Shown here in pieces: positions 1 to 64,000 of a DNA stretch of 64,000 nt. Both the position numbers and the translations under genes were made by a program. The notes under the pieces are model-generated. The model searched no databases. It saw only the letters and a program-made list of their open reading frames with translations, and was not told the origin of the DNA. Each line of letters opens with the position of its first letter. Within the stretch, counting starts at the first letter, position 1. Origin of the DNA: a virus; the IMG/VR virus record IMGVR_UViG_3300025098_000012, positions 62,001 through 126,000 of that record; one strand, given 5' to 3'.

Positions 1-2175
1 ATGAGGTGTACTTTAGAAATGCTTCATGGTAGTGGTGCAGACACGAGGGCATTAACAGGGGTTGAGCTACTGATGCCCTGTATGGGTAATCGGCACTTCA
101 TGGGAGGTATACCAGAGATTGGGGATAGGTGTGTTGTTGGTTGGTTTGCAAATGACACAAGAGCAGGTACATCGGGTAAGACTCCTGCGATCTTAGCGTG
201 GTGGCCTTCAACACCTTGGATCAAACATGATTGGCACATGACTCAAGGTTTCGACCCCGATGAGAATATAATGGAGGACAATGTAAAGAGACAGATTGTC
301 CAAAACTTCCATCAGCGTGTCCGACATAAGATGAGGCACTTCTCTCCTGGTAATATAGGTGCTAGTTCATCTCAAGGATCTGATATGGTTCTTGATGAGA
401 GCGTCTTATTGAGCAATCGGAGAGCGAATGAGATCATCATAAGAGATCAAGACCAAGCGATTGTAATGAGGTCTTTACAGCAGTTCCATGCGATGTCGGG
501 AGCTAGAGTCTATGCAGGTATGGTTCAAAGAGATGCTAGAACTCTACCTAGAGAGATGTTCTCTGATGGGATTAAGTGGGATGCCAACATACAGATAGAC
601 TCTGAGGGTAATCCTTATAACCCATTCAGTGGGGGAGAGGGTTTTCAAAATCCTTTAGAGCAAGGGGAGCTACAGCCTCATCCAGTTTTTCAAAGAGATG
701 ACTTTGAGGGAGTCGGTGTAAACATTGAGGGAGAGCGTACCAACTACAAGGGGAGCTTCCCTACTCATTTAGACCCTTATGTTTTCTTATATAACGCAGG
801 GTTTGTGGATGATGATTATGAAGAACTGAACGAAGAGAGCGACATCATTTATGGAGGTAAGTCGATACTAAGAGTGGGTAAAGAGTTTGGTAAAAATGCG
901 TTTGATAATGGTCAAGCCTTTACCGAGTATCGCATTGAGATGAACCATCTAACTGATGGCATCCTTCCTGTGACCGAACAAACAGATGGGTTTGACTCGG
1001 ACAGGGCGAGCAATAAACCTAACGAGAACAGGACACCTCCATTCATCGAATGGGTGTTAGGGACACCTGTAGGTAATGATGCGTTTTCATCTAAAGGCAA
1101 AGAAGAATATGGACTACCTGTCGTCCCTAGTTTAACAACTCTTGGGGTGGCGAACGAAGCAACCCCTTTTGCCGACCATGCCGCTACTCTTTTGAGGATT
1201 ACACCTGTTGTTCCTAACATAGACGAATCTTTTGTGTCATTCACGAAGGGTGGGAAGCTCAAGGCTAAGATTTCTAGTCCATCAGAAGATGCTCTTGAAG
1301 CTACAGTCGAAGGAGGAGCGTTCTTAAATGTAAATAACGAGCTGTCTGTACAGAGTGATAAGTCAACTTTCTCTAGTCTAACAAAGACGAACATTAACTC
1401 TTTAGGGTCTGTTGAGATCAATGGTTCGGGTAGTGTAGAGGGAGAGCCATTAGAGGGTTCAGATAACTCGGTGTCCGTCATCATCAAAGGCACTAAGCGT
1501 ATTAGCATACAGTCGGACACAGCAATAGCGTTCAAAGCTCCTGTCGTTGACTTCTCTCAAGTAGGTCAGTTGAGGTTAGCCTCTTCCGACCAAATGGAGT
1601 TCAATACAGGGGCAGGGTTATCACAGACAGCCGATACCATTAAGCAATCCTCAATGGGTCAGTTTGAGCAAGTATGTGGAGGACCAGCAGGGTTTAATCC
1701 CCTTGCAGGACCAGCTCGTAAAGTCACAGTAACCGAGTCTCCAGTGACAGGAGGTGCAGGTTTACCCTCTGACTCATACACCAATGCGTTTGGTGGTAAG
1801 TCAGAAATCTTTATTGGACCAGCTACGAACACTAGGACACTCGCTGTTGGCACAGAGACTAAAACTATTGTAGCAGGTTCTGATCAAACAATTGTGGGTA
1901 CGACTGTTAATATGACCGATCCCACAGGTACTAAGTTTCTTGCTCCTGCTGGAGCTGTTATAGCCACAGCAGGTACAGTCATTGCGATGACTGCGAATGT
2001 GGTTGCATTAAGAGGCAATGCTAATGTGTCTATCAGTGGTGCTTCTGTTGTGATTGGCTCACCTGGTGCGTCTGTAGGTCCTATCGTGTGTGGTTCGGAC
2101 ATACACCCGATCTTAGGTATACCTTTCTTGAGTTTCTGTCCACCTAGAGGTCAGAACTTAGCGATTACTCCTTGA
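1..2175 (+). CDS. Baseplate/tail spike-like structural protein (5' end may lie outside window)
   Basis: 724 residues are open from base 1, so the true start may lie upstream. Near residues 37-50 the motif PEIGDRCVVGWF resembles the OB-fold strand of gp5/VgrG-type spike proteins. The last 250 residues are rich in G, V, T and A in short alternating beta-type repeats (for example TIVGTTVNMTD, AVIATAGTVIAMTANVV), as expected of a trimeric beta-helix spike. The C-terminus has a cysteine-containing tip segment (VCGSDIHP, FLSFCPPRG). Family knowledge suggests a baseplate hub or spike that punctures the host envelope. The exact component is inference. Its 3' end overlaps the convergent downstream gene by 25 bases. 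Confidence 0.6.
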   Translation: MRCTLEMLHGSGADTRALTGVELLMPCMGNRHFMGGIPEIGDRCVVGWFANDTRAGTSGKTPAILAWWPSTPWIKHDWHMTQGFDPDENIMEDNVKRQIVQNFHQRVRHKMRHFSPGNIGASSSQGSDMVLDESVLLSNRRANEIIIRDQDQAIVMRSLQQFHAMSGARVYAGMVQRDARTLPREMFSDGIKWDANIQIDSEGNPYNPFSGGEGFQNPLEQGELQPHPVFQRDDFEGVGVNIEGERTNYKGSFPTHLDPYVFLYNAGFVDDDYEELNEESDIIYGGKSILRVGKEFGKNAFDNGQAFTEYRIEMNHLTDGILPVTEQTDGFDSDRASNKPNENRTPPFIEWVLGTPVGNDAFSSKGKEEYGLPVVPSLTTLGVANEATPFADHAATLLRITPVVPNIDESFVSFTKGGKLKAKISSPSEDALEATVEGGAFLNVNNELSVQSDKSTFSSLTKTNINSLGSVEINGSGSVEGEPLEGSDNSVSVIIKGTKRISIQSDTAIAFKAPVVDFSQVGQLRLASSDQMEFNTGAGLSQTADTIKQSSMGQFEQVCGGPAGFNPLAGPARKVTVTESPVTGGAGLPSDSYTNAFGGKSEIFIGPATNTRTLAVGTETKTIVAGSDQTIVGTTVNMTDPTGTKFLAPAGAVIATAGTVIAMTANVVALRGNANVSISGASVVIGSPGASVGPIVCGSDIHPILGIPFLSFCPPRGQNLAITP

Positions 2176-2633
2176 GGCCAGTAATAATCCATACCTGCTT
2201 CATCAAATGGGAAATAGTCTTTATAATGGTCGTAGTCTTTCTCTAATAGCTTAGACCGATGAGACATATGGACTAACTCGTTCCCCCACCATACAGGTGC
2301 TTTCTTGGACGCATTAGGGTGTTGATCTCTCCACAGCTCAAAGCGTTCAAGCAGGGTGTCTTTATATCCACGCTCAATCCATTCTTTACAGATTGCTTCC
2401 GAGTAAAGACACAAGAACCATTCATGTCCTTTCCACATAAGGATAGCAGGGTGGTTAGTCCAACCTCGCTTACGCTTCACTCCACGCTTATCTACCATGT
2501 AAAGGTCATTACGCTCTATATGACCAAGCGTGTTGAGTATCTGATAGGACTCGACTCTTTGCTTACCAAGTCGTTGTCGGTCTAAAGACCAAGAGATAAT
2601 CTCAAGGTCATCACTAGGTACGAATGTTTGCAT
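2151..2633 (-). CDS. MSMEG_6728-like / pyrimidine-dimer glycosylase-related protein
   Basis: 160 residues. The N-terminus MQTFVPSDDLEIISWSLD then RQRLGKQRVESYQIL, followed by WTNHPAILMWKGHE and a Trp/Lys-rich C-terminal half, matches a family I know as MSMEG_6728-like. That family is often auto-annotated as pyrimidine dimer DNA glycosylase. Conserved residues visible are R..LGKQRVE, NHPA, MW.GHE and a C-terminal YYWP. The start has a good RBS (AGGAGA) and a promoter element at 2655-2671. A role in repair of UV-damaged DNA is family-based. Activity is not proven for most members. Confidence 0.6.
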   Translation of the reverse strand: MQTFVPSDDLEIISWSLDRQRLGKQRVESYQILNTLGHIERNDLYMVDKRGVKRKRGWTNHPAILMWKGHEWFLCLYSEAICKEWIERGYKDTLLERFELWRDQHPNASKKAPVWWGNELVHMSHRSKLLEKDYDHYKDYFPFDEAGMDYYWPQGVIAKF

Positions 2634-2654
2634 GATGGTTCTCCTACAAGAGTA

Positions 2655-2671
2655 TATAATCTAAGGGTTAC
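2655..2671 (-). promoter_or_regulatory. GTAACC-type promoter element
   Basis: On the minus strand this reads GTAACCCTTAGATTATA, a divergent copy of the repeated element. It is followed by the short leader ACTCTTGTAGGAGAACC and the start codon of the gene ending at 2151. Confidence 0.5.
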
Positions 2672-2698
2672 GCTTCCTAGATTATCTATTGTCGCACC

Positions 2699-2706
2699 TT
2701 ATATGA
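2699..2706 (+). promoter_or_regulatory. TTATATGA late-type element
   Basis: TTATATGA lies 13 bases before the start at 2720 and runs directly into the Shine-Dalgarno AAGGAGG. The same octamer precedes several other late-type genes in the window. Confidence 0.4.
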
Positions 2707-2719
2707 AGGAGGTGTGCCG

Positions 2720-2932
2720 ATGAGAACACTAGAAGAAGCCATAGTTATCGTTAAGAGTCTGTTTTCTGCTCCGTTGGGTAGTTTCCCTAAAGGTGGAGTA
2801 GAAAGCTCTTTAAGGGTGCGTTTAAGCACCTCTCCGACAACAATCACTTTGATCTCAGAAAATGAATTGTCTGTTTCACTTAGTCTTAAATCGGACAAGC
2901 CCCAAGTCGATGTTCATTTCTCTAGTATCTGA
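2720..2932 (+). CDS. Small hypothetical protein (70 aa)
   Basis: The start is the ATG at 2720 because AAGGAGG (2706-2712) sits 7 bases upstream. A GTG six bases earlier is less likely. The product is short, with beta-type alternating residues (VRLSTSPTTITLISENELSVSLSL). No family is recognised. A minus-strand ORF of similar length overlaps it but has no RBS, so the plus strand is preferred. Confidence 0.55.
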   Translation: MRTLEEAIVIVKSLFSAPLGSFPKGGVESSLRVRLSTSPTTITLISENELSVSLSLKSDKPQVDVHFSSI

Positions 2933-2950
2933 CATGGTACTCCTTCTCCC

Positions 2951-3421
2951 TTAAAGTAGGGTGCTTGGAGTTGATAGTGATTGATGGAGGGGGAACTTGA
3001 GCGTTTTGACCTTATCCTCGCCTTGATCCTCTAGTTTATCAAAGCCTTGTCGGACACGAGCTGTTAGCCCGACACAAGACCCATTTGCTTCATAGTCGGG
3101 GGCTACAGGCTGAGTCTCTGAAAAGGCACTTGCTAGTGTTTTCCAAGTCGGTTCTACTCCATTGAGTAGACGCTTGATGTTCTCGATTGCTCGACCCTTC
3201 TCAACCGTATACGATGCACGACCACTCGTGTTCACTCGGACAAAGAGGTTTGCGAGAGGGAGTCGTATAACATACTCCCACACATTCCATCTGTCTGAAG
3301 AGTCGGAGCGTCCATAGGCGAACTCGACCTCACCGATGACCTGTCCATCTCGGACGATCACATCTGTCTTATTGTAGTGGCTCTTATCGCCACGCTTGTA
3401 TCCTACTAGTTTTATATTCAT
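2951..3421 (-). CDS. Hypothetical protein (156 aa)
   Basis: The start has a strong RBS (AAAGGAGA) and lies behind a GTAACC element plus leader hairpin. It is mixed alpha/beta and basic at the N-terminus (KLVGYKRGDKSHYNK), with a central EFAYGRSDSSDRWNVWEY segment. No domain is recognised. It is transcribed with the accessory-type promoter, unlike its plus-strand neighbour. Confidence 0.7.
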   Translation of the reverse strand: MNIKLVGYKRGDKSHYNKTDVIVRDGQVIGEVEFAYGRSDSSDRWNVWEYVIRLPLANLFVRVNTSGRASYTVEKGRAIENIKRLLNGVEPTWKTLASAFSETQPVAPDYEANGSCVGLTARVRQGFDKLEDQGEDKVKTLKFPLHQSLSTPSTLL

Positions 3422-3450
3422 GGTATCTCCTTTGAGAGTGAGAAAGGATG

Positions 3451-3467
3451 GAGGCTGACTTAGCCTC
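3451..3467 (-). promoter_or_regulatory. Leader hairpin
   Basis: GAGGC/GCCTC stem with a 7-base loop in the leader between the promoter element at 3480 and the gene starting at 3421. It is one of a set of position-conserved, sequence-variable hairpins. Confidence 0.45.
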
Positions 3468-3479
3468 GCTACACCATGA

Positions 3480-3496
3480 TATAGATAAGGGGTTAC
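3480..3496 (-). promoter_or_regulatory. GTAACC-type promoter element
   Basis: A consensus copy, GTAACCCCTTATCTATA on the minus strand. It lies just after the stop of the upstream gene (3500) and feeds the gene starting at 3421. Confidence 0.6.
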
Positions 3497-3499
3497 ACC

Positions 3500-3886
3500 T
3501 TACACATCATCTGGAAATAGATTGTCTAAGCTCTCTTCAACAAAGGGTGAGGGATCATCGTCTTGAGCGTTCTGATTGCCTTGATGTGCGAGCAGTCTCA
3601 CCTCAATGGACTTGCCGAACAGTTGCTTGCGTGAAAGCGACTTAACGATGTCCTTATCCCATTCGACCACGCTGTACAGATCAGTGTCTTGGAAGTCGAA
3701 CATATCGGTGTGGACAAGAGCGAGTTTGAGAGCATCAGATGGGTTCTCTGCAAAGTCGGTACGGATGATCTTATACTCATCATCTTCATCTGACCTTGAG
3801 GACAGACAGATACCGAACGCATACTGATTGCGAGGCATAGACTTGAGGAAAAAGGATGAGCCACGCTTAGGCTTAAAGTTATTCAT
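3500..3886 (-). CDS. Hypothetical protein (128 aa)
   Basis: The start ATG follows an AGGAGA RBS. The basic N-terminus (NNFKPKRGSSFFLK) is followed by a mixed fold and a very acidic tail (DDDPSPFVEESLDNLFPDD). An acidic C-terminal tail can bind a basic partner or act in replication complexes, but nothing specific is recognised. A TCATATAA element lies about 40 bases upstream. Confidence 0.7.
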   Translation of the reverse strand: MNNFKPKRGSSFFLKSMPRNQYAFGICLSSRSDEDDEYKIIRTDFAENPSDALKLALVHTDMFDFQDTDLYSVVEWDKDIVKSLSRKQLFGKSIEVRLLAHQGNQNAQDDDPSPFVEESLDNLFPDDV

Positions 3887-3924
3887 ATTGTCATCTCCTG
3901 TAGGAGTGGTTGTTGATAATTAGG

Positions 3925-3932
3925 TTATATGA
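3925..3932. promoter_or_regulatory. TTATATGA/TCATATAA element
   Basis: Near-palindromic octamer about 40 bases upstream of the minus-strand gene starting at 3886. No convincing plus-strand gene follows, so use for the minus strand is more likely. Confidence 0.35.
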
Positions 3933-3973
3933 AAACGCTCTGTAAATGATGAAAAATTATGTATTCTCTTCTT

Positions 3974-4108
3974 TCAAAAGATCTGAGTACCTCTGCTCCA
4001 TAAGGGCTGATGCAACCCCCCTTGTAGAGATTTGGTACTTTCGTTGTCCAGTCGGGCGAGCGACTCTCTTAGAGCTTTTCGCATATCTTCTCGCATCATC
4101 TCCAACAT
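3974..4108 (-). CDS. Putative coupled small ORF (44 aa)
   Basis: The start ATG shares bases with the stop of the preceding small ORF (TAATG), suggesting translational coupling. The product begins MLEMMREDMRKALRESLARLD, a plausible amphipathic helix. It is the last member of a chain of four overlapping small minus-strand ORFs (4545 to 3974). An overlapping 73-residue ORF in another frame (3957-4178) is possible but has less protein-like composition. Confidence 0.35.
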   Translation of the reverse strand: MLEMMREDMRKALRESLARLDNESTKSLQGGLHQPLWSRGTQIF

Positions 4109-4182
4109 TAGAAAACAATGTCTTTGAGTAGTGAACCGACCTCGCACCACTCTTTATATTCTTCAAAAAACTCCTCATCCAT
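4108..4182 (-). CDS. Putative coupled micro-ORF (24 aa)
   Basis: Acidic peptide MDEEFFEEYKEWCEVGSLL.. whose start overlaps the end of the previous micro-ORF (ATGGATGA) and whose stop overlaps the next start (TAATG). The frame is open upstream without a start codon, so it may instead be the 3' end of a frameshifted longer gene. Confidence 0.3.
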   Translation of the reverse strand: MDEEFFEEYKEWCEVGSLLKDIVF

Positions 4183-4291
4183 AGGCTTGTTGCCCCCGAT
4201 GTTTTTGGAAGATTTGATCCATGAAGAAAAAAACTGTTTGAGTAGTCCGACCCATCACTCCATTCTTCTTCTTGTTTTTGTCCTTACGCAT
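4175..4291 (-). CDS. Putative coupled micro-ORF (38 aa)
   Basis: The start overlaps the stop of the 84-residue gene (TAATG). It begins MRKDKNKKKNGVMG, very basic, and ends QQAYG. It is too short to assign. The stop/start overlap on both sides is the only support. Confidence 0.35.
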   Translation of the reverse strand: MRKDKNKKKNGVMGRTTQTVFFFMDQIFQKHRGQQAYG

Positions 4292-4545
4292 TAGTTTCCA
4301 AAGTTGCTCTTAGGATTGGTGATGTGTTGATACAGGTCTTTCCATTCCTGTTGTCCAATAGACGAGTTCTTGAAGTAGTTCGTCTTGACCATGTTATATG
4401 ATGATTCGGGAAAGGCTCTCGAACTCGCTTTATCTCCTTGCGATTTCTCAAGTTGCTCTTGAAACTCTTTAAATGAGACACCTGCCATAGTGCAGATGAC
4501 CTCTAAAGCTCTCTCTGCTGGTGTTTTATTTCGACCTCTAGCCAT
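4291..4545 (-). CDS. Hypothetical protein (84 aa)
   Basis: Good RBS (AAAGGAGAG). It is helical and contains AERALEVICTMAGVSFKEFQEQL, which could fold as a helix-turn-helix or small helical bundle. First gene of a chain of overlapping small ORFs. A TCATATAA element sits about 40 bases upstream. Confidence 0.6.
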   Translation of the reverse strand: MARGRNKTPAERALEVICTMAGVSFKEFQEQLEKSQGDKASSRAFPESSYNMVKTNYFKNSSIGQQEWKDLYQHITNPKSNFGN

Positions 4546-4580
4546 GATAGCTCTCCTTTGTAGTTTATTGGATACTATGC

Positions 4581-4660
4581 TTATATGATTTAACCCTTGA
4601 ATGGAGAATGACCCATGAAGAGATCAGCAAGCGAATAATACACTGAGATTACCTTAACTT
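4581..4660 (+). pseudogene. Relic of a late gene start (promoter, RBS and first codons)
   Basis: TTATATGA (4581-4588), an AATGGAGAA RBS and ATG at 4615 encode only MKRSASE before a stop. The stretch matches the RBS and first codons of the late gene at 62799, which encodes MRRSASEIISELEQ. The similarity continues weakly after the stop in a shifted frame. This looks like the decayed 5' end of a paralogue. Confidence 0.4.
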
Positions 4661-4939
4661 GGATTTTTTAACATAGACTCCATACCTAGCTCGACCAATC
4701 AACCCCATCTGCTTCACCACACCTAGCTCTTGGGAGATCTGATCTCGCAGTCGAACACGAGATTTCTTACTCGTGTTCTTTGAAGTTTTGACCTCCTTAG
4801 TCTTGAGCTTATAATCTGCACCTAATTCTCGGTGTGTGATATAAGAGTTCAAACAACATTCAACAGTTTGTGGTGTGTCTGTATTATTAAAGTGTTCAAT
4901 CAAGAACTCTCTTATATCTTGTCTCCGACTTTTAGGCAT
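4649..4939 (-). CDS. Small basic protein, possibly winged-helix (96 aa)
   Basis: ATG 4939 is chosen; a GTG at 4951 is the alternative. The basic protein starts PKSRRQDIREFLIEHF. The C-terminal KQMGLIGRARYGVYVKK resembles the wing of winged-helix DNA-binding proteins. It is divergent from the gene at 4944, with only 4 bases between starts and no clear RBS. Confidence 0.5.
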   Translation of the reverse strand: MPKSRRQDIREFLIEHFNNTDTPQTVECCLNSYITHRELGADYKLKTKEVKTSKNTSKKSRVRLRDQISQELGVVKQMGLIGRARYGVYVKKSKLR

Positions 4940-4943
4940 AGCG

Positions 4944-5285
4944 ATGTTCACACAGATAATAAATGGTCAGCGTAAATGTGAGCTACCCGATCCTCATATA
5001 CACTCGTGGGACTACCTTAAAGGCATATTATCAGATTGTGGGTTTGCTTTAAAGCAAAGTGCTTCATCTAAAGAATACATTATGAAAGGGTGTAAAGGTC
5101 GGATTTTAATCTATGTAAAGTTTACTAATAACACCCAATGCAAAGTTGTATTCGTTAGTAAGAGTGAAAGTCATGAGTCGCTAGAGCTAGAATGGGATCA
5201 TCGGACTAAGTATCGTCAAAACGGTGATCTTGTACTAGCCTCTATCAGACAGGTTTGGTTCTCTCAGCCCAAACTCTCCGAATGA
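4944..5285 (+). CDS. IRxVW-family small protein (113 aa)
   Basis: Member of a paralogous family in this window. It has an N-terminal INGQRK segment, a mid-protein helix ending in CGF, a beta-rich centre and the C-terminal SIRQVW motif. The start at 4944 is set by alignment with paralogues; the RBS is weak. The 3' end overlaps, convergently, the 3' end of another family member (5245-5562). Confidence 0.6.
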   Translation: MFTQIINGQRKCELPDPHIHSWDYLKGILSDCGFALKQSASSKEYIMKGCKGRILIYVKFTNNTQCKVVFVSKSESHESLELEWDHRTKYRQNGDLVLASIRQVWFSQPKLSE

Positions 5286-5562
5286 TCTCAAAGAAATCTT
5301 TGGACTCTCTAATAGGGTAAGAGCATTGGTTGTCGAAGCCCCAAGTGGCATTGTTCATATTAACTAGGATGAAAATCTCGGTATCTGCCAAATACCAACG
5401 CTCCACCCCTGCGTATTCACCATATTTTCTGAAGCTACTTTCGATTAAACCCACAGAGAAATACATGAGGCAAAGGTTATCTTTACCTCCTTTAAACGCT
5501 TGTAGGGATTTATCAGACCATCCTCTTTTGAAGTCGATTTTATTTGTGGCGAGAGAGATCAT
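5245..5562 (-). CDS. IRxVW-family small protein (105 aa)
   Basis: It has DFKRGW near the N-terminus, a central hydrophobic helix, a beta-rich centre and ends IIRRVWAERTKPV, the family hallmark. The start overlaps the stop of the structural gene 5559-6539 (ATGA), so it is the last cistron of the long structural operon. Function is unknown. Confidence 0.7.
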   Translation of the reverse strand: MISLATNKIDFKRGWSDKSLQAFKGGKDNLCLMYFSVGLIESSFRKYGEYAGVERWYLADTEIFILVNMNNATWGFDNQCSYPIRESKDFFEIIRRVWAERTKPV

Positions 5563-6539
5563 AGAGCTGTGTTATCCTCCTCACCTGTATCAACATCATC
5601 AAGCAACGACTTATAATAAGGCTCTGGCCCACGATCTCTAGGCTTACTAAAGTCGGGAACACTTGATGCCACTCTATCTACGGTGTTTGGAGCAGGAGGG
5701 CCTGATACGGTTTCGCTAGAACCTGCGAGCTGTTCTTGATCCATCGCTTCAAAGAAGTTGAGGTCAATGTTGGTTACAATGTGTGAGAGGTGTACCTCAT
5801 CGAGTTGCTTATTCGGATCATAAGGGGCGAGTTTAGCTGTTGTTCCAGAGAGAGCATTAAATAAGATGTCATCCCTCTCGATTAACAACTGTTCTCTTAA
5901 ATCACAGAGCTTAATGATCCTCGCTTCAAGGTTGTTCCTCAAGTGTGCGATTTCTTGTGTTGCCCATTTACGAGCATGGGAGATTACACCACCTATTTCG
6001 TCTGCTCTCGGATAGATACTTTTATTGCCCCCACCGAGCCTCCAACTAGGATACTTTAGTACAGGCAACCAACCCGATGTGTCTATCTGTTCTGACGCTT
6101 CTGTTGTGGAAGTTATAGGGTATAAGACACCACCGTATGGCTGATCATAACTCTTGTAAACATTCTGAACATTGCCTTGTGTGTCTGTTACTACAGATCG
6201 CCCTTCACCTGCTTCAACTTCACGCTCAACCCAATCATAAGAGTCTGGTCTCAAGAACATGGAGATGTCAAAGGGGTTTCCCCCTTGAGCTATATATGCT
6301 TTTAGGAGTTTGCCTATAGCCGAGTTAACATTGACTTGAAGTCCAATTCTTTTTTCAGTGCAAACTTGCTCTTCCCCCTCACCTGTTTTTTCATATGTGA
6401 TGCGTATCTCTCCTATACGATTGATCTCTTTATTGATGTAGTTGATACGATAACCAACATTCTGTCTTTGCAGTAGGACAAAGCGTCTAAACTCTAGCCA
6501 CTGTCCTCTACGAAACATACAGTTCCAACCAAAGCTCAT
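5559..6539 (-). CDS. Probable virion structural protein (326 aa)
   Basis: Downstream member of the overlapping operon with the 3037-residue protein. N-terminal half is aromatic- and beta-rich (WNCMFRRGQWLEFRRFVLLQRQ). A coiled-coil-like segment follows (RNNLEARIIKLCDLREQLLIERDD), then an acidic, proline-rich tail. No family is recognised. A baseplate or tail role is inferred from context only. Confidence 0.6.
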   Translation of the reverse strand: MSFGWNCMFRRGQWLEFRRFVLLQRQNVGYRINYINKEINRIGEIRITYEKTGEGEEQVCTEKRIGLQVNVNSAIGKLLKAYIAQGGNPFDISMFLRPDSYDWVEREVEAGEGRSVVTDTQGNVQNVYKSYDQPYGGVLYPITSTTEASEQIDTSGWLPVLKYPSWRLGGGNKSIYPRADEIGGVISHARKWATQEIAHLRNNLEARIIKLCDLREQLLIERDDILFNALSGTTAKLAPYDPNKQLDEVHLSHIVTNIDLNFFEAMDQEQLAGSSETVSGPPAPNTVDRVASSVPDFSKPRDRGPEPYYKSLLDDVDTGEEDNTAL

Positions 6540-8959
6540 TAGTCTTCTCCCTCTCCACCCATGAGGGCAATAAAGAAATCAATGAGGATAGTGGGTATAC
6601 CTCCTGCTACGACCATTGCTCCTGTACCATAACCTCCCGAACCTATGTCTGGCTTATCTACTGACTGTTGCAAAGCTGAGATAAGACCTGCTGTACCATC
6701 AGCTAAATGAAATGTACCGTATAGACCAGCAGGGAAACGGAAGCTCAGTATTAAATCTATGAGGGCTTTTATCTTTGCTATAATCGCCTGTACTTGAGCG
6801 ATCCTTGTTTTCAACATATGGATGAACTTAAGTATCTGAGATACGATACCTTCAAGACCCTTTAGAAATCCTTCCATGTATTTCTTAACCGTATCTATAA
6901 ATTCGGTCAAAGCACTTAGATCAGCATCTCTAAAGGGTCGTTGGGTTAGCCAGTTTCCTGTCTCTTTAGCGACAGGAGGGCTTAAGGTGACCACTCTTTG
7001 TGCGAGTCTAAATGTTTCTTTAAAGTCCTTGTGCAAAAACAGATGTCCGATAAACACATCCAAGTCTGCAATCACAGGGGATTTAGACTCTGGCCAACCA
7101 TCATGGGTAATCTGATCTTTAAACGCAGTAAGAGTGTCAGTGTCATAATTAGATGCTATGGGGGTTAGCATCTGTCGAGTTATGCCAGCCACCTCAAATT
7201 GAGAGGCAGTTGGGAAAATGCTTACTTCTCCTCCGTAAGCTGTGTCCTTCACCATTTTATCTAGGTCGAGAGGAAACTCGTTAATCTTATCTAGGGTACT
7301 TTTCAAGGAGTTAAGGGTCGCATCAGAAGGCATCTCAGACTTAAACTTGAGCATGATTTTTCTTAACCAGTCGATTGCCCCCTTCGCAAACTCTTGAATA
7401 GTTTGTAGCTCGTCATATAGATCGCTGTTTGCGGTATCACCTAATAGGGAGATTAGGGTTAGCTCTTTACCCACAGGATCATCAAATCCAAGCCTTTTCC
7501 TATTATAATCAATATACGGTTGAGCTAACAAGTGAGCGAGCCAATAGAACTTGACTGCTTTGAGGTACTTTTCTCGTATGTCGGAAGGACTTTTGACCGT
7601 CACGATGGCAGATGGTTTAGAGAGACTACCTTTAGGCATTGTAAGTGTGTATGAGCCTGCACCTACCCTTTGGGGTACAAGAAAATCTCCTCCAACTAAC
7701 TGATCCTGTGTGCTACCTGTCCGTAGTAAGCCAGGTAGCTCTATTGTTGTCTTACTTATGGAGTCGTAGTCGTCCGAGTCGATTGTGAGTGAGTACATCG
7801 TAATGTAATACTCCGACTCTAAGTTCCCGTCTATCTTCAAACTATCTAAGGGGATGTCGAAGGAGAAATCGTTGTCTCCAACTAATCCACCTCCTCCCCC
7901 ACCATAGATGAAGCACCGATAAACATCAGAGATTTTCTTCCCCTCAATAGGATGTTCAATCCTATTGAGATACAGGGTGTCCTCCCCCTTTAGGATGAAA
8001 CACCCTGTATGACCAATTCCATCTTCTAACTTAAGAGGTAAGAAAAAGGTGTCCTCATCGAGCTTAGTGAACTCTGCATCCGTCTGAATGAGAGGCCATA
8101 GACGAGGGTCTGTTATCCCACCAACTAAATCTTGAACCTCTGATTTATCTGGTCCAAAAAGAGAGATCTGTAATGTTTCAGTAGGTGATCTTGGAACTCT
8201 GCGTTTGGTAGCTATTTTATCATTAGTAATGCGAGTCGCTACAGAGAACAAGAAGTAGTCGGGCAATATAAAGGTTTTAGGAAAAACCTTATTCGTTGAT
8301 GGTGGGGCAGGTAAGTTCCACTTAATCCTTACCCCATCTGGTTTATACAAATTTGGTATCTCAATGTCTCCTACAAGGTCGTTATAATACCCGACCTGCA
8401 CATTTATTGGTGCTTCTGCTTTATCGCTGTCTCCTTTAAAAGACAGAAAGAGCTTAAGTAGCTTCTTAATGTAAGCGATGATCGCTCCTAACTTAGAAGC
8501 ATCAGCACCTGCAAAGAAGGTCATTGCAAACACTTTACTTTCGGGGGAAAAGTTAGGGCGAGTAGGGTCTTTGAGGTCTAACAGCTTCTTAATCATTCTG
8601 CTTTCAAATGCAGGGTATCCACCGAGTAGCTTTTCAGCAGGCTTCTTGAACTCTTTTTTATCCCATGTAACATACCAACCGAGATTGCGAAGATCAGAGA
8701 TAAAGGACTCCAACAGAGCGATGATTTCTTCGATGATGGGCTTTAGGGGATTTGTAAAGTCGATCAGTAAAGAAGCTATGAAGTCCAATGCAGAGTTGAC
8801 CAGATCAAAGGTGAGGTTTACCACCTCGAAAATAGCATCGGTTTTCTCTTTGGTTTCGTCTAAGAGCTGATAAAAAGCGTTATCTTTGGCAACACCCACA
8901 TGACCCCATGTATTAAAGCCTGGTGCTTTAGCCCATCCGTTTGGATCGTTCTCAGCCAT
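6539..8959 (-). CDS. Large structural/baseplate-associated protein (806 aa)
   Basis: The first 150 residues are long amphipathic and hydrophobic helices (FEVVNLTFDLVNSALDFIAS). A beta-rich centre is followed by another helical hydrophobic region near the C-terminus (IAQVQAIIAKIKALIDLIL) and a glycine-rich end. This could be a tape-like, baseplate or membrane-interacting virion protein. The stop shares one base with the next start. Function is inferred from operon position. Confidence 0.6.
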   Translation of the reverse strand: MAENDPNGWAKAPGFNTWGHVGVAKDNAFYQLLDETKEKTDAIFEVVNLTFDLVNSALDFIASLLIDFTNPLKPIIEEIIALLESFISDLRNLGWYVTWDKKEFKKPAEKLLGGYPAFESRMIKKLLDLKDPTRPNFSPESKVFAMTFFAGADASKLGAIIAYIKKLLKLFLSFKGDSDKAEAPINVQVGYYNDLVGDIEIPNLYKPDGVRIKWNLPAPPSTNKVFPKTFILPDYFLFSVATRITNDKIATKRRVPRSPTETLQISLFGPDKSEVQDLVGGITDPRLWPLIQTDAEFTKLDEDTFFLPLKLEDGIGHTGCFILKGEDTLYLNRIEHPIEGKKISDVYRCFIYGGGGGGLVGDNDFSFDIPLDSLKIDGNLESEYYITMYSLTIDSDDYDSISKTTIELPGLLRTGSTQDQLVGGDFLVPQRVGAGSYTLTMPKGSLSKPSAIVTVKSPSDIREKYLKAVKFYWLAHLLAQPYIDYNRKRLGFDDPVGKELTLISLLGDTANSDLYDELQTIQEFAKGAIDWLRKIMLKFKSEMPSDATLNSLKSTLDKINEFPLDLDKMVKDTAYGGEVSIFPTASQFEVAGITRQMLTPIASNYDTDTLTAFKDQITHDGWPESKSPVIADLDVFIGHLFLHKDFKETFRLAQRVVTLSPPVAKETGNWLTQRPFRDADLSALTEFIDTVKKYMEGFLKGLEGIVSQILKFIHMLKTRIAQVQAIIAKIKALIDLILSFRFPAGLYGTFHLADGTAGLISALQQSVDKPDIGSGGYGTGAMVVAGGIPTILIDFFIALMGGEGED

Positions 8960-9152
8960 TGGGGTCTACCTTTCTCTTTTTCTTTTGTAGTTCCCACTTA
9001 GCGAGTGCTTGTTCGAGGACAGCTAAGTTACCTAAGTCCTCTTGTAGTTTACCCTCATAGTGTGCTTGAAGCGTCCTTAAGTTTTCTAGGAGCTTCCCTA
9101 CCTCAGTGCCATTAAGGTTTGGCTCTTCGGGTGTCTTTTTCCACTTACTCAT
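8952..9152 (-). CDS. Small coiled-coil protein (66 aa)
   Basis: Short highly charged helical protein (NLRTLQAHYEGKLQEDLGNLAVLEQALAK is the core region, residues about 25-50). It overlaps the upstream giant gene by 4 bases (ATGA) and the downstream 806-residue gene by 8. It may be an adaptor or chaperone between the two large proteins, which is inference. Confidence 0.7.
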   Translation of the reverse strand: MSKWKKTPEEPNLNGTEVGKLLENLRTLQAHYEGKLQEDLGNLAVLEQALAKWELQKKKRKVDPNG

Positions 9153-12100
9153 TTGATGTCCTCCAATGCTGTATCATCGGGGTTGCTAAGATCCACTCTG
9201 CTAAGTTTAGACAGAGTGCCATTTACTTGATCAGTACGAACAGAAATCCATGCGTACCTACTATCCCTAGCGTTCATAGAAGATATATCATTTTCAAGCA
9301 CAGTCGGGATGCCATCTTCGGGTAAACCATAACCCTCATCTGCCATCTTTGGATCTTCAATCAACATCCTACGATCATATACAGATAGGCAAGTCTCGTT
9401 GTTCTCAAAAGGCTTACTCGCTTTATTCCCTAAGATACTTTGTAATAAAAGATCATTCGAGGGGTGGCTATTGTCTGTAATGCCTACATTATCAATCAAT
9501 TCCTCTGCTTCATATTGCGACCAAGTGTAAGGCTGAGTAGGGAGCTGATTAAATGAACGAATGACCTCAACCCATGAGAGCGTCCTTTCCCTAAAGAATA
9601 AGAACGATCCAGCTAACGATTCCCCAAGTGTGGTTCTGCGTCTAAGGATACGATAAGAGAAAGGATGGATTGAGTCATTGGTTGTCGCATAAGAGCTACC
9701 TACAATGTCAGATGTGACACGCAAAGGTTGAGCGTCATCCCCATTAACAGAAGGCAAGAGCTTATAAGTCGAACGAGATGTGCCACTATCTCCTGCATAA
9801 AACTCTACTTCAAGCGTGTTAGCGTCATCAACAGATACGACCTTATAAGCACCTCGATTGTCATCAAGTGAATTAGGTAGACCCTGCGTACCATCTCCAT
9901 TATCACCTTGTGGTGATGCTCCGTACTCTGTCGGATTAGAACCTGCCAAAGCACCTTGAGGGTCGATCACTAAGAAATCTCCCTCTGCAACACCTAGAGC
10001 AATGAAGTTAGCGTTGGTGTCGGTGAGTTTATCTTCTTCAATGACAGAGATGCCAGCAACAGGGTCGGTGGAATAAATCTCTGTAAAACCATGTTCGATA
10101 AATTGATCGAACGCTTGGAGTTCGGGGATAAGAGGAACACGAGTGATGACCTTAAAGACATCGTTATTTGAAACAGCCGAGACAGCACCTCTGATCACTG
10201 AGCATTTAAGCGTTGCCCCGACCTCAAGCACTCGTAAATAAAGTGTCTCTTGGTTAGAATCATTAACGCACTGTACTTGATCACCTACTGATACCACATT
10301 CGCAAAGTCTCCCACCTGTGTATCTGTTCCACCACTAGCATCAAAGACACCTTCACCATCAACTGTGCGAGGTGTAAGCGTGGCTACACTGTTAGCATAG
10401 ACTACGCTATCTACTCGACCTACTCGTTGCTCATAAAGGTATCGGAAACCCTCGAACGCATAGATGAGTTTAGAGAACACATCTGTAAATCGCCTAAGCC
10501 TACGGACAGTGAAGTTCACCTCCTCGTAGAAATCCCAAGCTGGTTGAGGTAGGTTTGTTAGGGTGGACTCAATCGGGGATCGGACTTGGCTTGACCCATC
10601 GGCAAACTCAACTGGAGTATTCCCTGTGTAGTCTCTCAAGAGTCGAGGGAATGTAGGATCAAGATAGATACCTGCATCCAACTTAACTGTTAAGGTGATG
10701 GTGTCGTTAGGGGATAAGAAAGGTTTACCGTAGTTTTGACCCCCACTATCTACGATGTCGGGGTAGAGATTAGCATCGCTGACATCTAGTGTTATGTGTG
10801 TGACTAGGCCATTCTCTCTTACTACCCCACTTTCAGAAAAGGCATTTGTCGTACCAGTACGACCACCACCTACGGTCATCTGTAAGGTTAGGTCTACCCC
10901 AAAGGAAGAATATAAGCCATCTTTCGCCAAACCTGTATTCCCTAAGTTGAAAGGTATCTTAGTCACCCCTCCAATGACTTGGCTATACTCACCTAAAATT
11001 GTATTCAAAGCAGTAGCGTCAGCGATAGCTGTTCCATCAGCATATTCACATGGAAAAACCAAAGTCATATCAGAGTCAGATATGAGGTTGTAATCGACTT
11101 TAATGATAGAGACTCCAAACACAGGGTCTTTAACGAGAGCTGAAGTTGAGTCTAATGTTGGAGTGGGAGTATTAGTGTAGTTATCATTTAATATGATGTA
11201 GATAGAGCCAGTGGTTGTGTCGCTAAAGTATTGTGTGAGGTCAGCAACATCCGTAGTTAAAACACCTGTGGCTGTGTCTAGGCTTACAACTTTAGGGAAC
11301 TGTACTGTAAGGACTTGGCTTGTCCCCAATGTCTCTGTGATTTCTGTGTTTATATCGGGGTCGATAGCATCTAAGACCCGATGCGTACCTGCATTATGTC
11401 CGTTCTCGATGTAAAGAAGATCACCTGCGAGGACTTGGGCTGTTGATCCATGTAATGGGGTCACATTACGAAGTATGCCTTTGACACTATCCCCTACGAT
11501 TACAGGATTAGCAGGGTCTGTGCTGTCAACCTCAATCAATCCAGACCGAGCAGATCCTTTTAAGATCGTGTCGTCTTCATCAACTTCTGAGCCAATGAAG
11601 ATGGACATAGGGTCATTGATTCGAGAGATCCCTTCAAGATGCTTTGGTCTTAATGTAGTGCTGTTAACAGACGAGAAATCAAAAGTTCCGTCATTCACAT
11701 CGGAAGTGATTGTGCCTGTATTAACTCCACCTTCCTCTTTAATAGCAAGCGTTGTTCCCTCAATGATTAGTTTTTGATCTGTATCTGCACCACCAGTCAA
11801 GTCGATGGTTGGGTCTGGATCTATCTCTATGACTGCATGGGGGACTCTATTTGTAGGGAAAACAACATCTATACGATTATTAGAAATGACAGCATTGCTC
11901 TTAACAGAGAGTCGATAGCTACTAGGTCGCATGACCCCATTCTGTTCTTGCGTAAATATATAGCTCGTACTACCTGGAATATAGACAGGGTTATAAAAGT
12001 GATTTACACTATCCCAATAACTATCAAAGAGCCATGACTGCATATCAGTAGGGTCAGCCCAAGTCTCTGTAGCAGGGTCGAATGGGTTAGGTACTGGATC

Positions 12101-15100
12101 TTGAACTACGGTTAGTTCACTAGGCATTGTGGCAGAAACTGAAAGATTGGGTACGGTTGTCACTGCGTTAGTAAGCTCATTTTTTAGTTTTACCGTCCAA
12201 CTCGCACCATCATATTCAAAGATAAATGAATGAGCGTTTTCATAAGGAGCTGTGGAATTTCCACCGAAGTTATGGACATGGAGAGTGATCTCTAAACCTG
12301 TTGATGGATTGTTAAACAGTTCCTGTATCGTGGCATGATAAAAGTAAATCTTTAACTCGGATCTGTCATACAGACCATTTTGTGCGTTTAAGGGCCAATC
12401 TTCTTCAATGAAGATACCATTAGGGAACTGCCTAAAATCTGCCTGTAAGTTTTGTATCGTACATGACACTTCACCAGGTGATGTGTGTGCAGGAGGTAAG
12501 ATTTCTGTCCCATTGATCTCGGCAATCTCAAGAACACCTGTGGAAGCACTTGAGTCGGGCTTCAAGATCAAAAGGTCGCCCTGTCTAGGTGCTTGCTCAC
12601 AAATGCCATTCAATAAAGAGAAATCTTCATTCGTGGTGATGACATCAGAACCAATACTAGCTGTACCTCTAGCCTCATCGGGATAAGCATATTCATCAAC
12701 ACCCGATATGGCATTGGATGTCTGTACCTGTAGTGCATCTAAAGCAGGTGGGATCTGAGGTAATAGATCCCTTTCACTAAACCGACTCTTATAAGGGATG
12801 GACTCATCACCTGTGTCGTCAACAGCTTCGCCATCAAGGGCAGGGTATCTAAAAGGTACTGTCTCTGTGTAAAGGAACTCAACAGATCCCTCTAAAGCTA
12901 ACCCACTCGCAGGAACATTCTGACCTACGATTTCTTTGACAGGCCAGTTGGGTTCACTGATACTAGGGAGGCTTATATCAACAATCTCACCTGTAGATGA
13001 CTTTAGCCCGATGTCAGATCCAACCCTAAAGACTGTAGACGGTGAACTATCATCATCAAGATCACGAGCAAAAGACTCAATAAGAGTATCACCACGCTTC
13101 GGTGGGTTTTCAACCAACGACTCGCCATTGATCTTGAGAGTGAATACACTCCCCTTCAAGACAACATAGCACCCACTAACGATAGCTTCTACCTTAGCGT
13201 TTCTTGGCTCGGATTGTAGAGATAAGGGAGGGAATAAACCTAACTCAAGGAGGGTCGCTTGCTCGGCTGTGTTCAACACATTATGGAACTCTCCACCATT
13301 ACGACTGATCCTAACCTTCGAGTTGGTTTGCAGACCATTAAAGGTTCGGTCTACATTCCCTACAAGGGCATCAGCAACCTCACCCCCTTCACTCACAAAC
13401 TGAGTCGTATCTGGTAATCCTGTTGAGGGATCAATCGGAAACTCATCGAGAGGAACAGCAGATAAGATGAATGTGGGTTTACCTGCTGTCTCAGCAACAG
13501 AGGGATAACCATTCAGTGAGAAATCGTACACCCTAAAGCGAGCAGATCTACGACTCACCACAGGTAGCGATGAAATGTTCTCTATTTGCCCTAGAGCGTT
13601 GTTTTGAGCGTTGGCTATTGTGATACCATTGGTCGAGCTATCTAACGCTCCAGGATTGCGATATGAGTACATTCTCGTACTAGTAGGGAAGAGTCTACTG
13701 AATCTATGTTTATTCCACATAGGAGAATAAACAGGATCGTACTCTACACGCACATAAGGAAAGCCTGCATCAAAGTCAAAGACCGTCTTTTCCTTTTGAC
13801 GAATGAGGACATAATCATCCATCTCGTTCTCAATGAGTGGACGCTGTTGTTCAAGGATTGAAGCCAACACCTTTGCTTCGGGTGGCTCTCCATTGATCTT
13901 AATCGTATCTTCTGGTGTCGGATAATGATTGGAAGGATTAAGGGGAGTTAAAAACTCCATGCTCACATAACGAGGGTAAATCTCCCTCGTGATATGATCT
14001 TCCATACCTGGTGAGATCCAATCACCTGCTGTTAATAAGTTAAACTTAAATGATCCATCGGCATCTCCAACCACTTTCCCTGTGGTTGTAGAGAGGATGT
14101 CATCAATAGGTTGAACATACCCATTGTAAAGATTGATCCTAGAGCGAGCGACCACATCATTCGCTAGTAAGCCATAAACCCCAATCGCCTTACCTTGTGA
14201 TGTAGGTGAGGAGACAACTAACTTCCCTCCCGAACCTGTATCTTGATTGAGACTTTGTTGAAGCTCATTGGCGATTTCTGATGAGTACGCATCCTCATCT
14301 GCAACCCTTACTTGGAAGGTATCTGGTGAGGAAACAACACAACTGACATTCAACCCTAATCCATCGTATTCTTCGGGAGTCTTTGATTGATTAAAGATCG
14401 CTTTGTATGTGGGTTTACTTACTCGACCTCCTAAGAGAGTAAATGGTTTTACTGCACTCAACGCTGTGTGTAGCAAATAATAACTAACTTGAGGTCTTAC
14501 ATCATGACCATTCTTGAGGTCGATTAAACCTGCTTCGGAGTTAAAATTGTAGTCCTCATTAAGAGTTAAAAGCCTACCTCGACCAAGCGTGTGGTTGTAT
14601 TTGATGATCTGAAAACTCTCGGTATCGACAATACCTGTCGTAAGGGTAAGGCTTGTGTCTCCCTCAATCAAGACAGGTCTAAACGAGACATGGAAATCAT
14701 TGGTTGAGATGAAGTCATGCCCCGATGTGAAACCCTCGACTGTGACTTTGGTCATACCAGTTACATCATCAAGACCTACCACTACGACCCGATAAGGTGT
14801 GCCTTGTAAAACCACAATCGACTTAGCCTTAATGAAGTCTCTGTAATCACCCTGTATCAAGATGTCTGGACTCTTAGGCTTGGATGTTACATTCGCATTA
14901 TTTACCGTCCTAAAGGCATACGAGCTAGTCGTTCCCCCATAGGTGAATGAAGGCACATTGAGATAAGCAATCATCTCTGTCTCTATGTTCACCCTTGCAG
15001 GAGGACTTACATCAATACTGCTCGCACTCACAGATACAACATTGAAAATCTGTGTCCCGACATAAATCAAATCCCCTGCACCTAAGATACTCGTAAAGTC

Positions 15101-18100
15101 TCTTTGGACTGACAAAGATGTTGCCCCTTTGTCAATCTTGTACTTAGGAATCACCATCCCACTTGATGTCCGAACTGTGCCATCTCCTCCGTTAGACTTT
15201 AAGGTCGTATAAGACACTTTCACAGATGTGGTACTCGCCACCTCAAAAGAGAAGCGTATTGTGTCTTGGCTGATACTATAAAGACTTGCGTTAATTTGTT
15301 CAGGTCCTACAAACACTGTCGGTGTGGCTAATAACTCTACTTCTTTACCTGTAGGGTTGTAGGTGAACTGAAAACCATCCACCCTTGTCGCTTCTTCTTG
15401 AATGACTACAAAGCCCATCGCTTCAATGACACGAACACCATTAGGATCATCTGTCGGTGTGTAAGATACCTCTACACCAACACCCTCCTCTAAAGGATCT
15501 TCAAAGCTGATTGCACCACTAGTTGCTTCAAATCTTGGGTTCGCTAACAGCTCTAAGAAATCATCAAAGGGATCGGGATCAAATGGGGTCGTGAGCGTTA
15601 AACTCAAATCCATCTCGGCTGTATCTACCAAGCCACTACGAGGCTTCCTTACAAAGACCACCTCACCATCTACCCAACTGCTGTTCGCTACTCCCATAGG
15701 GCTTTCAAAAACAACCCTGTTATCTGTGACTGTAAAACCCTTCTCTACATTCTCACCTTCTTTGGTATGACCGACACCTACTTCGTATTCTATTTCTCCT
15801 ACCTTAATGCGATATGATCCACTCGTGTAATGATCTCCACTCAACTCGTAAGGAGATAATAACACCTCGTCCCTTAACACAGTTAAAGGATATGCGTCAT
15901 CTCCCTTACGGATAAACAAAGTTGAGCTAGGCAACACCTTGTCAAAAGCAAGCGTTCCATACACCTTGTATATCTCTACTGCCTTACGCTCCAACACAGG
16001 TAGATCATCTAAAATCTCTCCCACTACCTTTGTAGGATCTGGTGTCTCCGTTTCCTCTAACCCCTCTCTATACCCTCTGTAAATCTTCCATCTCCCAAGC
16101 TGAATACCCAACGCTGAACTAAGCGTAAGCACACTCCCTGTGATCAACTCAATCTTAAAATAGTTTAATCCGTCATAAAAGAAATCACCCTGTCTCACCA
16201 AACTGAGATCCAACCCCAAGTCTAAATCGACCCCTGTTAATGACCCAACCTTTTGCCCCGATAAGACCTCTGAACCTAAACGATTGATTAAACGAGCTTG
16301 ACCCTCTAACCCATCACTCGGCAAGTCATAGTCAACCCCTTCTGTTAAAGGCTGAGTCGAGATAGTACCGTTCAACTGCTCTTGGGTGATCGTGATAGAT
16401 GTCGTACCTACCCTTAATCCAGATCCCAATGCCAAGCGTGATGTCTCTTGGTTCACCTTAGAACTTACTGTGCGACCTACAATCCAATGAAACCCATTCG
16501 GGTTGCCACCAAATGATGTCTCTATGTCCGTTTCCCCAAGTACCTTATCTCCTATCTTGAAAAACTTGCCGGCTTCATAACCTGTGAAATCAAAGCGTGG
16601 CTCAAACTGTAAAAACTGAAACGCTGTGCTACCACTTATGTCGGCTACCTTCTCCTCATCAAAAGAATAATAACCCTTGACTGATGAACGAGTTAAAACA
16701 AACTCAAGCCCTGTCTCCAAACTCGAACTCGGCACAAGACCAATAGACCTTAATGACTCAAACTCTCCTGTCGTTGATGGATGATCTACAACAGATCCAG
16801 AGTCCACTACCAAATAACCGTCTACTACTGAGACTCCCGAACCTACCACATTCTCCCCTGTAAACGATACCACTCCACCGTCCACCTTAAATGAACCACT
16901 CTTGCCCGATAAACCCAAAATGCTCATGTGCCTTAATCCCCCTCTGCTTAAAGCTACATGACCACCGAAAATCTTCTTCGTCTGATTAGACCAAGCACGA
17001 CTCAATACAACACTCGTTGTGCCTTGTACTAAATAACCACGATGGACTGATAGCCTCTTAGGGAGCTTCTCTACTAACTCCACAGGTAATGTGCGACCTA
17101 ACTCCACTAAACGAACATACATTCGCTCATATCTGTAATCCCACTTCAAACCCACTCCACTAGGTCTAAATGAACTCGCCACTCCACTAGGCTCTAATCC
17201 CGAACCATCTGGTATATCCATCTTCTCTACTAATGTTAAACCATTTACTCCTGCTCCCACACCAATAGGGGCATCACATAAAACCAAACCATCATAAATC
17301 ACAGGTGAGCTAGATAAAATCTTTCCACTGTCTAACGCTACCTTCACCACACCATATTCTGCGTCTACTAAATCACCCTCTGTCGCTACATACACCACAT
17401 CACTGTAGCCATATCCTGCGACTCTCAATAAAGGGTACTCATTTAATCTCGGCTGTGGCGATAAATAGTCCGACACCCCTACAACATTCGACTCAAATCC
17501 TCCAAGAGATCCAGATATATACAACACCTCCTTACCCACATGATCACTGCCATCCTTAAATAAAACCTTGCCCGATGGATTTAAGACCACACCCTCTGCT
17601 CCATTACTAAACGCACCATCTTCTTCTCCCTCCGCTACTACAGGGAAATCATCTCCATTTATCTCAAATACTGTGACTGACGCATCAGCTACATTACCAC
17701 CTCCTATCCTTAACTCTCCCTCCAATCCTGCTATGATGTCATCCTCACCACCTACCACCCCAACTACAATACCAGATCCTCCCCTTAATAATGACCAACC
17801 CCTGTTCTCATAATCAAATCTAACCCTACTCGCATCATTACGAGTCCACCAAAATAATCCACCACATACTCCCGAACCCTCCACACTATCCAAATTATCA
17901 CGAGCTGAATGAACCACCGTACCACCAAAGAAATGATCTAACGCAACACCATTCTCATCAAGCACCGAACTTAACCATACACGACTGTTCGTTAAGTAAT
18001 AATAGACTCCATCAATCGCTGTCTCAAATAACTTCTCAAAACTAACATCCACACTCTCAACACCTATCTCTCCATCTCCACTAGAAATCAAAGCATAAGA

Positions 18101-18262
18101 GTCTACACCTGTATTACCTATCTCATATAGATCACGACCTACACGCTCCCAACGACCATCTACTTGAACAACACTCCCATCCACTACTCGTAAACATAAA
18201 CCAGTAGATGAAGCATTACGCTCTCCACTACGAACATCTAATATAATACTTCGTGAACTCAT
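9149..18262 (-). CDS. Giant virion protein, baseplate/tail-fibre type (3037 aa)
   Basis: One uninterrupted 9.1-kb frame. The product is almost entirely beta-rich, with recurring short units of the form YKVVSVDDANTLEVEF, FNVVSVSASSIDV or YRVVVVGLDD, typical of repeated sandwich domains in large phage baseplate or fibre proteins. The first third is G/V/S-rich. The RBS AGGAAAG precedes the ATG at 18262, which is itself part of TTTATATG. It is in an operon with overlapping neighbours. Coding-strand composition shifts strongly along the gene. The exact role (wedge, fibre or adsorption apparatus) cannot be fixed from sequence alone. Confidence 0.7.
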   Translation of the reverse strand: MSSRSIILDVRSGERNASSTGLCLRVVDGSVVQVDGRWERVGRDLYEIGNTGVDSYALISSGDGEIGVESVDVSFEKLFETAIDGVYYYLTNSRVWLSSVLDENGVALDHFFGGTVVHSARDNLDSVEGSGVCGGLFWWTRNDASRVRFDYENRGWSLLRGGSGIVVGVVGGEDDIIAGLEGELRIGGGNVADASVTVFEINGDDFPVVAEGEEDGAFSNGAEGVVLNPSGKVLFKDGSDHVGKEVLYISGSLGGFESNVVGVSDYLSPQPRLNEYPLLRVAGYGYSDVVYVATEGDLVDAEYGVVKVALDSGKILSSSPVIYDGLVLCDAPIGVGAGVNGLTLVEKMDIPDGSGLEPSGVASSFRPSGVGLKWDYRYERMYVRLVELGRTLPVELVEKLPKRLSVHRGYLVQGTTSVVLSRAWSNQTKKIFGGHVALSRGGLRHMSILGLSGKSGSFKVDGGVVSFTGENVVGSGVSVVDGYLVVDSGSVVDHPSTTGEFESLRSIGLVPSSSLETGLEFVLTRSSVKGYYSFDEEKVADISGSTAFQFLQFEPRFDFTGYEAGKFFKIGDKVLGETDIETSFGGNPNGFHWIVGRTVSSKVNQETSRLALGSGLRVGTTSITITQEQLNGTISTQPLTEGVDYDLPSDGLEGQARLINRLGSEVLSGQKVGSLTGVDLDLGLDLSLVRQGDFFYDGLNYFKIELITGSVLTLSSALGIQLGRWKIYRGYREGLEETETPDPTKVVGEILDDLPVLERKAVEIYKVYGTLAFDKVLPSSTLFIRKGDDAYPLTVLRDEVLLSPYELSGDHYTSGSYRIKVGEIEYEVGVGHTKEGENVEKGFTVTDNRVVFESPMGVANSSWVDGEVVFVRKPRSGLVDTAEMDLSLTLTTPFDPDPFDDFLELLANPRFEATSGAISFEDPLEEGVGVEVSYTPTDDPNGVRVIEAMGFVVIQEEATRVDGFQFTYNPTGKEVELLATPTVFVGPEQINASLYSISQDTIRFSFEVASTTSVKVSYTTLKSNGGDGTVRTSSGMVIPKYKIDKGATSLSVQRDFTSILGAGDLIYVGTQIFNVVSVSASSIDVSPPARVNIETEMIAYLNVPSFTYGGTTSSYAFRTVNNANVTSKPKSPDILIQGDYRDFIKAKSIVVLQGTPYRVVVVGLDDVTGMTKVTVEGFTSGHDFISTNDFHVSFRPVLIEGDTSLTLTTGIVDTESFQIIKYNHTLGRGRLLTLNEDYNFNSEAGLIDLKNGHDVRPQVSYYLLHTALSAVKPFTLLGGRVSKPTYKAIFNQSKTPEEYDGLGLNVSCVVSSPDTFQVRVADEDAYSSEIANELQQSLNQDTGSGGKLVVSSPTSQGKAIGVYGLLANDVVARSRINLYNGYVQPIDDILSTTTGKVVGDADGSFKFNLLTAGDWISPGMEDHITREIYPRYVSMEFLTPLNPSNHYPTPEDTIKINGEPPEAKVLASILEQQRPLIENEMDDYVLIRQKEKTVFDFDAGFPYVRVEYDPVYSPMWNKHRFSRLFPTSTRMYSYRNPGALDSSTNGITIANAQNNALGQIENISSLPVVSRRSARFRVYDFSLNGYPSVAETAGKPTFILSAVPLDEFPIDPSTGLPDTTQFVSEGGEVADALVGNVDRTFNGLQTNSKVRISRNGGEFHNVLNTAEQATLLELGLFPPLSLQSEPRNAKVEAIVSGCYVVLKGSVFTLKINGESLVENPPKRGDTLIESFARDLDDDSSPSTVFRVGSDIGLKSSTGEIVDISLPSISEPNWPVKEIVGQNVPASGLALEGSVEFLYTETVPFRYPALDGEAVDDTGDESIPYKSRFSERDLLPQIPPALDALQVQTSNAISGVDEYAYPDEARGTASIGSDVITTNEDFSLLNGICEQAPRQGDLLILKPDSSASTGVLEIAEINGTEILPPAHTSPGEVSCTIQNLQADFRQFPNGIFIEEDWPLNAQNGLYDRSELKIYFYHATIQELFNNPSTGLEITLHVHNFGGNSTAPYENAHSFIFEYDGASWTVKLKNELTNAVTTVPNLSVSATMPSELTVVQDPVPNPFDPATETWADPTDMQSWLFDSYWDSVNHFYNPVYIPGSTSYIFTQEQNGVMRPSSYRLSVKSNAVISNNRIDVVFPTNRVPHAVIEIDPDPTIDLTGGADTDQKLIIEGTTLAIKEEGGVNTGTITSDVNDGTFDFSSVNSTTLRPKHLEGISRINDPMSIFIGSEVDEDDTILKGSARSGLIEVDSTDPANPVIVGDSVKGILRNVTPLHGSTAQVLAGDLLYIENGHNAGTHRVLDAIDPDINTEITETLGTSQVLTVQFPKVVSLDTATGVLTTDVADLTQYFSDTTTGSIYIILNDNYTNTPTPTLDSTSALVKDPVFGVSIIKVDYNLISDSDMTLVFPCEYADGTAIADATALNTILGEYSQVIGGVTKIPFNLGNTGLAKDGLYSSFGVDLTLQMTVGGGRTGTTNAFSESGVVRENGLVTHITLDVSDANLYPDIVDSGGQNYGKPFLSPNDTITLTVKLDAGIYLDPTFPRLLRDYTGNTPVEFADGSSQVRSPIESTLTNLPQPAWDFYEEVNFTVRRLRRFTDVFSKLIYAFEGFRYLYEQRVGRVDSVVYANSVATLTPRTVDGEGVFDASGGTDTQVGDFANVVSVGDQVQCVNDSNQETLYLRVLEVGATLKCSVIRGAVSAVSNNDVFKVITRVPLIPELQAFDQFIEHGFTEIYSTDPVAGISVIEEDKLTDTNANFIALGVAEGDFLVIDPQGALAGSNPTEYGASPQGDNGDGTQGLPNSLDDNRGAYKVVSVDDANTLEVEFYAGDSGTSRSTYKLLPSVNGDDAQPLRVTSDIVGSSYATTNDSIHPFSYRILRRRTTLGESLAGSFLFFRERTLSWVEVIRSFNQLPTQPYTWSQYEAEELIDNVGITDNSHPSNDLLLQSILGNKASKPFENNETCLSVYDRRMLIEDPKMADEGYGLPEDGIPTVLENDISSMNARDSRYAWISVRTDQVNGTLSKLSRVDLSNPDDTALEDIK

Positions 18263-18828
18263 ATAAACTTTCCTACAAATGGAGGTGGAGGTACAGCAGG
18301 TGAGAGTGGGAGAACAGGAACTCCTGCTACTACACCATTCGCTACTGTCGTTAAAAAGTGTGAACTGATACCTTGCCCTAAAGCACTACATATACGAGGT
18401 ACTTCTACTCCTACAATACCAACACTCGTGAAACTACTCATCAATAACTGTGTTAATAAAATAGGGTCGCCCACTATCCCTCCTATAAACGAACCAACAC
18501 CCACTCCTGCTACTGCCCCTGTAAAATTATATGGCTGACTGATACCCAGCATAATCGGGAACCACATGACAGGTGCAAAAACACCTACTAACAGATTACT
18601 CTTAAATGCACTCTCCATTAAAGGTGCATTCGGCAATACCACCATCGTACCTGTACATACACCACTACCCACTGACCCTTGAGCTAAACCTTGTACTGTA
18701 CTCGCTAATAACCACTGATATAAACCAAGCTCTACACCTTGTGCTATCTGAGCCATTTGTGGGGTCTTACTACTAGAGGAAGCCATTATAGCTCCACTCA
18801 CTACTCCAGGTACAGGCATCTGTATCAT
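18259..18828 (-). CDS. Gly/Val-rich hydrophobic protein, first gene of structural operon (189 aa)
   Basis: A small-residue-rich hydrophobic protein with segments such as GAVAGVGVGSFIGGIVGD and a proline-rich C-terminus (PLSPAVPPPPFVGK). It resembles the PAAR-like or Gly-rich spike-tip proteins that precede baseplate genes, though no PAAR motif pattern is certain. The last bases overlap the start of the 3037-residue gene (ATGA). RBS TAGGATG. Confidence 0.55.
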   Translation of the reverse strand: MIQMPVPGVVSGAIMASSSSKTPQMAQIAQGVELGLYQWLLASTVQGLAQGSVGSGVCTGTMVVLPNAPLMESAFKSNLLVGVFAPVMWFPIMLGISQPYNFTGAVAGVGVGSFIGGIVGDPILLTQLLMSSFTSVGIVGVEVPRICSALGQGISSHFLTTVANGVVAGVPVLPLSPAVPPPPFVGKFI

Positions 18829-18875
18829 CCTATCGTTTTTTGCTTCGCAATCACAATGTTGTCAGACCTACAACA

Positions 18876-18907
18876 CACGCAAGATGTGTGTGGGTCTGTG
18901 TATCTTA
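18876..18907. other. Imperfect hairpin in intergenic region
   Basis: GACC...ACACAC and GTGTGT.GGTC can pair around a short loop. It lies upstream of the structural operon start at 18828 within a 245-base region with no gene. Its role is unknown (leader structure or terminator). Confidence 0.3.
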
Positions 18908-19009
18908 GTACATTCTACAAGCTAAACGATAAAACAACTATTAAGATTAAACCCAGACTGAAAATGAGATCGAAAAGTTGAAACAGATTTCTAAGGTAGT
19001 TAGTAAAGA

Positions 19010-19041
19010 AAAAGCGTATCAGCTAGTGCCGACACGCTTTT
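19010..19041. terminator. Bidirectional terminator-like hairpin
   Basis: AAAAGCGT/ACGCTTTT stem (8 bp) with a 16-base loop. A-tract and T-tract flanks make it usable on either strand. It lies just beyond the end of the minus-strand gene 19074 and before the structural operon. Confidence 0.5.
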
Positions 19042-19073
19042 AGTGGACGGTTGTGTGGATTAAGGACACTAGA

Positions 19074-19667
19074 TTACTCAACTCTAAAGTCGCCACCGAT
19101 CCAAGCCATGTCTAACTGATGGATGAGGTCGTACCTTTTCATTTTGCGGGCGATAACTTTGAGTTTGTGGTAGCGATCATCAAGGGCATACTTTTGTTTT
19201 TGTTTGGTTGAGATGATCTCTTTGATCTCATAGTGATCTTCGGCCTTTATTTCGAGGTGTGCTTTTCGACCACTGAGATCATAGATGTGATGTTTATCCC
19301 ATTTGATAGCACACTCATCTTCGTGGATTGTCTCAGAGGGTATGACGACCTCGACCTTGCCTTGAGGCTTAGTGAGTTGAAAGGCAAAGGTTGAGCAGTA
19401 AGAGCTACAGTCCTTTCCGTCCTCAAACTGATCTTGATGGAACTTAGACTTTGTTTCGATGAGGTTGAACCCTTCGCCTTTGATTTCGATCTTGAGGTCT
19501 TTCTTGATGTGCCACACTCGGAACTTCATCGCACCACAGTTAGCCCAAGCGTCAAAGTAAGCACACGCACCATTTCGCTCATTGGGGTCATCGAAGTAAT
19601 AGTTATCTTCCCAGTCACCCCACTCACAACTATCATGGGTGAAGAGTCTAAAGTCAGCTCTCATCAT
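19074..19667 (-). CDS. Hypothetical protein, tandem paralogue A (197 aa)
   Basis: Shares the block LTKPQGKVEV..I.WD...I.DLSG..A...........YEIKEII with the upstream neighbour (ITKPKGHVFI..IEWADRKITDLHG..A......YRVEEIL), so the two are tandem paralogues. It also has a Cys-containing N-terminal half (SCEWGDW, GACAYFDAWANCGAM). Start and stop overlap (ATGA) with the neighbour. No known domain. Confidence 0.7.
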   Translation of the reverse strand: MMRADFRLFTHDSCEWGDWEDNYYFDDPNERNGACAYFDAWANCGAMKFRVWHIKKDLKIEIKGEGFNLIETKSKFHQDQFEDGKDCSSYCSTFAFQLTKPQGKVEVVIPSETIHEDECAIKWDKHHIYDLSGRKAHLEIKAEDHYEIKEIISTKQKQKYALDDRYHKLKVIARKMKRYDLIHQLDMAWIGGDFRVE

Positions 19668-20224
19668 CTTGAAAGTCCTAACATTCTTTGGTTGAGCATC
19701 TCTCTCATCTCGCCTTTGGACATATCTCGTAGACGAGCGAGTCTTTTGATTTCGATGAGTGTTTCTTCTTCTTGGGGGCTTAGGATCTCTTCAACTCGGT
19801 ACGAGTTATCAGAGCCTAAAAGCCTTGCCACATTCCCATGCAGGTCTGTGATTTTTCTGTCAGCCCATTCGATGCCTACTCGGTCACCTTCAACTGTGAT
19901 GAACACATGGCCTTTAGGCTTTGTGATTAGCCAGTCGATTTCGATTTCGTGTTGCTCACCCATGACCTCATTATCGTCACCATCGTAGGTAGGCATCTCT
20001 TGAGACTTTTGCTCATTCTTGATGATACGGACACCTTCGGTATCTAACTGATACTCTTTCTTGACGAGACTGTAAGTGGACATAGAGAACATCTCTTGGT
20101 TAAAGATGTTAAGGTAAGTCTCTGCACCTGTCTCCCAACTAGTGGGGTCTGCTTTGTGGTCGAAGTGTTCTTCGGAGTTGTCTGTGTTCCACTTGAGGAA
20201 CTGAGGATTTAAGATATTAACCAT
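19664..20224 (-). CDS. Hypothetical protein, tandem paralogue B (186 aa)
   Basis: ATG 20224 is chosen because AAAGGTG lies 7 bases upstream; a GTG at 20233 is the alternative. The C-terminal half is paralogous to the downstream gene. Upstream, GTGTTGA/TCAACAC can form a hairpin (about 20240-20275). No GTAACC element precedes it, so its promoter type is unclear. Confidence 0.7.
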   Translation of the reverse strand: MVNILNPQFLKWNTDNSEEHFDHKADPTSWETGAETYLNIFNQEMFSMSTYSLVKKEYQLDTEGVRIIKNEQKSQEMPTYDGDDNEVMGEQHEIEIDWLITKPKGHVFITVEGDRVGIEWADRKITDLHGNVARLLGSDNSYRVEEILSPQEEETLIEIKRLARLRDMSKGEMREMLNQRMLGLSR

Positions 20225-20316
20225 TGTGTTCACCTTTCATGGTGTGGTGTTTGTGGGTGTTGATACTTACTTAACGATCTCAACACCCGAAAACGGACAA
20301 AACTTTTAAATTATTT

Positions 20317-20493
20317 TTACCAACCTCGTTTGAGTTTATTTTTCGCTCGGTTAGCTTCACTTTCTTTCTCTTGGAGCAATCTCCATAGAGCTTGTGCCTC
20401 TTGCTCATTCAACTTTTCGAGCATAGGGATCAGTGTGTTCCTGTCGCAACGCTCTCGGTGGAACAACGCTGAGAGATGTCTTTTGATACTCAT
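20317..20493 (-). CDS. Small helical protein (58 aa)
   Basis: ORF starting MSIKRHLSALFHRERCD and ending KLKRGW, charged and helical. Its start lies 1 base after the stop of the upstream gene (20495), so it is probably translationally coupled. Unknown function. Confidence 0.6.
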   Translation of the reverse strand: MSIKRHLSALFHRERCDRNTLIPMLEKLNEQEAQALWRLLQEKESEANRAKNKLKRGW

Positions 20494-20494
20494 T

Positions 20495-20707
20495 TTATAC
20501 TCCCATCATGTCTACTGTTTGGTTGAACACCACTTCACTCTCTTTCTTGAGTAGCGAGAGAGCTTCATTGATAGCGAGGTCAGTACACCCACGCATATTC
20601 TTTGCTGTGATGTATGGGCCGTTAACAGCCTCATTCAAGTGCCACAGCATCGCCTTAAGGGGAGTGCCTGTGAGTTTATCAAGTTTGAGATTTAAGTTTG
20701 TTCTCAT
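20495..20707 (-). CDS. Small hypothetical protein (70 aa)
   Basis: Follows a consensus GTAACC element and the short leader type (CTCTTGTAAAGGAGAAC). It is mixed helical with one Cys. It is first cistron of a two-gene unit with the 58-residue protein. Confidence 0.65.
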   Translation of the reverse strand: MRTNLNLKLDKLTGTPLKAMLWHLNEAVNGPYITAKNMRGCTDLAINEALSLLKKESEVVFNQTVDMMGV

Positions 20708-20730
20708 CTTTGTTCTCCTTTACAAGAGTG

Positions 20731-20747
20731 TATAAATAAGGGGTTAC
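20731..20747 (-). promoter_or_regulatory. GTAACC-type promoter element
   Basis: Minus-strand GTAACCCCTTATTTATA. The TAA stop of the 30-residue upstream gene is part of the element. Confidence 0.6.
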
Positions 20748-20836
20748 AGGTTCTTCATACGATAGTAGCTGACGATGAAGAGTCCGATGAGGCAGATGCT
20801 TACTACACCTGCGATGTCTAGTATTGTTGAGAGCAT
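20744..20836 (-). CDS. Single-TM microprotein (30 aa)
   Basis: MLSTILDIAGVVSICLIGLF followed by IVSYYRMKNL: one membrane helix with a short basic tail. RBS AAAGGAG lies 6 bases upstream. The TAA stop lies inside the promoter element of the next gene. It could be a small membrane or lysis regulator; function unknown. Confidence 0.5.
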   Translation of the reverse strand: MLSTILDIAGVVSICLIGLFIVSYYRMKNL

Positions 20837-20848
20837 TGTTATTCTCCT

Positions 20849-20920
20849 TTAGGCTGAACCCTTTTGGTTGTTCTGATAGATAGTGATAATAATCATTAGT
20901 GCGATGAGTTTAAGTGTCAT
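20849..20920 (-). CDS. Hydrophobic micro-ORF (23 aa)
   Basis: MTLKLIALMIIITIYQNNQK, mostly hydrophobic. The ATG follows the stop of the upstream gene by one base, suggesting reinitiation. It is followed by the RBS of the 30-residue TM protein. Confidence 0.4.
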   Translation of the reverse strand: MTLKLIALMIIITIYQNNQKGSA

Positions 20921-20921
20921 G

Positions 20922-21134
20922 TTAGACCTTCCATACTTGCGAGTGTCCAAAGCGAGTCTCTAATGCCTCTAGGAACGCACTTTGGCTCTTGGGTGAACCC
21001 TCCACATCAACTTTCACATAAGGCTCGTAGGGAGTGCCTTCTCGTGTCTTTAGGGAGACACCACAGGAGACAGTTATTGAGTGGAGCTGAAACTCTTTAG
21101 CGTGGACGGTTCGAGTCATGGCGAGGGTAGTCAT
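20922..21134 (-). CDS. Small hypothetical protein (70 aa)
   Basis: Contains a beta-type segment (LHSITVSCGVSLKT) and VKVDVEGSPKSQ. The start at 21134 lies near GAGAGAA; ATG 21119 is an alternative. It is in the unit starting at 21667. Confidence 0.6.
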   Translation of the reverse strand: MTTLAMTRTVHAKEFQLHSITVSCGVSLKTREGTPYEPYVKVDVEGSPKSQSAFLEALETRFGHSQVWKV

Positions 21135-21145
21135 AAGTTTCTCTC

Positions 21146-21667
21146 TTAGCGAGGGTTGTTGAACGCATCACGATCAACAGTCTCATCGAACTCTGTGATC
21201 TCGTGTCGGATGTAGCGAGGGAGATTAAGGTTCTGCTCGATGCAGTTTCGGATCTCCGTAAAGAGATGCTTGGCCTCTTTGAGTGGGTAGTGTCCATCAA
21301 CGATGACACCTCGAACATACTGACGACCATCTTCAGAGAAGAAGAAAGGGCTTCCATCTCTGCGGGTCAATCGCCCACTGTAGCTCTTAGGTCGGTTGGT
21401 GTTATTTCCTGCGAGGCTTGCGATGGTGCTAGGGATAAGACCCTTAGAACCAAAGATTACCTTATCGACATCGCTTGAGGTGCATTGAACACCTGCCTCA
21501 TTGATGAGGGCAGTTGCTTGCTCAAGACTGTTGTTTGAGGTGAACGCTTGGAGGCGAGTCAGACGCTCTTGCAACACATCCTTATAAGGGATGGTCATGT
21601 CGAGTACGACATTGTAAGCGTTGTCTCCATTGATGCGTCCTAGTTTTACTCTTGGGTGGTTAGTCAT
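21146..21667 (-). CDS. Hypothetical protein (173 aa)
   Basis: First gene behind a consensus promoter and hairpin leader, RBS ATGGAGA. Mixed fold with GRLTRRDGSPFFFSEDGRQY and a basic centre. No known domain recognised. Confidence 0.7.
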   Translation of the reverse strand: MTNHPRVKLGRINGDNAYNVVLDMTIPYKDVLQERLTRLQAFTSNNSLEQATALINEAGVQCTSSDVDKVIFGSKGLIPSTIASLAGNNTNRPKSYSGRLTRRDGSPFFFSEDGRQYVRGVIVDGHYPLKEAKHLFTEIRNCIEQNLNLPRYIRHEITEFDETVDRDAFNNPR

Positions 21668-21698
21668 TCTTTTTCTCCATTGAGAGTGGTTGGTTGGT

Positions 21699-21712
21699 GG
21701 GCTTGGTTGCCC
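21699..21712 (-). promoter_or_regulatory. Leader hairpin
   Basis: GGGC/GCCC stem with loop AACCAA in the leader between the promoter at 21740 and the gene starting at 21667. Confidence 0.45.
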
Positions 21713-21723
21713 TCATGTAAGGT

Positions 21724-21740
21724 TATAGATAAGGGGTTAC
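21724..21740 (-). promoter_or_regulatory. GTAACC-type promoter element
   Basis: Exact minus-strand GTAACCCCTTATCTATA upstream of the gene starting at 21667. Confidence 0.65.
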
Positions 21741-21743
21741 GCT

Positions 21744-22043
21744 TTACGCTTCTAACTCATCAGTTAGTTGAGAGTTAGTTTCATCGAAGAAAAAGTCGAG
21801 TGAGCTTCGATTACTCTCAGCGACTGTGGCTGTCGTATTGATGAGATCATAGAAGCATGGAGCTTCGGGTGCGACCTCCTCCATTACGCTCACCATGTTG
21901 ATGTACATCCCACGCTCTGAGATGTTGATCTCCTCATCATTCTCATGAGCCTCATCCATGAGGTCTTGGAGTTGATTGCGATACGCTTGCATCTGTGATT
22001 CTATCTGACGAGAGAGCTGTAGTAGTTTATCTTGAACTGTCAT
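21744..22043 (-). CDS. Acidic hypothetical protein (99 aa)
   Basis: RBS AAAGGAGAA. The N-terminal helix (LLQLSRQIESQMQAYRNQL) looks coiled-coil, and the C-terminal half is acidic. Own promoter element at 22088. Unknown function. Confidence 0.7.
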   Translation of the reverse strand: MTVQDKLLQLSRQIESQMQAYRNQLQDLMDEAHENDEEINISERGMYINMVSVMEEVAPEAPCFYDLINTTATVAESNRSSLDFFFDETNSQLTDELEA

Positions 22044-22087
22044 TGTTTCTCCTTTAAGAGTTGGTTGGTTGTCGATTACATAGGGTA

Positions 22088-22104
22088 CATAGATAAGGGG
22101 TTAC
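22088..22104 (-). promoter_or_regulatory. GTAACC-type promoter element
   Basis: GTAACCCCTTATCTATG on the minus strand. Its TAA is the stop codon of the gene 22101-22367. Confidence 0.6.
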
Positions 22105-22367
22105 GCTTCTTCCTTTAGAGCATTATCGAGGAACGAGTCTAAAGCACTCTCGATCTCTCCTGCATCATTCACTTGGATGAGGTATCCCCATGATCTCATG
22201 TGGTCATTTCGGTTTACATTCATGTGATAGAGCGTGTTAGGTTGCACCTTATCTAGCTCTCTCTCAGTAAGCATCTCTTGAGACATCACATCAGTTAGTC
22301 TCATGTGGTGTGTCTCGCTATCTGCGTTAGCAAATGCGAGGTAGTCAGTTCGGGTAGGTCGGATCAT
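22101..22367 (-). CDS. TDYLA-family small protein (88 aa)
   Basis: N-terminus MIRPTRTDYLAFA matches MRKPTKTDYLAYA of the gene at 42393-42677, so the two are paralogues. The RBS lies inside the upstream gene, whose stop is 2 bases before the ATG. Function unknown. Confidence 0.7.
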   Translation of the reverse strand: MIRPTRTDYLAFANADSETHHMRLTDVMSQEMLTERELDKVQPNTLYHMNVNRNDHMRSWGYLIQVNDAGEIESALDSFLDNALKEEA

Positions 22368-22369
22368 TA

Positions 22370-22747
22370 TTATCCTTTCTCCATGTTCTTCATGTTGTTA
22401 ACGATGTCAGCGAAGTTGATTACTCCCTTCGTGTTCTCATTGCGTTCTTCAAGCTCCCGATTCAGTTGTATCAGCATAGCTTCTTCGATCTTGCCTATGA
22501 TCTCATCAGCATGATTGACGATCTCACCAAGAGGTGAAATGCTGAACTGAAAGTCTCCCTCTAGCCATTCGGGAAAGTCCATGTCTCCATCTTGCCAGTG
22601 ATCATATTTGTACTCGTAGAAGTACCGACCTGCTGGTACTAGATCATCGCCTTGAAAGACTTGACCTGTAGTGGTTGATGTTACTCGGAAGCCATCTGGG
22701 TTTCCCCCGATAGCCCACTCGATGATAGATTGTATGTCTTGTCTCAT
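22370..22747 (-). CDS. Hypothetical protein (125 aa)
   Basis: First gene of a two-gene unit behind a hairpin leader. RBS AAGGAGA. Aromatic-rich centre (GRYFYEYKYDHWQDGDMDF) and helical, charged C-terminus. No recognised family. Confidence 0.7.
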   Translation of the reverse strand: MRQDIQSIIEWAIGGNPDGFRVTSTTTGQVFQGDDLVPAGRYFYEYKYDHWQDGDMDFPEWLEGDFQFSISPLGEIVNHADEIIGKIEEAMLIQLNRELEERNENTKGVINFADIVNNMKNMEKG

Positions 22748-22781
22748 ACATCTCCTTATCTAGTTGTCAAAGAAAGTTAGT

Positions 22782-22799
22782 GGGTGGTCTCTACCACCC
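22782..22799 (-). promoter_or_regulatory. Leader hairpin
   Basis: Perfect 7-bp stem GGGTGGT/ACCACCC with a 4-base loop, in the leader of the gene starting at 22747. Confidence 0.5.
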
Positions 22800-22811
22800 T
22801 CGATACTAGTA

Positions 22812-22828
22812 CATAGATAAGGGGTTAC
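22812..22828 (-). promoter_or_regulatory. GTAACC-type promoter element
   Basis: Minus-strand GTAACCCCTTATCTATG. It is back-to-back with the plus-strand copy at 22894. Confidence 0.6.
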
Positions 22829-22893
22829 GACTCGCCTGTGGCCTAAACAGCAAACCTCTTAAGAGTTGAGGGATTTCGGGGGTTTAGCTACTC

Positions 22894-22910
22894 GTAACCC
22901 CTTATCTATA
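22894..22910 (+). promoter_or_regulatory. GTAACC-type promoter element
   Basis: Exact consensus. Upstream TTTCGGGGGTTT also occurs upstream of the copy at 36917. A GGGG/CCCC leader hairpin follows (22921-22940). Confidence 0.65.
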
Positions 22911-22970
22911 GAACAGTATCGGGGCTGAATGACTCACCCCACCAACCACTCCCCAATGGAGAACAACATG

Positions 22971-23228
22971 AACGCACTTTCCCCCCTAACATACGCAGAA
23001 GCCTCACATGGTGTAAGTCAGATAGTAAGCAAGCTCGGTTTCCCACTCTTTATGGGTGAGGCAGAGCGTAAGCCTACTGTCAAGGCTGTACGACAGCAAG
23101 TAGGAGCGTACTACAGCTCTCTTGCTAAAGAGAACAAACTCGACTGTCTCCATGCGTATGACGCAGAGAACAAGGCAGATCTGATCGAGAACGCTGTTGC
23201 CGAGCTTCTTGAGCGAGTCGAGGGCTAA
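22971..23228 (+). CDS. Hypothetical protein (85 aa)
   Basis: Start 22971 (MNALSPLTYAEA) because GGAGAA lies 7 bases upstream. An upstream in-frame ATG overlaps the RBS. Helical, with AYYSSLAKENKLDCLHAYD. Single-gene unit between two promoter elements. Unknown. Confidence 0.7.
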   Translation, partial: NALSPLTYAEASHGVSQIVSKLGFPLFMGEAERKPTVKAVRQQVGAYYSSLAKENKLDCLHAYDAENKADLIENAVAELLERVEG

Positions 23229-23241
23229 GGGAGTCGGGGTC

Positions 23242-23258
23242 GTAACCCCTTATCTATA
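23242..23258 (+). promoter_or_regulatory. GTAACC-type promoter element
   Basis: Exact consensus, 14 bases after the stop of the preceding gene. Long leader to the start at 23351. Confidence 0.65.
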
Positions 23259-23350
23259 GACCTAGTGTGAGAGGCTAGGGGAACAATCAACCAGCAATCA
23301 TATAACATTTACATCAACTGCAAATCACATCTCTTGAAAGGAGAACCATC

Positions 23351-23956
23351 ATGCAGAACATCACAGCAACCAACAACACAAGCATCACTTTCACCACAAC
23401 CAAGAGTGGAAAGGCAGACCTCAAGAAAGACGGTGGTACAGTTCGTGGTCGTCATACAGTACAAGTGGATATGCTTGTGGGTACTGACCACAAGACCATC
23501 GCAGGTCTTGACCTCACTAAAGTCTTAACTGCTGACCGAGCAAAGCTCAAGACAGCTCTTGAGACTCGTGGCTTGGTCTTTACTGACCTCGACTTCACCC
23601 TCGCTCTCGATGGGGATCAGCCTCGCAAGAAGGGTCTGCTCACAGCACTTCGACAGTCAGCTACAGGCACTAACGATGATAACAAGCACTTGGAGGCTTA
23701 CTCTGATCACCCTTGTGGGGTGCGTGGGGTGAGCATCCATGATGGGACAGGTGATGTCCATGTGCGTGGTATCATCATCGGAGAGAAGATCATCTCGGCT
23801 GACCCAAACGGTGATGCGAGAAAGACCAAGAGTGGTCTTCATGTCCAACTCAAGAACGCTATCAGCAAAGAGTTGGATCTTACCACTCGCAAGTGGAGAC
23901 AGTACAAGCTCCCTGCTTCTGCGACCGTAAATGGGGTTGACAACCCTACCCTCTAA
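23351..23956 (+). CDS. Hypothetical protein (201 aa)
   Basis: RBS AAAGGAGAACC. The N-terminus is beta-rich (NTSITFTTTKSGKADLK). Positively charged patches follow (GRHTVQVDMLVGTDHKTIAG and a later RKTKSGLHVQLK). It ends shortly before the next promoter element. The phrase DMLVGTD also occurs in the DUF6011-type gene at 36295 (DLMVGTD), a possible distant link. Function unknown. Confidence 0.7.
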   Translation: MQNITATNNTSITFTTTKSGKADLKKDGGTVRGRHTVQVDMLVGTDHKTIAGLDLTKVLTADRAKLKTALETRGLVFTDLDFTLALDGDQPRKKGLLTALRQSATGTNDDNKHLEAYSDHPCGVRGVSIHDGTGDVHVRGIIIGEKIISADPNGDARKTKSGLHVQLKNAISKELDLTTRKWRQYKLPASATVNGVDNPTL

Positions 23957-23976
23957 TCCTCATCGGGTGCTTCGCT

Positions 23977-23993
23977 GTAACCCTTTATTTATA
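23977..23993 (+). promoter_or_regulatory. GTAACC-type promoter element
   Basis: One-base variant GTAACCCTTTATTTATA upstream of the gene at 24033. Confidence 0.55.
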
Positions 23994-24032
23994 AGTTTAC
24001 ATCAGCCAACCATACCACTAAGGAAAGCAATC

Positions 24033-25268
24033 ATGGCAAAACCAAATCTAAGTAAGACTGTAAGAGAAAACATCCCTTTCATCCTCGGTGGGAATGGGGA
24101 GATGAACAAGAAAGAAATTCGAGATGCGTATGTCGCTCTTGAGGGGTGTTCGTCAGAACACGACTTTGGAACAAATAAGGACACTTGGAGCAAGCTCCGA
24201 TCTGCTATACATGGAGCGTGTCCTAAGCTCGTGAAACAAGGTGTACTCTTTCAACCGAGTAAGGGTAAGTTCGATGTTGTACAGGGTACAGCTATCCCCT
24301 CAGCCTTTGTGCCTTTCCTAAATAGTCAGCCTGTGGTCAAGCCTGTTGAGGTCGCTCCTGTGGTCGAAGCCGAGCCTGTAGTCGAGGTTGAGGAAACCGT
24401 TGAGGTCGCTCCTGTAGAGCCTGTGGTCGAGGTTGAGGAAACCGTTGAGGTTGAGGAAACCGTTGAGGTTGCTCCTATGGTCGAGGTGAGTGTGAGCAAC
24501 CCTGCTGTAATCGAAGCCCATATCGACACCGAGACTCAAGAGCTTGTCGAGAATGTTGGTGGTAGCCGAGATTGGCGAAAGCCTCTTGATGAGGTTGAAG
24601 ATGGGTACATCACTTCAAGCGTACAGGTCAGCACAACAACACTTGAGCCTGTTGCAGAGCCTGTTGCAGAGCCTGTTGCTGAGGTTGCCCCTGTAGAGGT
24701 CGAGGTTGCCCCTGTAGAGCCTGTGGAGGTTCAAGAGGTGGTAGAGCCTACCCCTGTGGTAGAGGACGATGTAGAGGACGATGTAGAAGATCCTGTAGAG
24801 GACGATGATGAGACTCAAGATGAAGATCAACAACCGAGCTATGATCTTAGAGATCTTCGCAAGAGTGCTTCCTTCGATCCTTTGAAGATCACCTTAAAGA
24901 ATGGGGCTACAGGTAGCTATGAGGTGTATCGAGACATGGAAGCACGAATGGTGGTTTTGACTCAAAAAGGTCGTGAGGACTATGTGATGATCCCTGTCGA
25001 TGTGGATCAAGACCGACTTGACGCTCTTAATGAGTTAGATGCTCGTTATGCTCCATACGCTATCAAGTCAGTGGCAGACTTTGACTCAGCACAGCACCAC
25101 AAGGACGGATGTAAGCGTATGGTGACAGCTCTCGTATCCTGTACAAAGAACTGCGACCATACGGATGACTTTGGTGGTCTAGCCGAGTCTTGCCCTAAGC
25201 CTCACGACTGTCCACTAAAGAGCATTTGGGGAGAGGTGGCGATCTATGTCGATCCCCAAGACGCATAA
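24033..25268 (+). CDS. Acidic repeat protein with Cys-rich C-terminus (411 aa)
   Basis: ATG 24033 follows AAGGAAAG. Residues 1-90 form a helical domain (LSKTVRENIPFILG; AIHGACPKLVKQG). Residues about 95-280 are low-complexity repeats of VEVEETVEVAPVEP and PVAEPVAE, then runs of D and E. The C-terminal 130 residues form a compact domain with C..C and H residues (HHKDGCKRM, SCTKNCDH, ESCPKPHDCP), probably metal-binding. The repeats are visible at DNA level, so copy number may vary. Function unknown. The acidic linker could tether two domains. Confidence 0.7.
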   Translation: MAKPNLSKTVRENIPFILGGNGEMNKKEIRDAYVALEGCSSEHDFGTNKDTWSKLRSAIHGACPKLVKQGVLFQPSKGKFDVVQGTAIPSAFVPFLNSQPVVKPVEVAPVVEAEPVVEVEETVEVAPVEPVVEVEETVEVEETVEVAPMVEVSVSNPAVIEAHIDTETQELVENVGGSRDWRKPLDEVEDGYITSSVQVSTTTLEPVAEPVAEPVAEVAPVEVEVAPVEPVEVQEVVEPTPVVEDDVEDDVEDPVEDDDETQDEDQQPSYDLRDLRKSASFDPLKITLKNGATGSYEVYRDMEARMVVLTQKGREDYVMIPVDVDQDRLDALNELDARYAPYAIKSVADFDSAQHHKDGCKRMVTALVSCTKNCDHTDDFGGLAESCPKPHDCPLKSIWGEVAIYVDPQDA

Positions 25269-25479
25269 TGAAACCCCTCTCAAGCTGTTAAGTGAAAGCC
25301 GACTAGAGCGAGGATTAAGGGAAATAGCCCCGACACTTAAGAGCTTGAGACTAGATCAAAACATACTCAACTTAAAGTTTAGCCAAATGACAATCATTCT
25401 CCCCCTAACATCAACCATGACTTGGGGGCAACTAACAAACTCCCTACAGGAGAAAGGTCTTACCCATGAGCCTAACTAA
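25246..25479 (+). CDS. Hypothetical protein (77 aa)
   Basis: Overlaps the upstream gene by 23 bases and the downstream one by 14. Possible RBS GGAGAGG 9 bases before the ATG. Basic N-terminal half, then hydrophobic MTIILPLTSTMTWGQL. Weakly supported by tight packing. Confidence 0.5.
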   Translation: MSIPKTHNETPLKLLSESRLERGLREIAPTLKSLRLDQNILNLKFSQMTIILPLTSTMTWGQLTNSLQEKGLTHEPN

Positions 25480-25702
25480 AAGAGAACTGCAAGACTCAAT
25501 CATCATCGTAATCGAGCGAGATGGTACACACCACATCAAAATCCCAAACAATGACAGCCTAGAGTTTGATCGAAAGGCTTATAACGCAATGATGAACACC
25601 ATGACCGTCCTAGACGAACCGAGCTTTGTATTGAGGGCTTTCCTTTGGATCGAACGGAGACTTCAATCTCTTAATGTCATGATCTTTGGAGCGAGTGCTT
25701 GA
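25466..25702 (+). CDS. Hypothetical protein (78 aa)
   Basis: RBS AGGAGAAAGG. Short mixed protein with KRELQDSIIIVIERDGTHHIKIP. Part of a compact plus-strand unit. Confidence 0.6.
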   Translation: MSLTKRELQDSIIIVIERDGTHHIKIPNNDSLEFDRKAYNAMMNTMTVLDEPSFVLRAFLWIERRLQSLNVMIFGASA

Positions 25703-25704
25703 TT

Positions 25705-26055
25705 ATGAAAAGATACACACGAAAAGTGAATGGGAAGATTGAGTGGGAGTATCACAAACTCTTACCCGATGAAGATGCTGGAGATTTGATTAGAGGTGCT
25801 TGTTTGGAGATGGGGTTTGTTCCTATTGATTCTGGAATCTACGCATTAAAGACAGACGAGGGGTTCTTAAAGGTTATTTGGCAAGGGGAAGAAAGACATG
25901 GCTGGATAGTAGAAATAAACAACTACTCCGAGATGTTTTTCATCCGCCAAAGTTTGTTCGATACCATAAGGTCGGTATGGTCACATGAGCGTAAAAACCC
26001 TTTAGCTTCACCTCCTATTTTTTCTTCAAAAGAGATCGAAGAAATACTAGGTTAA
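25705..26055 (+). CDS. IRxVW-family small protein (116 aa)
   Basis: Contains VNGKIEWEYHKLLPDE, a helix ending EMGF, a beta-rich middle and TIRSVWSHE near the C-terminus, all hallmarks of the family. The start is the ATG in GATTATGAAAAG two bases after the upstream stop. Longer C-terminal tail than most members. Function unknown. Confidence 0.65.
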   Translation: MKRYTRKVNGKIEWEYHKLLPDEDAGDLIRGACLEMGFVPIDSGIYALKTDEGFLKVIWQGEERHGWIVEINNYSEMFFIRQSLFDTIRSVWSHERKNPLASPPIFSSKEIEEILG

Positions 26056-26061
26056 GATTTT

Positions 26062-26508
26062 TTAAAGTTTATCATCGAGCCAAGAGAGATCCAGCGTCCA
26101 ATTATGTTTGGATCTCTCATTCCATTGCTCAAAGACTTGAACGATGTAGTCCTCAGTCTCTTGAGGTGTGAGGCTATTGACGGAGGCAAGTTTGTGTAGT
26201 ACCTGCGATTGAACTTGGGGCGACTCTACTGAGAGGGTTCGCCCGATGTGTTTGACCTTGTGGCAGGTAGGGCAGAGAGAAATCAGACCTTTGAGAGTTT
26301 GGGTCTTGGTCTGATCGTCATAATCCCATATCTCGTGGCACTCAACAGGCCACTTAGACCCTTTGCCTCCACAGACTTCGCATTTGTACCCTGCTTGCTT
26401 GTAAGAGGCTTTGCGTAACTTATCCCATTGGGGTTTAGAGAGGTTAGCTTCAGAGCGTAGGTTATTGCCCCATGATGATTGTGGTACGAGTTCAATCGAG
26501 AGCTTCAT
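26062..26508 (-). CDS. HNH endonuclease (148 aa)
   Basis: Zinc-type HNH: CEVCGG and CPTCHK pairs bracket VECHEIWDYDD, where the catalytic His lies. LISLCPTCHKVKHIGR is the typical end. The start overlaps the stop of the HTH-array gene (ATGA), so the two are translationally coupled. Such nucleases in phages often drive homing of their own gene or introns. Whether the HTH-array protein supplies DNA specificity is inference. Confidence 0.85.
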   Translation of the reverse strand: MKLSIELVPQSSWGNNLRSEANLSKPQWDKLRKASYKQAGYKCEVCGGKGSKWPVECHEIWDYDDQTKTQTLKGLISLCPTCHKVKHIGRTLSVESPQVQSQVLHKLASVNSLTPQETEDYIVQVFEQWNERSKHNWTLDLSWLDDKL

Positions 26509-27254
26509 TTTTCACACCTTGCGTATTGAGTTGATCTTAGTTGAACCCCTGCTTTTTTAAGTCTCCGAGCAATCGTGGCATAACTGACCTTATATTTTTC
26601 AGCCAACTGTACGGTGGATAAACCCGACTCATATTCTTTAATCATTTGATCAAGAGGTAATTTAAACTTCTCCCTACCAGATTCTCTTAGTCGAACCCCT
26701 GCTTTTTTAAGTTTCCTGTTAATCGTGGTGAAGCTGACCTTATATTTTTCAGCTAACTGTACGGTGGATAAACCCGACTCATATTCTTTGATCATTTGAT
26801 CAAGGGGTAAGTTTAACTTCTCCCTACCTGCATCCCTCAAAGAATACCCTGCTTTCTTAAATCTCCTATGTAAAGCGGATGGGTACACACCATACTTTTC
26901 AGATAAGTCATATAAATTCAGTCCCGACTCATATTCTTTAATTATTTGATCAAGGGGTAGATTTAATCTTTTCCCACAAGGTCTTATTCCCACTCCTGCA
27001 CCTCTGAGTAGACGAGTAACTGTAGTAGCTGACACCTTGTATTTATTAGCTACTTGATAAGTAGTTAAACCAGAATGATAATCTGCAATCACATCTTGTA
27101 TTGGCAGGAGAATTCTTTTGCCTCTTAACTGAACTCCAGCTTTCTTTAATCTGTCAAGAATCGTAGTTGTGCTAACTCCATATCTTGAGGCTAGATCTTT
27201 GGTAGACATACCAGTGTTGTATTCGGTGATGATTTCATCTACAGGTAGCTTCAT
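26505..27254 (-). CDS. Protein of five tandem helix-turn-helix repeats (249 aa)
   Basis: Five units of about 48 residues at roughly 1-49, 50-97, 98-146, 147-195 and 196-244. Each has the form LPxDxIIxEYxSGLSTxxLA then xKYxVSxTTIxRxLKKAGVx. The core looks like the Hin/resolvase-type HTH (A..Y.VS..T..R.L...G). The last two repeats are almost identical, indicating recent duplication. The array could bind an extended DNA site. It is coupled upstream to a J-domain protein and downstream to the HNH nuclease. Confidence 0.8.
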   Translation of the reverse strand: MKLPVDEIITEYNTGMSTKDLASRYGVSTTTILDRLKKAGVQLRGKRILLPIQDVIADYHSGLTTYQVANKYKVSATTVTRLLRGAGVGIRPCGKRLNLPLDQIIKEYESGLNLYDLSEKYGVYPSALHRRFKKAGYSLRDAGREKLNLPLDQMIKEYESGLSTVQLAEKYKVSFTTINRKLKKAGVRLRESGREKFKLPLDQMIKEYESGLSTVQLAEKYKVSYATIARRLKKAGVQLRSTQYARCEK

Positions 27255-27643
27255 TTTTTCTTCTCCCTTAATGCGAGCAATGTTTTTGTGAGTTCACCAG
27301 CCTCATCTTCTCTCCCTTGATTTCTATCTGGATGGCAGAACATGAGTAATCGTTTAACAAGAACTTGATCTAACCTGGGCTTGTTTTGAGCTTGATAGCG
27401 TAAGCTAGAAATCTCCATCTTAAGCTGATGAACTTGAGCGTGGAGGGTCTTGATCTGATTATCTAAGTGTTGGGTGTCTGGTGTTTCTTGTAAGAGCTGA
27501 TGGATGACTTTTTGTAGCCCGTCATATCGGTCGTCAGACTTGATCCTCTTATATCCTTGGGATTCTCTCCAGCAAGTCCAACAGAGGGCATAGTGGCTAT
27601 CTTCCATAGGCCAGTTGCATTCACTACATATTTGAACATCCAT
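27251..27643 (-). CDS. Zinc-ribbon/J-domain protein (130 aa)
   Basis: ATG 27643 (MDVQICSEC) is preferred over the upstream 27682. The N-terminal zinc ribbon has CSECNWPMEDSHYALCWTCW. A coiled-coil centre follows, then a C-terminal J-domain core with the HPD motif (LLMFCHPDRNQG). Family knowledge: the HPD motif stimulates Hsp70 (DnaK). The last codons overlap the start of the HTH-array gene. A role in recruiting host DnaK to the downstream HTH/HNH proteins is speculation. Confidence 0.75.
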   Translation of the reverse strand: MDVQICSECNWPMEDSHYALCWTCWRESQGYKRIKSDDRYDGLQKVIHQLLQETPDTQHLDNQIKTLHAQVHQLKMEISSLRYQAQNKPRLDQVLVKRLLMFCHPDRNQGREDEAGELTKTLLALREKKK

Positions 27644-27682
27644 TTTTAATACTTTCTTTATGTCTCTCTTAATACAGATCAT

Positions 27683-27690
27683 TTATATGA
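27683..27690. promoter_or_regulatory. TTATATGA/TCATATAA element between divergent genes
   Basis: Near-palindromic octamer 40 bases from the minus-strand start at 27643 and 13 bases before the plus-strand start at 27703. It could serve both directions. Confidence 0.4.
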
Positions 27691-27702
27691 AAGGCATAAA
27701 CA

Positions 27703-28440
27703 ATGTATGACAAGATCGCTTATCTAAGATTAAGAATTGCTCGCCTTGAGCGACTTGCTGACTTAAGACCAGGTCTTGGTACAAAAGACCCCTGCTACAT
27801 TATTCAGAGAGCAGTTAACAATAGGGCTGACATCCCCAAAACTAGGTATGTCAAAGATGTGTTGGAGGATCTTGACCTCGTCACATACGGAGCTTCTGGT
27901 CGTAGTGGGTTAGAAGACATTCCTAGTAGAGATAGGGATGATTGGTATGGTCTGACTTACCCTCGCAGATTGAAGGAGAGAGTAGAGGGCGAGGAGATTA
28001 CATACGGAAAAGGTGGGAAAAAAAAGCTACCTGTCAACATTCCACATCTCACTTATTCTCAACACGCTCAGTTTAGAATGGATCTGAGAGGAGTGACTGT
28101 GGAACAAGTAGAAGCTGTTGTGAAGCACTGGCATACACAGCAGAAAAGAGTAGTAGAAGGTATGCGAGATTATGACCGACTAAAAGAAATCTCCATGAAA
28201 AATAAAGATGAGCATGATTTAATCAGAGATAACTTGAACTGGTTGAAGAACACACTGCAACCCGATGAGATCGAAAAGATGAAGAACGATATGAGAAGGC
28301 TTAATCGAGAGATGGAGATCAACCATAAATATATGGGTGTCTTCGTAGGGTTTGTTCCTCAGAAAGATGGGAGTATAGACATCAAGACCGTCTTTGATCT
28401 TAAGAAATCAGATCAGCCCTACAGAGGTTATAACTGCTAA
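27703..28440 (+). CDS. Possible DUF4258/BrnT-like protein with late N-terminal peptide (245 aa)
   Basis: The N-terminus YDKIAYLRLRIARLERLA resembles the N-terminal peptide shared by several late proteins here. Residues about 110-150 contain LTYSQHAQFRMDLRGVTVEQVEAVV, resembling the HA..RM..RG motif of DUF4258/BrnT-like small RNase folds. The end FVPQKDGSIDIKTVFDLK fits the last strand of that fold. A long charged helix (residues about 165-215) inserts before it. If the comparison holds, it could be a virion-delivered effector. No activity is shown. Confidence 0.6.
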   Translation: MYDKIAYLRLRIARLERLADLRPGLGTKDPCYIIQRAVNNRADIPKTRYVKDVLEDLDLVTYGASGRSGLEDIPSRDRDDWYGLTYPRRLKERVEGEEITYGKGGKKKLPVNIPHLTYSQHAQFRMDLRGVTVEQVEAVVKHWHTQQKRVVEGMRDYDRLKEISMKNKDEHDLIRDNLNWLKNTLQPDEIEKMKNDMRRLNREMEINHKYMGVFVGFVPQKDGSIDIKTVFDLKKSDQPYRGYNC

Positions 28441-28445
28441 GACAT

Positions 28446-28781
28446 CTACTCTGAGAGCTTCATCTTTTGGAAGAACTTTCGGGACTCCTCTAAGAAGTAC
28501 GAGATAAACTCAAGGTTGGTGATGTTTCTTTTGTACCTTGAACTATCTGACTTATATTTGTACTCAAAAAAGATGACATTATCCTCTGAAAAGAGTTGGG
28601 TGCTGAACTTATCATCTTTTGTATGTGTCCACACCTCTTTTCGATCAGTGGCTTGGAAGCCACATTCTACTACGAGTATTTTGAAGATGGATTCCCTATT
28701 AAGTTCTTCTGTCTGCGAAGTTGTGAGGTCTGGATTAGCAATCCTCACTCCGTTTTGTTTAACTGTCAGCATCGGGTTCAT
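28446..28781 (-). CDS. NGVR-family small protein, IRxVW-related (111 aa)
   Basis: Starts LTVKQNGVRIANP, closely matching LTVKDNGVRVANP of the gene at 46840. A helix ending ECGF follows, then a beta-rich centre. The C-terminal IRxVW motif has diverged (ESRKFFQKMK). The start overlaps the stop region of the HTH gene. ATG 28781 or 28772. Function unknown. Confidence 0.65.
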   Translation of the reverse strand: MNPMLTVKQNGVRIANPDLTTSQTEELNRESIFKILVVECGFQATDRKEVWTHTKDDKFSTQLFSEDNVIFFEYKYKSDSSRYKRNITNLEFISYFLEESRKFFQKMKLSE

Positions 28782-29475
28782 CTTTCATATAGATGGCAAC
28801 CCGATCAATAGCACAGCTAAAGACCCTCGCTGTAGACTCGTTGAACTCACCTGTTAACAGAAGATCGAGGACTTGACCTTTCCATACTAGAGGGTTGTTG
28901 CTTGTTAAGTTTACGATATATCTCAAAGCCGTTTGGATTTTCCCCCTTGAGTTTTCATGTTCGGGGTTGATTGAAAGAAGGGCATCCATCAATCGAACTA
29001 CATACTTTGAACTGATAGGGTTAGCTACCTTCTCTCTTATATCTTTCTCATCAAGGATTTGCTTGAGTATGTTAGGAGTATGGGTTGTGCAGTTGAGCTT
29101 ACGACCCGATTGATAGTAAGCGTTGACTGCCTCTATCTTGTCCTCGTCTGAGATCTTATCGACCTTACGCTTATAGGTTTTGCGTGTAGTAGGGTTCTCT
29201 AAGCGTACCTTCAAGGTTTGACCCGACACACCGTACTTTCGAGCAAGATCTTCGATCAGACCATTAGCGTCTGCTTCTTTGATCTCTTCAATAGGGATCG
29301 GGAGCAAGAGGTGCTGATAGCTTGTTCCTTTGATCTTAGGTGTTCCTTGTCGTAAAGTCTTTACAACCACGACTGGATGTTCGTTGTACTGCTGACCGAT
29401 CTCTTCTGGCGTCTTCCCCTCTTGCATGAGGTTATGCCACTCCACTCTCATCTCTGACTTGGCTTTCATGTTCAT
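28759..29475 (-). CDS. HTH-repeat DNA-binding protein (238 aa)
   Basis: ATG 29475 overlaps the stop of the small upstream gene (ATGA); a GTG at 29481 is the alternative. Two HTH-type units are visible: GKTPEEIGQQYNEHPVVVVKTL and ANGLIEDLARKYGVSGQTLK, related to the repeats in the five-unit array at 26505. The C-terminal 120 residues form an all-helical domain. Likely a DNA-binding regulator. Target unknown. Confidence 0.65.
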   Translation of the reverse strand: MNMKAKSEMRVEWHNLMQEGKTPEEIGQQYNEHPVVVVKTLRQGTPKIKGTSYQHLLLPIPIEEIKEADANGLIEDLARKYGVSGQTLKVRLENPTTRKTYKRKVDKISDEDKIEAVNAYYQSGRKLNCTTHTPNILKQILDEKDIREKVANPISSKYVVRLMDALLSINPEHENSRGKIQTALRYIVNLTSNNPLVWKGQVLDLLLTGEFNESTARVFSCAIDRVAIYMKDEPDADS

Positions 29476-29612
29476 CTCCACTTGTTCACGAGGTTGTTGA
29501 AAGCTGTAGAGTCTTTGCCCTCAGCCATGACCTTGTAGAAGGTGGTTCGCACCTTGTTATTGATAGCTCGAAGCTGTGCCTCTTTAGATACTTTGTTCTT
29601 GATCTTCTTCAA
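29472..29612 (-). CDS. Small basic protein with TTG start (46 aa)
   Basis: TTG at 29612 lies 7 bases after the strong RBS GAAAGGAGAA and opens an ORF beginning KKIKNKVSKEAQLRAINNK and ending VNKWR. Its stop overlaps the next start (ATGA). It follows a GTAACC element at 29652. It is missed when only ATG starts are considered. Confidence 0.6.
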   Translation of the reverse strand: MKKIKNKVSKEAQLRAINNKVRTTFYKVMAEGKDSTAFNNLVNKWR

Positions 29613-29651
29613 ACTCGGTTCTCCTTTCGGGAGGGGCTGTTTATATGATCT

Positions 29652-29668
29652 TATAGGTAAGGGGTTAC
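29652..29668 (-). promoter_or_regulatory. GTAACC-type promoter element
   Basis: Minus-strand GTAACCCCTTACCTATA. Its TAA is the stop codon of the gene 29665-30081. A TCATATAA element follows it (29641-29648). Confidence 0.6.
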
Positions 29669-30081
29669 GACCTCTTGAACTTGACTTGGTAGGTCTGCAT
29701 TGTTTCGAGGTTGGGTACAGCGTAGAACGCTTCCTTTACTTCTTCGGGTGCATCCCGAAACTCAGACCATCTGATCGTGTATGAGTGAGCGATGTACTGA
29801 TCGAAAAGATCCTCCCCGATAGCGTCCTCGATGTCGTTGATGTCTACCGACTCTAGCTTAGGTGTCGGGGGTTGCTTCTCCACCCTAGTCGTGTATTTGC
29901 CCGATGCAGACTCGATGATGAGATCTTGTTCGTCTGCCATTTCGATCAGTTCAGACTTGAAGCTCTTAAGAGACTTACCGAGTCTGTTCTGTGCTTCCCA
30001 CAGCCGAGAGGCCGCTTCGGTTCGCTCGTTGATGTCGAGGTTGGTGTCGTTCATTTGGTTCATGAGTGCGTTGAAGTTCAT
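29665..30081 (-). CDS. Hypothetical protein (138 aa)
   Basis: ATG 30081 (MNFNALMNQMND) follows ACGGAGAA; an upstream ATG in the frame lacks an RBS. Helical N-terminal half (ASRLWEAQNRLGKSLKSFK), then a small beta domain with ASGKYTTRVEKQPPTPKLE, and a C-terminal globular part. The length and look suggest a Gam-like or nuclease-inhibitor fold, but this is not established. Confidence 0.65.
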   Translation of the reverse strand: MNFNALMNQMNDTNLDINERTEAASRLWEAQNRLGKSLKSFKSELIEMADEQDLIIESASGKYTTRVEKQPPTPKLESVDINDIEDAIGEDLFDQYIAHSYTIRWSEFRDAPEEVKEAFYAVPNLETMQTYQVKFKRS

Positions 30082-30112
30082 TTTATTCTCCGTTTGTGAA
30101 GTGATCGTTTGA

Positions 30113-30760
30113 TTATCTGTTGAGGTTAAGTTCAGTGAGGATATGAGTAGAAGTTTCACCACTCATATCCCATTGGACGGCAACTTGGTGGAAACCTTGA
30201 CCGTCTAGGTTCGGGTTCTTTTGTGCATCCGAGACAAGGAAGCCTTTCATGTGTGGGTCTGACTTGAGAACTACCTCATTACCTCTCGTGAAGTGAGGAG
30301 CTAGTGATTCACAGACCCTATAAGTTTCATTTAAGATGTGCCTTTCTCCTGGCTTTGGCAACCGAACCTTAGTTGCAGAGTCTCGAACCATACAGGACTT
30401 ATGGGTGATTACATCATAGACGAACAACGCCTTGCCCGACCCTTGCATTGGCTCTTTAGCGTGGATTATAAACCCTTCGATGCCTCGCTTGTCTTTACTC
30501 CCCTTAGTGACTTTGACAGGTGTTCCAATCTCAAGGTTGGAATACATCGTTTCCATCTCAACCTTGAGTCCTTTTTCAAAGGCTCGAACTTGAGACTTAA
30601 CCAAGTCTCCATTCACTAGCTGTTGGATTAAGTCGGTGTCATGCCCCTCGTAAGGGTGATCCGTTGAGTGAGTCTCGACAGGTAGGGGTTCACCCTTTAG
30701 TGCGAGGTGGACGCTCTTAGCGTACTCTAAGACATCTTCAAAAGTATTTTTTATCATCAT
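30113..30760 (-). CDS. Hypothetical protein with KOW-like segment (215 aa)
   Basis: RBS AAAGGAGAA. The segment IGTPVKVTKGSKDKRGIEGF resembles a KOW-type beta strand turn, and a second similar beta segment (RGNEVVLKSDPHMKGFLV) follows. Could be nucleic-acid- or RNAP-associated by analogy only. In one unit with the genes upstream and downstream. Confidence 0.6.
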   Translation of the reverse strand: MMIKNTFEDVLEYAKSVHLALKGEPLPVETHSTDHPYEGHDTDLIQQLVNGDLVKSQVRAFEKGLKVEMETMYSNLEIGTPVKVTKGSKDKRGIEGFIIHAKEPMQGSGKALFVYDVITHKSCMVRDSATKVRLPKPGERHILNETYRVCESLAPHFTRGNEVVLKSDPHMKGFLVSDAQKNPNLDGQGFHQVAVQWDMSGETSTHILTELNLNR

Positions 30761-30784
30761 TCATTCTCCTTTTACGAAGTGGTT

Positions 30785-31540
30785 TTATAGATTGTTCATC
30801 GCTTTGTAGGCATCACCTACAACCTTTTTCACCATCCCCCAACTTGGGATATGGTAGGCGACCTCACCTTTAAGGATAGGCTCACCCGATACGATACAAG
30901 AGGTTTCAGCGAGAGCTTCTATTTCGGTTGCTTCGTGAAGTTTGGCTGACTTAGGTACTTTGACCTTGCTCAAGTCGTACCCTGCTTTAGAAGCTGTTTC
31001 TAATGCTTCATTCCTCGCTTCTCGTGCTTCCCTCTTGGCTTGTTGAGATTCCCCTTTTTTCTCACAGCATTGGCTCAAGAGAGGACAGCCCTGGCACACA
31101 GGGTCAGATTGAACGACCTTGCCGAAGCAAGGTGTTGTAGCGACAAGTCGTATGAGCGTTTCCTCACAGGTGAGGTCATACAGACTAGGGGTGAGGTCAT
31201 TTACCTCTGCATCAAAGAGGTCATCACCAAAGAGGTCAACTTCGGACTCCATCATCATCATCTCCATCGTGGTAGGTGCTTCACTAACCACACTACCATT
31301 CCATCTCCACTCCCAACCTTGTGTGGTCATCTCACCTGTAGCCTTGAGCGTCTTGACTGCTTGGCTACAGAGATTATCGAACTTGGGCTGACCCGATGGG
31401 TAGTAGCCAAAGTCAGCATGGGTCATACCAACATGGGATAGGACAGCCTGTCGAGCTTCCTGCAACCGACTTGGCAAGATGCTTGGGAAGATCTGACGCA
31501 TAGCGTTTAGTATTAAGTTTTTTTGTTCCTGTGTTGTCAT
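30785..31540 (-). CDS. Cys-cluster protein (251 aa)
   Basis: Residues about 1-85: helical, possible HTH. Centre: ATTPCFGKVVQSDPVCQGC then PLLSQCCEKKGE, with cysteine spacing reminiscent of WhiB-type or other 4Fe-4S/zinc clusters. A basic helix follows (QAKREAREARNEAL). The C-terminal SCIVSGEPILKGEVAYHIP resembles a small zinc-finger-like beta domain. RBS AAAGGAGA behind a hairpin leader. Possible DNA-binding regulator. Confidence 0.65.
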   Translation of the reverse strand: MTTQEQKNLILNAMRQIFPSILPSRLQEARQAVLSHVGMTHADFGYYPSGQPKFDNLCSQAVKTLKATGEMTTQGWEWRWNGSVVSEAPTTMEMMMMESEVDLFGDDLFDAEVNDLTPSLYDLTCEETLIRLVATTPCFGKVVQSDPVCQGCPLLSQCCEKKGESQQAKREAREARNEALETASKAGYDLSKVKVPKSAKLHEATEIEALAETSCIVSGEPILKGEVAYHIPSWGMVKKVVGDAYKAMNNL

Positions 31541-31565
31541 AGTTTATCTCCTTTAGGAGTGGGTA

Positions 31566-31581
31566 GGTGAGCGATCTCGCC
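31566..31581 (-). promoter_or_regulatory. Leader hairpin
   Basis: GGTGAG/CTCGCC stem (one G-T pair) with a 4-base loop between the promoter at 31593 and the gene starting at 31540. Confidence 0.4.
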
Positions 31582-31592
31582 TTTCAAGAGTT

Positions 31593-31609
31593 AATAGATA
31601 AGGGGTTAC
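31593..31609 (-). promoter_or_regulatory. GTAACC-type promoter element
   Basis: GTAACCCCTTATCTATT on the minus strand, upstream of the gene starting at 31540. Confidence 0.6.
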
Positions 31610-31629
31610 GGAGTGCGATCCCCCCGACT

Positions 31630-32769
31630 TTACATATCAATCGGGCAAACATCAGAGGAAGCTCGGCTTTGAGCGTCTACCACATCAGATCGGAGGTAGG
31701 GGTCTATTGCTCCCTCAAGAGCATCTTGGTTATGCTTCTCATTGAGATGCCCCTTGATGATTGCAAAGGATCGCTTGAGAGCTTTTTTAAAGTCGGTGAT
31801 ACCCAAGTCCTCCATGACGGTGAGGCAAGCATGACCCCATTGTTTACCTTGACGCAAAGTTATTTCCATGCCCATGTCTTGCTCTTCTGCAACCTTACGG
31901 ATAGCTCGGTTGCAGTCCACCAAGAGCTTGATTTGGTCTTGGTCGAACATGGGAAACTCAGCCTGTACCACCATCCTCTCGAACTTGGGAGTTGGAGGAG
32001 GAGCGTAGATACCAACACAGCGAGACAGGAGACTAGAGTCTTTCATCTGAGTGATGTTGCCCCTACCTCCATCTCCATCAGCCCCACTATTGCTCGTAAA
32101 GTAGAAGCGAGTGTTAGGCAAGATAGTGAACATCTCACCTGTGATCGGGTTGGTCAACTTTTCTTTACCCAACTCAAGAGCTTGGCGAAGGATCTCAAGT
32201 TGGTCGGGTGTGGCTCGATCATAGTCAGAGAACAGGATCATGGCAGGTACTGTGATGGTCAGCATACCATCATCATTCACAACAGTGTATCCCACTTTCT
32301 CCATGCCCTTGACTGCATCAGAGAGCTGTTGCTCAGTAGCCCCTGTAAAGTCTCGCTTACACGACACTCCACGACAAGCCTTGAGCAGATCACCCTCGAC
32401 CTCTTTAGTCATCGTGCCACCTTTACCATCACCCACAAGAGTGGTTCGATAGATCCAGTCAACAGGGTTAGTTCCTTGCTTGAACGCAAAGCGAGCGAGA
32501 GGAAGATTGAAAGCGTGGCAAAACGCTTCAATCAAGATGTCTTTGCCTGTGCCTGCTGGCCCCGACACGATCAGATGGTTTATCTTACTGAAGAGAGATG
32601 CGTCCTGCATCCACCCCTCCCCACAGTCCTCGACATAGTTGTCGGGACGCTTGGCAGGGTCAAAGCCTGCGTTGATGATCTCCATAGCTGTTAGGGGCGA
32701 CATGGTGCGTTTCACACCACAAAAGAAGTTGTAGGCTAAAGTATATAGTTCGGGTCGCTGTCGAGACAT
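31630..32769 (-). CDS. CobS/MoxR-like AAA+ ATPase with altered Walker motifs (379 aa)
   Basis: AAA+ protein of the CobS/MoxR type. Walker A is GPAGTGKD (Asp where Ser/Thr is usual). Walker B region LFSDYDRATPDQLEIL aligns with the CobS motif FDEYDAGRPDVMFVI, with DE replaced by SD. Sensor-1-like TRFYFTSNSGADGDGGRG and arginine-bearing LLSRCVGIY follow. In other systems such ATPases work with a CobT-like or VWA partner; both lie just downstream on the opposite strand (33314, 34514). The altered catalytic residues suggest modified ATPase activity. Confidence 0.75.
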   Translation of the reverse strand: MSRQRPELYTLAYNFFCGVKRTMSPLTAMEIINAGFDPAKRPDNYVEDCGEGWMQDASLFSKINHLIVSGPAGTGKDILIEAFCHAFNLPLARFAFKQGTNPVDWIYRTTLVGDGKGGTMTKEVEGDLLKACRGVSCKRDFTGATEQQLSDAVKGMEKVGYTVVNDDGMLTITVPAMILFSDYDRATPDQLEILRQALELGKEKLTNPITGEMFTILPNTRFYFTSNSGADGDGGRGNITQMKDSSLLSRCVGIYAPPPTPKFERMVVQAEFPMFDQDQIKLLVDCNRAIRKVAEEQDMGMEITLRQGKQWGHACLTVMEDLGITDFKKALKRSFAIIKGHLNEKHNQDALEGAIDPYLRSDVVDAQSRASSDVCPIDM

Positions 32770-32809
32770 AGGGTTCTCCTTGTCGAAGTGGTTGCGTTGA
32801 TGTAGTTCT

Positions 32810-32826
32810 CATAAATAAGGGGTTAC
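32810..32826 (-). promoter_or_regulatory. GTAACC-type promoter element
   Basis: Minus-strand GTAACCCCTTATTTATG upstream of the ATPase gene starting at 32769. Its TAA is the stop of a 13-codon ORF. Confidence 0.6.
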
Positions 32827-32864
32827 GGTTCAGAGCCTCGCTCCATGACCTTATACAATCTCAT
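32823..32864 (-). CDS. Micro-ORF between two promoters (13 aa)
   Basis: MRLYKVMERGSEP with GGGAG 9 bases upstream, and its stop embedded in the next promoter element. It lies behind its own GTAACC copy at 32890. It could be a leader peptide for the ATPase gene. Weak support. Confidence 0.3.
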   Translation of the reverse strand: MRLYKVMERGSEP

Positions 32865-32889
32865 GAGGAAATGCTCCCTCACACTAGGA

Positions 32890-32906
32890 TATAAATAAGG
32901 GGTTAC
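32890..32906 (-). promoter_or_regulatory. GTAACC-type promoter element
   Basis: Second minus-strand copy, GTAACCCCTTATTTATA, 80 bases upstream of the first, giving tandem promoters for the ATPase gene. Confidence 0.55.
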
Positions 32907-32982
32907 ACTATATACACATACGAATGATAGGATCTCCAACAAGAAGCGTAAGTACTTGATTACCTAGCAAAAAGCCTAAAGT

Positions 32983-32999
32983 GTAACCCCTTATCTATA
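32983..32999 (+). promoter_or_regulatory. GTAACC-type promoter element
   Basis: Exact consensus. A GTAGG/CCTAC leader hairpin follows at 33007-33025. Confidence 0.65.
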
Positions 33000-33006
33000 G
33001 AGTAGT

Positions 33007-33025
33007 GTAGGGCGATCAAGCCTAC
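33007..33025 (+). promoter_or_regulatory. Leader hairpin
   Basis: GTAGG/CCTAC stem with a 9-base loop, in the same position relative to the promoter as other leader hairpins. Confidence 0.45.
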
Positions 33026-33055
33026 CAACCAATCACTCCCACTAAGGAGAACAAA

Positions 33056-33223
33056 ATGAAATACCAAGTAATGCTCAACAACAAAGTCCTCTCAACACAT
33101 AAAAATCATGACCTCGCTGAGAAGGCTCTCAAGCGTTGGGAGAAGAAACACAAAGCTCAAGGCAAAGGTCGGGTCATCGGAGAGTTTTTGGTCGGTGGTA
33201 TCTACCACATCGAAGCTGTGTAA
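33056..33223 (+). CDS. Small basic protein (55 aa)
   Basis: ATG follows AAGGAGAACAAA. Starts MKYQVMLNNKVLSTHKNHD, basic helix, then beta strand GRVIGEFLVGGIYHIEAV. The fold looks like a small DNA- or RNA-binding hairpin. Its TAA stop is part of the next promoter element. Confidence 0.65.
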   Translation: MKYQVMLNNKVLSTHKNHDLAEKALKRWEKKHKAQGKGRVIGEFLVGGIYHIEAV

Positions 33224-33236
33224 CCCCTTATCTAAG
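33220..33236 (+). promoter_or_regulatory. GTAACC-type promoter element
   Basis: GTAACCCCTTATCTAAG overlapping the stop codon of the 55-residue gene, upstream of the CobT-like gene. Confidence 0.55.
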
Positions 33237-33313
33237 ACCCTGTGTCGAGGACTGATTTTCCTCGCTTTCATATAAATACAAGACTACCCACTCACTCACC
33301 AAAGGAGATCCTT

Positions 33314-34459
33314 ATGGTACTTCCATCAAATCATGACCCCTCACAATACGCCAAGCGTGATCCCTTGAGCTTCGCCAAAGGTGCTTTTGAAGCACTTACC
33401 CTCATGTTCAAAGACATCAAGGTAGTGCGTCAAGGTGGAACTTTCGCAATCGCTAGTGCGTTCCCTTGGCTCGTTTTTGGTCGAGCCATCCAAGACACTA
33501 GATCGTCTGACTACTCTTCTAAAGACCAATGGCTCAAGGCGATCTACAGGGACGCTCAGTACAAGTTTCAGTCTAGCCCCGATAGTGCTACTCTGTTCCT
33601 CCCTGCTCCGTCAGCCGCAGGTGTGACAACAATCAACGCTAGTGCAGGTGTTGGTGGTGGTGTGCATGAAGCAGGTCATGCGATCTGCGACTGTGCAAAT
33701 GGACGCTTCCCTACCTATGAGCAGTTTCGCTCAAGGGTCGGTCGCCACCTCGATATGACCATCCCATACCATGAGTCTAACCTCCCTAAATGGGTCAATG
33801 TGACTGCTGATATGCGTTTAGAGCCAGGAATGGCTCTAGCCTATCCAGAGGTCGAGCATCGCTTCCATGCAATCCAAACTTGGTGTCATGGACTCGAAGC
33901 TGAGGTTCGAGGTCAAAAAGTACCTAGCGACTTTCTCATGGCTCTTAGAGATGCAGGTAAGGGTTGGGTATCAGATGAGTCAAAGGCTGTCTATGCAGAG
34001 TATCAGCAAGACGCTCGTGATCTCGTGGAATACCTCAAGCCTATATGGTCTGAGCTAAAGCCTCGAAACACCGATTGGGCTGACTCGGCTCATCTCCCTG
34101 TCTATGCCGCTGTGGAGGTCATCAACGCTCTACACAAGCTCTTAAAAGAACCACCACCCGAAGGTAAGGGTAAGGGTAAAGGTAAAGGCAAAGGTAAAGG
34201 CAAAGGTGATCCTCAAGGCAAGGGTGATCCTCAAGATCCAAGTGATCCTCAAGATCCAAGTGATCCTCAAGATCCTCAACAGTCAGCAGGAAAGTCTCCT
34301 ATGAGCCTTGATGACATCAAGCGTCTACTAGATGGAGAAGGGGAAGCCCTTGACCCTAACAGTGCAATGAAGCAAGAGGTCAATAAGAACAAGCAACTCC
34401 TCGACCATGAGTTGTATATCCCCAACGGAGCAAAGCCAATCTATCGGAAGTTCATCTGA
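33314..34459 (+). CDS. CobT-like protein with HExxH-like motif (381 aa)
   Basis: ATG 33314 follows AAAGGAGA. Residues about 105-150 include GGGVHEAGHAICDC, a zinc-metallopeptidase-like HEAGH motif, followed by VNVTADMRLEPGM, where a glutamate could be a third ligand. This N-terminal layout occurs in CobT/VWA-associated proteins. Residues about 275-325 are low complexity: GK repeats then DPQDPS repeats. The C-terminus is helical. The VWA part found fused in CobT is separate here (34514). Substrate unknown. Confidence 0.65.
   Translation: MVLPSNHDPSQYAKRDPLSFAKGAFEALTLMFKDIKVVRQGGTFAIASAFPWLVFGRAIQDTRSSDYSSKDQWLKAIYRDAQYKFQSSPDSATLFLPAPSAAGVTTINASAGVGGGVHEAGHAICDCANGRFPTYEQFRSRVGRHLDMTIPYHESNLPKWVNVTADMRLEPGMALAYPEVEHRFHAIQTWCHGLEAEVRGQKVPSDFLMALRDAGKGWVSDESKAVYAEYQQDARDLVEYLKPIWSELKPRNTDWADSAHLPVYAAVEVINALHKLLKEPPPEGKGKGKGKGKGKGKGDPQGKGDPQDPSDPQDPSDPQDPQQSAGKSPMSLDDIKRLLDGEGEALDPNSAMKQEVNKNKQLLDHELYIPNGAKPIYRKFI
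34160..34291 (+). repeat. In-frame tandem DNA repeats
   Basis: About six units of GGTAAAG/GGTAAGG-type hexamers, then GATCCTCAAGATCCAAGT-type units, inside the CobT-like gene. They encode GK and DPQDPS repeats. Prone to length change. Confidence 0.7.
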
Positions 34460-34474
34460 TAGGTTGGGTACTCC

Positions 34475-34491
34475 GTAACCCCTTATTTGTC
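34475..34491 (+). promoter_or_regulatory. GTAACC-type promoter element
   Basis: GTAACCCCTTATTTGTC followed by the short leader type CTCTTGAAAGGAGA, upstream of the VWA gene. Confidence 0.55.
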
Positions 34492-34513
34492 TACTCTTGA
34501 AAGGAGACTTATC

Positions 34514-35326
34514 ATGCCAAATAAATATGACTCTCAAGTGTTGTCCTCGCTCAATCGAGGTACAAATAAAGTAAGGCGAGCCTTAGAGGTTGCCAATCAG
34601 AAGGTCGGGCAGAACTTCATCGGTGCTAGACTCAATACTCGAAGCTCTGCCTTAGTCAATACTCTTACAAGCGTCCGTCAAGGTCAAATCAATCGGGATC
34701 GGTACATCAAGATGTATCAGAAGCCCCAAGTACGAGCGGCCTTCTCGTTCGCTATAGATGGTAGCGACTCAATGAACTACAACGCAGGTACACCATCGGG
34801 AACTTATTGGAAAGAGTGTATCTCACTCATACATGGGCTTCACACAGCGTGTCAAGGCATCGGTGTTGACTCGTCATCAGCGTTGGTCATGTACACCTAT
34901 GGCGACCGAGATGTACCTATGGCTTCATCGAACTACAAGCCTGTAGCGAACATCATCAAAGGTCTAGGTGATAAATGGCAAAAAGATAATCCCGATAAAC
35001 TCCGTAAGAAGCGTTGCAATGGTGGTACTTCAATCATCTGCTATGCTGAGACAGCACTCGACATGGTAGCTCAATCTAATGCTACTCATAAGATCGCCTT
35101 TTTCCTTACTGATGGTGAGGACTATGAGAAGGCTTACCTAGAGAGCATGAGACAGCAAGCTCAAGCTCAAGGAATAAAGTTGGTCGGCATCGGCTTGGGT
35201 GTCAGTGGTGAACGACTCCCTAATGGCATCAGTGGTGCGAATGCTCTTGAGATCGCTCCTCGAATGATGGATCACCTAGAGAAAATCATCAAGTCCTCTA
35301 CAGGTGTAGAGGCTAACGACAAATAA
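34514..35326 (+). CDS. VWA-domain protein (270 aa)
   Basis: ATG 34514 follows AAGGAGA; an upstream in-frame ATG at 34487 lies in the promoter/leader. MIDAS residues are visible: DGSDSM (DxSxS), NGGTSI (threonine) and FLTDGED (aspartate). The VWA domain spans about residues 80-255. The N-terminal 80 residues are helical and basic. Together with the CobS-like ATPase and CobT-like protein, this is a split CobS/CobT or MoxR-VWA set. In known systems such sets remodel or metallate a partner protein. The phage target is unknown. Confidence 0.75.
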   Translation: MPNKYDSQVLSSLNRGTNKVRRALEVANQKVGQNFIGARLNTRSSALVNTLTSVRQGQINRDRYIKMYQKPQVRAAFSFAIDGSDSMNYNAGTPSGTYWKECISLIHGLHTACQGIGVDSSSALVMYTYGDRDVPMASSNYKPVANIIKGLGDKWQKDNPDKLRKKRCNGGTSIICYAETALDMVAQSNATHKIAFFLTDGEDYEKAYLESMRQQAQAQGIKLVGIGLGVSGERLPNGISGANALEIAPRMMDHLEKIIKSSTGVEANDK

Positions 35327-35410
35327 TCTTATAAGACAAACCACACCCCCCCACAAAAACAAACTCCCCTAGCACTTCCCCCCCATACTCACCACAGGAG
35401 AACAAAGCCA

Positions 35411-35755
35411 ATGGCTAACATCCGTACCCTCATCAAGTCAGCCCTCCAATCTGACCTTTCTGGTGTGCGTGTCAAAGAACTCGCCCTCAGCATCGGTGCA
35501 ACTTACTCTGCCACTTACCAAGCTCTCCAATCCATGATGTCTGAGGGGCAAGTCGATAAGGTTGCTCGTGGTGTCTTCGCCCTTTCAGAGATCCCGAAGT
35601 TCACTACAGCCGAGTGCATCTCCCTTCTTCAGTCTTTGGAGAACCAAGAGATCGCTGTTGAGATCGCTCGTGAGGAACTTGATCGGGCAGAGGCACAGCT
35701 TCGAGCTGTGAAGCGTACCATCAAGTCTACCATGATGTCTGCGTTCGAGGACTAA
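35411..35755 (+). CDS. Winged-helix-like protein (114 aa)
   Basis: RBS AGGAGAAC. The N-terminal LSGVRVKELALSIGATYSAT followed by a beta hairpin (GQVDKVARGVFAL) is a winged-helix pattern. The C-terminal half is a coiled coil (EIAREELDRAEAQLRAVKR). Likely a small DNA-binding regulator. Lies downstream of the VWA gene without its own GTAACC element. Confidence 0.6.
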   Translation: MANIRTLIKSALQSDLSGVRVKELALSIGATYSATYQALQSMMSEGQVDKVARGVFALSEIPKFTTAECISLLQSLENQEIAVEIAREELDRAEAQLRAVKRTIKSTMMSAFED

Positions 35756-35812
35756 GTAACCCGAAATCTATCTGACCCCATCACCGAACCCACTCCCACA
35801 GGAGAACCAAAC

Positions 35813-36046
35813 ATGGAAACACTGAACCTAACCCGAACCACACCTCTTGGCGACCACCTCAATCGTAATAAGGAAGAGGGCTTGCCCTTCAAAGTCTATG
35901 CCTATAAGGACTTGGTGTCTGTCGAAACAACACTACCTTTTGATAGGAATAGGACGGTCATCGACATCTACAACGCTGACGGTACGAAGATCACAAGGGA
36001 ATCAACCATGAAGCACATCCTACACACTCTTATTCGGGAAGGCTAA
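35813..36046 (+). CDS. Small hypothetical protein (77 aa)
   Basis: RBS AGGAGAACC. Mixed fold, KVYAYKDLVSVETTLPF, with a C-terminal helix. Unknown. Confidence 0.6.
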   Translation: METLNLTRTTPLGDHLNRNKEEGLPFKVYAYKDLVSVETTLPFDRNRTVIDIYNADGTKITRESTMKHILHTLIREG

Positions 36047-36081
36047 TCCACCCCTCCCCCACAGGAGAACAAACTACCAAG

Positions 36082-36165
36082 ATGAAATTGAAGCTAAGGC
36101 TCAACAGTAATCGACCTCTGCCCTTAGAGGCAGTCGATAGGAACAGACGATTGGTGTTGTTCTGA
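36082..36165 (+). CDS. Doubtful micro-ORF (27 aa)
   Basis: MKLKLRLNSNRPLPLEAVD..; its AGGAGA is 14 bases upstream, longer than usual here. It overlaps the tRNA-like structure at 36139. May not be translated. Confidence 0.25.
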   Translation: MKLKLRLNSNRPLPLEAVDRNRRLVLF

Positions 36166-36197
36166 TGTGATGGAGGGTTCGACTCCCTCATGTTCCT
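36139..36197 (+). ncRNA. tRNA-like element (acceptor stem plus T-arm, no D/anticodon arms)
   Basis: GAGGG-TTCGACT-CCCTC is a textbook T-arm with consensus T-loop. AGGAACA and TGTTCCT form a perfect 7-bp outer stem around it. Only 27 bases lie between the 5' arm and the T-arm, too few for both D and anticodon arms. GAACA can alternatively pair with an internal TGTTC. It may be a tRNA relic, a tRNA mimic or a regulatory RNA. Confidence 0.4.
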
Positions 36198-36227
36198 TTA
36201 TAGATTTCTAACTTGTGGCCCGAAGCT

Positions 36228-36244
36228 GTAACCCCTTATTTATA
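36228..36244 (+). promoter_or_regulatory. GTAACC-type promoter element
   Basis: Exact consensus GTAACCCCTTATTTATA. A GGGC/GCCC leader hairpin follows at 36256-36269. Confidence 0.65.
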
Positions 36245-36255
36245 ACTTAGTATCG

Positions 36256-36269
36256 GGGCAATGAAGCCC
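36256..36269 (+). promoter_or_regulatory. Leader hairpin
   Basis: GGGC/GCCC with loop AATGAA, between the promoter at 36228 and the gene at 36295. Confidence 0.45.
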
Positions 36270-36294
36270 ACTCACTCTGACAAGGAGAACCAAC

Positions 36295-36819
36295 ATGAAC
36301 AGCGTAAACATCACAGCCGACAACTTTCTCTCAGCACTCCTCGCCCCTTTCGGTGGCAAGGACACCCACAGCGAGTCGGGAGAGCCTCTCCCAAGCTCAA
36401 CTTCAAAGGCATGGACTTTCACGCTCCATAACACAGAGCGTGACACTCACCTCACCTTCAAGTCTCGCCGCCCGAAGGGGTGGACGGTCGATAGCCCCGT
36501 CTTGATCGACCTCATGGTCGGTACGGACAACAGCTCTGACTTCGGATTCATCGGGAGCGTTAGCTCTCGTGGGTTCTACAAGGCATCACCTAAGAGCAAG
36601 GTGGACGCTGACCGTAAGGCTGTCGCTGATCGTACCCTCGTGTGGCTTCTAACCAAGCTCAACAATGGACAGGAGCTTCCCGAAGCTCTTGAGATGAAGG
36701 GTGCTTCTAAGTGCTGTCGCTGTGCAAGGAAGCTCACCAACCCCGACTCGGTAAATGATGGGATGGGTCCTATCTGTCGCAAGAAGGCTAACGACAGCAA
36801 GGTTAGTCGAGGGGCTTAA
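36295..36819 (+). CDS. DUF6011-type zinc protein (174 aa)
   Basis: The C-terminal part has KCCRCARKLTNPDSVNDGMG then PICRKK, the CxxCxRxLTxPxS..G.GP.C pattern of DUF6011, a zinc motif frequent in phage and mobile-element proteins. The N-terminal part is a beta-rich domain (WTFTLHNTERDTHLTFKSRR; LIDLMVGTDNSSDF). Possibly nucleic-acid binding. RBS AAGGAGAACC. Confidence 0.7.
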   Translation: MNSVNITADNFLSALLAPFGGKDTHSESGEPLPSSTSKAWTFTLHNTERDTHLTFKSRRPKGWTVDSPVLIDLMVGTDNSSDFGFIGSVSSRGFYKASPKSKVDADRKAVADRTLVWLLTKLNNGQELPEALEMKGASKCCRCARKLTNPDSVNDGMGPICRKKANDSKVSRGA

Positions 36820-36843
36820 GGTCTAGGGTGGGTCGGAGCTGAA

Positions 36844-36871
36844 AAGCTCTTAGAAGAGCATTTAAGAGCTT
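36844..36871 (+). terminator. Possible terminator/attenuator hairpin
   Basis: AAGCTCTTA/TAAGAGCTT stem (9 bp) with a 10-base loop shortly after the DUF6011 gene. No strong T-tract follows. Confidence 0.35.
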
Positions 36872-36916
36872 AATGGAAAAAGGAATAACGACTATGTTTT
36901 CGGGGGTTTGGAGTTC

Positions 36917-36933
36917 GTAACCCCTTATTTATA
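36917..36933 (+). promoter_or_regulatory. GTAACC-type promoter element
   Basis: Exact GTAACCCCTTATTTATA. The upstream TTTCGGGGGTTT is shared with the copy at 22894. Confidence 0.65.
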
Positions 36934-36944
36934 GAGTAGTGTAA

Positions 36945-36958
36945 GGGGAACAATCCCC
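36945..36958 (+). promoter_or_regulatory. Leader hairpin
   Basis: GGGG/CCCC stem, loop AACAAT, followed by the shared ACCAACCAATCACTCC leader and RBS. Confidence 0.5.
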
Positions 36959-36991
36959 ACCAACCAATCACTCCAACAAGGAGAACAAGAC

Positions 36992-37294
36992 ATGATCGAC
37001 TTAACCAACTACCCAATGCTCAACAAGCGTCAGAACACCCCCTTCTTCGCAGACCTCACCAATGAGGATCGTGTGATGAATGTCAACGGAAGCCCCATGA
37101 GCTTGGGTGTGTGGAACATGATCGTGAGCTACCGAGATCTCAAGCTCTGGTGTCGGCTCGGCATGAAGCCCCATCGTGGGTGGAAGGTGAGCCACGCTAA
37201 GGCTTACTTCGGCATCAAGGGCAACAAGGACAAGCTCTTGAGCGAGTTTGAAGCACTCAAAGCTGAGGTCGATGAGATCCTCGGACGAGGCTAA
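36992..37294 (+). CDS. Hypothetical protein (100 aa)
   Basis: RBS AAGGAGAAC. Contains LGVWNMIVSYRDLKLW and PHRGWKVSHAKAYFGIKGNK, then a C-terminal helix. Basic; possible nucleic-acid binding. Single-gene unit. Confidence 0.7.
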   Translation: MIDLTNYPMLNKRQNTPFFADLTNEDRVMNVNGSPMSLGVWNMIVSYRDLKLWCRLGMKPHRGWKVSHAKAYFGIKGNKDKLLSEFEALKAEVDEILGRG

Positions 37295-37306
37295 CAATCG
37301 GGAGGC

Positions 37307-37323
37307 GTAACCCCTTATCTATA
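37307..37323 (+). promoter_or_regulatory. GTAACC-type promoter element
   Basis: Exact GTAACCCCTTATCTATA upstream of 37376. Confidence 0.65.
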
Positions 37324-37334
37324 CCATAGTGTAA

Positions 37335-37349
37335 GAGGGATTGACCCTC
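37335..37349 (+). promoter_or_regulatory. Leader hairpin
   Basis: GAGGG/CCCTC stem, loop ATTGA. Confidence 0.5.
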
Positions 37350-37375
37350 ACCAACTACTCAAGGAGAAAAAAAGA

Positions 37376-37696
37376 ATGGCTACCTACATCAACAAAGAGA
37401 TCGCAGGCTTCGCTTCTACCCTCATCATCGACATCGCAGAGACTATGGAGGGCCTCTGTCTTTGGGCTAAGATCAAGGGAGGGAAGATCAATGAGGATCG
37501 CACCTCTTATGAGGAGATCACTGTCGAGGACATGGAGGAGGGCATCACCAAGACCCTCACGATCCGAGACATCGAGCTTGCAACGAACAAGCTCTCCCTT
37601 CGTGAGATCAAGGCTCTCCGAGCAGGTGACTTTGATTGGCTCATGGCTGACAAGGTGCTTCAGCTCGCATTTCACCGCAAGGTGATCTACGGATAA
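37376..37696 (+). CDS. Hypothetical protein (106 aa)
   Basis: RBS AAGGAGAA. Helical/mixed; SLREIKALRAGDFDWLMADK near the C-terminus resembles tail-assembly-chaperone-like or small regulatory folds only loosely. Single-gene unit with the accessory promoter. Confidence 0.65.
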   Translation: MATYINKEIAGFASTLIIDIAETMEGLCLWAKIKGGKINEDRTSYEEITVEDMEEGITKTLTIRDIELATNKLSLREIKALRAGDFDWLMADKVLQLAFHRKVIYG

Positions 37697-37821
37697 GAGA
37701 GGTCGGACTGAGGTAATGTAAGAGGGGAGCAATCCTTGAGCGTAAGGTTAAGAGGGGCAACTTAATCCAGAAGCTAGACATCTAGGGGTGGCGAGGTCTG
37801 AGCGTTATAGTGGGATAAGTC

Positions 37822-37838
37822 GTAACCCCTTATCTATA
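37822..37838 (+). promoter_or_regulatory. GTAACC-type promoter element
   Basis: Exact GTAACCCCTTATCTATA upstream of 37890. Confidence 0.65.
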
Positions 37839-37845
37839 AGATTGT

Positions 37846-37863
37846 AAGAGGAACGATCCTCTT
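37846..37863 (+). promoter_or_regulatory. Leader hairpin
   Basis: Perfect 7-bp AAGAGGA/TCCTCTT stem with loop ACGA. Confidence 0.5.
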
Positions 37864-37889
37864 AGACTACACTCCAGAAAGGGAGAACA

Positions 37890-38486
37890 ATGCCAAAGGC
37901 ACACAACATCTTCTTAGCGTCCGTCCTCGTGATCATGGGGTTCGGCATCAACGCAGGTAAAAACGCTTTTGAGGGCAGGGCTGTTTACCACAGTTCTTGT
38001 TCGATCAGTTCTAATCCTGTGCAGTATCAGCATCATACAGGCACGATAAGCGTGAGGAGATGGTGGTATGTGGACACGACCACAGGAGCTAAGATCAAGG
38101 CAACTAAGGCACAACATGAGGCTTGTGAGAGCGTGAAAGTTCTCATGTCGAGTGAGGCTGAAGTTGCTGAATCTGAGAGGCTTGAAGATGTCGCCAATAA
38201 CTGGATCATCTTCTCGTTCGCTTGGTTTGGTCTTGGGTTCTTGGTTGAGTTCGCCACCACCTACCTTGCTAAGAGGCGAGAGCGTCTTGAGTGGGAGAGA
38301 GCTGACCGAGAGCGAGAGCTTGAGTGGAAGCGAGACTGTGAGATGTGGGAAGCGAAGCGAGAAGATGAGAAAGCCGAGAGGCAGAGGTCTAAGACAGCGA
38401 ATGAAGAACGAGCAAGACGAAAGGCTGAGAGGGGAGCAATCCTTGAGGCTAGAAGGCTTGCGAACTTAGAGCGTAAGAAAGGATAA
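37890..38486 (+). CDS. Two-TM membrane protein with charged tail (198 aa)
   Basis: TM1 near residues 7-23 (IFLASVLVIMGFGINAG). An exported loop with two Cys (SSCSISS and EACESV) follows. TM2 is near residues 108-128 (WIIFSFAWFGLGFLVEFA). The C-terminal 65 residues are an extremely charged helix rich in RE, probably coiled coil in the cytoplasm. RBS AAAGGGAGAA. Possibly a superinfection or envelope-modifying protein; this is inference. Confidence 0.65.
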   Translation: MPKAHNIFLASVLVIMGFGINAGKNAFEGRAVYHSSCSISSNPVQYQHHTGTISVRRWWYVDTTTGAKIKATKAQHEACESVKVLMSSEAEVAESERLEDVANNWIIFSFAWFGLGFLVEFATTYLAKRRERLEWERADRERELEWKRDCEMWEAKREDEKAERQRSKTANEERARRKAERGAILEARRLANLERKKG

Positions 38487-38490
38487 CGAG

Positions 38491-39054
38491 ATGACTTTAA
38501 GAGAGCAGATACAACAGAGAGCAGAGATGATAGGTCAGCTAGGTGGTCGAGGCGACCTTATGACGCAAGAGCAGTATGTACTCGATAAGGGTACTCAGAT
38601 GGCTTCTACTGAGCCTTTAACAGATGAGCAGTACGCTTACCTCAGAATGATCACAGGAGCGATTGAGTGCCTTCCTAAGCAGTGTTTCTACAATGCTCAG
38701 ATGATGACACTTACGGACAGCTATCATGAGACACAGAGGGTCAAGTACCACGAGGGCTATGTGTGGACGGGGATCATGCCGATCCTTCATGGTTGGATCA
38801 CTCTTGACGGTAAGATAGTGGATGTAACACTCAGCACCGATCCACAGTCAACGCAACGCTTCTTTGATGGAGAGCCACCACGAGAGGACTTGATGGACAG
38901 GGTGTTAGGAGTGATCCCCGATGAGTGGGAGTATATCGGTGTGCCGATGGAGGGTGAGTATGTGGTGAGCTTCATGCTAGAGAAAATGGAGTCTCGATCC
39001 CTCATCGACAACTGGCAAGACGGATGGCCTCTGTTGAGACAGAGTGATGGTTAG
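38491..39054 (+). CDS. Putative Cys-His-Asp hydrolase-like protein (187 aa)
   Basis: Contains KQCFYNAQMMTLTD, YHEGYVWTGIMPILHGWITL and KIVDVTL in order, then YIGVPMEGEYV. This matches a widespread uncharacterised phage/bacterial family in which Cys, His and Asp look like a transglutaminase/papain-type triad. Starts 5 bases after the upstream stop, so it is co-transcribed with the membrane protein. Ends 4 bases into the convergent gene. Confidence 0.55.
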   Translation: MTLREQIQQRAEMIGQLGGRGDLMTQEQYVLDKGTQMASTEPLTDEQYAYLRMITGAIECLPKQCFYNAQMMTLTDSYHETQRVKYHEGYVWTGIMPILHGWITLDGKIVDVTLSTDPQSTQRFFDGEPPREDLMDRVLGVIPDEWEYIGVPMEGEYVVSFMLEKMESRSLIDNWQDGWPLLRQSDG

Positions 39055-39470
39055 CCTTTAAGTTGAGAGAGTACCTCTAGCTCTAGGATGCGAGGGTCAT
39101 CACTTGCTTCGATGGTGAGTGTGTCATCCCCCCGACTAGTCGTGATCTCCCCTTTGCGATTGATGTAAGTCTCAGTAGGTCGAGTGATCTTTGCCTTGAA
39201 GAGTTCGACACCCATCTCTTCTTTAAAGGACTTTACAAGAGCCTTGATGATGTCGGTGTCCTCCACACCTGCTGAGGAGATGCGATACTCAACAGTCTTA
39301 GTGATGAGAGGAGCGATGCCATGATCTCGGTCATCGCCCCAATATGATTTGTGGTATCCGATGGTCATGCCCTTGAGTTCCGTAGCGACAGCCACGAGGT
39401 TGTCGAAGGACGAGTTATAGTCGGTGCAAGAGTGGTTTGCGATTTTGACAGCTCGGTTGATTGCTTCCAT
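39051..39470 (-). CDS. GYHKS-family protein A (139 aa)
   Basis: Paralogue of the plus-strand gene 39645-40046: shared GYHKSYWGDD, ITRPTETYINRKGE..TS.G.DTLTI and SDDPRI. RBS AAAGGAGAAC. Mixed alpha/beta. The family is unknown to me. Has its own promoter at 39506. Confidence 0.7.
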   Translation of the reverse strand: MEAINRAVKIANHSCTDYNSSFDNLVAVATELKGMTIGYHKSYWGDDRDHGIAPLITKTVEYRISSAGVEDTDIIKALVKSFKEEMGVELFKAKITRPTETYINRKGEITTSRGDDTLTIEASDDPRILELEVLSQLKG

Positions 39471-39505
39471 GTGTTCTCCTTTAGAACTTGTTGGTGATGC
39501 TCCTC

Positions 39506-39522
39506 TTTAAGTAAGGGGTTAC
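39506..39522 (-). promoter_or_regulatory. GTAACC-type promoter element
   Basis: Variant GTAACCCCTTACTTAAA on the minus strand upstream of 39470. Confidence 0.5.
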
Positions 39523-39559
39523 ATTAGCCCGTCCTTAGCTCCATAAAGAGGAGGAGGGT

Positions 39560-39584
39560 TAAATAGGAAGTGAGTTCCTATTTA
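39560..39584. repeat. Hairpin repeat, copy 1
   Basis: 25-base perfect copy of the element at 40142. Arms AAATAGGAA and TTCCTATTT around GTGAG. Lies between divergent promoters. Confidence 0.7.
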
Positions 39585-39589
39585 GGGTT

Positions 39590-39606
39590 GTAACCCCCTA
39601 TTTATG
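39590..39606 (+). promoter_or_regulatory. GTAACC-type promoter element
   Basis: Variant GTAACCCCCTATTTATG upstream of 39645. Confidence 0.55.
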
Positions 39607-39644
39607 AGGGTGCATCAACCACTCACTCCCAATGGAGACAAAAC

Positions 39645-40046
39645 ATGATCGACATCATCCTTAACAACGCACTCAAGAGCTTCGAGACTTACGATGAAAC
39701 CTTCAAGCGAGTGATCCCAACAGCCCATGCCGAGATCGAGAATATGAGCTATGGTTATCACAAGTCTTTCTTCGGAGATGACACCGATGTGAACGCTCCC
39801 CTCGTTCAGCGTACAGGAACATATAACCTCGTCTGCGACCCGAAGGATCACGAGGCTATCGTAGAAACTATCGCAGAGGAGTTCGCTAAGGTGGAGTCCT
39901 GTGTCAAGCTCTTCGGCATCGAGATCAGCCGACCAACTAGAACCAAGTGGGTCGCTCGTAAAGGGAAGGCCACCACTCGCAAGGGAACTACCACCCTCAA
40001 CATCACTTGGAGCGAGGACAGTCGCATCACGACTTGGAAGCTCTGA
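39645..40046 (+). CDS. GYHKS-family protein B (133 aa)
   Basis: RBS AATGGAGAC. Contains GYHKSFFGDD, ISRPTRTKWVARKGKATT and SEDSRI, matching the neighbouring minus-strand paralogue. Flanked on both sides by identical 25-base hairpin repeats. Function unknown. The inverted paralogues suggest duplication and inversion. Confidence 0.7.
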   Translation: MIDIILNNALKSFETYDETFKRVIPTAHAEIENMSYGYHKSFFGDDTDVNAPLVQRTGTYNLVCDPKDHEAIVETIAEEFAKVESCVKLFGIEISRPTRTKWVARKGKATTRKGTTTLNITWSEDSRITTWKL

Positions 40047-40141
40047 GATAGCTCTTAGAGAGTAGTTCGAGTCGTAGCCTTTGCCCTCACCCACCTTGAG
40101 AGGCTTAAGGCTCTTAGAGAGCAATCCGAAGCGTCTAGTTC

Positions 40142-40166
40142 TAAATAGGAAGTGAGTTCCTATTTA
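40142..40166. repeat. Hairpin repeat, copy 2
   Basis: Identical to 39560-39584. It contains the stop codon of the minus-strand gene 40160. Could act as a bidirectional terminator. Confidence 0.7.
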
Positions 40167-40420
40167 ACCATGACAAGGTTATACGCAAACTTGAGCCAAT
40201 CCTCAGCGTAGTTGCCTCCTTGCCACATAAGGAGTTGCACCGAGTTTTCAAACTCTCGCCATTCAGCAAGGGTCTTATTGTTAGTGTTCATCCAGCGAGA
40301 TCTCAAGTCTCGGTAATGACCTCGTGCAAGATCTTCCCACATAGGAAGCCAACTTGACCGATCCGTCCTAGAATTACGAAGCAACTGTATAAGGTCTATG
40401 GTCGTCATTTCTCTAGTCAT
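40160..40420 (-). CDS. Hypothetical protein (86 aa)
   Basis: ATG 40420 (MTREMTTIDL) is chosen because AAGGA lies 7 bases upstream; starts at 40426 and 40438 are in frame. Trp-rich helical protein (SSWLPMWEDLARGHYRDLRS). The upstream region has TATATG elements in both orientations. Unknown. Confidence 0.6.
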   Translation of the reverse strand: MTREMTTIDLIQLLRNSRTDRSSWLPMWEDLARGHYRDLRSRWMNTNNKTLAEWREFENSVQLLMWQGGNYAEDWLKFAYNLVMVK

Positions 40421-40462
40421 TTTCATGTCCTTGTTCATATAACTTGAGTACCTATTTATTAT

Positions 40463-40470
40463 ATGATTTG
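40463..40470. promoter_or_regulatory. TTATATGA element
   Basis: Octamer between the minus-strand gene starting at 40420 and a small plus-strand ORF at 40481, which it precedes by about 10 bases. Confidence 0.35.
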
Positions 40471-40480
40471 GAGACTGAAA

Positions 40481-40567
40481 ATGACTTCTCTGATGAGAAG
40501 TTATCGAGGGTTTGACTCGTTCTTAAAATGGCAAATATGGGTAGGGTTTCTAGCTAGTCTATGTTAG
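40481..40567 (+). CDS. Putative microprotein (28 aa)
   Basis: MTSLMRSYRGFDSFLKWQIW then a hydrophobic end. RBS TTTGGAG 7 bases upstream and a TTATATGA element just before it. No homologue recognised. Confidence 0.4.
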   Translation: MTSLMRSYRGFDSFLKWQIWVGFLASLC

Positions 40568-40606
40568 TGATACAGCAAGCGAACTGGATCAAACACTACC
40601 GACACC

Positions 40607-41080
40607 TCATCGAACCTTAGCCAGCTCCCTATCGCAGATCTCATTCGACCTCTTCTCGAAGATGGGGCAGTTGTCCATCATGTAGCTATATGCGTCTTGC
40701 TGAAGGTCAATCCCCTTAACCGATCTAGTGTCCTTGAGGCAGGTGATGAGATAAAGCAGACGACCACTAGGAGGGTTGGGGAAAGCCCACTCCATCACTT
40801 GATCCTCCGTCATCTTAGACACGACCTCATTAAGCCAAGACTTATCTGAGTCGGTGAGAGCGAAGTCCTGTGGCTTACGGTTGAAAGCCCACCACAGCCT
40901 CATCTCCATGTGGTTGCTGATGACTCCATGCTTCTTGTAGTATGCCCTAGCGATCTTCACATCATTCTCGACAACATGGTCGATGTCCGATTGGCTGAGG
41001 GTCGGGAGGCGAGGGTTATCATTCTCTCGCTCATGGGTCTGACGGATGTGCTTGCGATACTGACTTAAGAGATTTTCCAT
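40607..41080 (-). CDS. Hypothetical protein (157 aa)
   Basis: Helical, basic N-terminus (YRKHIRQTHERENDNPR) and WAFNRKPQDFALTDSDKSWL in the centre. No GTAACC element visible upstream within 100 bases, so its promoter is unclear. Unknown. Confidence 0.65.
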   Translation of the reverse strand: MENLLSQYRKHIRQTHERENDNPRLPTLSQSDIDHVVENDVKIARAYYKKHGVISNHMEMRLWWAFNRKPQDFALTDSDKSWLNEVVSKMTEDQVMEWAFPNPPSGRLLYLITCLKDTRSVKGIDLQQDAYSYMMDNCPIFEKRSNEICDRELAKVR

Positions 41081-41195
41081 TGTTCGTCCTTTGCGGAGTT
41101 GGTTCGGAAGGTGAGGGTCTGATTGTCTGCCCTCTATCTAGTCAACACAGGGGCTGTCCTTTTCTTTTCAGCACATCACTTTTTGATTAAACTTT

Positions 41196-41804
41196 TTACC
41201 CACGAGGGAGCATACCCTCCCTTGAGTCAAAGTTATACTCCTCGATGATCTTGTTGATCCTCTCAAGCTGAGTAGCTACCCACTCTTGATTGCCCCCACC
41301 TTTAGTGTCGTAGTGGTGGTCGAGGAGGTGGAGATTTTGGTCAATGCTGAACAGCTCCGAACTGAGCCTCCAGTTCGCATCATCGTAGTCCTTGACGACC
41401 TGTGGTGGCAAGATCTCAACCTCCCACGCTTGATCTCTGAGGAGGTCATTAAGCTCATCCTCTCGCTCGTCCTCATCTAAGGTGGGGTCGAGCGATGCCT
41501 TAGCCGCCTCCTCATCAAACCACTCCCGATTGATGTCCCAAGGGTACACACCTTCCATGACGCAGTGGTCGCAAAGCTCCTCGTCATGGTCGTACTCGTC
41601 ATATCCGACACAGTATGATGCCATGTATCGTCCTGCCCCATTACACTCAGTGCAGACCTTAGCCTCAGCGTAGCGAGATGCTTGGAGTTTAGCCTTAGCC
41701 TCCTCTAGCTTCGCCTTGAGGGTGGGGAGGGCCTTGATCTCGCTCTCGATTTGAGCGATGAGGACTCGCTCGGAAGTTTTGATGTCTTGTAGTGATGGCA
41801 TCAT
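41196..41804 (-). CDS. Coiled-coil plus CxxC zinc-finger protein (202 aa)
   Basis: ATG 41804 follows ATGGAGAC; the frame extends further upstream into the promoter, so the longer ORF is not used. N-terminal coiled coil (LIAQIESEIKALPTLKAKLE), then CTECNGAGRY and CDHCVMEGVYPWDIN, a DnaJ-type zinc-finger pattern, then an acidic stretch. Paralogue of 44999-45403 (CQHCGGQG, CPQCFGQGLHPLDI). Could act as a zinc chaperone-like protein; function unknown. Confidence 0.7.
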   Translation of the reverse strand: MMPSLQDIKTSERVLIAQIESEIKALPTLKAKLEEAKAKLQASRYAEAKVCTECNGAGRYMASYCVGYDEYDHDEELCDHCVMEGVYPWDINREWFDEEAAKASLDPTLDEDEREDELNDLLRDQAWEVEILPPQVVKDYDDANWRLSSELFSIDQNLHLLDHHYDTKGGGNQEWVATQLERINKIIEEYNFDSREGMLPRG

Positions 41805-41829
41805 ATTGATGTCTCCATTAGGAGTGAGT

Positions 41830-41854
41830 GAGGTGCGTGATGATTCTGCACCTC
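41830..41854 (-). promoter_or_regulatory. Leader hairpin
   Basis: Perfect 7-bp GAGGTGC/GCACCTC stem with an 11-base loop, in the leader of the gene starting at 41804. Confidence 0.5.
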
Positions 41855-41865
41855 TTACATAAGGA

Positions 41866-41882
41866 TATAGATAAGGGGTTAC
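41866..41882 (-). promoter_or_regulatory. GTAACC-type promoter element
   Basis: Exact minus-strand GTAACCCCTTATCTATA, just after the stop of the gene 41885. Confidence 0.65.
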
Positions 41883-41884
41883 GC

Positions 41885-42067
41885 TCACGCTTGCTTGAGG
41901 AGCGTCTTAGCCTCCTCTGCCTTGTCAGCGTCAACCTTGATATGGACGATCTGATTTGCAGGCACAGGGTGGAAGCTAGGGTTCAAGTGGGTTATGACAG
42001 CCATGATGTCATAGAGCTGATACATGGTTGAGGTGTCGGGTAAGGACGCTACGGTGGTTCGGGTCAT
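41885..42067 (-). CDS. Small hypothetical protein (60 aa)
   Basis: RBS AGGAGG 6 bases upstream. Starts MTRTTVASLPDTS, C-terminal HIKVDADKAEEAKTLL. Second gene of the unit starting at 42355. Confidence 0.65.
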   Translation of the reverse strand: MTRTTVASLPDTSTMYQLYDIMAVITHLNPSFHPVPANQIVHIKVDADKAEEAKTLLKQA

Positions 42068-42076
42068 GTGTGCCTC

Positions 42077-42355
42077 CTAGTGGTGGTAAGGGTTCATGGG
42101 AGTGCCAGGCTCAAAGCCTGTGATCAGCCACTCTCGGATTTGGACTGACCAATCCTTGAGTGCATCTTGAGCGACAGCTCCCTCAGCCCATGCAGTGAGC
42201 ATGGCGATGGCTTGAGGAGCAGGGGTGTCCACCGTTAGTGTGGTGGACACATGAACGAACATGGAGGGTGATCGAGTGAGGGTGGTCTTACCCTCAACCT
42301 CGTTGACCTCAACTGAGATCGAACCCATTGGTCTTTGATGTGTGATGGTTGTCAT
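42077..42355 (-). CDS. Hypothetical protein (92 aa)
   Basis: ATG 42355 follows AAGGAGAACC. Beta-rich N-terminal half (GSISVEVNEVEGKTTLTRS), helical C-terminal half with PQAIAMLTAWAEG. Unknown. Confidence 0.65.
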   Translation of the reverse strand: MTTITHQRPMGSISVEVNEVEGKTTLTRSPSMFVHVSTTLTVDTPAPQAIAMLTAWAEGAVAQDALKDWSVQIREWLITGFEPGTPMNPYHH

Positions 42356-42387
42356 GTTGGTTCTCCTTAGTGGTTGATACAAGGTTA

Positions 42388-42404
42388 TCTGTTTAAGGGG
42401 TTAC
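42388..42404 (-). promoter_or_regulatory. GTAACC-type promoter element
   Basis: Variant GTAACCCCTTAAACAGA. It encodes the last residues and stop of the gene 42393 while lying upstream of 42355. Confidence 0.5.
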
Positions 42405-42677
42405 GAAGTGCTTGCTACTGCACTCGATCTCCCCTGTCTCACCGTTGATGCTGATCCCGATGTCCTCCTCTTTATCACCGTTGCGATCTAGGATGTTGAG
42501 TTGGAGGGGGGTGTCTACAGGCACATTGCGAAGCTCTCGTCCTTCCCATCCGTCTGTGGCGAAGTCGAGGATGTTCCCATTCTCATCGTACTCGCAAGCA
42601 CAGATCTCAACTTGATGGTTTCGAGAGTAGCCTGCATAGGCGAGGTAGTCTGTTTTAGTAGGTTTACGCATAAGCAT
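42393..42677 (-). CDS. TDYLA-family small protein (94 aa)
   Basis: ATG 42677 follows GAAAGGA; 42671 is an alternative. MRKPTKTDYLAYAGYSRNHQ matches the N-terminus of 22101-22367. Beta-rich C-terminal part (DIGISINGETGEIEC). The final codons and stop use the bases of the next promoter element. Confidence 0.65.
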   Translation of the reverse strand: MLMRKPTKTDYLAYAGYSRNHQVEICACEYDENGNILDFATDGWEGRELRNVPVDTPLQLNILDRNGDKEEDIGISINGETGEIECSSKHFVTP

Positions 42678-42707
42678 AAGTCCTTTCATAGTTGTCAAAG
42701 AGTTAGT

Positions 42708-42727
42708 AGGGCAACCACTGTCGCCCT
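42708..42727 (-). promoter_or_regulatory. Leader hairpin
   Basis: AGGGC/GCCCT stem in the leader of the gene starting at 42677. Confidence 0.45.
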
Positions 42728-42738
42728 CGATACTGTTC

Positions 42739-42755
42739 AATAAATAAGGGGTTAC
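42739..42755 (-). promoter_or_regulatory. GTAACC-type promoter element
   Basis: Minus-strand GTAACCCCTTATTTATT, back-to-back with the plus-strand copy 8 bases away. Confidence 0.6.
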
Positions 42756-42763
42756 GCCAACCT

Positions 42764-42780
42764 GTAACCCCTTATTTATT
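42764..42780 (+). promoter_or_regulatory. GTAACC-type promoter element
   Basis: Plus-strand GTAACCCCTTATTTATT. Forms a divergent pair with 42739. Confidence 0.6.
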
Positions 42781-42805
42781 ACAAAGCATCAACCAAGGAG
42801 AACCT

Positions 42806-42955
42806 ATGTATGAACTATATGATCGCTTTGAGAAGGAGGTCGTCAAGACCTTTGCCTCTCTAGGAGAAGCAGGGTTTTACCTCGCCCAAGAGGTAGAGCA
42901 AGAGTATCGAAAAGAGCGTGGGGTGAGTCTACCTCGCTTCACTATCAACTACTAA
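42806..42955 (+). CDS. Small hypothetical protein (49 aa)
   Basis: RBS AAGGAGAACC. MYELYDRFEKEVVKTFASLG.. and C-terminal RGVSLPRFTINY. Not listed by length-limited ORF calling but well supported by RBS and promoter. Unknown. Confidence 0.65.
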   Translation: MYELYDRFEKEVVKTFASLGEAGFYLAQEVEQEYRKERGVSLPRFTINY

Positions 42956-42968
42956 GAAAGGACTGCAC

Positions 42969-43610
42969 ATGACCTTGACCCAAAAAATAAACGGGGTTCG
43001 CAAGATGATCCCGACACCACATCACAAGACTGCGTACAAGACCAAAGGGTCTATGCAGTCCTGGTATGACCGACACACCAAACTTTTCACTGAGCTTGCT
43101 GAGGAGATAGGCTTTGAGGTCAGTAAAGAGACAGGCACTCTATCCTCTTTTACGGGCACTATCTTGAACATCAAGAAGAGTGGGTTTGGGGACTTTAAGC
43201 TCACCTTGAGATGGGCTAAGGATGGTTTATCTACGGTGCGTCTATGTGGCAACAGCACTGACCATACAGTCTACCCTTATCAGACATGGCGAGGGTACGA
43301 GAAGCCTCAGTCTCATAATGATGCTCACTTGGGTAACTGGTTCCTCAAGTTGATACGATTGGATTGGGTCGCTGGTAACAGACCGAACATCCATCAGATC
43401 AAGGTCGATGATGAGATAGTGTTTAGTGGCACACCAGGTGGTGGTGGTCAACGCACACGAGCTAAGGTTGTAGGGTATGGTGGAGCATGGGGTCGTAGCT
43501 ACTTCAAGGTGTCGCTATTAGAGGAGCGAGGGGTGAAGAAGATCAAACCTGTGGGAACGGTCATGGAGGTACACTATAACTGCATCATCCACCACGAGGG
43601 CAAAGCGTAA
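42969..43610 (+). CDS. Extended INGVR-family protein (213 aa)
   Basis: Starts MTLTQKINGVRKMIPTPHH, and a helix ends EEIGF, as in the IRxVW/NGVR small-protein family. It then continues into a longer beta-rich domain (residues about 70-205) instead of the IRxVW end. RBS AAAGGA. The stop lies in the next promoter element. Confidence 0.6.
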   Translation: MTLTQKINGVRKMIPTPHHKTAYKTKGSMQSWYDRHTKLFTELAEEIGFEVSKETGTLSSFTGTILNIKKSGFGDFKLTLRWAKDGLSTVRLCGNSTDHTVYPYQTWRGYEKPQSHNDAHLGNWFLKLIRLDWVAGNRPNIHQIKVDDEIVFSGTPGGGGQRTRAKVVGYGGAWGRSYFKVSLLEERGVKKIKPVGTVMEVHYNCIIHHEGKA

Positions 43611-43623
43611 CCCCTTAAGCATA
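43607..43623 (+). promoter_or_regulatory. GTAACC-type promoter element
   Basis: Variant GTAACCCCTTAAGCATA, overlapping the upstream stop codon. A CATATAATAG sequence overlaps its end. Confidence 0.5.
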
Positions 43624-43653
43624 TAATAGCATACAGCACTTGAAAGGACTGAC

Positions 43654-44025
43654 ATGACCATCGAACAACAGCGACTCCAATATGCAACAATCCGAAACAG
43701 CCTACCCCAACCTTTTCGTGGGGAGTGGAGAAACATCGAGCAAGCCTTTACTGACCTTGATGTACCTCCTACCCCTAGCGAGTGGGTATCCGAGCTGTCC
43801 AAATACAGCTCTGAGGTATCTCAATATAAGTCGGCTCTTGATGCTTGGGTCAATCTCCGAATGGAAGATGAAGCAGGTTGGGGTGAGGATCACGATCCTA
43901 ATCAAATCAATGGGTGGCGAGATGACCTCAGCATTGTCAGCAAGACGAGCCTCTTGCGAAGGCAGTTTAACGAGGACTTAAACACCATGATAAGCTACGA
44001 TGAGTGGCGAGAAAGTAGAGACTAG
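43654..44025 (+). CDS. Hypothetical protein (123 aa)
   Basis: RBS GAAAGGA. Starts MTIEQQRLQYATIRNS. Trp-containing, acidic, mostly helical. First gene of a three-gene unit. Confidence 0.65.
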   Translation: MTIEQQRLQYATIRNSLPQPFRGEWRNIEQAFTDLDVPPTPSEWVSELSKYSSEVSQYKSALDAWVNLRMEDEAGWGEDHDPNQINGWRDDLSIVSKTSLLRRQFNEDLNTMISYDEWRESRD

Positions 44026-44029
44026 TAAT

Positions 44030-44347
44030 ATGACGACATACGCTAATAACTGTGGACACCTACAAGACCTTATCTCCGAAGCTCACAGTGAGAGATTAAG
44101 TGAGAGCGATGCGAAGATATGGGCTAAGTCATTCATAGAGGAACTTGAGAACTATGAGGAGGTCAAGGACATGGCACACCACTATGGCATCTCCTCAGTC
44201 GAGGTAGCCCACCACCAAACGATCAAAGCACATCTCTTAAAGAAGATGGTCGAGGAGATGCTCGACTTTGACAGTGCCGATGATGAGGATGAATACTATG
44301 CCCTAGATGATGACGACTATGGCGATGGTATGGAGGGCGAGCTATGA
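44030..44347 (+). CDS. Acidic helical protein (105 aa)
   Basis: ATG 44030 lies 4 bases after the upstream stop; an earlier in-frame ATG overlaps the previous gene. Helical, ends in a D/E/Y-rich tail. Overlaps the next gene (ATGA). Confidence 0.6.
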   Translation: MTTYANNCGHLQDLISEAHSERLSESDAKIWAKSFIEELENYEEVKDMAHHYGISSVEVAHHQTIKAHLLKKMVEEMLDFDSADDEDEYYALDDDDYGDGMEGEL

Positions 44348-44934
44348 AGGCACTCATAGGGCTGACGATCAAGAAGGCTAAGGAGGTAGCCAAGCAAGAG
44401 CTAGGGGTCAAGAGAATGGGCGATGCTCGCTTTCAGATGATCCTCGATCAAGGGGTCAAGAGTGGCGACTTCATCCTTGACGGTGATATGATTAAAGACC
44501 CAAGCGAAGATGATCCCTTAGACCTGTTCGGTGAAGTGGTTGTCGAAGATGACCCCTTAGACCCCGATCCAGTTATTTCTACTAAGACCACGCATCCCGA
44601 AGTGGCTCTCCTTGACCCCAAGCTGTCTAGCTCTGACCTGCCAAGAGCAGGTGATCTCTACCACTACAGATCATACTCTGGTGAGGTCGTGCAGGGTGAA
44701 GTAAAGTCAACCATCTGCTTTGCCGAATGTCAAAACCCCGATGGTACATGGCAAACGGTAGCCTTCCAAGACCTCTATCTCAAAAAGCGTGGTGTGCCTA
44801 AAGAGACAATGCTCAACCACCTTAACGCTTACTACCAAAATAATAACCACTTAAGATCTGAGCGTGATCGGCTTTTAAAAGAAATCAGCGAGCTAGAAGG
44901 GAAGATTAACCAGGCGAAGGGAGATACGCAGTAG
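44344..44934 (+). CDS. Hypothetical protein (196 aa)
   Basis: N-terminal helical region (LIGLTIKKAKEVAKQELGVK), acidic linker with DDPLD repeats, a beta domain around DLYHYRSYSGEVVQGEVKST, and a C-terminal coiled coil. The stop is adjacent to the next promoter element. Confidence 0.65.
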   Translation: MKALIGLTIKKAKEVAKQELGVKRMGDARFQMILDQGVKSGDFILDGDMIKDPSEDDPLDLFGEVVVEDDPLDPDPVISTKTTHPEVALLDPKLSSSDLPRAGDLYHYRSYSGEVVQGEVKSTICFAECQNPDGTWQTVAFQDLYLKKRGVPKETMLNHLNAYYQNNNHLRSERDRLLKEISELEGKINQAKGDTQ

Positions 44935-44950
44935 TAACCTCTTATCTATA
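44934..44950 (+). promoter_or_regulatory. GTAACC-type promoter element
   Basis: One-base variant GTAACCTCTTATCTATA directly after the upstream stop. Confidence 0.6.
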
Positions 44951-44998
44951 ACCTAGTAAGGGAATGAACCTCTCCAACCACTCCCTAATGGAGACAAC

Positions 44999-45403
44999 AT
45001 GGACATCGCCACCAAGACCATCAAGACCCTTGAGGATCGCCTCGATCACCTCAAGGCACAGCTCAAAGCTGAACACCCTAACCACTGTCAGCACTGTGGA
45101 GGACAAGGTGGACACGAGCATCACGATAGCGGAAGTCGATGGGAGCCGCCTCACTCTGAGTGGGAAGAGTGTCCTCAATGCTTCGGGCAGGGTTTGCATC
45201 CTCTCGACATCACCAAGTCGATGAGTGAGGAAGAGGCTGAGGATTGGGTTGAAGTGAGTGCCGAAGATATGCACCATCTCCTCAAGGAGATCCTAGACAC
45301 CGAGCTGAACCTGTCCGCCTCCGAAGAATACCTCACCTACCTTGAGATAGAAGAAGCTATCGCAGAGGCTCACGATGAGTGGGATCGTCAAAGACAAGGT
45401 TAA
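44999..45403 (+). CDS. Coiled-coil plus CxxCxGxG zinc-finger protein (134 aa)
   Basis: RBS ATGGAGAC. N-terminal helix (KTIKTLEDRLDHLKAQLKA), then CQHCGGQGG and CPQCFGQGLHPLDI, then an acidic helical tail. Paralogue of 41196-41804. Zinc fingers of this type occur in DnaJ. Confidence 0.7.
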   Translation: MDIATKTIKTLEDRLDHLKAQLKAEHPNHCQHCGGQGGHEHHDSGSRWEPPHSEWEECPQCFGQGLHPLDITKSMSEEEAEDWVEVSAEDMHHLLKEILDTELNLSASEEYLTYLEIEEAIAEAHDEWDRQRQG

Positions 45404-45514
45404 TCAACATCCTGTCAGAACCCCATCAAAAACTCTTGGGGGGATCTCGGAGTCCCTAAAAACCCATATTGAAAACGCATACAAAATGACACCCTTAATT
45501 TGAAACCCCCTTTC

Positions 45515-45531
45515 GTAACCCCTTATTACAT
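45515..45531 (+). promoter_or_regulatory. GTAACC-type promoter element
   Basis: GTAACCCCTTATTACAT followed by TATA 3 bases later. Upstream of 45560. Confidence 0.5.
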
Positions 45532-45559
45532 TATACAAACACAACCAAATACGAGAGGT

Positions 45560-45937
45560 ATGAATACAATGGACACTACACTGACCAAAACACATGAACT
45601 AGACGCAGAGCTAGTGGCACATAAGCTATCAGAGCTTCGTGGTGGCTCTTACCACGATGCAAGACCTGTGGAGATCGAGATCACGAATGGGGCATACATC
45701 AGTTTCAAGATGTGGACAGGCGAGGACGAGCCAGAGGAAGATGAGGATGATGATCGAGAGTGGAACTTGGAGTGTTCTACAGATGACCTTCTCTCAAACC
45801 TCAAGAGAGCTTGTCGAGAGGCAGGAGTGGACATCGAGATGGAGTACCAATACTGCGATGTTCATAACGACTATCGCAAGGGCATCTATGTCGATGCCTG
45901 TATCGACCTTACGAACACAGGAGCAGACAATGGCTAA
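45560..45937 (+). CDS. Acidic hypothetical protein (125 aa)
   Basis: ATG 45560 follows GAGAGG; a longer in-frame start lies in the promoter region and is rejected. Contains a very acidic stretch (GEDEPEEDEDDDREW) and several Cys near the end. Unknown. Confidence 0.6.
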   Translation: MNTMDTTLTKTHELDAELVAHKLSELRGGSYHDARPVEIEITNGAYISFKMWTGEDEPEEDEDDDREWNLECSTDDLLSNLKRACREAGVDIEMEYQYCDVHNDYRKGIYVDACIDLTNTGADNG

Positions 45938-46123
45938 GTCTCTCCAGAGGGGGGGGTCTTATATATGAGCGTTTTTGAAAAAGCGATGTTGGATAAGTGA
46001 TCTCATATATTATTTGAGTTTGGATTTTTTGGGTTGATTTTCTAACCCCCTTTTTGAAGCGAAAGAGGAATATGCGAGCAATGACGGACTGGTGGAACTG
46101 TTGTGTGCATCATGGGTAGATTT
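45938..46123 (+). other. Gene-free AT-rich stretch
   Basis: Contains TTATATATGAG with an 11-codon ORF (45965-46000, MSVFEKAMLDK) and a GGGTT/AACCC stem followed by CCTTTTT (about 46031-46055, terminator-like). A 12- to 15-codon ORF near 46071 has a possible RBS. None is convincing alone. Confidence 0.3.
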
Positions 46124-46140
46124 GTAACCCCTTATTTATA
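46124..46140 (+). promoter_or_regulatory. GTAACC-type promoter element
   Basis: Exact GTAACCCCTTATTTATA, short leader type (GACTCTTGAAAGGAGAACC), upstream of 46165. Confidence 0.65.
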
Positions 46141-46164
46141 GACTCTTGAAAGGAGAACCATATT

Positions 46165-46767
46165 ATGAAATGGACAAAGATGGAGGCGATTGAGTCTCGC
46201 CAACAAGAAACGCTAGTGAAGAGAATGGGAGAGGTTCAACAAGACCCTCCGTATCCTTTGAGGGATATAACCTATGTGTACAAGAATGAGACTAGTTGTT
46301 CGTATGGTACACATTCTGGTCGCATAGAGCGTTGGTACTTTAAAGGGGATCGGTTACAGGATCGCCACTCGATGTATCGTTTATGGATTTACAAAGATGG
46401 AGGGGAGGTGTCTTTCTTTGATAGCTTTTACAAGCTCACCTACTGTAAGGATTGGGTTGAGCATGACTTAAGAGAGGGAGACTTATTAAGGTTCTCCCAT
46501 TTCAACGAGGGGTTTTCGCCTCATGGTACGGTGTACCGAGTGCAGTTGGACAAGTACCCTCACCTCACCTATGACGATGTTCTCAACTGGGTCTTAGCGA
46601 AAGAGAAGGCTTTGATGGGATATAGGGGTCAATACATGGAAGTGTATGGTGGTGATAACCCTAGAGTTGAGTTTTTCCATCATGTTTTAAAGAGGGTAGC
46701 TAAGGTCAAGCATATGGATTTAGTGGACGAAGTAAACGAGTGGGGATCAAATCTTATAAAGGCATAG
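46165..46767 (+). CDS. Hypothetical protein (200 aa)
   Basis: RBS AAAGGAGAACC. Aromatic-rich beta centre (RIERWYFKGDRLQDRHSMYR; VSFFDSFYKLTYCKDW), helical C-terminal half. First gene of the late plus-strand cluster with the accessory promoter. Unknown. Confidence 0.7.
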   Translation: MKWTKMEAIESRQQETLVKRMGEVQQDPPYPLRDITYVYKNETSCSYGTHSGRIERWYFKGDRLQDRHSMYRLWIYKDGGEVSFFDSFYKLTYCKDWVEHDLREGDLLRFSHFNEGFSPHGTVYRVQLDKYPHLTYDDVLNWVLAKEKALMGYRGQYMEVYGGDNPRVEFFHHVLKRVAKVKHMDLVDEVNEWGSNLIKA

Positions 46768-46798
46768 TGTCATTTATTTTAGAATAGCATACGAAGTA

Positions 46799-46815
46799 GT
46801 AACCCCTTATTTATT
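46799..46815 (+). promoter_or_regulatory. GTAACC-type promoter element
   Basis: GTAACCCCTTATTTATT with short leader, upstream of 46840. Confidence 0.6.
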
Positions 46816-46839
46816 AACTCTTGAAAGGAGAACATTAGT

Positions 46840-47175
46840 ATGATGACACTAACAGTTAAAGACAATGGAGTTCGTGTAGCAAACCCCTCTTATAGAGGTC
46901 AGAGAGTCCACGCTAATGAGATCAAGCAGTATCATTCAACTTTACTTAAAGAGTTGGGATTTAAAAAGCAAAGCTCAAGATGGATACACAAATCAACAAT
47001 GCCCTTTAAGGCATCCTCGTTATGTGTGGTTTGGAGAGATTCTCCTCATACCTTGAGCGTACAGCGAGGAAACTTTTTAAAGCACATTGAAGTACATGAG
47101 AATGCCGACTTACATGACTTTGTGTCTAATGTTTTGCAGTCGATAAGGGATGTTTGGACAGAGGGTGCGAAGTAA
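46840..47175 (+). CDS. IRxVW-family small protein (111 aa)
   Basis: Starts MMTLTVKDNGVRVANPS, has a helix ending ELGF, a beta-rich centre and SIRDVWTEG near the C-terminus. This is the clearest bridge between the NGVR N-terminus and the IRxVW end. The stop overlaps the next start (TAATG). Confidence 0.75.
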   Translation: MMTLTVKDNGVRVANPSYRGQRVHANEIKQYHSTLLKELGFKKQSSRWIHKSTMPFKASSLCVVWRDSPHTLSVQRGNFLKHIEVHENADLHDFVSNVLQSIRDVWTEGAK

Positions 47176-48020
47176 TGAATATGAAGCAAAGATTAGTCGA
47201 GATGATGTCAGAGATCGAAGCGATCCAAAGACAGCTTGGTTGGGTAGTAGATACAGAGGTACATAAAGAGCAGTTAAGGCATCCTATCACCGAGTATCAT
47301 GTAAATCACTATGCGTATCAGTTAGCTCGACTTAAGGACAACCTTAACACGCATGGACCAGCGAGAAGGTGTTATACTTGTAACGACAGTGGTTGGGTTG
47401 AAAATAAAGTTGCTTTTGGGTTTGTGTTTAGTGTTGTTAATAATCCATGTTCGGATTGCGATAAAGGTCGTGAGATAAAGAAGGTTCGTGATGAGAAGAA
47501 CCGTAAGGCTAAAGAGGAAGATGATGCAAGGCAGGAACAGATAAGGCTTGCAAAGGCTCAAGAGCTTGATTGGAGGATTCGACTCATTAAGGTTTGTGTG
47601 GATGATGTGATTGAACCTTGCATTCATCTTTTAGGAAGTGAAGCGATCAATATGCTCTACAAGGAGTATGAATACCTTTTTAAAAGGTGTGGTAATGCAG
47701 AGAACTGGTATCAATCAGAGCAGTACCATCTACATGGTAAAGGAGACTTTTCGATCCCTAAACTGTGGGAGAAAGAGGCTCGTCTAAATTGGGTCAGAGA
47801 GACGATACCGTTCGGACTTAAAGCCCACGAAGACTACTATGTTATAGAAAGTAATCTTCTTTTAAAGGTTGCTCATACTAAGAGGGATTTAGAGCATCGC
47901 ATTTATCAGACTTTGCCTGCTTACGCTAACTCTGATGTTCTTGTTGAGGGTTTATATAAGCAACTCCAAGAGCTTGTGGCTCAAGTGTTGAGCGAACAAA
48001 AAAATACGGAAACGAATTAG
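47175..48020 (+). CDS. Coiled-coil protein with CxxC pair (281 aa)
   Basis: ATG 47175 overlaps the upstream stop. Coiled coil at the N-terminus, CYTCNDSGW and CSDCDKGREIKK (zinc-finger-like, as in 41196 and 44999), then long charged helices (KVRDEKNRKAKEEDDARQEQ). C-terminal helical domain. Unknown. Confidence 0.65.
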   Translation: MNMKQRLVEMMSEIEAIQRQLGWVVDTEVHKEQLRHPITEYHVNHYAYQLARLKDNLNTHGPARRCYTCNDSGWVENKVAFGFVFSVVNNPCSDCDKGREIKKVRDEKNRKAKEEDDARQEQIRLAKAQELDWRIRLIKVCVDDVIEPCIHLLGSEAINMLYKEYEYLFKRCGNAENWYQSEQYHLHGKGDFSIPKLWEKEARLNWVRETIPFGLKAHEDYYVIESNLLLKVAHTKRDLEHRIYQTLPAYANSDVLVEGLYKQLQELVAQVLSEQKNTETN

Positions 48021-48048
48021 TTATAAGTCTCTTGAAAGGAGAACGGAT

Positions 48049-48402
48049 ATGAATAAGTATTTGAAGAAGCATGATGATGGACAAGTGGACTGGTCAAAGG
48101 TGGGCTTTGAGATGTTGAATGAATTTCAAGATCTCATGATGGGAGGGCTTGATCTTTCTTGTCGCAGACTTTTGCATGAGGTGCTTGTGGCTCGTGGTTT
48201 TGAGATCAACGACATTTACTCTGAGTATTTTATATCAGACGGTGAGGGTCGTATTGTGTTTGTGTTAATGGACGATGAGTTTTTAAAGGTTGTTCGAGAT
48301 GAGGTTATTTACAACTTACCTATGCACTATGCGAGTGGGTCAGATGAGTTATGTGATTTGTGGGAAATGATCCGAAAGGCATGGAACGCAGATGCTAGTT
48401 AG
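48049..48402 (+). CDS. IRxVW-family small protein (117 aa)
   Basis: DDGQVDW near the start, helix ending ARGF, centre IVFVLMDDEFLKVV, and MIRKAWNAD at the C-terminus (V to A in the motif). RBS AAAGGAGAACGG after a CTCTTG leader. Confidence 0.65.
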   Translation: MNKYLKKHDDGQVDWSKVGFEMLNEFQDLMMGGLDLSCRRLLHEVLVARGFEINDIYSEYFISDGEGRIVFVLMDDEFLKVVRDEVIYNLPMHYASGSDELCDLWEMIRKAWNADAS

Positions 48403-48435
48403 ACGACTTACAATCGCATGAATGAGGGTAAAAGA

Positions 48436-48672
48436 ATGATTGAGTATGATAGCGAGGGTGCTGTACCTAAGACACTATCTGGATTTTTCAGCCTCTCAGA
48501 GTTAGAGGGGAAGAACCGTATAGAGATTTCCTACAGTTATCCGAGTGGATCTTTAGTGATACATGAATTTGGTGATGTCGGATCATATCGTCTGACTTTA
48601 TTATCAGCCGAGATAGACGGTAGAGATGATCTCAAGATAACAGCGACTTACAGGGTGGAGGGTAATGACTGA
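48436..48672 (+). CDS. Hypothetical beta-rich protein (78 aa)
   Basis: ATG 48436 has GAGGG 8 bases upstream; ATG 48418 is the alternative. Beta-rich (NRIEISYSYPSGSLVIHEF). Overlaps the next gene by 8 bases. Confidence 0.55.
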   Translation: MIEYDSEGAVPKTLSGFFSLSELEGKNRIEISYSYPSGSLVIHEFGDVGSYRLTLLSAEIDGRDDLKITATYRVEGND

Positions 48673-48964
48673 TCAACACACGAAGATAGCGAATGGCAAG
48701 CGTATTTGGACGAACAGTTCATTGCTCACATTGGAGCGTAAGGATCATGTCGAGATTTTTGATTTGCTTGTCTACAGTTTTTTGGAGATAGGCTTCACCC
48801 AACATTCGTATGCTCACTACACGCTAGACACCTTAGAAATATGTCTTTACAACGACAGCGTGGGTGTTTTTAAGGTCGGAGAAGATGAGGGTAGGAAGGT
48901 TCTCTACAGATCTGAGGGGATGAGAACTTTTTGGGGTGTGGTTCGGGATGTTTGGGGTTCATAG
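48665..48964 (+). CDS. IRxVW-family small protein (99 aa)
   Basis: IANGKRIWTNSS, helix ending LEIGF, beta-rich middle with LEICLYNDSVGVFKV, and ends VVRDVWGS. Overlaps the upstream gene. Function unknown. Confidence 0.7.
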   Translation: MTDQHTKIANGKRIWTNSSLLTLERKDHVEIFDLLVYSFLEIGFTQHSYAHYTLDTLEICLYNDSVGVFKVGEDEGRKVLYRSEGMRTFWGVVRDVWGS

Positions 48965-49016
48965 TCGGAGAAATAATATAACAAGCGTTCAAATTGTGAA
49001 CAGAAAGGAATACTCA

Positions 49017-49310
49017 TTGAGATTTTTATTATGCCTACTGCTCCTGTCTGGTTGTGGCGAAGATAAGATGGAAGTTTATAACACTAGGTGTCCTCAAGTA
49101 GAGCTTGGAGAACATATTGGGTACTTGAGTATCGAGGGAGTAGACAAAAACTCGTTCGCTTACTGGGCTTGTGTAAAGGGAGACTGCACACAAGAAAAGT
49201 GGAGGGATTATCCTGTTGAGGTTCGTCCGATGGGGGATGATGTTTTGAGGGTGTGTTGTGGAGGCTCGGAACATCGAGTAGACCGAGTAAGTGTGGTAGT
49301 TATTAAATGA
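49017..49310 (+). CDS. Lipoprotein with TTG start (97 aa)
   Basis: TTG at 49017 is chosen: AAAGGAA lies 7 bases upstream and the product then begins MRFLLCLLLLSGCGED, a full signal peptide and lipobox (LLSGC). The mature part has Cys residues (NTRCPQVEL; WACVKGDCTQ; RVCCGG). Likely an outer-membrane lipoprotein, perhaps for superinfection exclusion or a spanin component. The longer ORF starting at 48936 would bury the signal peptide. Confidence 0.65.
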   Translation: MRFLLCLLLLSGCGEDKMEVYNTRCPQVELGEHIGYLSIEGVDKNSFAYWACVKGDCTQEKWRDYPVEVRPMGDDVLRVCCGGSEHRVDRVSVVVIK

Positions 49311-49350
49311 CATGAGGCTTATAGACTAGAGGAGTTAAAAGCTATGCCTT

Positions 49351-49707
49351 ATGTCTATAACAGAAAAGAAGAATGACAGACGAGTTTGGTCAGAAGGCTT
49401 TGTTTTAGCCTATGATGGATTGACTATAGAAGATCGCTATCAGAGTCTGATCTTAGGTTTAAGTGAAGCAGGCTTCGTCAAACAGGACTATACCTCTTAC
49501 TCTCCATTGAGTAAGGTGACTGATCTACAGCTAGACGGTATCATTGTTCGTCTTTATCTAGTAGAGCTGAACAATGATACAGTGATTTGTTATCGTGTGG
49601 GCTTAGAGGGTAGGATGGATAGTGATGACACCGACACTATATTTAGGCTTGGCTTAGACACGATATGGGTGGACATTCGTAGGGTTTGGGTAGGCTCAAA
49701 GTTATAG
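49351..49707 (+). CDS. IRxVW-family small protein (118 aa)
   Basis: NDRRVWSEGF at the N-terminus, helix ending SEAGF, beta-rich centre, DIRRVWVGS at the C-terminus. The GAGGAG RBS is 10-16 bases upstream. ATG 49344 in another frame gives only 10 codons. Confidence 0.65.
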   Translation: MSITEKKNDRRVWSEGFVLAYDGLTIEDRYQSLILGLSEAGFVKQDYTSYSPLSKVTDLQLDGIIVRLYLVELNNDTVICYRVGLEGRMDSDDTDTIFRLGLDTIWVDIRRVWVGSKL

Positions 49708-49777
49708 TTTTTCTATATGTGGATTATATGGTGAATAGCATAGGTGCAAAAAATAATTTTTCTAGGAGTATGTCGCC

Positions 49778-50083
49778 ATGTCCGAGTCTATGAAAAACGC
49801 TCTTGAGTGGGGTTTTAAGATACTGTCTGTTTTCTTGATCCCTGTAATCATTTACCTCTTTAACATGAGTACGAGTTTGAAACTGATGGAACTGAAATCG
49901 GAGTCTCAGACACGCACTATTGAAAAGTTAGAGGGCAAGATTGAGCGTATTGAAGAGGATTTAAATCAAGTTCAACTTAATAGCCAAGAGCTTCGTCAAA
50001 TGAGAACGGATTTAAATCAACAGAACGCTATGATGCGAGAGGTTTATCAGTGGGTTCTTCGCCAACCAGGTAGAAACCCATGA
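49778..50083 (+). CDS. TM plus coiled-coil protein (101 aa)
   Basis: N-terminal TM helix (ILSVFLIPVIIYLFNM) and then a coiled coil rich in E, L, K (TIEKLEGKIERIEEDLNQ). This is the architecture of an inner-membrane spanin. Overlaps the next gene (ATGA). An i-spanin role is inference from architecture. Confidence 0.6.
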   Translation: MSESMKNALEWGFKILSVFLIPVIIYLFNMSTSLKLMELKSESQTRTIEKLEGKIERIEEDLNQVQLNSQELRQMRTDLNQQNAMMREVYQWVLRQPGRNP

Positions 50084-50439
50084 AAAATTTAGCTTTAGTT
50101 ATCGTCATCCTAAGTTTCTTTTTGATGAGTGGGGTGGGGATGGAGAGCAGGGGGTCAACAGAAAATGTTGACAATGTGCTTGAAACGGATAATGAGGTGG
50201 TACAAGTAGATAGTGTAGCAGTTGAGCAAGCCGAGATTATCTCTGAAATGAGATGTCAAGTGAGTGAGCTACACTATATGACTTGCCGAATACACCGTAT
50301 GCTTAAAAGCACAGGAGACAATGATGTCAGAAGAGAATGTAAACCAAGAGACTACCGAGAATGCCAACCAACCTCAAGAAGTGGGGAAGCTCACAGAGGA
50401 GGAAATGGCAACCATCTCACAATTGAGGCAGAACGCTAA
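50080..50439 (+). CDS. Secreted protein with signal peptide (119 aa)
   Basis: MKNLALVIVILSFFLMSG: signal peptide, no lipobox Cys. Mature part helical with two Cys. The last 39 codons overlap the next gene in another frame. The C-terminal tail (RECKPRDYRECQPTSRSGEA) looks like non-conserved overlap coding. Confidence 0.55.
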   Translation: MKNLALVIVILSFFLMSGVGMESRGSTENVDNVLETDNEVVQVDSVAVEQAEIISEMRCQVSELHYMTCRIHRMLKSTGDNDVRRECKPRDYRECQPTSRSGEAHRGGNGNHLTIEAER

Positions 50440-50656
50440 TCAGCTCCTCAATCAGCTTGGTCAGTTAGAGCTTCGTAAAACTCGTCTTGCGTTTCAGATT
50501 GAGCGTAATGAAGCACAGGCACAGCAGGTAGTAGCTTCTGCTCGTGAGCGTCTTAACATTCCAGAGACAGCCCCTTGGCAGATTCAAGAAGATGGGACAG
50601 TAGTGGCGATCCTTAACGAAGAAGCAGACATTACTGCTGACGAGGGTAGCGACTGA
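50324..50656 (+). CDS. Coiled-coil protein (110 aa)
   Basis: Start 50324 or 50321, RBS AGGAGAC. N-terminal QET-rich tail, then a coiled coil (EMATISQLRQNANQLLNQLG..) and an acidic beta tail with WQIQEDGTVVAIL. Resembles short Q/L-rich coiled-coil proteins common in T4-like and marine phages. Nested in the 3' end of the preceding gene. Confidence 0.65.
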   Translation: MSEENVNQETTENANQPQEVGKLTEEEMATISQLRQNANQLLNQLGQLELRKTRLAFQIERNEAQAQQVVASARERLNIPETAPWQIQEDGTVVAILNEEADITADEGSD

Positions 50657-50706
50657 TCAGTTAGCTATCTCGTAGCACCCTTTTATGGGTAGCAGTAAGA
50701 TCAACG

Positions 50707-50745
50707 AAAAGAGCCTATCTTCCTTATGGGGGGATAGGCTCTTTT
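50707..50745. terminator. Strong bidirectional terminator
   Basis: AAAAGAGCCTATC/GATAGGCTCTTTT perfect 13-bp stem with a 13-base loop, between convergent genes 50656 and 50744. The minus-strand stop codon overlaps the stem. Confidence 0.85.
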
Positions 50746-51394
50746 AAGTCTCTGACCACCTAAAGAAGCGATCATCTTCTTTGTGGGTGATCCCTTTACG
50801 CTTCACTTTACCTGCCTTCTTGCCACGCACATAACGCTCAAAAGAGGTAAAGTGTTTACGCTCTAAGTCCGAGAGATCATCAACGGTGATTTCTTCTTCA
50901 ACTAAGAGCCAAAAGCGACTTGCCGCTTTAGCTACCCAGAAGGCATCTGCTTGGTGATTATTCCACCTCTTAGCACCTTGACCATCGGTAGCTTGTTTAG
51001 CGGCATCCACCATATCTCCTTTACCCATTTTCCAACCTTTGGGTCTATTGAGGAAAGCGGCAGCATGGGCTTTTACTTGATTGGGAGAAAGGTAAACCGT
51101 ATCGCATTTCTCAAGCATGAGTGCTTCATTACTGTAGAGGAACAGACCATACATTCCCTCTGAGAAAAGGTCATTAAAGATTGGTGATTCTATACCAACT
51201 CTTAAAGTCTCTTCTGGATGATCTGCTCTGACTTGCTGTACGATTTCTCTTAGACCTTCTCGTAGGGTGATGTAGCGTTCAACGAACATGGTTTTGGCAT
51301 CTGTTTTCATTGTACCCTTATCCAAAAAGTGTCCATCATCACGAATGAGAGTCCATCCAAAGTTTCTGAGAGAGGGGTCAAGTCCTAAAATCAT
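50744..51394 (-). CDS. RuvC-like Holliday junction resolvase (216 aa)
   Basis: RNase H-fold nuclease. GLDPSLRNFGW (first catalytic Asp), VGIESPIF (Glu), and NNHQADAFWVAKA (His/Asp-Asp-type end) are in RuvC order. YLSPNQVKAHA fits the family KQAV position. The C-terminal 50 residues are basic and may bind DNA. In phages these resolve branched DNA before packaging. Minus-strand gene with TCATATAA about 35 bases upstream. Confidence 0.8.
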   Translation of the reverse strand: MILGLDPSLRNFGWTLIRDDGHFLDKGTMKTDAKTMFVERYITLREGLREIVQQVRADHPEETLRVGIESPIFNDLFSEGMYGLFLYSNEALMLEKCDTVYLSPNQVKAHAAAFLNRPKGWKMGKGDMVDAAKQATDGQGAKRWNNHQADAFWVAKAASRFWLLVEEEITVDDLSDLERKHFTSFERYVRGKKAGKVKRKGITHKEDDRFFRWSET

Positions 51395-51427
51395 TTGTAG
51401 ATCCTTTATTAAAGTCTTTATATATCT

Positions 51428-51435
51428 TTATATGA
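51428..51435. promoter_or_regulatory. TTATATGA/TCATATAA element between divergent genes
   Basis: Lies 34 bases from the minus-strand start at 51394 and 25 bases before the plus-strand start at 51460. Confidence 0.45.
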
Positions 51436-51459
51436 TACCTCTTTTTAAGGAGAAAACAC

Positions 51460-52455
51460 ATGAGACATGATAACAGTTATCGTAGAGCAAAACGCTCTTA
51501 TCGTGAGGCTTCAATGAGCCGACAGGCAACAATGGAGCGTATTGCAGGGCTTGAGATGAAAGTAGCGGCGATGGAATACCAAGCAGGAATGAAAGACTCA
51601 CTTAAGGGTTTATTCCTCAAGTATGTCGCAGAGCCTCTTGATAAGTATCGCAGGCATCTTAACCTCTTTAAGATGCCTGTTGACGATCTCATGGACGATG
51701 TGATTGAGGCGATTGCACCAGAGTATGCTGAAAAACTCATGGAGGCTGAGGTAGACGCTGACTTTGAAGAGTTTGAAGCAGGTGCTAAACTCCGACAAGA
51801 AGAGAGAGCACATGGTCAATCAAAGTTCCCCCCTCGTGGTAAGTCTCCCGAATTCTATGAGGGATATGGTTGGGGCGACAAAAATGATGGACCAGTTCCA
51901 AGAGAGGTAAAGAAGCGTATCATTCAAGAAGCCGCTCAAGAACACAGCAAGAAGGTTACCGAGAGAGCTTTGAAAAAAGTTCTTAATGTAATCAACCCTG
52001 TTGAGATTATCAAACACGCTTACCACATCGTCAAGAAGCATGGCTGGGATCCTCATGCTGAGGAGATTTGGTATAAGAAATGGCCTAAGCGTCTGTTTAA
52101 GGTTGTTCTAATGGCTATCGGCATGGCTTTTGTAGAAGCGATTGAACACTATGTCTTGCCTGCAACAATGGTTAAGATCACAGGCAATCCTGCTTGGTGG
52201 GGTCTTGCTTCTGTACCACTCCTTGAGATCATCTTACCTATCGTTCTTGCTTACTTCAAGGGAGCTAAAGGCGATGCTGTTGAGGAGCCTGGACACCTTG
52301 ATTGGTACGAAGAGAACTATGGAGAAATCGAGGAAGTTCTTGACGATAATGTCTTTGAAGATGATGATGATGATAGCCGAGTAGCGAGCTATCGTCCTCG
52401 TGGTCGCAGAGCGAGCTATCGTGATCTAGCCCTCAAGTTTAACTACAACCTTTAA
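51460..52455 (+). CDS. Late membrane-interacting protein with N-terminal peptide (331 aa)
   Basis: The N-terminal ERIAGLEMKVAAMEYQAG segment resembles the peptide shared by several late proteins. A helical region (PVDDLMDDVIEAIAPEYAEKL) and a P/G-rich loop follow. Hydrophobic helices lie at about residues 210-270 (KVVLMAIGMAFVEAIEHYVL; PLLEIILPIVLAYF). Acidic and then basic C-terminus (RPRGRRASYRDL). RBS AAGGAG. Possibly a virion or internal head protein that reaches the host membrane. Confidence 0.55.
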   Translation: MRHDNSYRRAKRSYREASMSRQATMERIAGLEMKVAAMEYQAGMKDSLKGLFLKYVAEPLDKYRRHLNLFKMPVDDLMDDVIEAIAPEYAEKLMEAEVDADFEEFEAGAKLRQEERAHGQSKFPPRGKSPEFYEGYGWGDKNDGPVPREVKKRIIQEAAQEHSKKVTERALKKVLNVINPVEIIKHAYHIVKKHGWDPHAEEIWYKKWPKRLFKVVLMAIGMAFVEAIEHYVLPATMVKITGNPAWWGLASVPLLEIILPIVLAYFKGAKGDAVEEPGHLDWYEENYGEIEEVLDDNVFEDDDDDSRVASYRPRGRRASYRDLALKFNYNL

Positions 52456-52466
52456 GGAGAACCCCT

Positions 52467-52790
52467 ATGAGAAGGTCAGCACAACAGACCATCCGTAATC
52501 TTGAGCAACGCATTGCTCATCTTGAAAACCGATCTGCAAGCAGTTCCGATTTAAGCTCTTTGGTCGAAGCAATAGAGGCTCTTGACTCAAACATTCACAA
52601 ACTTGAGAGATCGTTTGATGATTGGTCTACCGATGCAAGTGGTTCTGGAAGAAGCCTACCACCTTCTTTTCGAGCAGGTGATATAGAGAAGGTTTATGGC
52701 ACTCTCGATGATCTGATTGAGATGAAGGATAGACTTTCTGAGGCACATCGTCTACTGCTCAAAATAAAAAGACATGACGAACTAGGGTAA
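52467..52790 (+). CDS. Late coiled-coil protein with N-terminal peptide (107 aa)
   Basis: Starts MRRSAQQTIRNLEQRIAHLE, near-identical to MRRSASEIISELEQRIARLE of 62799. The rest is helical, acidic/basic (LVEAIEALDSNIHKLERSF). RBS AAGGAGAACC. Overlaps the convergent gene by 9 bases. Confidence 0.6.
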   Translation: MRRSAQQTIRNLEQRIAHLENRSASSSDLSSLVEAIEALDSNIHKLERSFDDWSTDASGSGRSLPPSFRAGDIEKVYGTLDDLIEMKDRLSEAHRLLLKIKRHDELG

Positions 52791-53213
52791 GACGCAGAGT
52801 CCTCGACTCACATTGTGGATGACAGGGAAGCATTTCCCACCTGCCACAATGACCGTACCCAACATAGATGGGTCTTTGGGGTGAACCACATTATCAGTGG
52901 TAATCACCTCATCTATGCCTAGATCATTCAGCCTATGTTCTGCATCGGTGAATGAGCCTTGTTTTATGCCCCATTGCTCTTTTTCACTACGAGTTAAGGC
53001 AAACCCTAGCATAGCCTCTATAACTTCGTTTACAGAGGCTTCTATACCCCATGTGAGTACCGACTCTCTATTAGAAGGTTGTTCTACCCATTTGAGTAGT
53101 TCATCTCCTTTAGGAGCACCTACAAGTAAAGGCATACATTTAGGGGGGACCTCAACCTCTAAGAACAATGGTGTCTTGCCCTTCACTTTTAATTCTAAGA
53201 TTTCAATCATCAT
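52782..53213 (-). CDS. Hypothetical protein (143 aa)
   Basis: ATG 53213 (MMIEILELKVKGK) chosen; the longer ORF starts inside the upstream gene. Beta-rich N-terminal (TPLFLEVEVPPKCMPLLVG), helical middle, C-terminal TVIVAGGKCFPVI. Last gene of the clamp/nuclease unit. Confidence 0.6.
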   Translation of the reverse strand: MMIEILELKVKGKTPLFLEVEVPPKCMPLLVGAPKGDELLKWVEQPSNRESVLTWGIEASVNEVIEAMLGFALTRSEKEQWGIKQGSFTDAEHRLNDLGIDEVITTDNVVHPKDPSMLGTVIVAGGKCFPVIHNVSRGLCVLP

Positions 53214-53604
53214 CGTCCTCGTTTTCATCTGTACTATCTGCGAGTACCCATAACAGAGCGGCTACATCGGGGTACTTACCCGCTATCTTACCCATGTCGC
53301 CCTCATTGATGAGAGCATCAAACTCAAACTCGAACTCTTCTTTGATTTCTTGCTCGTTTTTATCGGGCTTAAAAAACGGACAGGTGTTTGGCACAGAGGG
53401 GTCGCATATAACACCGTCCCACTCTTTAGGCTTATCTGCATCTTGTAAGCATACATAAAAAAGGGGATCGTTAGCGTTCCCCTTCACTTGTCCAGAATGA
53501 GAACAGTTGCAAGGCTTCTTCGACCCACCATTACGAATGGCTTTCTGAAGCAGTCGATGTTTAACTTGCTTGAGTTTATGTCTTACAGCACCTTGTTTCT
53601 TCAT
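53203..53604 (-). CDS. Cys-rich zinc/Fe-S-like protein (133 aa)
   Basis: Basic N-terminus, then KKPCNCSHSG, FYVCLQDAD, VICDPSVPNTCPFFKP: four to five conserved Cys as in small phage metal-binding proteins. C-terminal acidic tail. One base overlaps the ATPase-like gene upstream. Function unknown. Confidence 0.7.
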   Translation of the reverse strand: MKKQGAVRHKLKQVKHRLLQKAIRNGGSKKPCNCSHSGQVKGNANDPLFYVCLQDADKPKEWDGVICDPSVPNTCPFFKPDKNEQEIKEEFEFEFDALINEGDMGKIAGKYPDVAALLWVLADSTDENEDDDD

Positions 53605-54221
53605 TACTTTATTCTCTTTAAGGTTGCACCGTTCTTACTAGGTGTGATCTTATAGCCTATATCACAGTTATCTGCGATGGTCGGATCATGTGTAATACAC
53701 AATATATCCATATCTAACCGTTGGCAGAGGACTTTTAGAAAATCGACTAAGATTTCGACCCGATTTTCGTCTACAGCAGGGAATGTTTCATCAAGAATGA
53801 GGACAGGTCTTAGGTTTCTCTTGAGGATAAGGGAAATCCTCAGCAAGAGGCTTTGTATTGTGGTGACAGCTCCACCGAAAGCATCTAACCCATCACCCTC
53901 AATCTCAAGCCCATCTTGACCCTTAAAGGTGGTTTTGAGATTGACTGCTACCTTACCCCTTACCTTTGTTATTTCGGCTGTTAGCCCGACCTCTTGGTCG
54001 GGGAATATAGCCTTCAACCCTTCTTCTAAGAGGGAGATATAGGTAGATACCCCTCGCTCCACCTCATCTTGAGCGAGAGTATCAAGGATAACTCCAGCTT
54101 CCGTCTTTTTGTCCTTATCAAGCTCAAGGAAAGCGATCTCGGTTTCGAGATCGTCTATGCGTTTTTCACACGACTCCTTGAGCGTTTTTAATCGGTAAAA
54201 TCGGGAAGCGAGATCATTCAT
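53604..54221 (-). CDS. SbcC/Rad50-like ATPase C-terminal fragment (205 aa)
   Basis: Walker B LRPVLILDETFPAVDENR, an H-loop CITHDPT and a signature-like FGGAVTTIQSLLLRISLIL are present. An N-terminal coiled-coil half (KESCEKRIDDLETEIAFLE) precedes them. No Walker A exists, so this is only the C-terminal half of an ABC/SMC-like ATPase. It would need a partner N-lobe encoded outside the window, or may have lost ATPase activity. Between the clamp and Cys-rich genes, a recombination role is likely. Confidence 0.65.
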   Translation of the reverse strand: MNDLASRFYRLKTLKESCEKRIDDLETEIAFLELDKDKKTEAGVILDTLAQDEVERGVSTYISLLEEGLKAIFPDQEVGLTAEITKVRGKVAVNLKTTFKGQDGLEIEGDGLDAFGGAVTTIQSLLLRISLILKRNLRPVLILDETFPAVDENRVEILVDFLKVLCQRLDMDILCITHDPTIADNCDIGYKITPSKNGATLKRIK

Positions 54222-54225
54222 TACA

Positions 54226-55431
54226 TTAAAGCATCCAACCTATAATAGAAACGGTCTGTACTCCAGAGTCTTGATCGGACTTGAAAAGCATATAACCCTT
54301 CTTGCCCTCACGAGTACATCCAAATACGATGTTATCATTATAGATTTCTACAGCTTTTTTGATCGAAAGATAGTTGAAATCGAAAGTGGCAATGTCATTG
54401 CCTTCACCAGCTTCTTTCAAACGAGTCGCATACATCAAGTTAGAGAGGTCAGTGATCTCTTCGAGTGGCTTCTCTGCATCCTCGAATGGAGGTACTTCGA
54501 GGTTATATGAGAGCGTCTTACTGTTAGACGAGTTCATCTCAAGACTAGGGGGTAATAAAGCCTCATCTTCGGGGTCTTTGAATGTGATTTTATAGTTGGT
54601 CTTATCGGCAAACGCTGACAAGAATGTAAGCCCATTCATAAAGTTATCCTTAGACAACCTCCAAACCCTACGAGGTGTCCAGTTAAACGCATCAGCATAT
54701 TGTTGTGTGATGGGAGGGTAGGTGTACGGTAGATCCATTACAGCGAATAACGCACCGTCCTCTGCCTTGAAGAATGTTGCTTGACCACCACTAAGGACTT
54801 CAACCACATTCCCTTCATATGATTTGAGGAACTTCATCAGTGGTGCGATGTCTTTATAATGGATCTTTACATCCATCCCTTGAAGGTCATCGTGCCGAGA
54901 CATATTAAGCATATACCCATCACAGGCAATCGCTTTGCCACCCTCGATCAAGATCATTGCTAGTTCTGGTCTACGACTGTCATCTTGTGATACATATTGC
55001 CTATTGGTATTAAGCGTATCATAAAGGATAGTAGCAGAAATCTCTCCGACCTTAGTTGCTTGTCCGAACTTCTCGACCCAAGGAGGGAAGGCTTCGGGAT
55101 CTAATGAGACAGTGGTGGCTTCACCCTCACTACCCTTTAAGGATACTTCTTTTTCCTCATCGTTGTACTCAATCTCAACGACACCTGTCATAACATTAGT
55201 CGCTGTGATCAAACGCTTACCCTCGATAGAAAAAGACCCTTTATCTTGAACAGTAGCACCGATGACAGGGATCTTTGAAAACTGACGAGGAGGAGAACAA
55301 GCCATGACACTCACACCTGCTTCTTCGGCTGTGAAGATAAAGTGTGATGTGATGTCTTGGTTTGTACCCAAAGTGTTTTGAGCGATTGATAGGGTTTCTT
55401 TTAAATCCTGTGCTGAGACTGTAATCTTCAT
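54226..55431 (-). CDS. dnaN: DnaN-type sliding clamp (401 aa)
   Basis: 401 residues, close to a three-domain bacterial beta clamp (usually about 370). Visible landmarks: LSIAQNTLG at the N-terminus, GKRLITATNVMTGVVEIEY, SRRPELAMILIEGGKAIA then CDGYML, FNYLSIKKAVE and the C-terminal hydrophobic SIIGWML. Such clamps tether the polymerase on DNA. T4-type clamps are shorter (about 228), so this phage uses a bacterial-type clamp. Unit with the nuclease and ATPase-like genes. Confidence 0.75.
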   Translation of the reverse strand: MKITVSAQDLKETLSIAQNTLGTNQDITSHFIFTAEEAGVSVMACSPPRQFSKIPVIGATVQDKGSFSIEGKRLITATNVMTGVVEIEYNDEEKEVSLKGSEGEATTVSLDPEAFPPWVEKFGQATKVGEISATILYDTLNTNRQYVSQDDSRRPELAMILIEGGKAIACDGYMLNMSRHDDLQGMDVKIHYKDIAPLMKFLKSYEGNVVEVLSGGQATFFKAEDGALFAVMDLPYTYPPITQQYADAFNWTPRRVWRLSKDNFMNGLTFLSAFADKTNYKITFKDPEDEALLPPSLEMNSSNSKTLSYNLEVPPFEDAEKPLEEITDLSNLMYATRLKEAGEGNDIATFDFNYLSIKKAVEIYNDNIVFGCTREGKKGYMLFKSDQDSGVQTVSIIGWML

Positions 55432-55691
55432 AGACTGTCTACTCTACTTTCGATTCTAGTGATGACTTGCTCTGCATCCAACAGAGCTTCGTTAAGTTTA
55501 GTGATTGCCTCTTGCCTTTCAGCTTTAAGGCGATTGATTTCATCTTCAAGTGTGTCGGGGTTAATACCCCTTTCAACCAACCTTTTGTCAAGTTCCAAGA
55601 GACTTGATCTAGCGGCTTCTAGCTTACCGAGCAGACGCTCCCTTCGTCTTTCAATGTCGATTTTTTTATTCACGAGTTGTTCAAGATCCAT
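55428..55691 (-). CDS. Coiled-coil protein (87 aa)
   Basis: Almost entirely coiled coil (VNKKIDIERRRERLLGKLEA). The stop overlaps the clamp start (ATGA). RBS AAAGGAAAG. Could be an adaptor for the clamp or ATPase fragment; inference. Confidence 0.65.
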   Translation of the reverse strand: MDLEQLVNKKIDIERRRERLLGKLEAARSSLLELDKRLVERGINPDTLEDEINRLKAERQEAITKLNEALLDAEQVITRIESRVDSL

Positions 55692-55725
55692 TTGAACTTT
55701 CCTTTCGTAATGTGGTTATCAACCA

Positions 55726-55733
55726 TTATATGA
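55726..55733. promoter_or_regulatory. TTATATGA/TCATATAA element
   Basis: Octamer at the end of the nuclease gene, about 40 bases upstream of the start at 55691. Reading on the minus strand gives CATATAATGG. Confidence 0.4.
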
Positions 55734-55734
55734 T

Positions 55735-56709
55735 TTACTTCATATTGAGGTTGATAATCCCCCCTCCTTGTTCAGTGGGGTCGGGAGACTTTGTTTTTCC
55801 TAGACCACGCTTGGCCGCGTTTCGCTTCTTTTGAGCTTGACGCTCTTCACAAATGTTCTCGAACTTACACCAAGTACAATGCTTCGGGATTGGGTTAGGT
55901 TCAAAGACTCCCCTATGAATAGCACGATTGGTTTCAATCGCTTCTTTACCCAACCTACGAATGTCGTCATCCGTAATAGACACTTCTACAAATCCAGTCC
56001 AATCAGCGTCTTTGTCAGCAAAGTGCTTTTCGGGTGGGTTTGATCGAGGATACCTAAAATAAAAGAACCCAAGTCTATCTGGTACTTTCCCATACTGTAA
56101 TCTAAAACAAAGAGCATACCACCGAAGCTGATCTTCGTCTTCATACTTCATTGGAGTAGATGCGTTCTTACCATCAAGGATATGAACCTTGCCCTCCGAG
56201 TCTCGATATACAAGGTCGGCAATACCACATACATTAAAGTATTTGTTCATAGATGGGGTCATACGCAACTCAGACTTGGCGTAAGGACCGAGAAATCTAT
56301 GCTCTTTCAAAATCTCAAGGAAGTTCTGAGCACCTCTTTGGCAGATGTCCATTGCTTCTTCTCTAGTCATATATGACCAAATCACATAGTGTCTCTTCTC
56401 TGCTTTGGCGAACGCTTGGTCTACAACTTCCTTGATCTTTGTCTGTATCGTCTTAGGGTCACGATACAGTTCATGGTCGTATATTTCCTCTACCACAGTT
56501 GATAGGACTGTACCCATAAGTTGATGATGCTCCGAGTCTTTTGACTCATCTGGTAAAGGTTTTCTTTTCCCCTTACCTGCTCCAAGATCATGGTCGGGAT
56601 GTCCTTTATGCCATAGATACTGCTGAGGACACGCTCTCATCATTTTCAAGTGAGACCAGTATATGTTTCTCATGGGATCTTCCAATGCTTCGGTGTTAGG
56701 TTCACCCAT
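55735..56709 (-). CDS. RecB/Cas4-like PD-(D/E)xK nuclease (324 aa)
   Basis: GIADLVYRDSEGKVHILDGKN (Asp then D-x-K) is the catalytic core. The downstream Q-W-Y segment (DEDQLRWYALCFRLQY) is the QhxxY-like motif. The N-terminal MRACPQQYLWHK with the C-terminal CTWCKFENICEERQ gives four Cys typical of the 4Fe-4S AddB/Cas4 cluster. Likely a DNA end-processing exonuclease for recombination. First gene of the unit, TTATATG upstream. Confidence 0.8.
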   Translation of the reverse strand: MGEPNTEALEDPMRNIYWSHLKMMRACPQQYLWHKGHPDHDLGAGKGKRKPLPDESKDSEHHQLMGTVLSTVVEEIYDHELYRDPKTIQTKIKEVVDQAFAKAEKRHYVIWSYMTREEAMDICQRGAQNFLEILKEHRFLGPYAKSELRMTPSMNKYFNVCGIADLVYRDSEGKVHILDGKNASTPMKYEDEDQLRWYALCFRLQYGKVPDRLGFFYFRYPRSNPPEKHFADKDADWTGFVEVSITDDDIRRLGKEAIETNRAIHRGVFEPNPIPKHCTWCKFENICEERQAQKKRNAAKRGLGKTKSPDPTEQGGGIINLNMK

Positions 56710-56748
56710 ATTGTACCTCCTATCTAGTTAAAATTGACGACCTCCTCC

Positions 56749-56755
56749 TTATATG
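56749..56755. promoter_or_regulatory. TTATATG element between divergent genes
   Basis: Lies 40 bases from the minus-strand start at 56709 and about 57 bases before the plus-strand start at 56812. Confidence 0.4.
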
Positions 56756-56811
56756 TTTGTAATCCTTTTATGACCCCACTAAACATATATACTCATACAT
56801 ATGGAGGTCTT

Positions 56812-57696
56812 ATGTTAGACAGAGTAGTACAACGACACATGGTTAGGCTTGCTTGCCAGGTAGCTTATGAGCAAACACCTAACTTGAAGAAAGCACACGC
56901 TTCGGATTTATCTCTCGAATCTATCCAAGTTATAGCCAAGCACTTAACTGCAAATAGCCGACAAGACTTTACGCAGAGGAAGGCTTTCTTCTCTATAGTC
57001 AAAAAGGTTAAGCAACTCATCGACCTCTTTAAGAAATCACCTCAAGCGTGGGATAAGTTCAAGGCTATGTTAGGTATTACTTCTAGTGGAGTGGCGATGA
57101 TTAAAGAAATCGACACAAAGCTCGGTAATCTTCTTGAAGAGGGGAAGAAGAAGCTCGCTCAGTTATCTAAAAGAGTATGGAGTGAAATACCCATACTTAA
57201 ATTGATAGGTGAGGTTCTTGAAGAAAAGAACAGATGGGAAGTAGCATTAGAGAAAGCAAAAAAGTTTGTACCCGAAAAGGTCTTAAATGCGTTTAAAGCG
57301 ATTGAAACTCGTGCTTCATCAATAGGTGAGTACTTAGATGACCTATTAAGCAAGTCTAAGACCCTAAAAGCATTATCTGCACCAATCAAAATCTATCTAT
57401 TCTTTCAGATATGGGATTGGTTTGCTGACTTTGACTTTAGGGTCGTGGTGGCAGGAATTCTCGGCACTATTGAGTTCAAGGACTTGATCGCTCTTTTACC
57501 TTCTGAGGGCATTGAGGTCATCCTTGAACTTGTACTACCCCCACCTGCCAATGGAGCGTTAGCAAAGCTCATTATTGGGGTAGGTGCTACCTCTACCTTT
57601 GCCTTGATTATGGTGCTAGAGATCGAATACTTGAAGGGTGTTTACAAAGTAAACAACACCAAAGACCTCTTAGTAAAGCTAGAGGCTAATGGCTAA
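56812..57696 (+). CDS. Late helical/membrane protein (294 aa)
   Basis: ATG 56812 follows GGAGG. N-terminus MLDRVVQRHMVRLACQVAYE, then a helical region, a hydrophobic helix near residues 190-215 and a glycine-rich C-terminal membrane stretch (LIIGVGATSTFALIMVLEIEY). Architecture resembles the 51460 protein. Probably a virion-associated or internal protein. Confidence 0.5.
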   Translation: MLDRVVQRHMVRLACQVAYEQTPNLKKAHASDLSLESIQVIAKHLTANSRQDFTQRKAFFSIVKKVKQLIDLFKKSPQAWDKFKAMLGITSSGVAMIKEIDTKLGNLLEEGKKKLAQLSKRVWSEIPILKLIGEVLEEKNRWEVALEKAKKFVPEKVLNAFKAIETRASSIGEYLDDLLSKSKTLKALSAPIKIYLFFQIWDWFADFDFRVVVAGILGTIEFKDLIALLPSEGIEVILELVLPPPANGALAKLIIGVGATSTFALIMVLEIEYLKGVYKVNNTKDLLVKLEANG

Positions 57697-57698
57697 TC

Positions 57699-58925
57699 TT
57701 ACTTAAAGAGATCATCAAGCTCGTCCATAGCCGCTTGACCATCATCACTAAGTTTGCTTGATGCTTCGGCATTGATTTCGGGTTCATCTTCCTTCTTCTT
57801 GGAAGTGAGATAAACACGCACTTGACCAAACATCACATCAAGCCAATTTTCGGGTAAGAGCTTTCGGAAGCCATCAAGACCTTGACCTTTATGTTCTGTG
57901 CCTGTGTTTGGATTAGCCCAAGAGTACCAAGCACCACCCTTCTTCACGACACCGACAGAAATAGCAAGATCAAGCACAGTACGCTCATTATCTACACCAA
58001 TCCCATTCATAAGGTAGAACTGAGACTCATGCTTGTAAGCGTCTGACACCTTACACTTATCGAGTGTAGCACGAACGATGTTGCCCTTAACGGTATCAAT
58101 CATCTTGTTCTGTAGACCATCCCACTCTTTACCTCGATCTTTACCGATCACACGAAGCATGATCTTGAGGCTTGAGTAGTAAGTCCACGCTTGACCACCT
58201 TGTGGTTTACGAGTCGGTCCGCCACCAAAACCACCCATACCACCAATCGCTTCACGCAACTGAGAAATCCCGATGACCCCTGTATTCGAGTCTGCAATCA
58301 CACGCTTAAATAAAGGTAGGAATTGCGACCATTGACGAGCGAGAAGTCCGACAGCCGCTTGATCACCTGCTTCCTTTTGGAACATCTTTTCGGGAACACC
58401 TGCACCCACAGAGTCAACCACGATCAGATCGACTCCTGCTGAGGCGAACTTGACCATGAGCTTGAAGCCTTGTTCAAGGGTTTCGGGTTGTAGGAGCATG
58501 AACTTGCTTTTATCAGTGACAGGTACACCGAGCATTTGAGCGTAGCGAGGCTCAACTTCATTTTCCCAGTCAATGTAGACGCAAGTACCACCCTCCTCGC
58601 TACAGACCGAAGCGGCTGTCTGTAAAGCGATAGTGGTTTTACCTGCACCTGCAAGTCCATAGATGTTGGTGATGCGTCCACGAGGTATGCCTGGACAGGG
58701 GCGAACACCTTGAGCGTTCTCTTTACCTCCGATGAGATAGTCGAGAGAAACAGAACCTGTGCTGATATGAGCCATAGACTTTGAGAGAGAATCGAGATCA
58801 AGCTCCACAAGAGCCGAGTCTTTCTGACCCTTTTCAGCTTCGTTGAGGACACCTGCGAGATCGACACCTTTTAAGGCCGACTTCACCTTTGAAGATTTTG
58901 ACTTTGATGTTTTGGCTTTAGCCAT
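57699..58925 (-). CDS. recA: RecA/UvsX-family recombinase (408 aa)
   Basis: ATG 58925 (MAKAKTSKSK) follows AAGGAG; the longer ORF start is rejected. Walker A GLAGAGKT at about residues 90-97, Walker B LIVVDSVGAG, the L1/L2 region IGISQLREAIGGMGG and the strand-exchange region GQAWTYYSSLKIMLRV are present. The C-terminal part is acidic. RecA homologues pair homologous DNA for recombination-dependent replication. Lysine-rich N-terminus is unusual. Confidence 0.85.
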   Translation of the reverse strand: MAKAKTSKSKSSKVKSALKGVDLAGVLNEAEKGQKDSALVELDLDSLSKSMAHISTGSVSLDYLIGGKENAQGVRPCPGIPRGRITNIYGLAGAGKTTIALQTAASVCSEEGGTCVYIDWENEVEPRYAQMLGVPVTDKSKFMLLQPETLEQGFKLMVKFASAGVDLIVVDSVGAGVPEKMFQKEAGDQAAVGLLARQWSQFLPLFKRVIADSNTGVIGISQLREAIGGMGGFGGGPTRKPQGGQAWTYYSSLKIMLRVIGKDRGKEWDGLQNKMIDTVKGNIVRATLDKCKVSDAYKHESQFYLMNGIGVDNERTVLDLAISVGVVKKGGAWYSWANPNTGTEHKGQGLDGFRKLLPENWLDVMFGQVRVYLTSKKKEDEPEINAEASSKLSDDGQAAMDELDDLFK

Positions 58926-58971
58926 AAACGCACTCCTTAATGATGAGGTTAATAGAACGACTTCAAGACCC

Positions 58972-58979
58972 TTATATGA
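58972..58979. promoter_or_regulatory. TTATATGA/TCATATAA element between divergent genes
   Basis: Lies 47 bases from the minus-strand recA start and about 60 bases before the plus-strand start at 59039. Confidence 0.4.
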
Positions 58980-59038
58980 TCTTCTCATTTATAGTCTATT
59001 TATAATTTTTATTTCTATGTGAGAGGAGATCCAAAAAC

Positions 59039-59371
59039 ATGATTTACAACACTTTAGCACACATTGGAGATACGATCCCTTGTCAAATTGCTTGGCTCGG
59101 ATCTGATCGTAAACCTCAAGAGGTTCAGAATGTAGAGGCGACCCTCTTTCACTATGTAGAGGATGTACGCACAGTATTGAGTGGTCCGAACGCAATGGTA
59201 GCTACAGATCAAGCTCATCGCTTCGTGTATCGCTTTACCATACCAGATAATGTTTTAGGACAAACTATATTTGTAGAATTTAAAGCAGAACTAGTGGCTG
59301 ATAACACACTCATTTATGGCGAACAAACCGTTTCAGTCTCTTCAAGAGACACTTTCATTGAGGTGGTGTAG
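59039..59371 (+). CDS. Ig-like structural protein (110 aa)
   Basis: RBS AGAGGAGA. All-beta (VEATLFHYVEDVRTVLSG; RFVYRFTIPDNVLGQTIFVE), Ig-like. With the next gene, a likely virion decoration or neck component. Late-type promoter upstream. Confidence 0.5.
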   Translation: MIYNTLAHIGDTIPCQIAWLGSDRKPQEVQNVEATLFHYVEDVRTVLSGPNAMVATDQAHRFVYRFTIPDNVLGQTIFVEFKAELVADNTLIYGEQTVSVSSRDTFIEVV

Positions 59372-59373
59372 TC

Positions 59374-59694
59374 ATGGCAGTTATTTTTGAACAGCGTACA
59401 CAGTTGGGGCCGAATGATTTGAGAGTAGAAATCTATGACAGTCAAGGAGATGGGTTTGACCCATACTTGATTACCTATGGTTTTTACGGAGAGGATCATA
59501 CTAGAGGGGAGTGGGAAGTTGGTTTGGGAGGTCGCTCACCTGTGAGAGAGGAAGCAGGCAAATACTATGTAGGTGAAATGTTATCGGCAGGGTTTATACC
59601 AGGATCTTACTTTGTTCGTTGGGTTATAAAGCGAACTGAGACATCCCCTCTTGAAGTAATCAAAAAACAAGAGTTCGCCTTGATTGGATACTGA
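59374..59694 (+). CDS. Ig-like structural protein (106 aa)
   Basis: Starts two bases after the upstream stop. Beta-rich with GKYYVGEMLSAGFIPGSYFV then RWVIK, a pattern I associate with virion proteins near the portal/neck in large phages. Function by context. Confidence 0.55.
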   Translation: MAVIFEQRTQLGPNDLRVEIYDSQGDGFDPYLITYGFYGEDHTRGEWEVGLGGRSPVREEAGKYYVGEMLSAGFIPGSYFVRWVIKRTETSPLEVIKKQEFALIGY

Positions 59695-59696
59695 AT

Positions 59697-59912
59697 ATGA
59701 AAACTATTTTACTGCTTGCCATATCATTAGCTTTTTACACTTGCGATCAGTCTGAACCTTTCGTTGAAGATAATCGCACAGAATGTGAAAAGGCTTTAGA
59801 CTATATACAAGAATGTGTTGGATATAGACCTTACCTTAGAACCTGCTCGGTTGAAGATGCTGAAAAGATCCTCTCTACACCTTGTGAAAACATTAAGGAC
59901 TTGTGGAGATGA
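59697..59912 (+). CDS. Small lipoprotein/exported protein (71 aa)
   Basis: MKTILLLAISLAFYTCDQSE: signal peptide with a lipobox-like end. Mature part has four more Cys (CEKAL, ECVG, RTCSV, PCENI) suggesting disulfides. Overlap-spaced in the late operon. May be an outer-membrane exclusion or spanin-type protein. Confidence 0.6.
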   Translation: MKTILLLAISLAFYTCDQSEPFVEDNRTECEKALDYIQECVGYRPYLRTCSVEDAEKILSTPCENIKDLWR

Positions 59913-59915
59913 GAT

Positions 59916-60794
59916 ATGGCTATAAAATATGATGTAACCATGAAAGAACGATACTTAGCTGTCGTCCTTCTTGACATAATAGGCAGTACAGCATTTGTTC
60001 AGAGGAACGGAGCTGTGGTTGCCGCGAAATGGTTTCAAGTACATGACCGTCTTGCTCGGTCACTTGTGTATAAGCACAGTGGAAGAGAGATTGATCGGTC
60101 TGATGGATTTCTTTTGTCTTTTGATCGAATCATTGATGCTGTTAACTTTGGGTTAGCGTATCAACGAACAGTACCTAAAAAAACCAACCTACAAACCCGT
60201 ATAGGCATCCATTGGGGAAGGGTCATCGAAGTAAAGCAAGATGATGTGTTCGTTGGTGCAGGAGCTAAGAGAGTTGAACTTGAAGGTCTAGCTAAGAACA
60301 TCGCCGCTCGAACGATGAGTCTTTGCCAAGCAGGGCAGGTACTTCTTACTAAAGAGGCCATGTCAGCAACAAGAAATCGTACATCACACAATCTACCCAA
60401 AGATGCGAGGTATGTCTGTGTTGGGATGTACAAGTTCAAAGGTGTAAGTAAGCCACAAGAGATATACGCTGTAGGTGAAACGATACAATCATTACAGCCA
60501 CCTAAAGGGTCGGACAAAGTTAAACGACTCGGAGGTCCTAAGTACATCCGTAAGAGAGCTAGGGATCGAAAGTTTCTCGATTGGGTTTCCTATATCTTTT
60601 GGAGGTTAGGGTTTTTAGCAACACTCTTTTGGATTTGGGTCATTTTTCAGATCTCATTAGTACCCATGACAAGAACTTGGATAGGTCTGCCTTACCATAT
60701 GCCTCGATACGATGCTTTCATTGAGTATGTTGTGGACTCCTACAACTCTTTAACGAATCAAAAAAGAAGCCCTAAAGAACGGAGGCGAAGATGA
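59916..60794 (+). CDS. Membrane-anchored class III nucleotide cyclase (292 aa)
   Basis: The N-terminal domain (about 10-185) is a class III adenylate/guanylate cyclase catalytic domain. First metal Asp20 in LLDIIGST, second Asp62 in RSDGFLLSF, RIGIHWGRV, then LAKNIAARTMSL with Asn127 and Arg131 for the transition state. YKFKGVSKPQEIYAV is the usual C-terminal beta end. The Lys/Asp substrate-selecting pair is not conserved (GREIDRSD), so the nucleotide used is unclear. The C-terminus has a TM helix (about 222-250) and a basic tail. It overlaps the next gene by 4 bases. Probably active and membrane-bound. Confidence 0.8.
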   Translation: MAIKYDVTMKERYLAVVLLDIIGSTAFVQRNGAVVAAKWFQVHDRLARSLVYKHSGREIDRSDGFLLSFDRIIDAVNFGLAYQRTVPKKTNLQTRIGIHWGRVIEVKQDDVFVGAGAKRVELEGLAKNIAARTMSLCQAGQVLLTKEAMSATRNRTSHNLPKDARYVCVGMYKFKGVSKPQEIYAVGETIQSLQPPKGSDKVKRLGGPKYIRKRARDRKFLDWVSYIFWRLGFLATLFWIWVIFQISLVPMTRTWIGLPYHMPRYDAFIEYVVDSYNSLTNQKRSPKERRRR

Positions 60795-61309
60795 ACCAAA
60801 CAAATAAACAATTTACACAGTCCGAGAAAGCAAAAAGAGGGTGGTGGGCTTCAGTAGTCTTTATGTTCCTTATCTGTGTTCTGATCTACTTTCTCTCTAC
60901 CCATGAGATCGTAGAGAAGAATAGAGATATATTGATCGGGATCATAGGTATGCTTACTGGTAGTATCTCGTCCATGTTAGCTATAGCGAGTGGAAGAGAT
61001 CCTTCTGAAGTAGAAGAACTCAAAGACAAGCTCGCTTCAGCCAATGGGGATAGGGAAGCGTTAATCGCTCGTCTTAGAGATGCACAGATACAGATGCAAC
61101 TACTTAGAGAACAAATCTTTGAGCTTCAATCTGCTGTGATAGATAAGTTGTCCGTATTTCAAGGGCAGACAGTTATTAAGACTAAGACTGAGGAACAGGT
61201 AAAACTCAAAGGTGTTGTCAGTCAATGGATCGACCCGAAGAAGAAATCAGACGATGAAGAAGATGATGAAAAAGTAGAGATCACTTTCGAGGATGGGGAT
61301 GATACTTAA
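60791..61309 (+). CDS. Two-TM plus coiled-coil protein (172 aa)
   Basis: TM1 near residues 20-38 (SVVFMFLICVLIYFLS), TM2 near residues 48-66 (ILIGIIGMLTGSISSMLAIA), then a long coiled coil and an acidic tail. Start overlaps the cyclase stop (ATGA). Could be holin-like, or a membrane partner of the cyclase. No cyclic-nucleotide-binding domain is visible. Confidence 0.65.
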   Translation: MNQTNKQFTQSEKAKRGWWASVVFMFLICVLIYFLSTHEIVEKNRDILIGIIGMLTGSISSMLAIASGRDPSEVEELKDKLASANGDREALIARLRDAQIQMQLLREQIFELQSAVIDKLSVFQGQTVIKTKTEEQVKLKGVVSQWIDPKKKSDDEEDDEKVEITFEDGDDT

Positions 61310-61343
61310 TAAGTCCTTTATGATCTCCCTATAGGTAAAGCAT

Positions 61344-61350
61344 TTATATG
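61344..61350 (+). promoter_or_regulatory. TTATATG late-type element
   Basis: Directly precedes the GGAGG RBS of 61361. Confidence 0.45.
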
Positions 61351-61360
61351 GGAGGTCATT

Positions 61361-62737
61361 ATGGCACAGCATGGTTGGTACGACAGTAGAAGTCCTTATC
61401 CAGTCCCACCAAGAAATACAAGTGCTGTCTCCCCTTTCGCTAGGGGTGAGATAGATGTCCATTGGGATAACCCCTCTATCTTACATGGTAATGAGGGTTG
61501 GATTATTCGAGGTGTGAACATCTACAGATCGGGCAACTCTGATCGCGGTCCTTATCGTAGGGTGAACATCACTCCTATTGGGGGAACGATCTATAGAGAT
61601 CGGATCGACACATGGGCTGTCAACGATGAAGTCATCACAGCAGATAAGTGGATTTCCAAAGGTGATCAAGGTGAAGATCCTTATCGCTTCCAAGTAGAGT
61701 ATCCCATAGCTCGTCAAAATAGTATCAATGATCCTGCTGACTCTCCGAGAGATGTAGTGGTAATGATTAACGGTGTAATCGTACCTACATCGAGAGTGCT
61801 TGGTGAGTTTGGTGAAGTAACTTTATTCTATGCAGGCAGAGCCATACCCGATGCGATCACTTTAACAGAAGATAGTTTACCTCCTCCTATAGATGACAAT
61901 ACAGTGGTCACGATCAGTTATATTGCTTATGATCCAGAGAGTCGTTTAAGGATTGGCACTGATAAGCGAGATTTCTATCGGGTAGTCACAGTAGCAGAAG
62001 ATCCTAGAACTGGCACATTACATGAAACTCCTTTAGAGCATTGTAAACCATTTTCGGATCGTGAGCTTGAGCGTGTAGATTATATGTGGAGAGAAGGTAT
62101 TCGCAGAAACAACTGGATACTTGAACAGGGAGGTGAGCGAGTTAAGTTATTTACTCGCAGGATAGCAGGTATTCCTTGTTATTGTACCTCCTTCGACAAA
62201 GAGACTCTTAAATATGCGAAGCAACCCGACAGTCTTTGTACTATCTGTTTCGGTACAGGCATTAAGGGTGGGTATGATGGCCCTTACGACATCATAGTCG
62301 GCCCTAATGACAGTGAGCGTAGGATTTCTCAAGAGGATCGAGGTAGACGCAAGGAACATTCATATGAAGTATGGATCGGTCCAAGTCCTATCGTGAGTCA
62401 AAAAGACTTTATCGTTAAACCTAATAATGAACGGTACTCCTGTGGTGCAGTTAATATGCCATCCAATAGGGGTAATGTTTTACAACAGCATTTCAATATA
62501 GCGTATCTTGATAGTGGCGACATACGATATAGATTCCCTATTGAGGGTGTTCCTGTATCATGGCCAGAGACTCGTTATGGGTATTGGCCTCAGAGAGATA
62601 CCTACACAGCTCGTGGTGATGCTGTTTATCCTGTTACACCCGACAGTGCTTATCCTATGGATTCAGACAAGGCTACTGTATCTAATGCGTTGGAGAAGCG
62701 AGGTCGTACTGCAACTTGGGAGAATCAGAACTATTAA
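61361..62737 (+). CDS. Probable virion/neck structural protein (458 aa)
   Basis: RBS GGAGG. Beta-rich protein. The Cys motif CYCTSFDKETLKYAKQPDSL then CTICFGTGIKGGYDGPYDI is a signature I associate with neck or connector-type proteins of large tailed phages. C-terminal Pro/Tyr-rich region (GYWPQRDTYTARGDAVYPVT). Exact role is inference. Confidence 0.55.
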   Translation: MAQHGWYDSRSPYPVPPRNTSAVSPFARGEIDVHWDNPSILHGNEGWIIRGVNIYRSGNSDRGPYRRVNITPIGGTIYRDRIDTWAVNDEVITADKWISKGDQGEDPYRFQVEYPIARQNSINDPADSPRDVVVMINGVIVPTSRVLGEFGEVTLFYAGRAIPDAITLTEDSLPPPIDDNTVVTISYIAYDPESRLRIGTDKRDFYRVVTVAEDPRTGTLHETPLEHCKPFSDRELERVDYMWREGIRRNNWILEQGGERVKLFTRRIAGIPCYCTSFDKETLKYAKQPDSLCTICFGTGIKGGYDGPYDIIVGPNDSERRISQEDRGRRKEHSYEVWIGPSPIVSQKDFIVKPNNERYSCGAVNMPSNRGNVLQQHFNIAYLDSGDIRYRFPIEGVPVSWPETRYGYWPQRDTYTARGDAVYPVTPDSAYPMDSDKATVSNALEKRGRTATWENQNY

Positions 62738-62798
62738 TAGTTTATTTATCCCTATCAATAAGTGGTCATTCTAACCTTAACCAAATGGAGAACTCCCT

Positions 62799-63200
62799 AT
62801 GAGAAGATCAGCATCAGAAATTATCAGTGAACTTGAGCAACGCATCGCTCGTCTTGAAGGTCGTAAGTCTTCTTTGAACCTCGATGGTGTGCTTGATGGT
62901 ACATCCTCTATGTCTAAGGTTGAGTTAAGTGATCTTGCTGTCAATAAGATGAGAGACAGCATGGATAACTATCAAGAGAGAAAGATCCAATCTATGCTCG
63001 AAGAAGCTCAAACTCAAGGGCAGGCTGATTTGAAAACTGCTATGGAATGGAGTGCTAGGAAAGTTTCGGGTCAAGTAGCGTCTAAAAAAGGATTGAAAGA
63101 CTTTACGCACATGAGGGGTTGGCCTGTAGAGTTAGGTAGGGAAGCTCGTTATTGGATGTACTTTGCTTTGATCGCTAAAGGCATCATCAAACAACCCTAA
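62799..63200 (+). CDS. Late coiled-coil protein with N-terminal peptide (133 aa)
   Basis: MRRSASEIISELEQRIARLE then GRKSSL, near-identical to the N-terminus of 52467. The rest is helical (EEAQTQGQADLKTAMEWSARK). RBS ATGGAGAA. The stop is followed after 6 bases by the convergent terminase end. Confidence 0.6.
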   Translation: MRRSASEIISELEQRIARLEGRKSSLNLDGVLDGTSSMSKVELSDLAVNKMRDSMDNYQERKIQSMLEEAQTQGQADLKTAMEWSARKVSGQVASKKGLKDFTHMRGWPVELGREARYWMYFALIAKGIIKQP

Positions 63201-63206
63201 AATCTT

Positions 63207-64000
63207 TCATTTCTTCCCAAAGCGACCATTGATTGAGTCTCTTAGGTTATAGCGTGGTGATTTAGGTGCAATCCTTTTAGCATCTGAACCACCTCGCCCT
63301 GTGTATCGACCACCTGTAGCAAAGGTCTTTCCCCCTGCCATTGGGTGTCGGTATTGCCGACTGCCTTTAGAACTAGCAAAGTATCGACCTTTGCCGATGT
63401 TATTAGATGCAAGCCATGCCATGCGTACAAGTGCGTCTGACATATCGTCATGTTTGCCTTTAGTCTGTGGGGCTTCGACTGTGATGAGATGCTTACCATG
63501 CACCGTTTGCTGTAGCTCTAAGAGTTCTTGGATATACGGTTCATGTCCTTCTGTCTCATAGTTAGGTCGATTGTAAAGTTTGATCTTCTGATCCCACATC
63601 ATGTCCTTAAAGTTTTGATACATCTGTGAGGAGAGCTGTTTGGTCATATTATGAGAGGTAAGATTTTTCAATCCTCGCTTCTCAAGTGCTTGTTGAAATG
63701 GAATACCAGCCCATTGGTCAAACATACCCTCTGTGATGTAGAACTTCTTTGTGTAATCTAACACCCAGTCAGCGACATCATCGAACTCTAATCGTTCTTT
63801 GTCTTGGTAGATACCTTCACCTGCTTTAATTTGAGCTACTAGATCTACCACGATTTCTTCACCATCGAGATGTCCAATAGCTATGGCAGTTCCGTCACCT
63901 ACAAGACCCAAGTCGATCCCCATAAAGTGTGGCATTCTAGCAGGGGCTGATCTCTGAGGTTTTAACTGTGTGTCAACACAAGATAAGAGATCTTGTTCAT
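63207..64000 (-). CDS. terL: Terminase large subunit, nuclease domain (C-terminal part; 5' end outside window)
   Basis: The frame is open from the right edge of the window, through the internal ATG at 63935, to the stop. Nuclease domain landmarks: FMGIDLGLVGDGTAIAIGHL (first acidic), EGMFDQWAGIPF, and GKHDDMSDALVRMAWL (third Asp cluster). These are the TerL RNase H-fold motifs. The N-terminal ATPase lies outside. C-terminal tail is basic, Gly/Arg-rich. Cleaves and packages genome concatemers. Confidence 0.8.
   Translation of the reverse strand, partial: EQDLLSCVDTQLKPQRSAPARMPHFMGIDLGLVGDGTAIAIGHLDGEEIVVDLVAQIKAGEGIYQDKERLEFDDVADWVLDYTKKFYITEGMFDQWAGIPFQQALEKRGLKNLTSHNMTKQLSSQMYQNFKDMMWDQKIKLYNRPNYETEGHEPYIQELLELQQTVHGKHLITVEAPQTKGKHDDMSDALVRMAWLASNNIGKGRYFASSKGSRQYRHPMAGGKTFATGGRYTGRGGSDAKRIAPKSPRYNLRDSINGRFGKK

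Follow-up and report, generated by a model that had tools for sequence, protein, structure and literature searches.

We propose that the virus studied here encodes an active class III-type nucleotide cyclase of its own, anchored in the inner membrane and working with a dedicated partner protein, and that it makes a cyclic nucleotide late in infection; we put the probability of this reading at roughly 60%. The reading draws on the catalytic residues, on purifying selection, on the pairing of the two genes and on their operon location in relatives, together with a fold that comes from confident structure prediction. The DNA analysed (the window) is a stretch of 64,000 nucleotides, positions 62001-126000 of a 226,698-bp virus record in IMG/VR, and its relevant features are collected in Table 1.

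The cyclase domain, its active site and its membrane anchor

The sequence-only reading had called the ORF a phage-encoded class III cyclase, and profile searches and structure prediction agree with it. The protein matches PF00211 in Pfam with an E-value of 1.2e-6 (28.7 bits against a gathering score of 21.9), a cut-off that five of its relatives likewise exceed, and its nearest model is TIGR04510 (E 2.3e-48, residues 15-204). An AlphaFold2 monomer model built on 120 aligned homologues has a mean pLDDT of 95.7, and the closest solved structures are Ma1120 and Rv1900c (Foldseek E 6e-14 to 7.5e-12; target-normalised TM ~0.9). Together these comparisons confirm, from sequence profiles and predicted fold, a class III nucleotide cyclase homology domain, a call well above chance. 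The gene begins 3 bp past the end of the preceding gene in the window, and its 3' end shares 4 bp (ATGA, 60791-60794) with the next gene.

Scans of viral contigs returned 122 further distinct homologues that are 42-97% identical to the window cyclase over the domain. Across these 123 viral proteins D20, D60, D63, K118, E123, K127 and R132 are invariant, including both metal aspartates, D20 and D63, in 123/123, while N128 is replaced by Ala in three members and is Asn in the other 120. Every catalytic landmark named from the sequence alone is present, with numbering that was partly off by one: Asp20 stands as given, and the others are D63, N128 and R132. The catalytic set is intact, and domain dN/dS, calculated from three close pairs with unsaturated dS, is 0.043 for the window and L003, 0.014 for the window and L001, and 0.045 for L001 and L003. 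These ratios support very strong purifying selection on the cyclase domain.

Class III cyclases select their base with a Lys/Asp pair for ATP and a Glu/variable pair for GTP; these pairs set the substrate, not family membership. In the alignment to Ma1120 and Rv1900c the beta2-beta3 hairpin of the phage cyclase is one residue shorter. If the invariant Gly56 sets the register of the strand, Asp60 would align with K101, the ATP-selecting Lys of Ma1120, and likewise with an Asn of Rv1900c. On this alignment-based placement of Asp60, the canonical Lys/Asp pair is replaced by Asp60/Glu121. To our knowledge an Asp/Glu pair fits no characterised cyclase class, so the substrate is not predictable from it, and the earlier view that these residues leave the product open stands. 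The replacement does argue against an ordinary ATP pocket. At position 121, Glu is found in 111/123 viral proteins and 105/105 bacterial ones and Asn in 12 viral proteins, and 12 divergent viral members change jointly at positions 58, 61 and 121. Ma1120 itself selects its base through K101 and D157, and its residues for the Asn/Arg pair are A164 and R168 (PMC4215837). It is active with Ala at the transition-state Asn position, and Asn substituted there is harmful (PMC4215837), so Asn128 alone is no proof of activity.

The GREIDRSD stretch had been described as nonstandard, a view that did not survive comparison with bacteria. While a single-sequence scan of bacterial genomes with the cyclase gave no matches, a degenerate GREIDRSD-type pattern picked out over 115 bacterial loci, chiefly in Xanthomonadales, Burkholderiales, Acidobacteriota and Myxococcota; bacterial relatives sampled by motif in this way form a non-exhaustive set. 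TIGR04510 is matched by 120/120 members of a joint viral and bacterial alignment. The bacterial loci rule out the motif as an oddity of the phage, and these two results identify it, at the level of sequence, as the signature of a large TIGR04510-like subfamily that is common in bacteria too. The transition-state position separates the two sides: it is Asn in 120/123 viral proteins and in 0/105 bacterial relatives, of which 97/105 have Pro. A literature search found no paper on a TIGR04510-type enzyme.

Behind the domain of the window cyclase the model places a helix at residues 220-248, with a best 19-residue Kyte-Doolittle mean of 2.1, in line with the C-terminal membrane anchor proposed earlier. 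A 19-residue mean of at least 1.4 is reached C-terminal to the domain in 104/119 viral members; 69 members also reach it inside the domain, so this hydrophobicity cut-off is by itself lax. The bacterial relatives are longer, and a strong hydrophobic stretch follows the domain in 53/79 of them, which suggests that membrane anchoring is probably ancestral in the subfamily.

Table 1. Features of the cyclase locus, with positions in the window unless a locus is named
Feature	Position	Strand	Remarks
110-aa conserved neighbour	59039..59371	+	same strand in 9 distinct loci
106-aa conserved neighbour	59374..59694	+	same strand in 11 distinct loci
Small lipoprotein-like secreted protein	59697..59912	+	optional cassette member; N-terminal hydrophobic stretch ending in Cys, as read from the sequence
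Class III-type nucleotide cyclase gene	59916..60794	+	intact ORF, 292 aa: catalytic domain, then C-terminal TM helix
Cyclase homology domain, residues 9-195	59940..60500	+	AlphaFold pLDDT 95.7; Foldseek to Ma1120/Rv1900c; dN/dS
Asp20, metal-binding aspartate	59973..59975	+	invariant: 123/123 viral, 105/105 bacterial relatives
D60-R61-S62-D63	60093..60104	+	Asp63 is the second metal aspartate; Asp60 and Asp63 invariant
Glu121, second base-selecting position	60276..60278	+	seven before the Asn position; equivalent to Ma1120 D157
Asn128 and Arg132, transition-state pair	60297..60311	+	Asn 120/123 viral, 0/105 bacterial; Arg 123/123 viral, 104/105 bacterial
C-terminal transmembrane helix, residues 221-248	60576..60659	+	hydrophobicity and predicted helix 220-248
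Partner, 172 aa	60791..61309	+	directly downstream of cyclase; two TM helices (~18-36, 46-66), ~50-residue coiled-coil helix (71-121)
Second small 2TM family	L281 3213-3491	-	
Second small 2TM family	L279 4716-4979	-	
Second small 2TM family	L024 11666-12010	+	
Second small 2TM family	L293 4561-4845	-	

The viral clade, the partner gene and their neighbourhood

In a quick maximum-likelihood tree, 70 viral rows form a single clade (SH-aLRT 99) that is separate from 49 bacterial rows; the divergent viral row L291 has a long branch and groups near the bacterial rows, a placement that is unsure. The carriers are many uncultivated bacterial viruses, on contigs from ~36 kb to 375 kb. In one of them, IMGVR_UViG_3300033182_000980 (375,691 bp), the two contig ends (the start of L004 and the end of L011) overlap inside the cyclase, residues ~11-146 being present at both, which suggests a circular or terminally redundant genome. 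Neither the window cyclase nor its partner had a match among 50,697 phage records, and capsid and cyclase searches of phage records gave remote matches only. A literature search, with most subscription papers outside its reach, gave no paper describing a class III cyclase from a phage.

AlphaFold2 predicts helices at residues 5-37, 45-66 and 71-121 of the partner (mean pLDDT 76), and by the positive-inside rule the long helix is predicted to lie in the cytoplasm. We counted 211 viral loci, some contigs being counted more than once, and both genes are present in 193/193 of those with enough sequence. At the 17 loci with the cyclase only, the contig ends at most 2 bp from it, and at the single locus with the partner only, the contig starts 70 bp before it. 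The pairing holds alike in loci selected by the cyclase motif and in loci selected by the partner. In a set of 69 distinct viral loci, every partner located (62/62) is downstream of the cyclase and shares its strand. Six loci have a gap of ~1.4-3.2 kb; elsewhere the two genes are adjoining, overlapping or at most a few hundred bases apart. An alignment of 59 diverse partners has 34 invariant columns. No family in Pfam or PHROGs matched the partner above cut-off, and a PDB search gave weak or unspecific matches. Searches for the partner in 4 genomes with bacterial relatives of the cyclase, and in 399 genomes sampled from a single bacterial phylum, the latter with a positive control, found none.

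In the window and its jumbo-phage relatives, minus-strand RecA/UvsX-like, clamp and nuclease genes are followed by small conserved proteins and then by the pair, and the lipoprotein-like gene is kept beside the cyclase in those relatives. A different setting is found in ~29 loci, where genes on one strand run TerS-TerL-(ThyX)-cyclase-partner-portal-head protease-decoration-MCP; these identities come from PHROGs, and the assignments of the large terminase and the decoration protein are weak. Several of the head-operon contigs are ~27-37 kb. The pair is retained in tailed phages whose genomes differ greatly, many of which have it among late genes. The sequence-only reading had placed the cyclase in a late operon between virion-like genes and a TM gene. 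The plus-strand run and the downstream TM gene are as described, but the virion-like neighbours are not recognisable in the window, where PHROGs identified no virion gene next to the pair; it is the ~29 relatives, a wider context than the window, that place the pair between terminase and portal genes.

Several other features of these loci caught our attention. A 242-aa ORF at 63207-63935 (minus strand) matches only the C-terminal part of the large-terminase profile (PHROG 9, E 4e-7), so the terminase may be split in the window phage, and a 3037-aa ORF at 9149-18262 (minus strand) has no PHROG match. Some 20 otherwise different proteins in the phage loci begin with MRR(T/S)ASE(I/V)(I/L)..LE.R(I/V)ARLE. 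Such proteins lie in the window at 52467-52790 and 62799-63200 (plus strand) and in L001, L002, L004, L005, L007, L009, L010, L011, L269, L284, L285 and L299. It could be a targeting or capsid-packaging tag, perhaps cut off by the head protease, much as the head protease removes a segment from the internal proteins of T4. A second small 2TM family (KTPLKSKKFIAYLIADFGWKII...GIIQIGYILGQAALDKY), a holin candidate, occurs near the cyclase in ~15 loci.

Proposed role of the pair and competing explanations

As we picture it, the cyclase is anchored in the inner membrane and would be catalytically competent, and it is probably both translationally coupled to and complexed with its partner. The long partner helix and the cyclase domain would share the cytoplasmic face of the membrane, and there the helix could hold or switch a cyclase dimer, should one form. 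Both genes stand among late head and packaging genes in many relatives, which points to late expression, so the cyclic nucleotide would be made late in infection, at the host membrane. No protein in nine large phage records exceeded the cut-off of PF00027 (cNMP-binding), which makes a host protein, or else the partner itself, the probable receiver; no recognised CNB domain was found with Pfam in the 59 partner members.

The same domain could instead be a pseudo-cyclase that makes no cyclic nucleotide, with or without nucleotide binding, and that serves late assembly or lysis as a sensor or scaffold in the membrane. The base-selecting pocket is unlike those of characterised cyclases and TIGR04510-type enzymes yielded no paper, so a loss of cyclase activity in favour of such a role is possible, and the absence of the transition-state Asn in the bacterial relatives, the placement among morphogenesis genes and the tight coupling to a coiled-coil membrane protein are all consistent with it. 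However, a scaffold is not expected to retain the full catalytic set (metal Asp pair and Arg 123/123, Asn 120/123), and the transition-state Asn is confined to the viral clade. We consider a pseudo-cyclase unlikely, while giving it serious weight. More doubtful is a self-contained second-messenger module, in which the product, possibly a cNMP other than cAMP, gates or is sensed by the partner and acts as a late timer; if real, it would serve phages with contigs from ~36 kb to 375 kb.

An improbable explanation is counter-defence, with the cyclase flooding or misdirecting host cyclic-nucleotide immunity (Pycsar, CBASS-like) or depleting a nucleotide pool close to the membrane. In Pycsar the signal is made by class III cyclases (PMC11224242), the pathway is attacked by phages (PMC9117128), and a tie to Pycsar had been raised from the sequence alone. 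The searches bearing on that tie were all empty: PADLOC gave no match for the cyclase at E <= 1, and the nine large phage records held neither a cNMP receptor over cut-off nor an Apyc1-like Lactamase_B_2 nuclease fold. A link through receptor or nuclease genes is not supported. Metallophosphoesterases occur in 8/9 of these records; they are so generic a family that their presence has no bearing on Pycsar. The fixed position of the gene and its near-universal retention with one partner also resemble core phage biology rather than a variable counter-defence gene.

Less probable again is a module for lysis or membrane timing, in which the partner is a holin-like or SLATT-like pore whose opening is set by the cyclase, perhaps via its product. 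The two TM helices plus long helix of the partner fit such a pore, one divergent group has an endolysin-like gene a few kb downstream, and the 2TM effector family SLATT_fungal (Pfam) weakly matches 46/59 partners (best 5e-5; window partner 14.2 bits against a cut-off of 26.5). However, AbrB, an unrelated membrane family, matches 41/59 partners almost as well, and the SLATT match is a hint only that may reflect plain hydrophobicity. The holin match in PHROGs is weak (E 0.024), and no lysis gene was recognised beside the pair in the window. That the cyclase is a moron newly acquired from a host, or bacterial DNA mis-binned as viral, and plays no part in the phage is highly improbable: the nearest named family is bacterial, but the viral proteins form a single clade that diverges internally to 42% identity at dN/dS ~0.014-0.045, terminase and portal genes adjoin the pair, and the partner is absent from the 399 genomes of one phylum and the 4 genomes with bacterial relatives; mis-binning is rejected on the grounds of the pairing, the phage neighbours, the viral clade and that absence.

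Phages destroy or sequester host cyclic nucleotides. If our preferred reading of an active, membrane-anchored cyclase is true, a set of tailed phages makes a cyclic-nucleotide signal as core biology, and the always-adjoining two-helix membrane protein suggests that these viruses run their own signalling module late in infection. The question of phage cyclic-nucleotide signalling is now directly testable with two small genes.

Comparison with known systems

Viral class III cyclases with the same fold are present in BFVD (A0A6J5RWB7 from an uncultured Caudovirales member, and giant-virus proteins). They are only 14-20% identical to the phage cyclase and mostly larger multidomain proteins, and do not belong to its family. 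PycC of Pycsar also has a class III fold, and the phage cyclase has a weak profile match to the uridylate cyclase chain 8jsz (E 5e-4). The phage enzyme differs from PycC in its pocket residues, lacks a cNMP-binding effector gene, and is phage-encoded, not anti-phage.

The best solved matches in both sequence and fold are the mycobacterial Ma1120 and Rv1900c (LipJ). All three share the metal Asp pair and the Arg, and Rv1900c is also without the canonical Lys. Unlike these two, the phage cyclase has a shorter beta2-beta3 hairpin, the Asp60/Glu121 pocket, an insert before residue 118 and a membrane anchor, and it sits in a phage gene pair.

Closest of all is the bacterial TIGR04510 ('putative peptide modification system cyclase'), of which the phage cyclase belongs to the same subfamily (E 2.3e-48 over the whole domain). 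Both have GxxID[RK][ST]DG, D60, D63, K118, E121 and R132, and a TM helix follows the domain in the phage cyclase and in most bacterial members. The match scores 165 bits against a 400-bit cut-off and covers only positions 7-204 of the 814-position model, short of full length. Whereas bacterial TIGR04510 ORFs run to ~800-1000 aa, the phage protein stops soon after its TM helix, at 292 aa, without the long C-terminal part. It has Asn128 where the bacterial relatives mostly have Pro, and it is paired with the 2TM/coiled-coil partner. The enzyme is of a kind already known (class III-type), but its viral branch is new and comes with a fixed gene pair.
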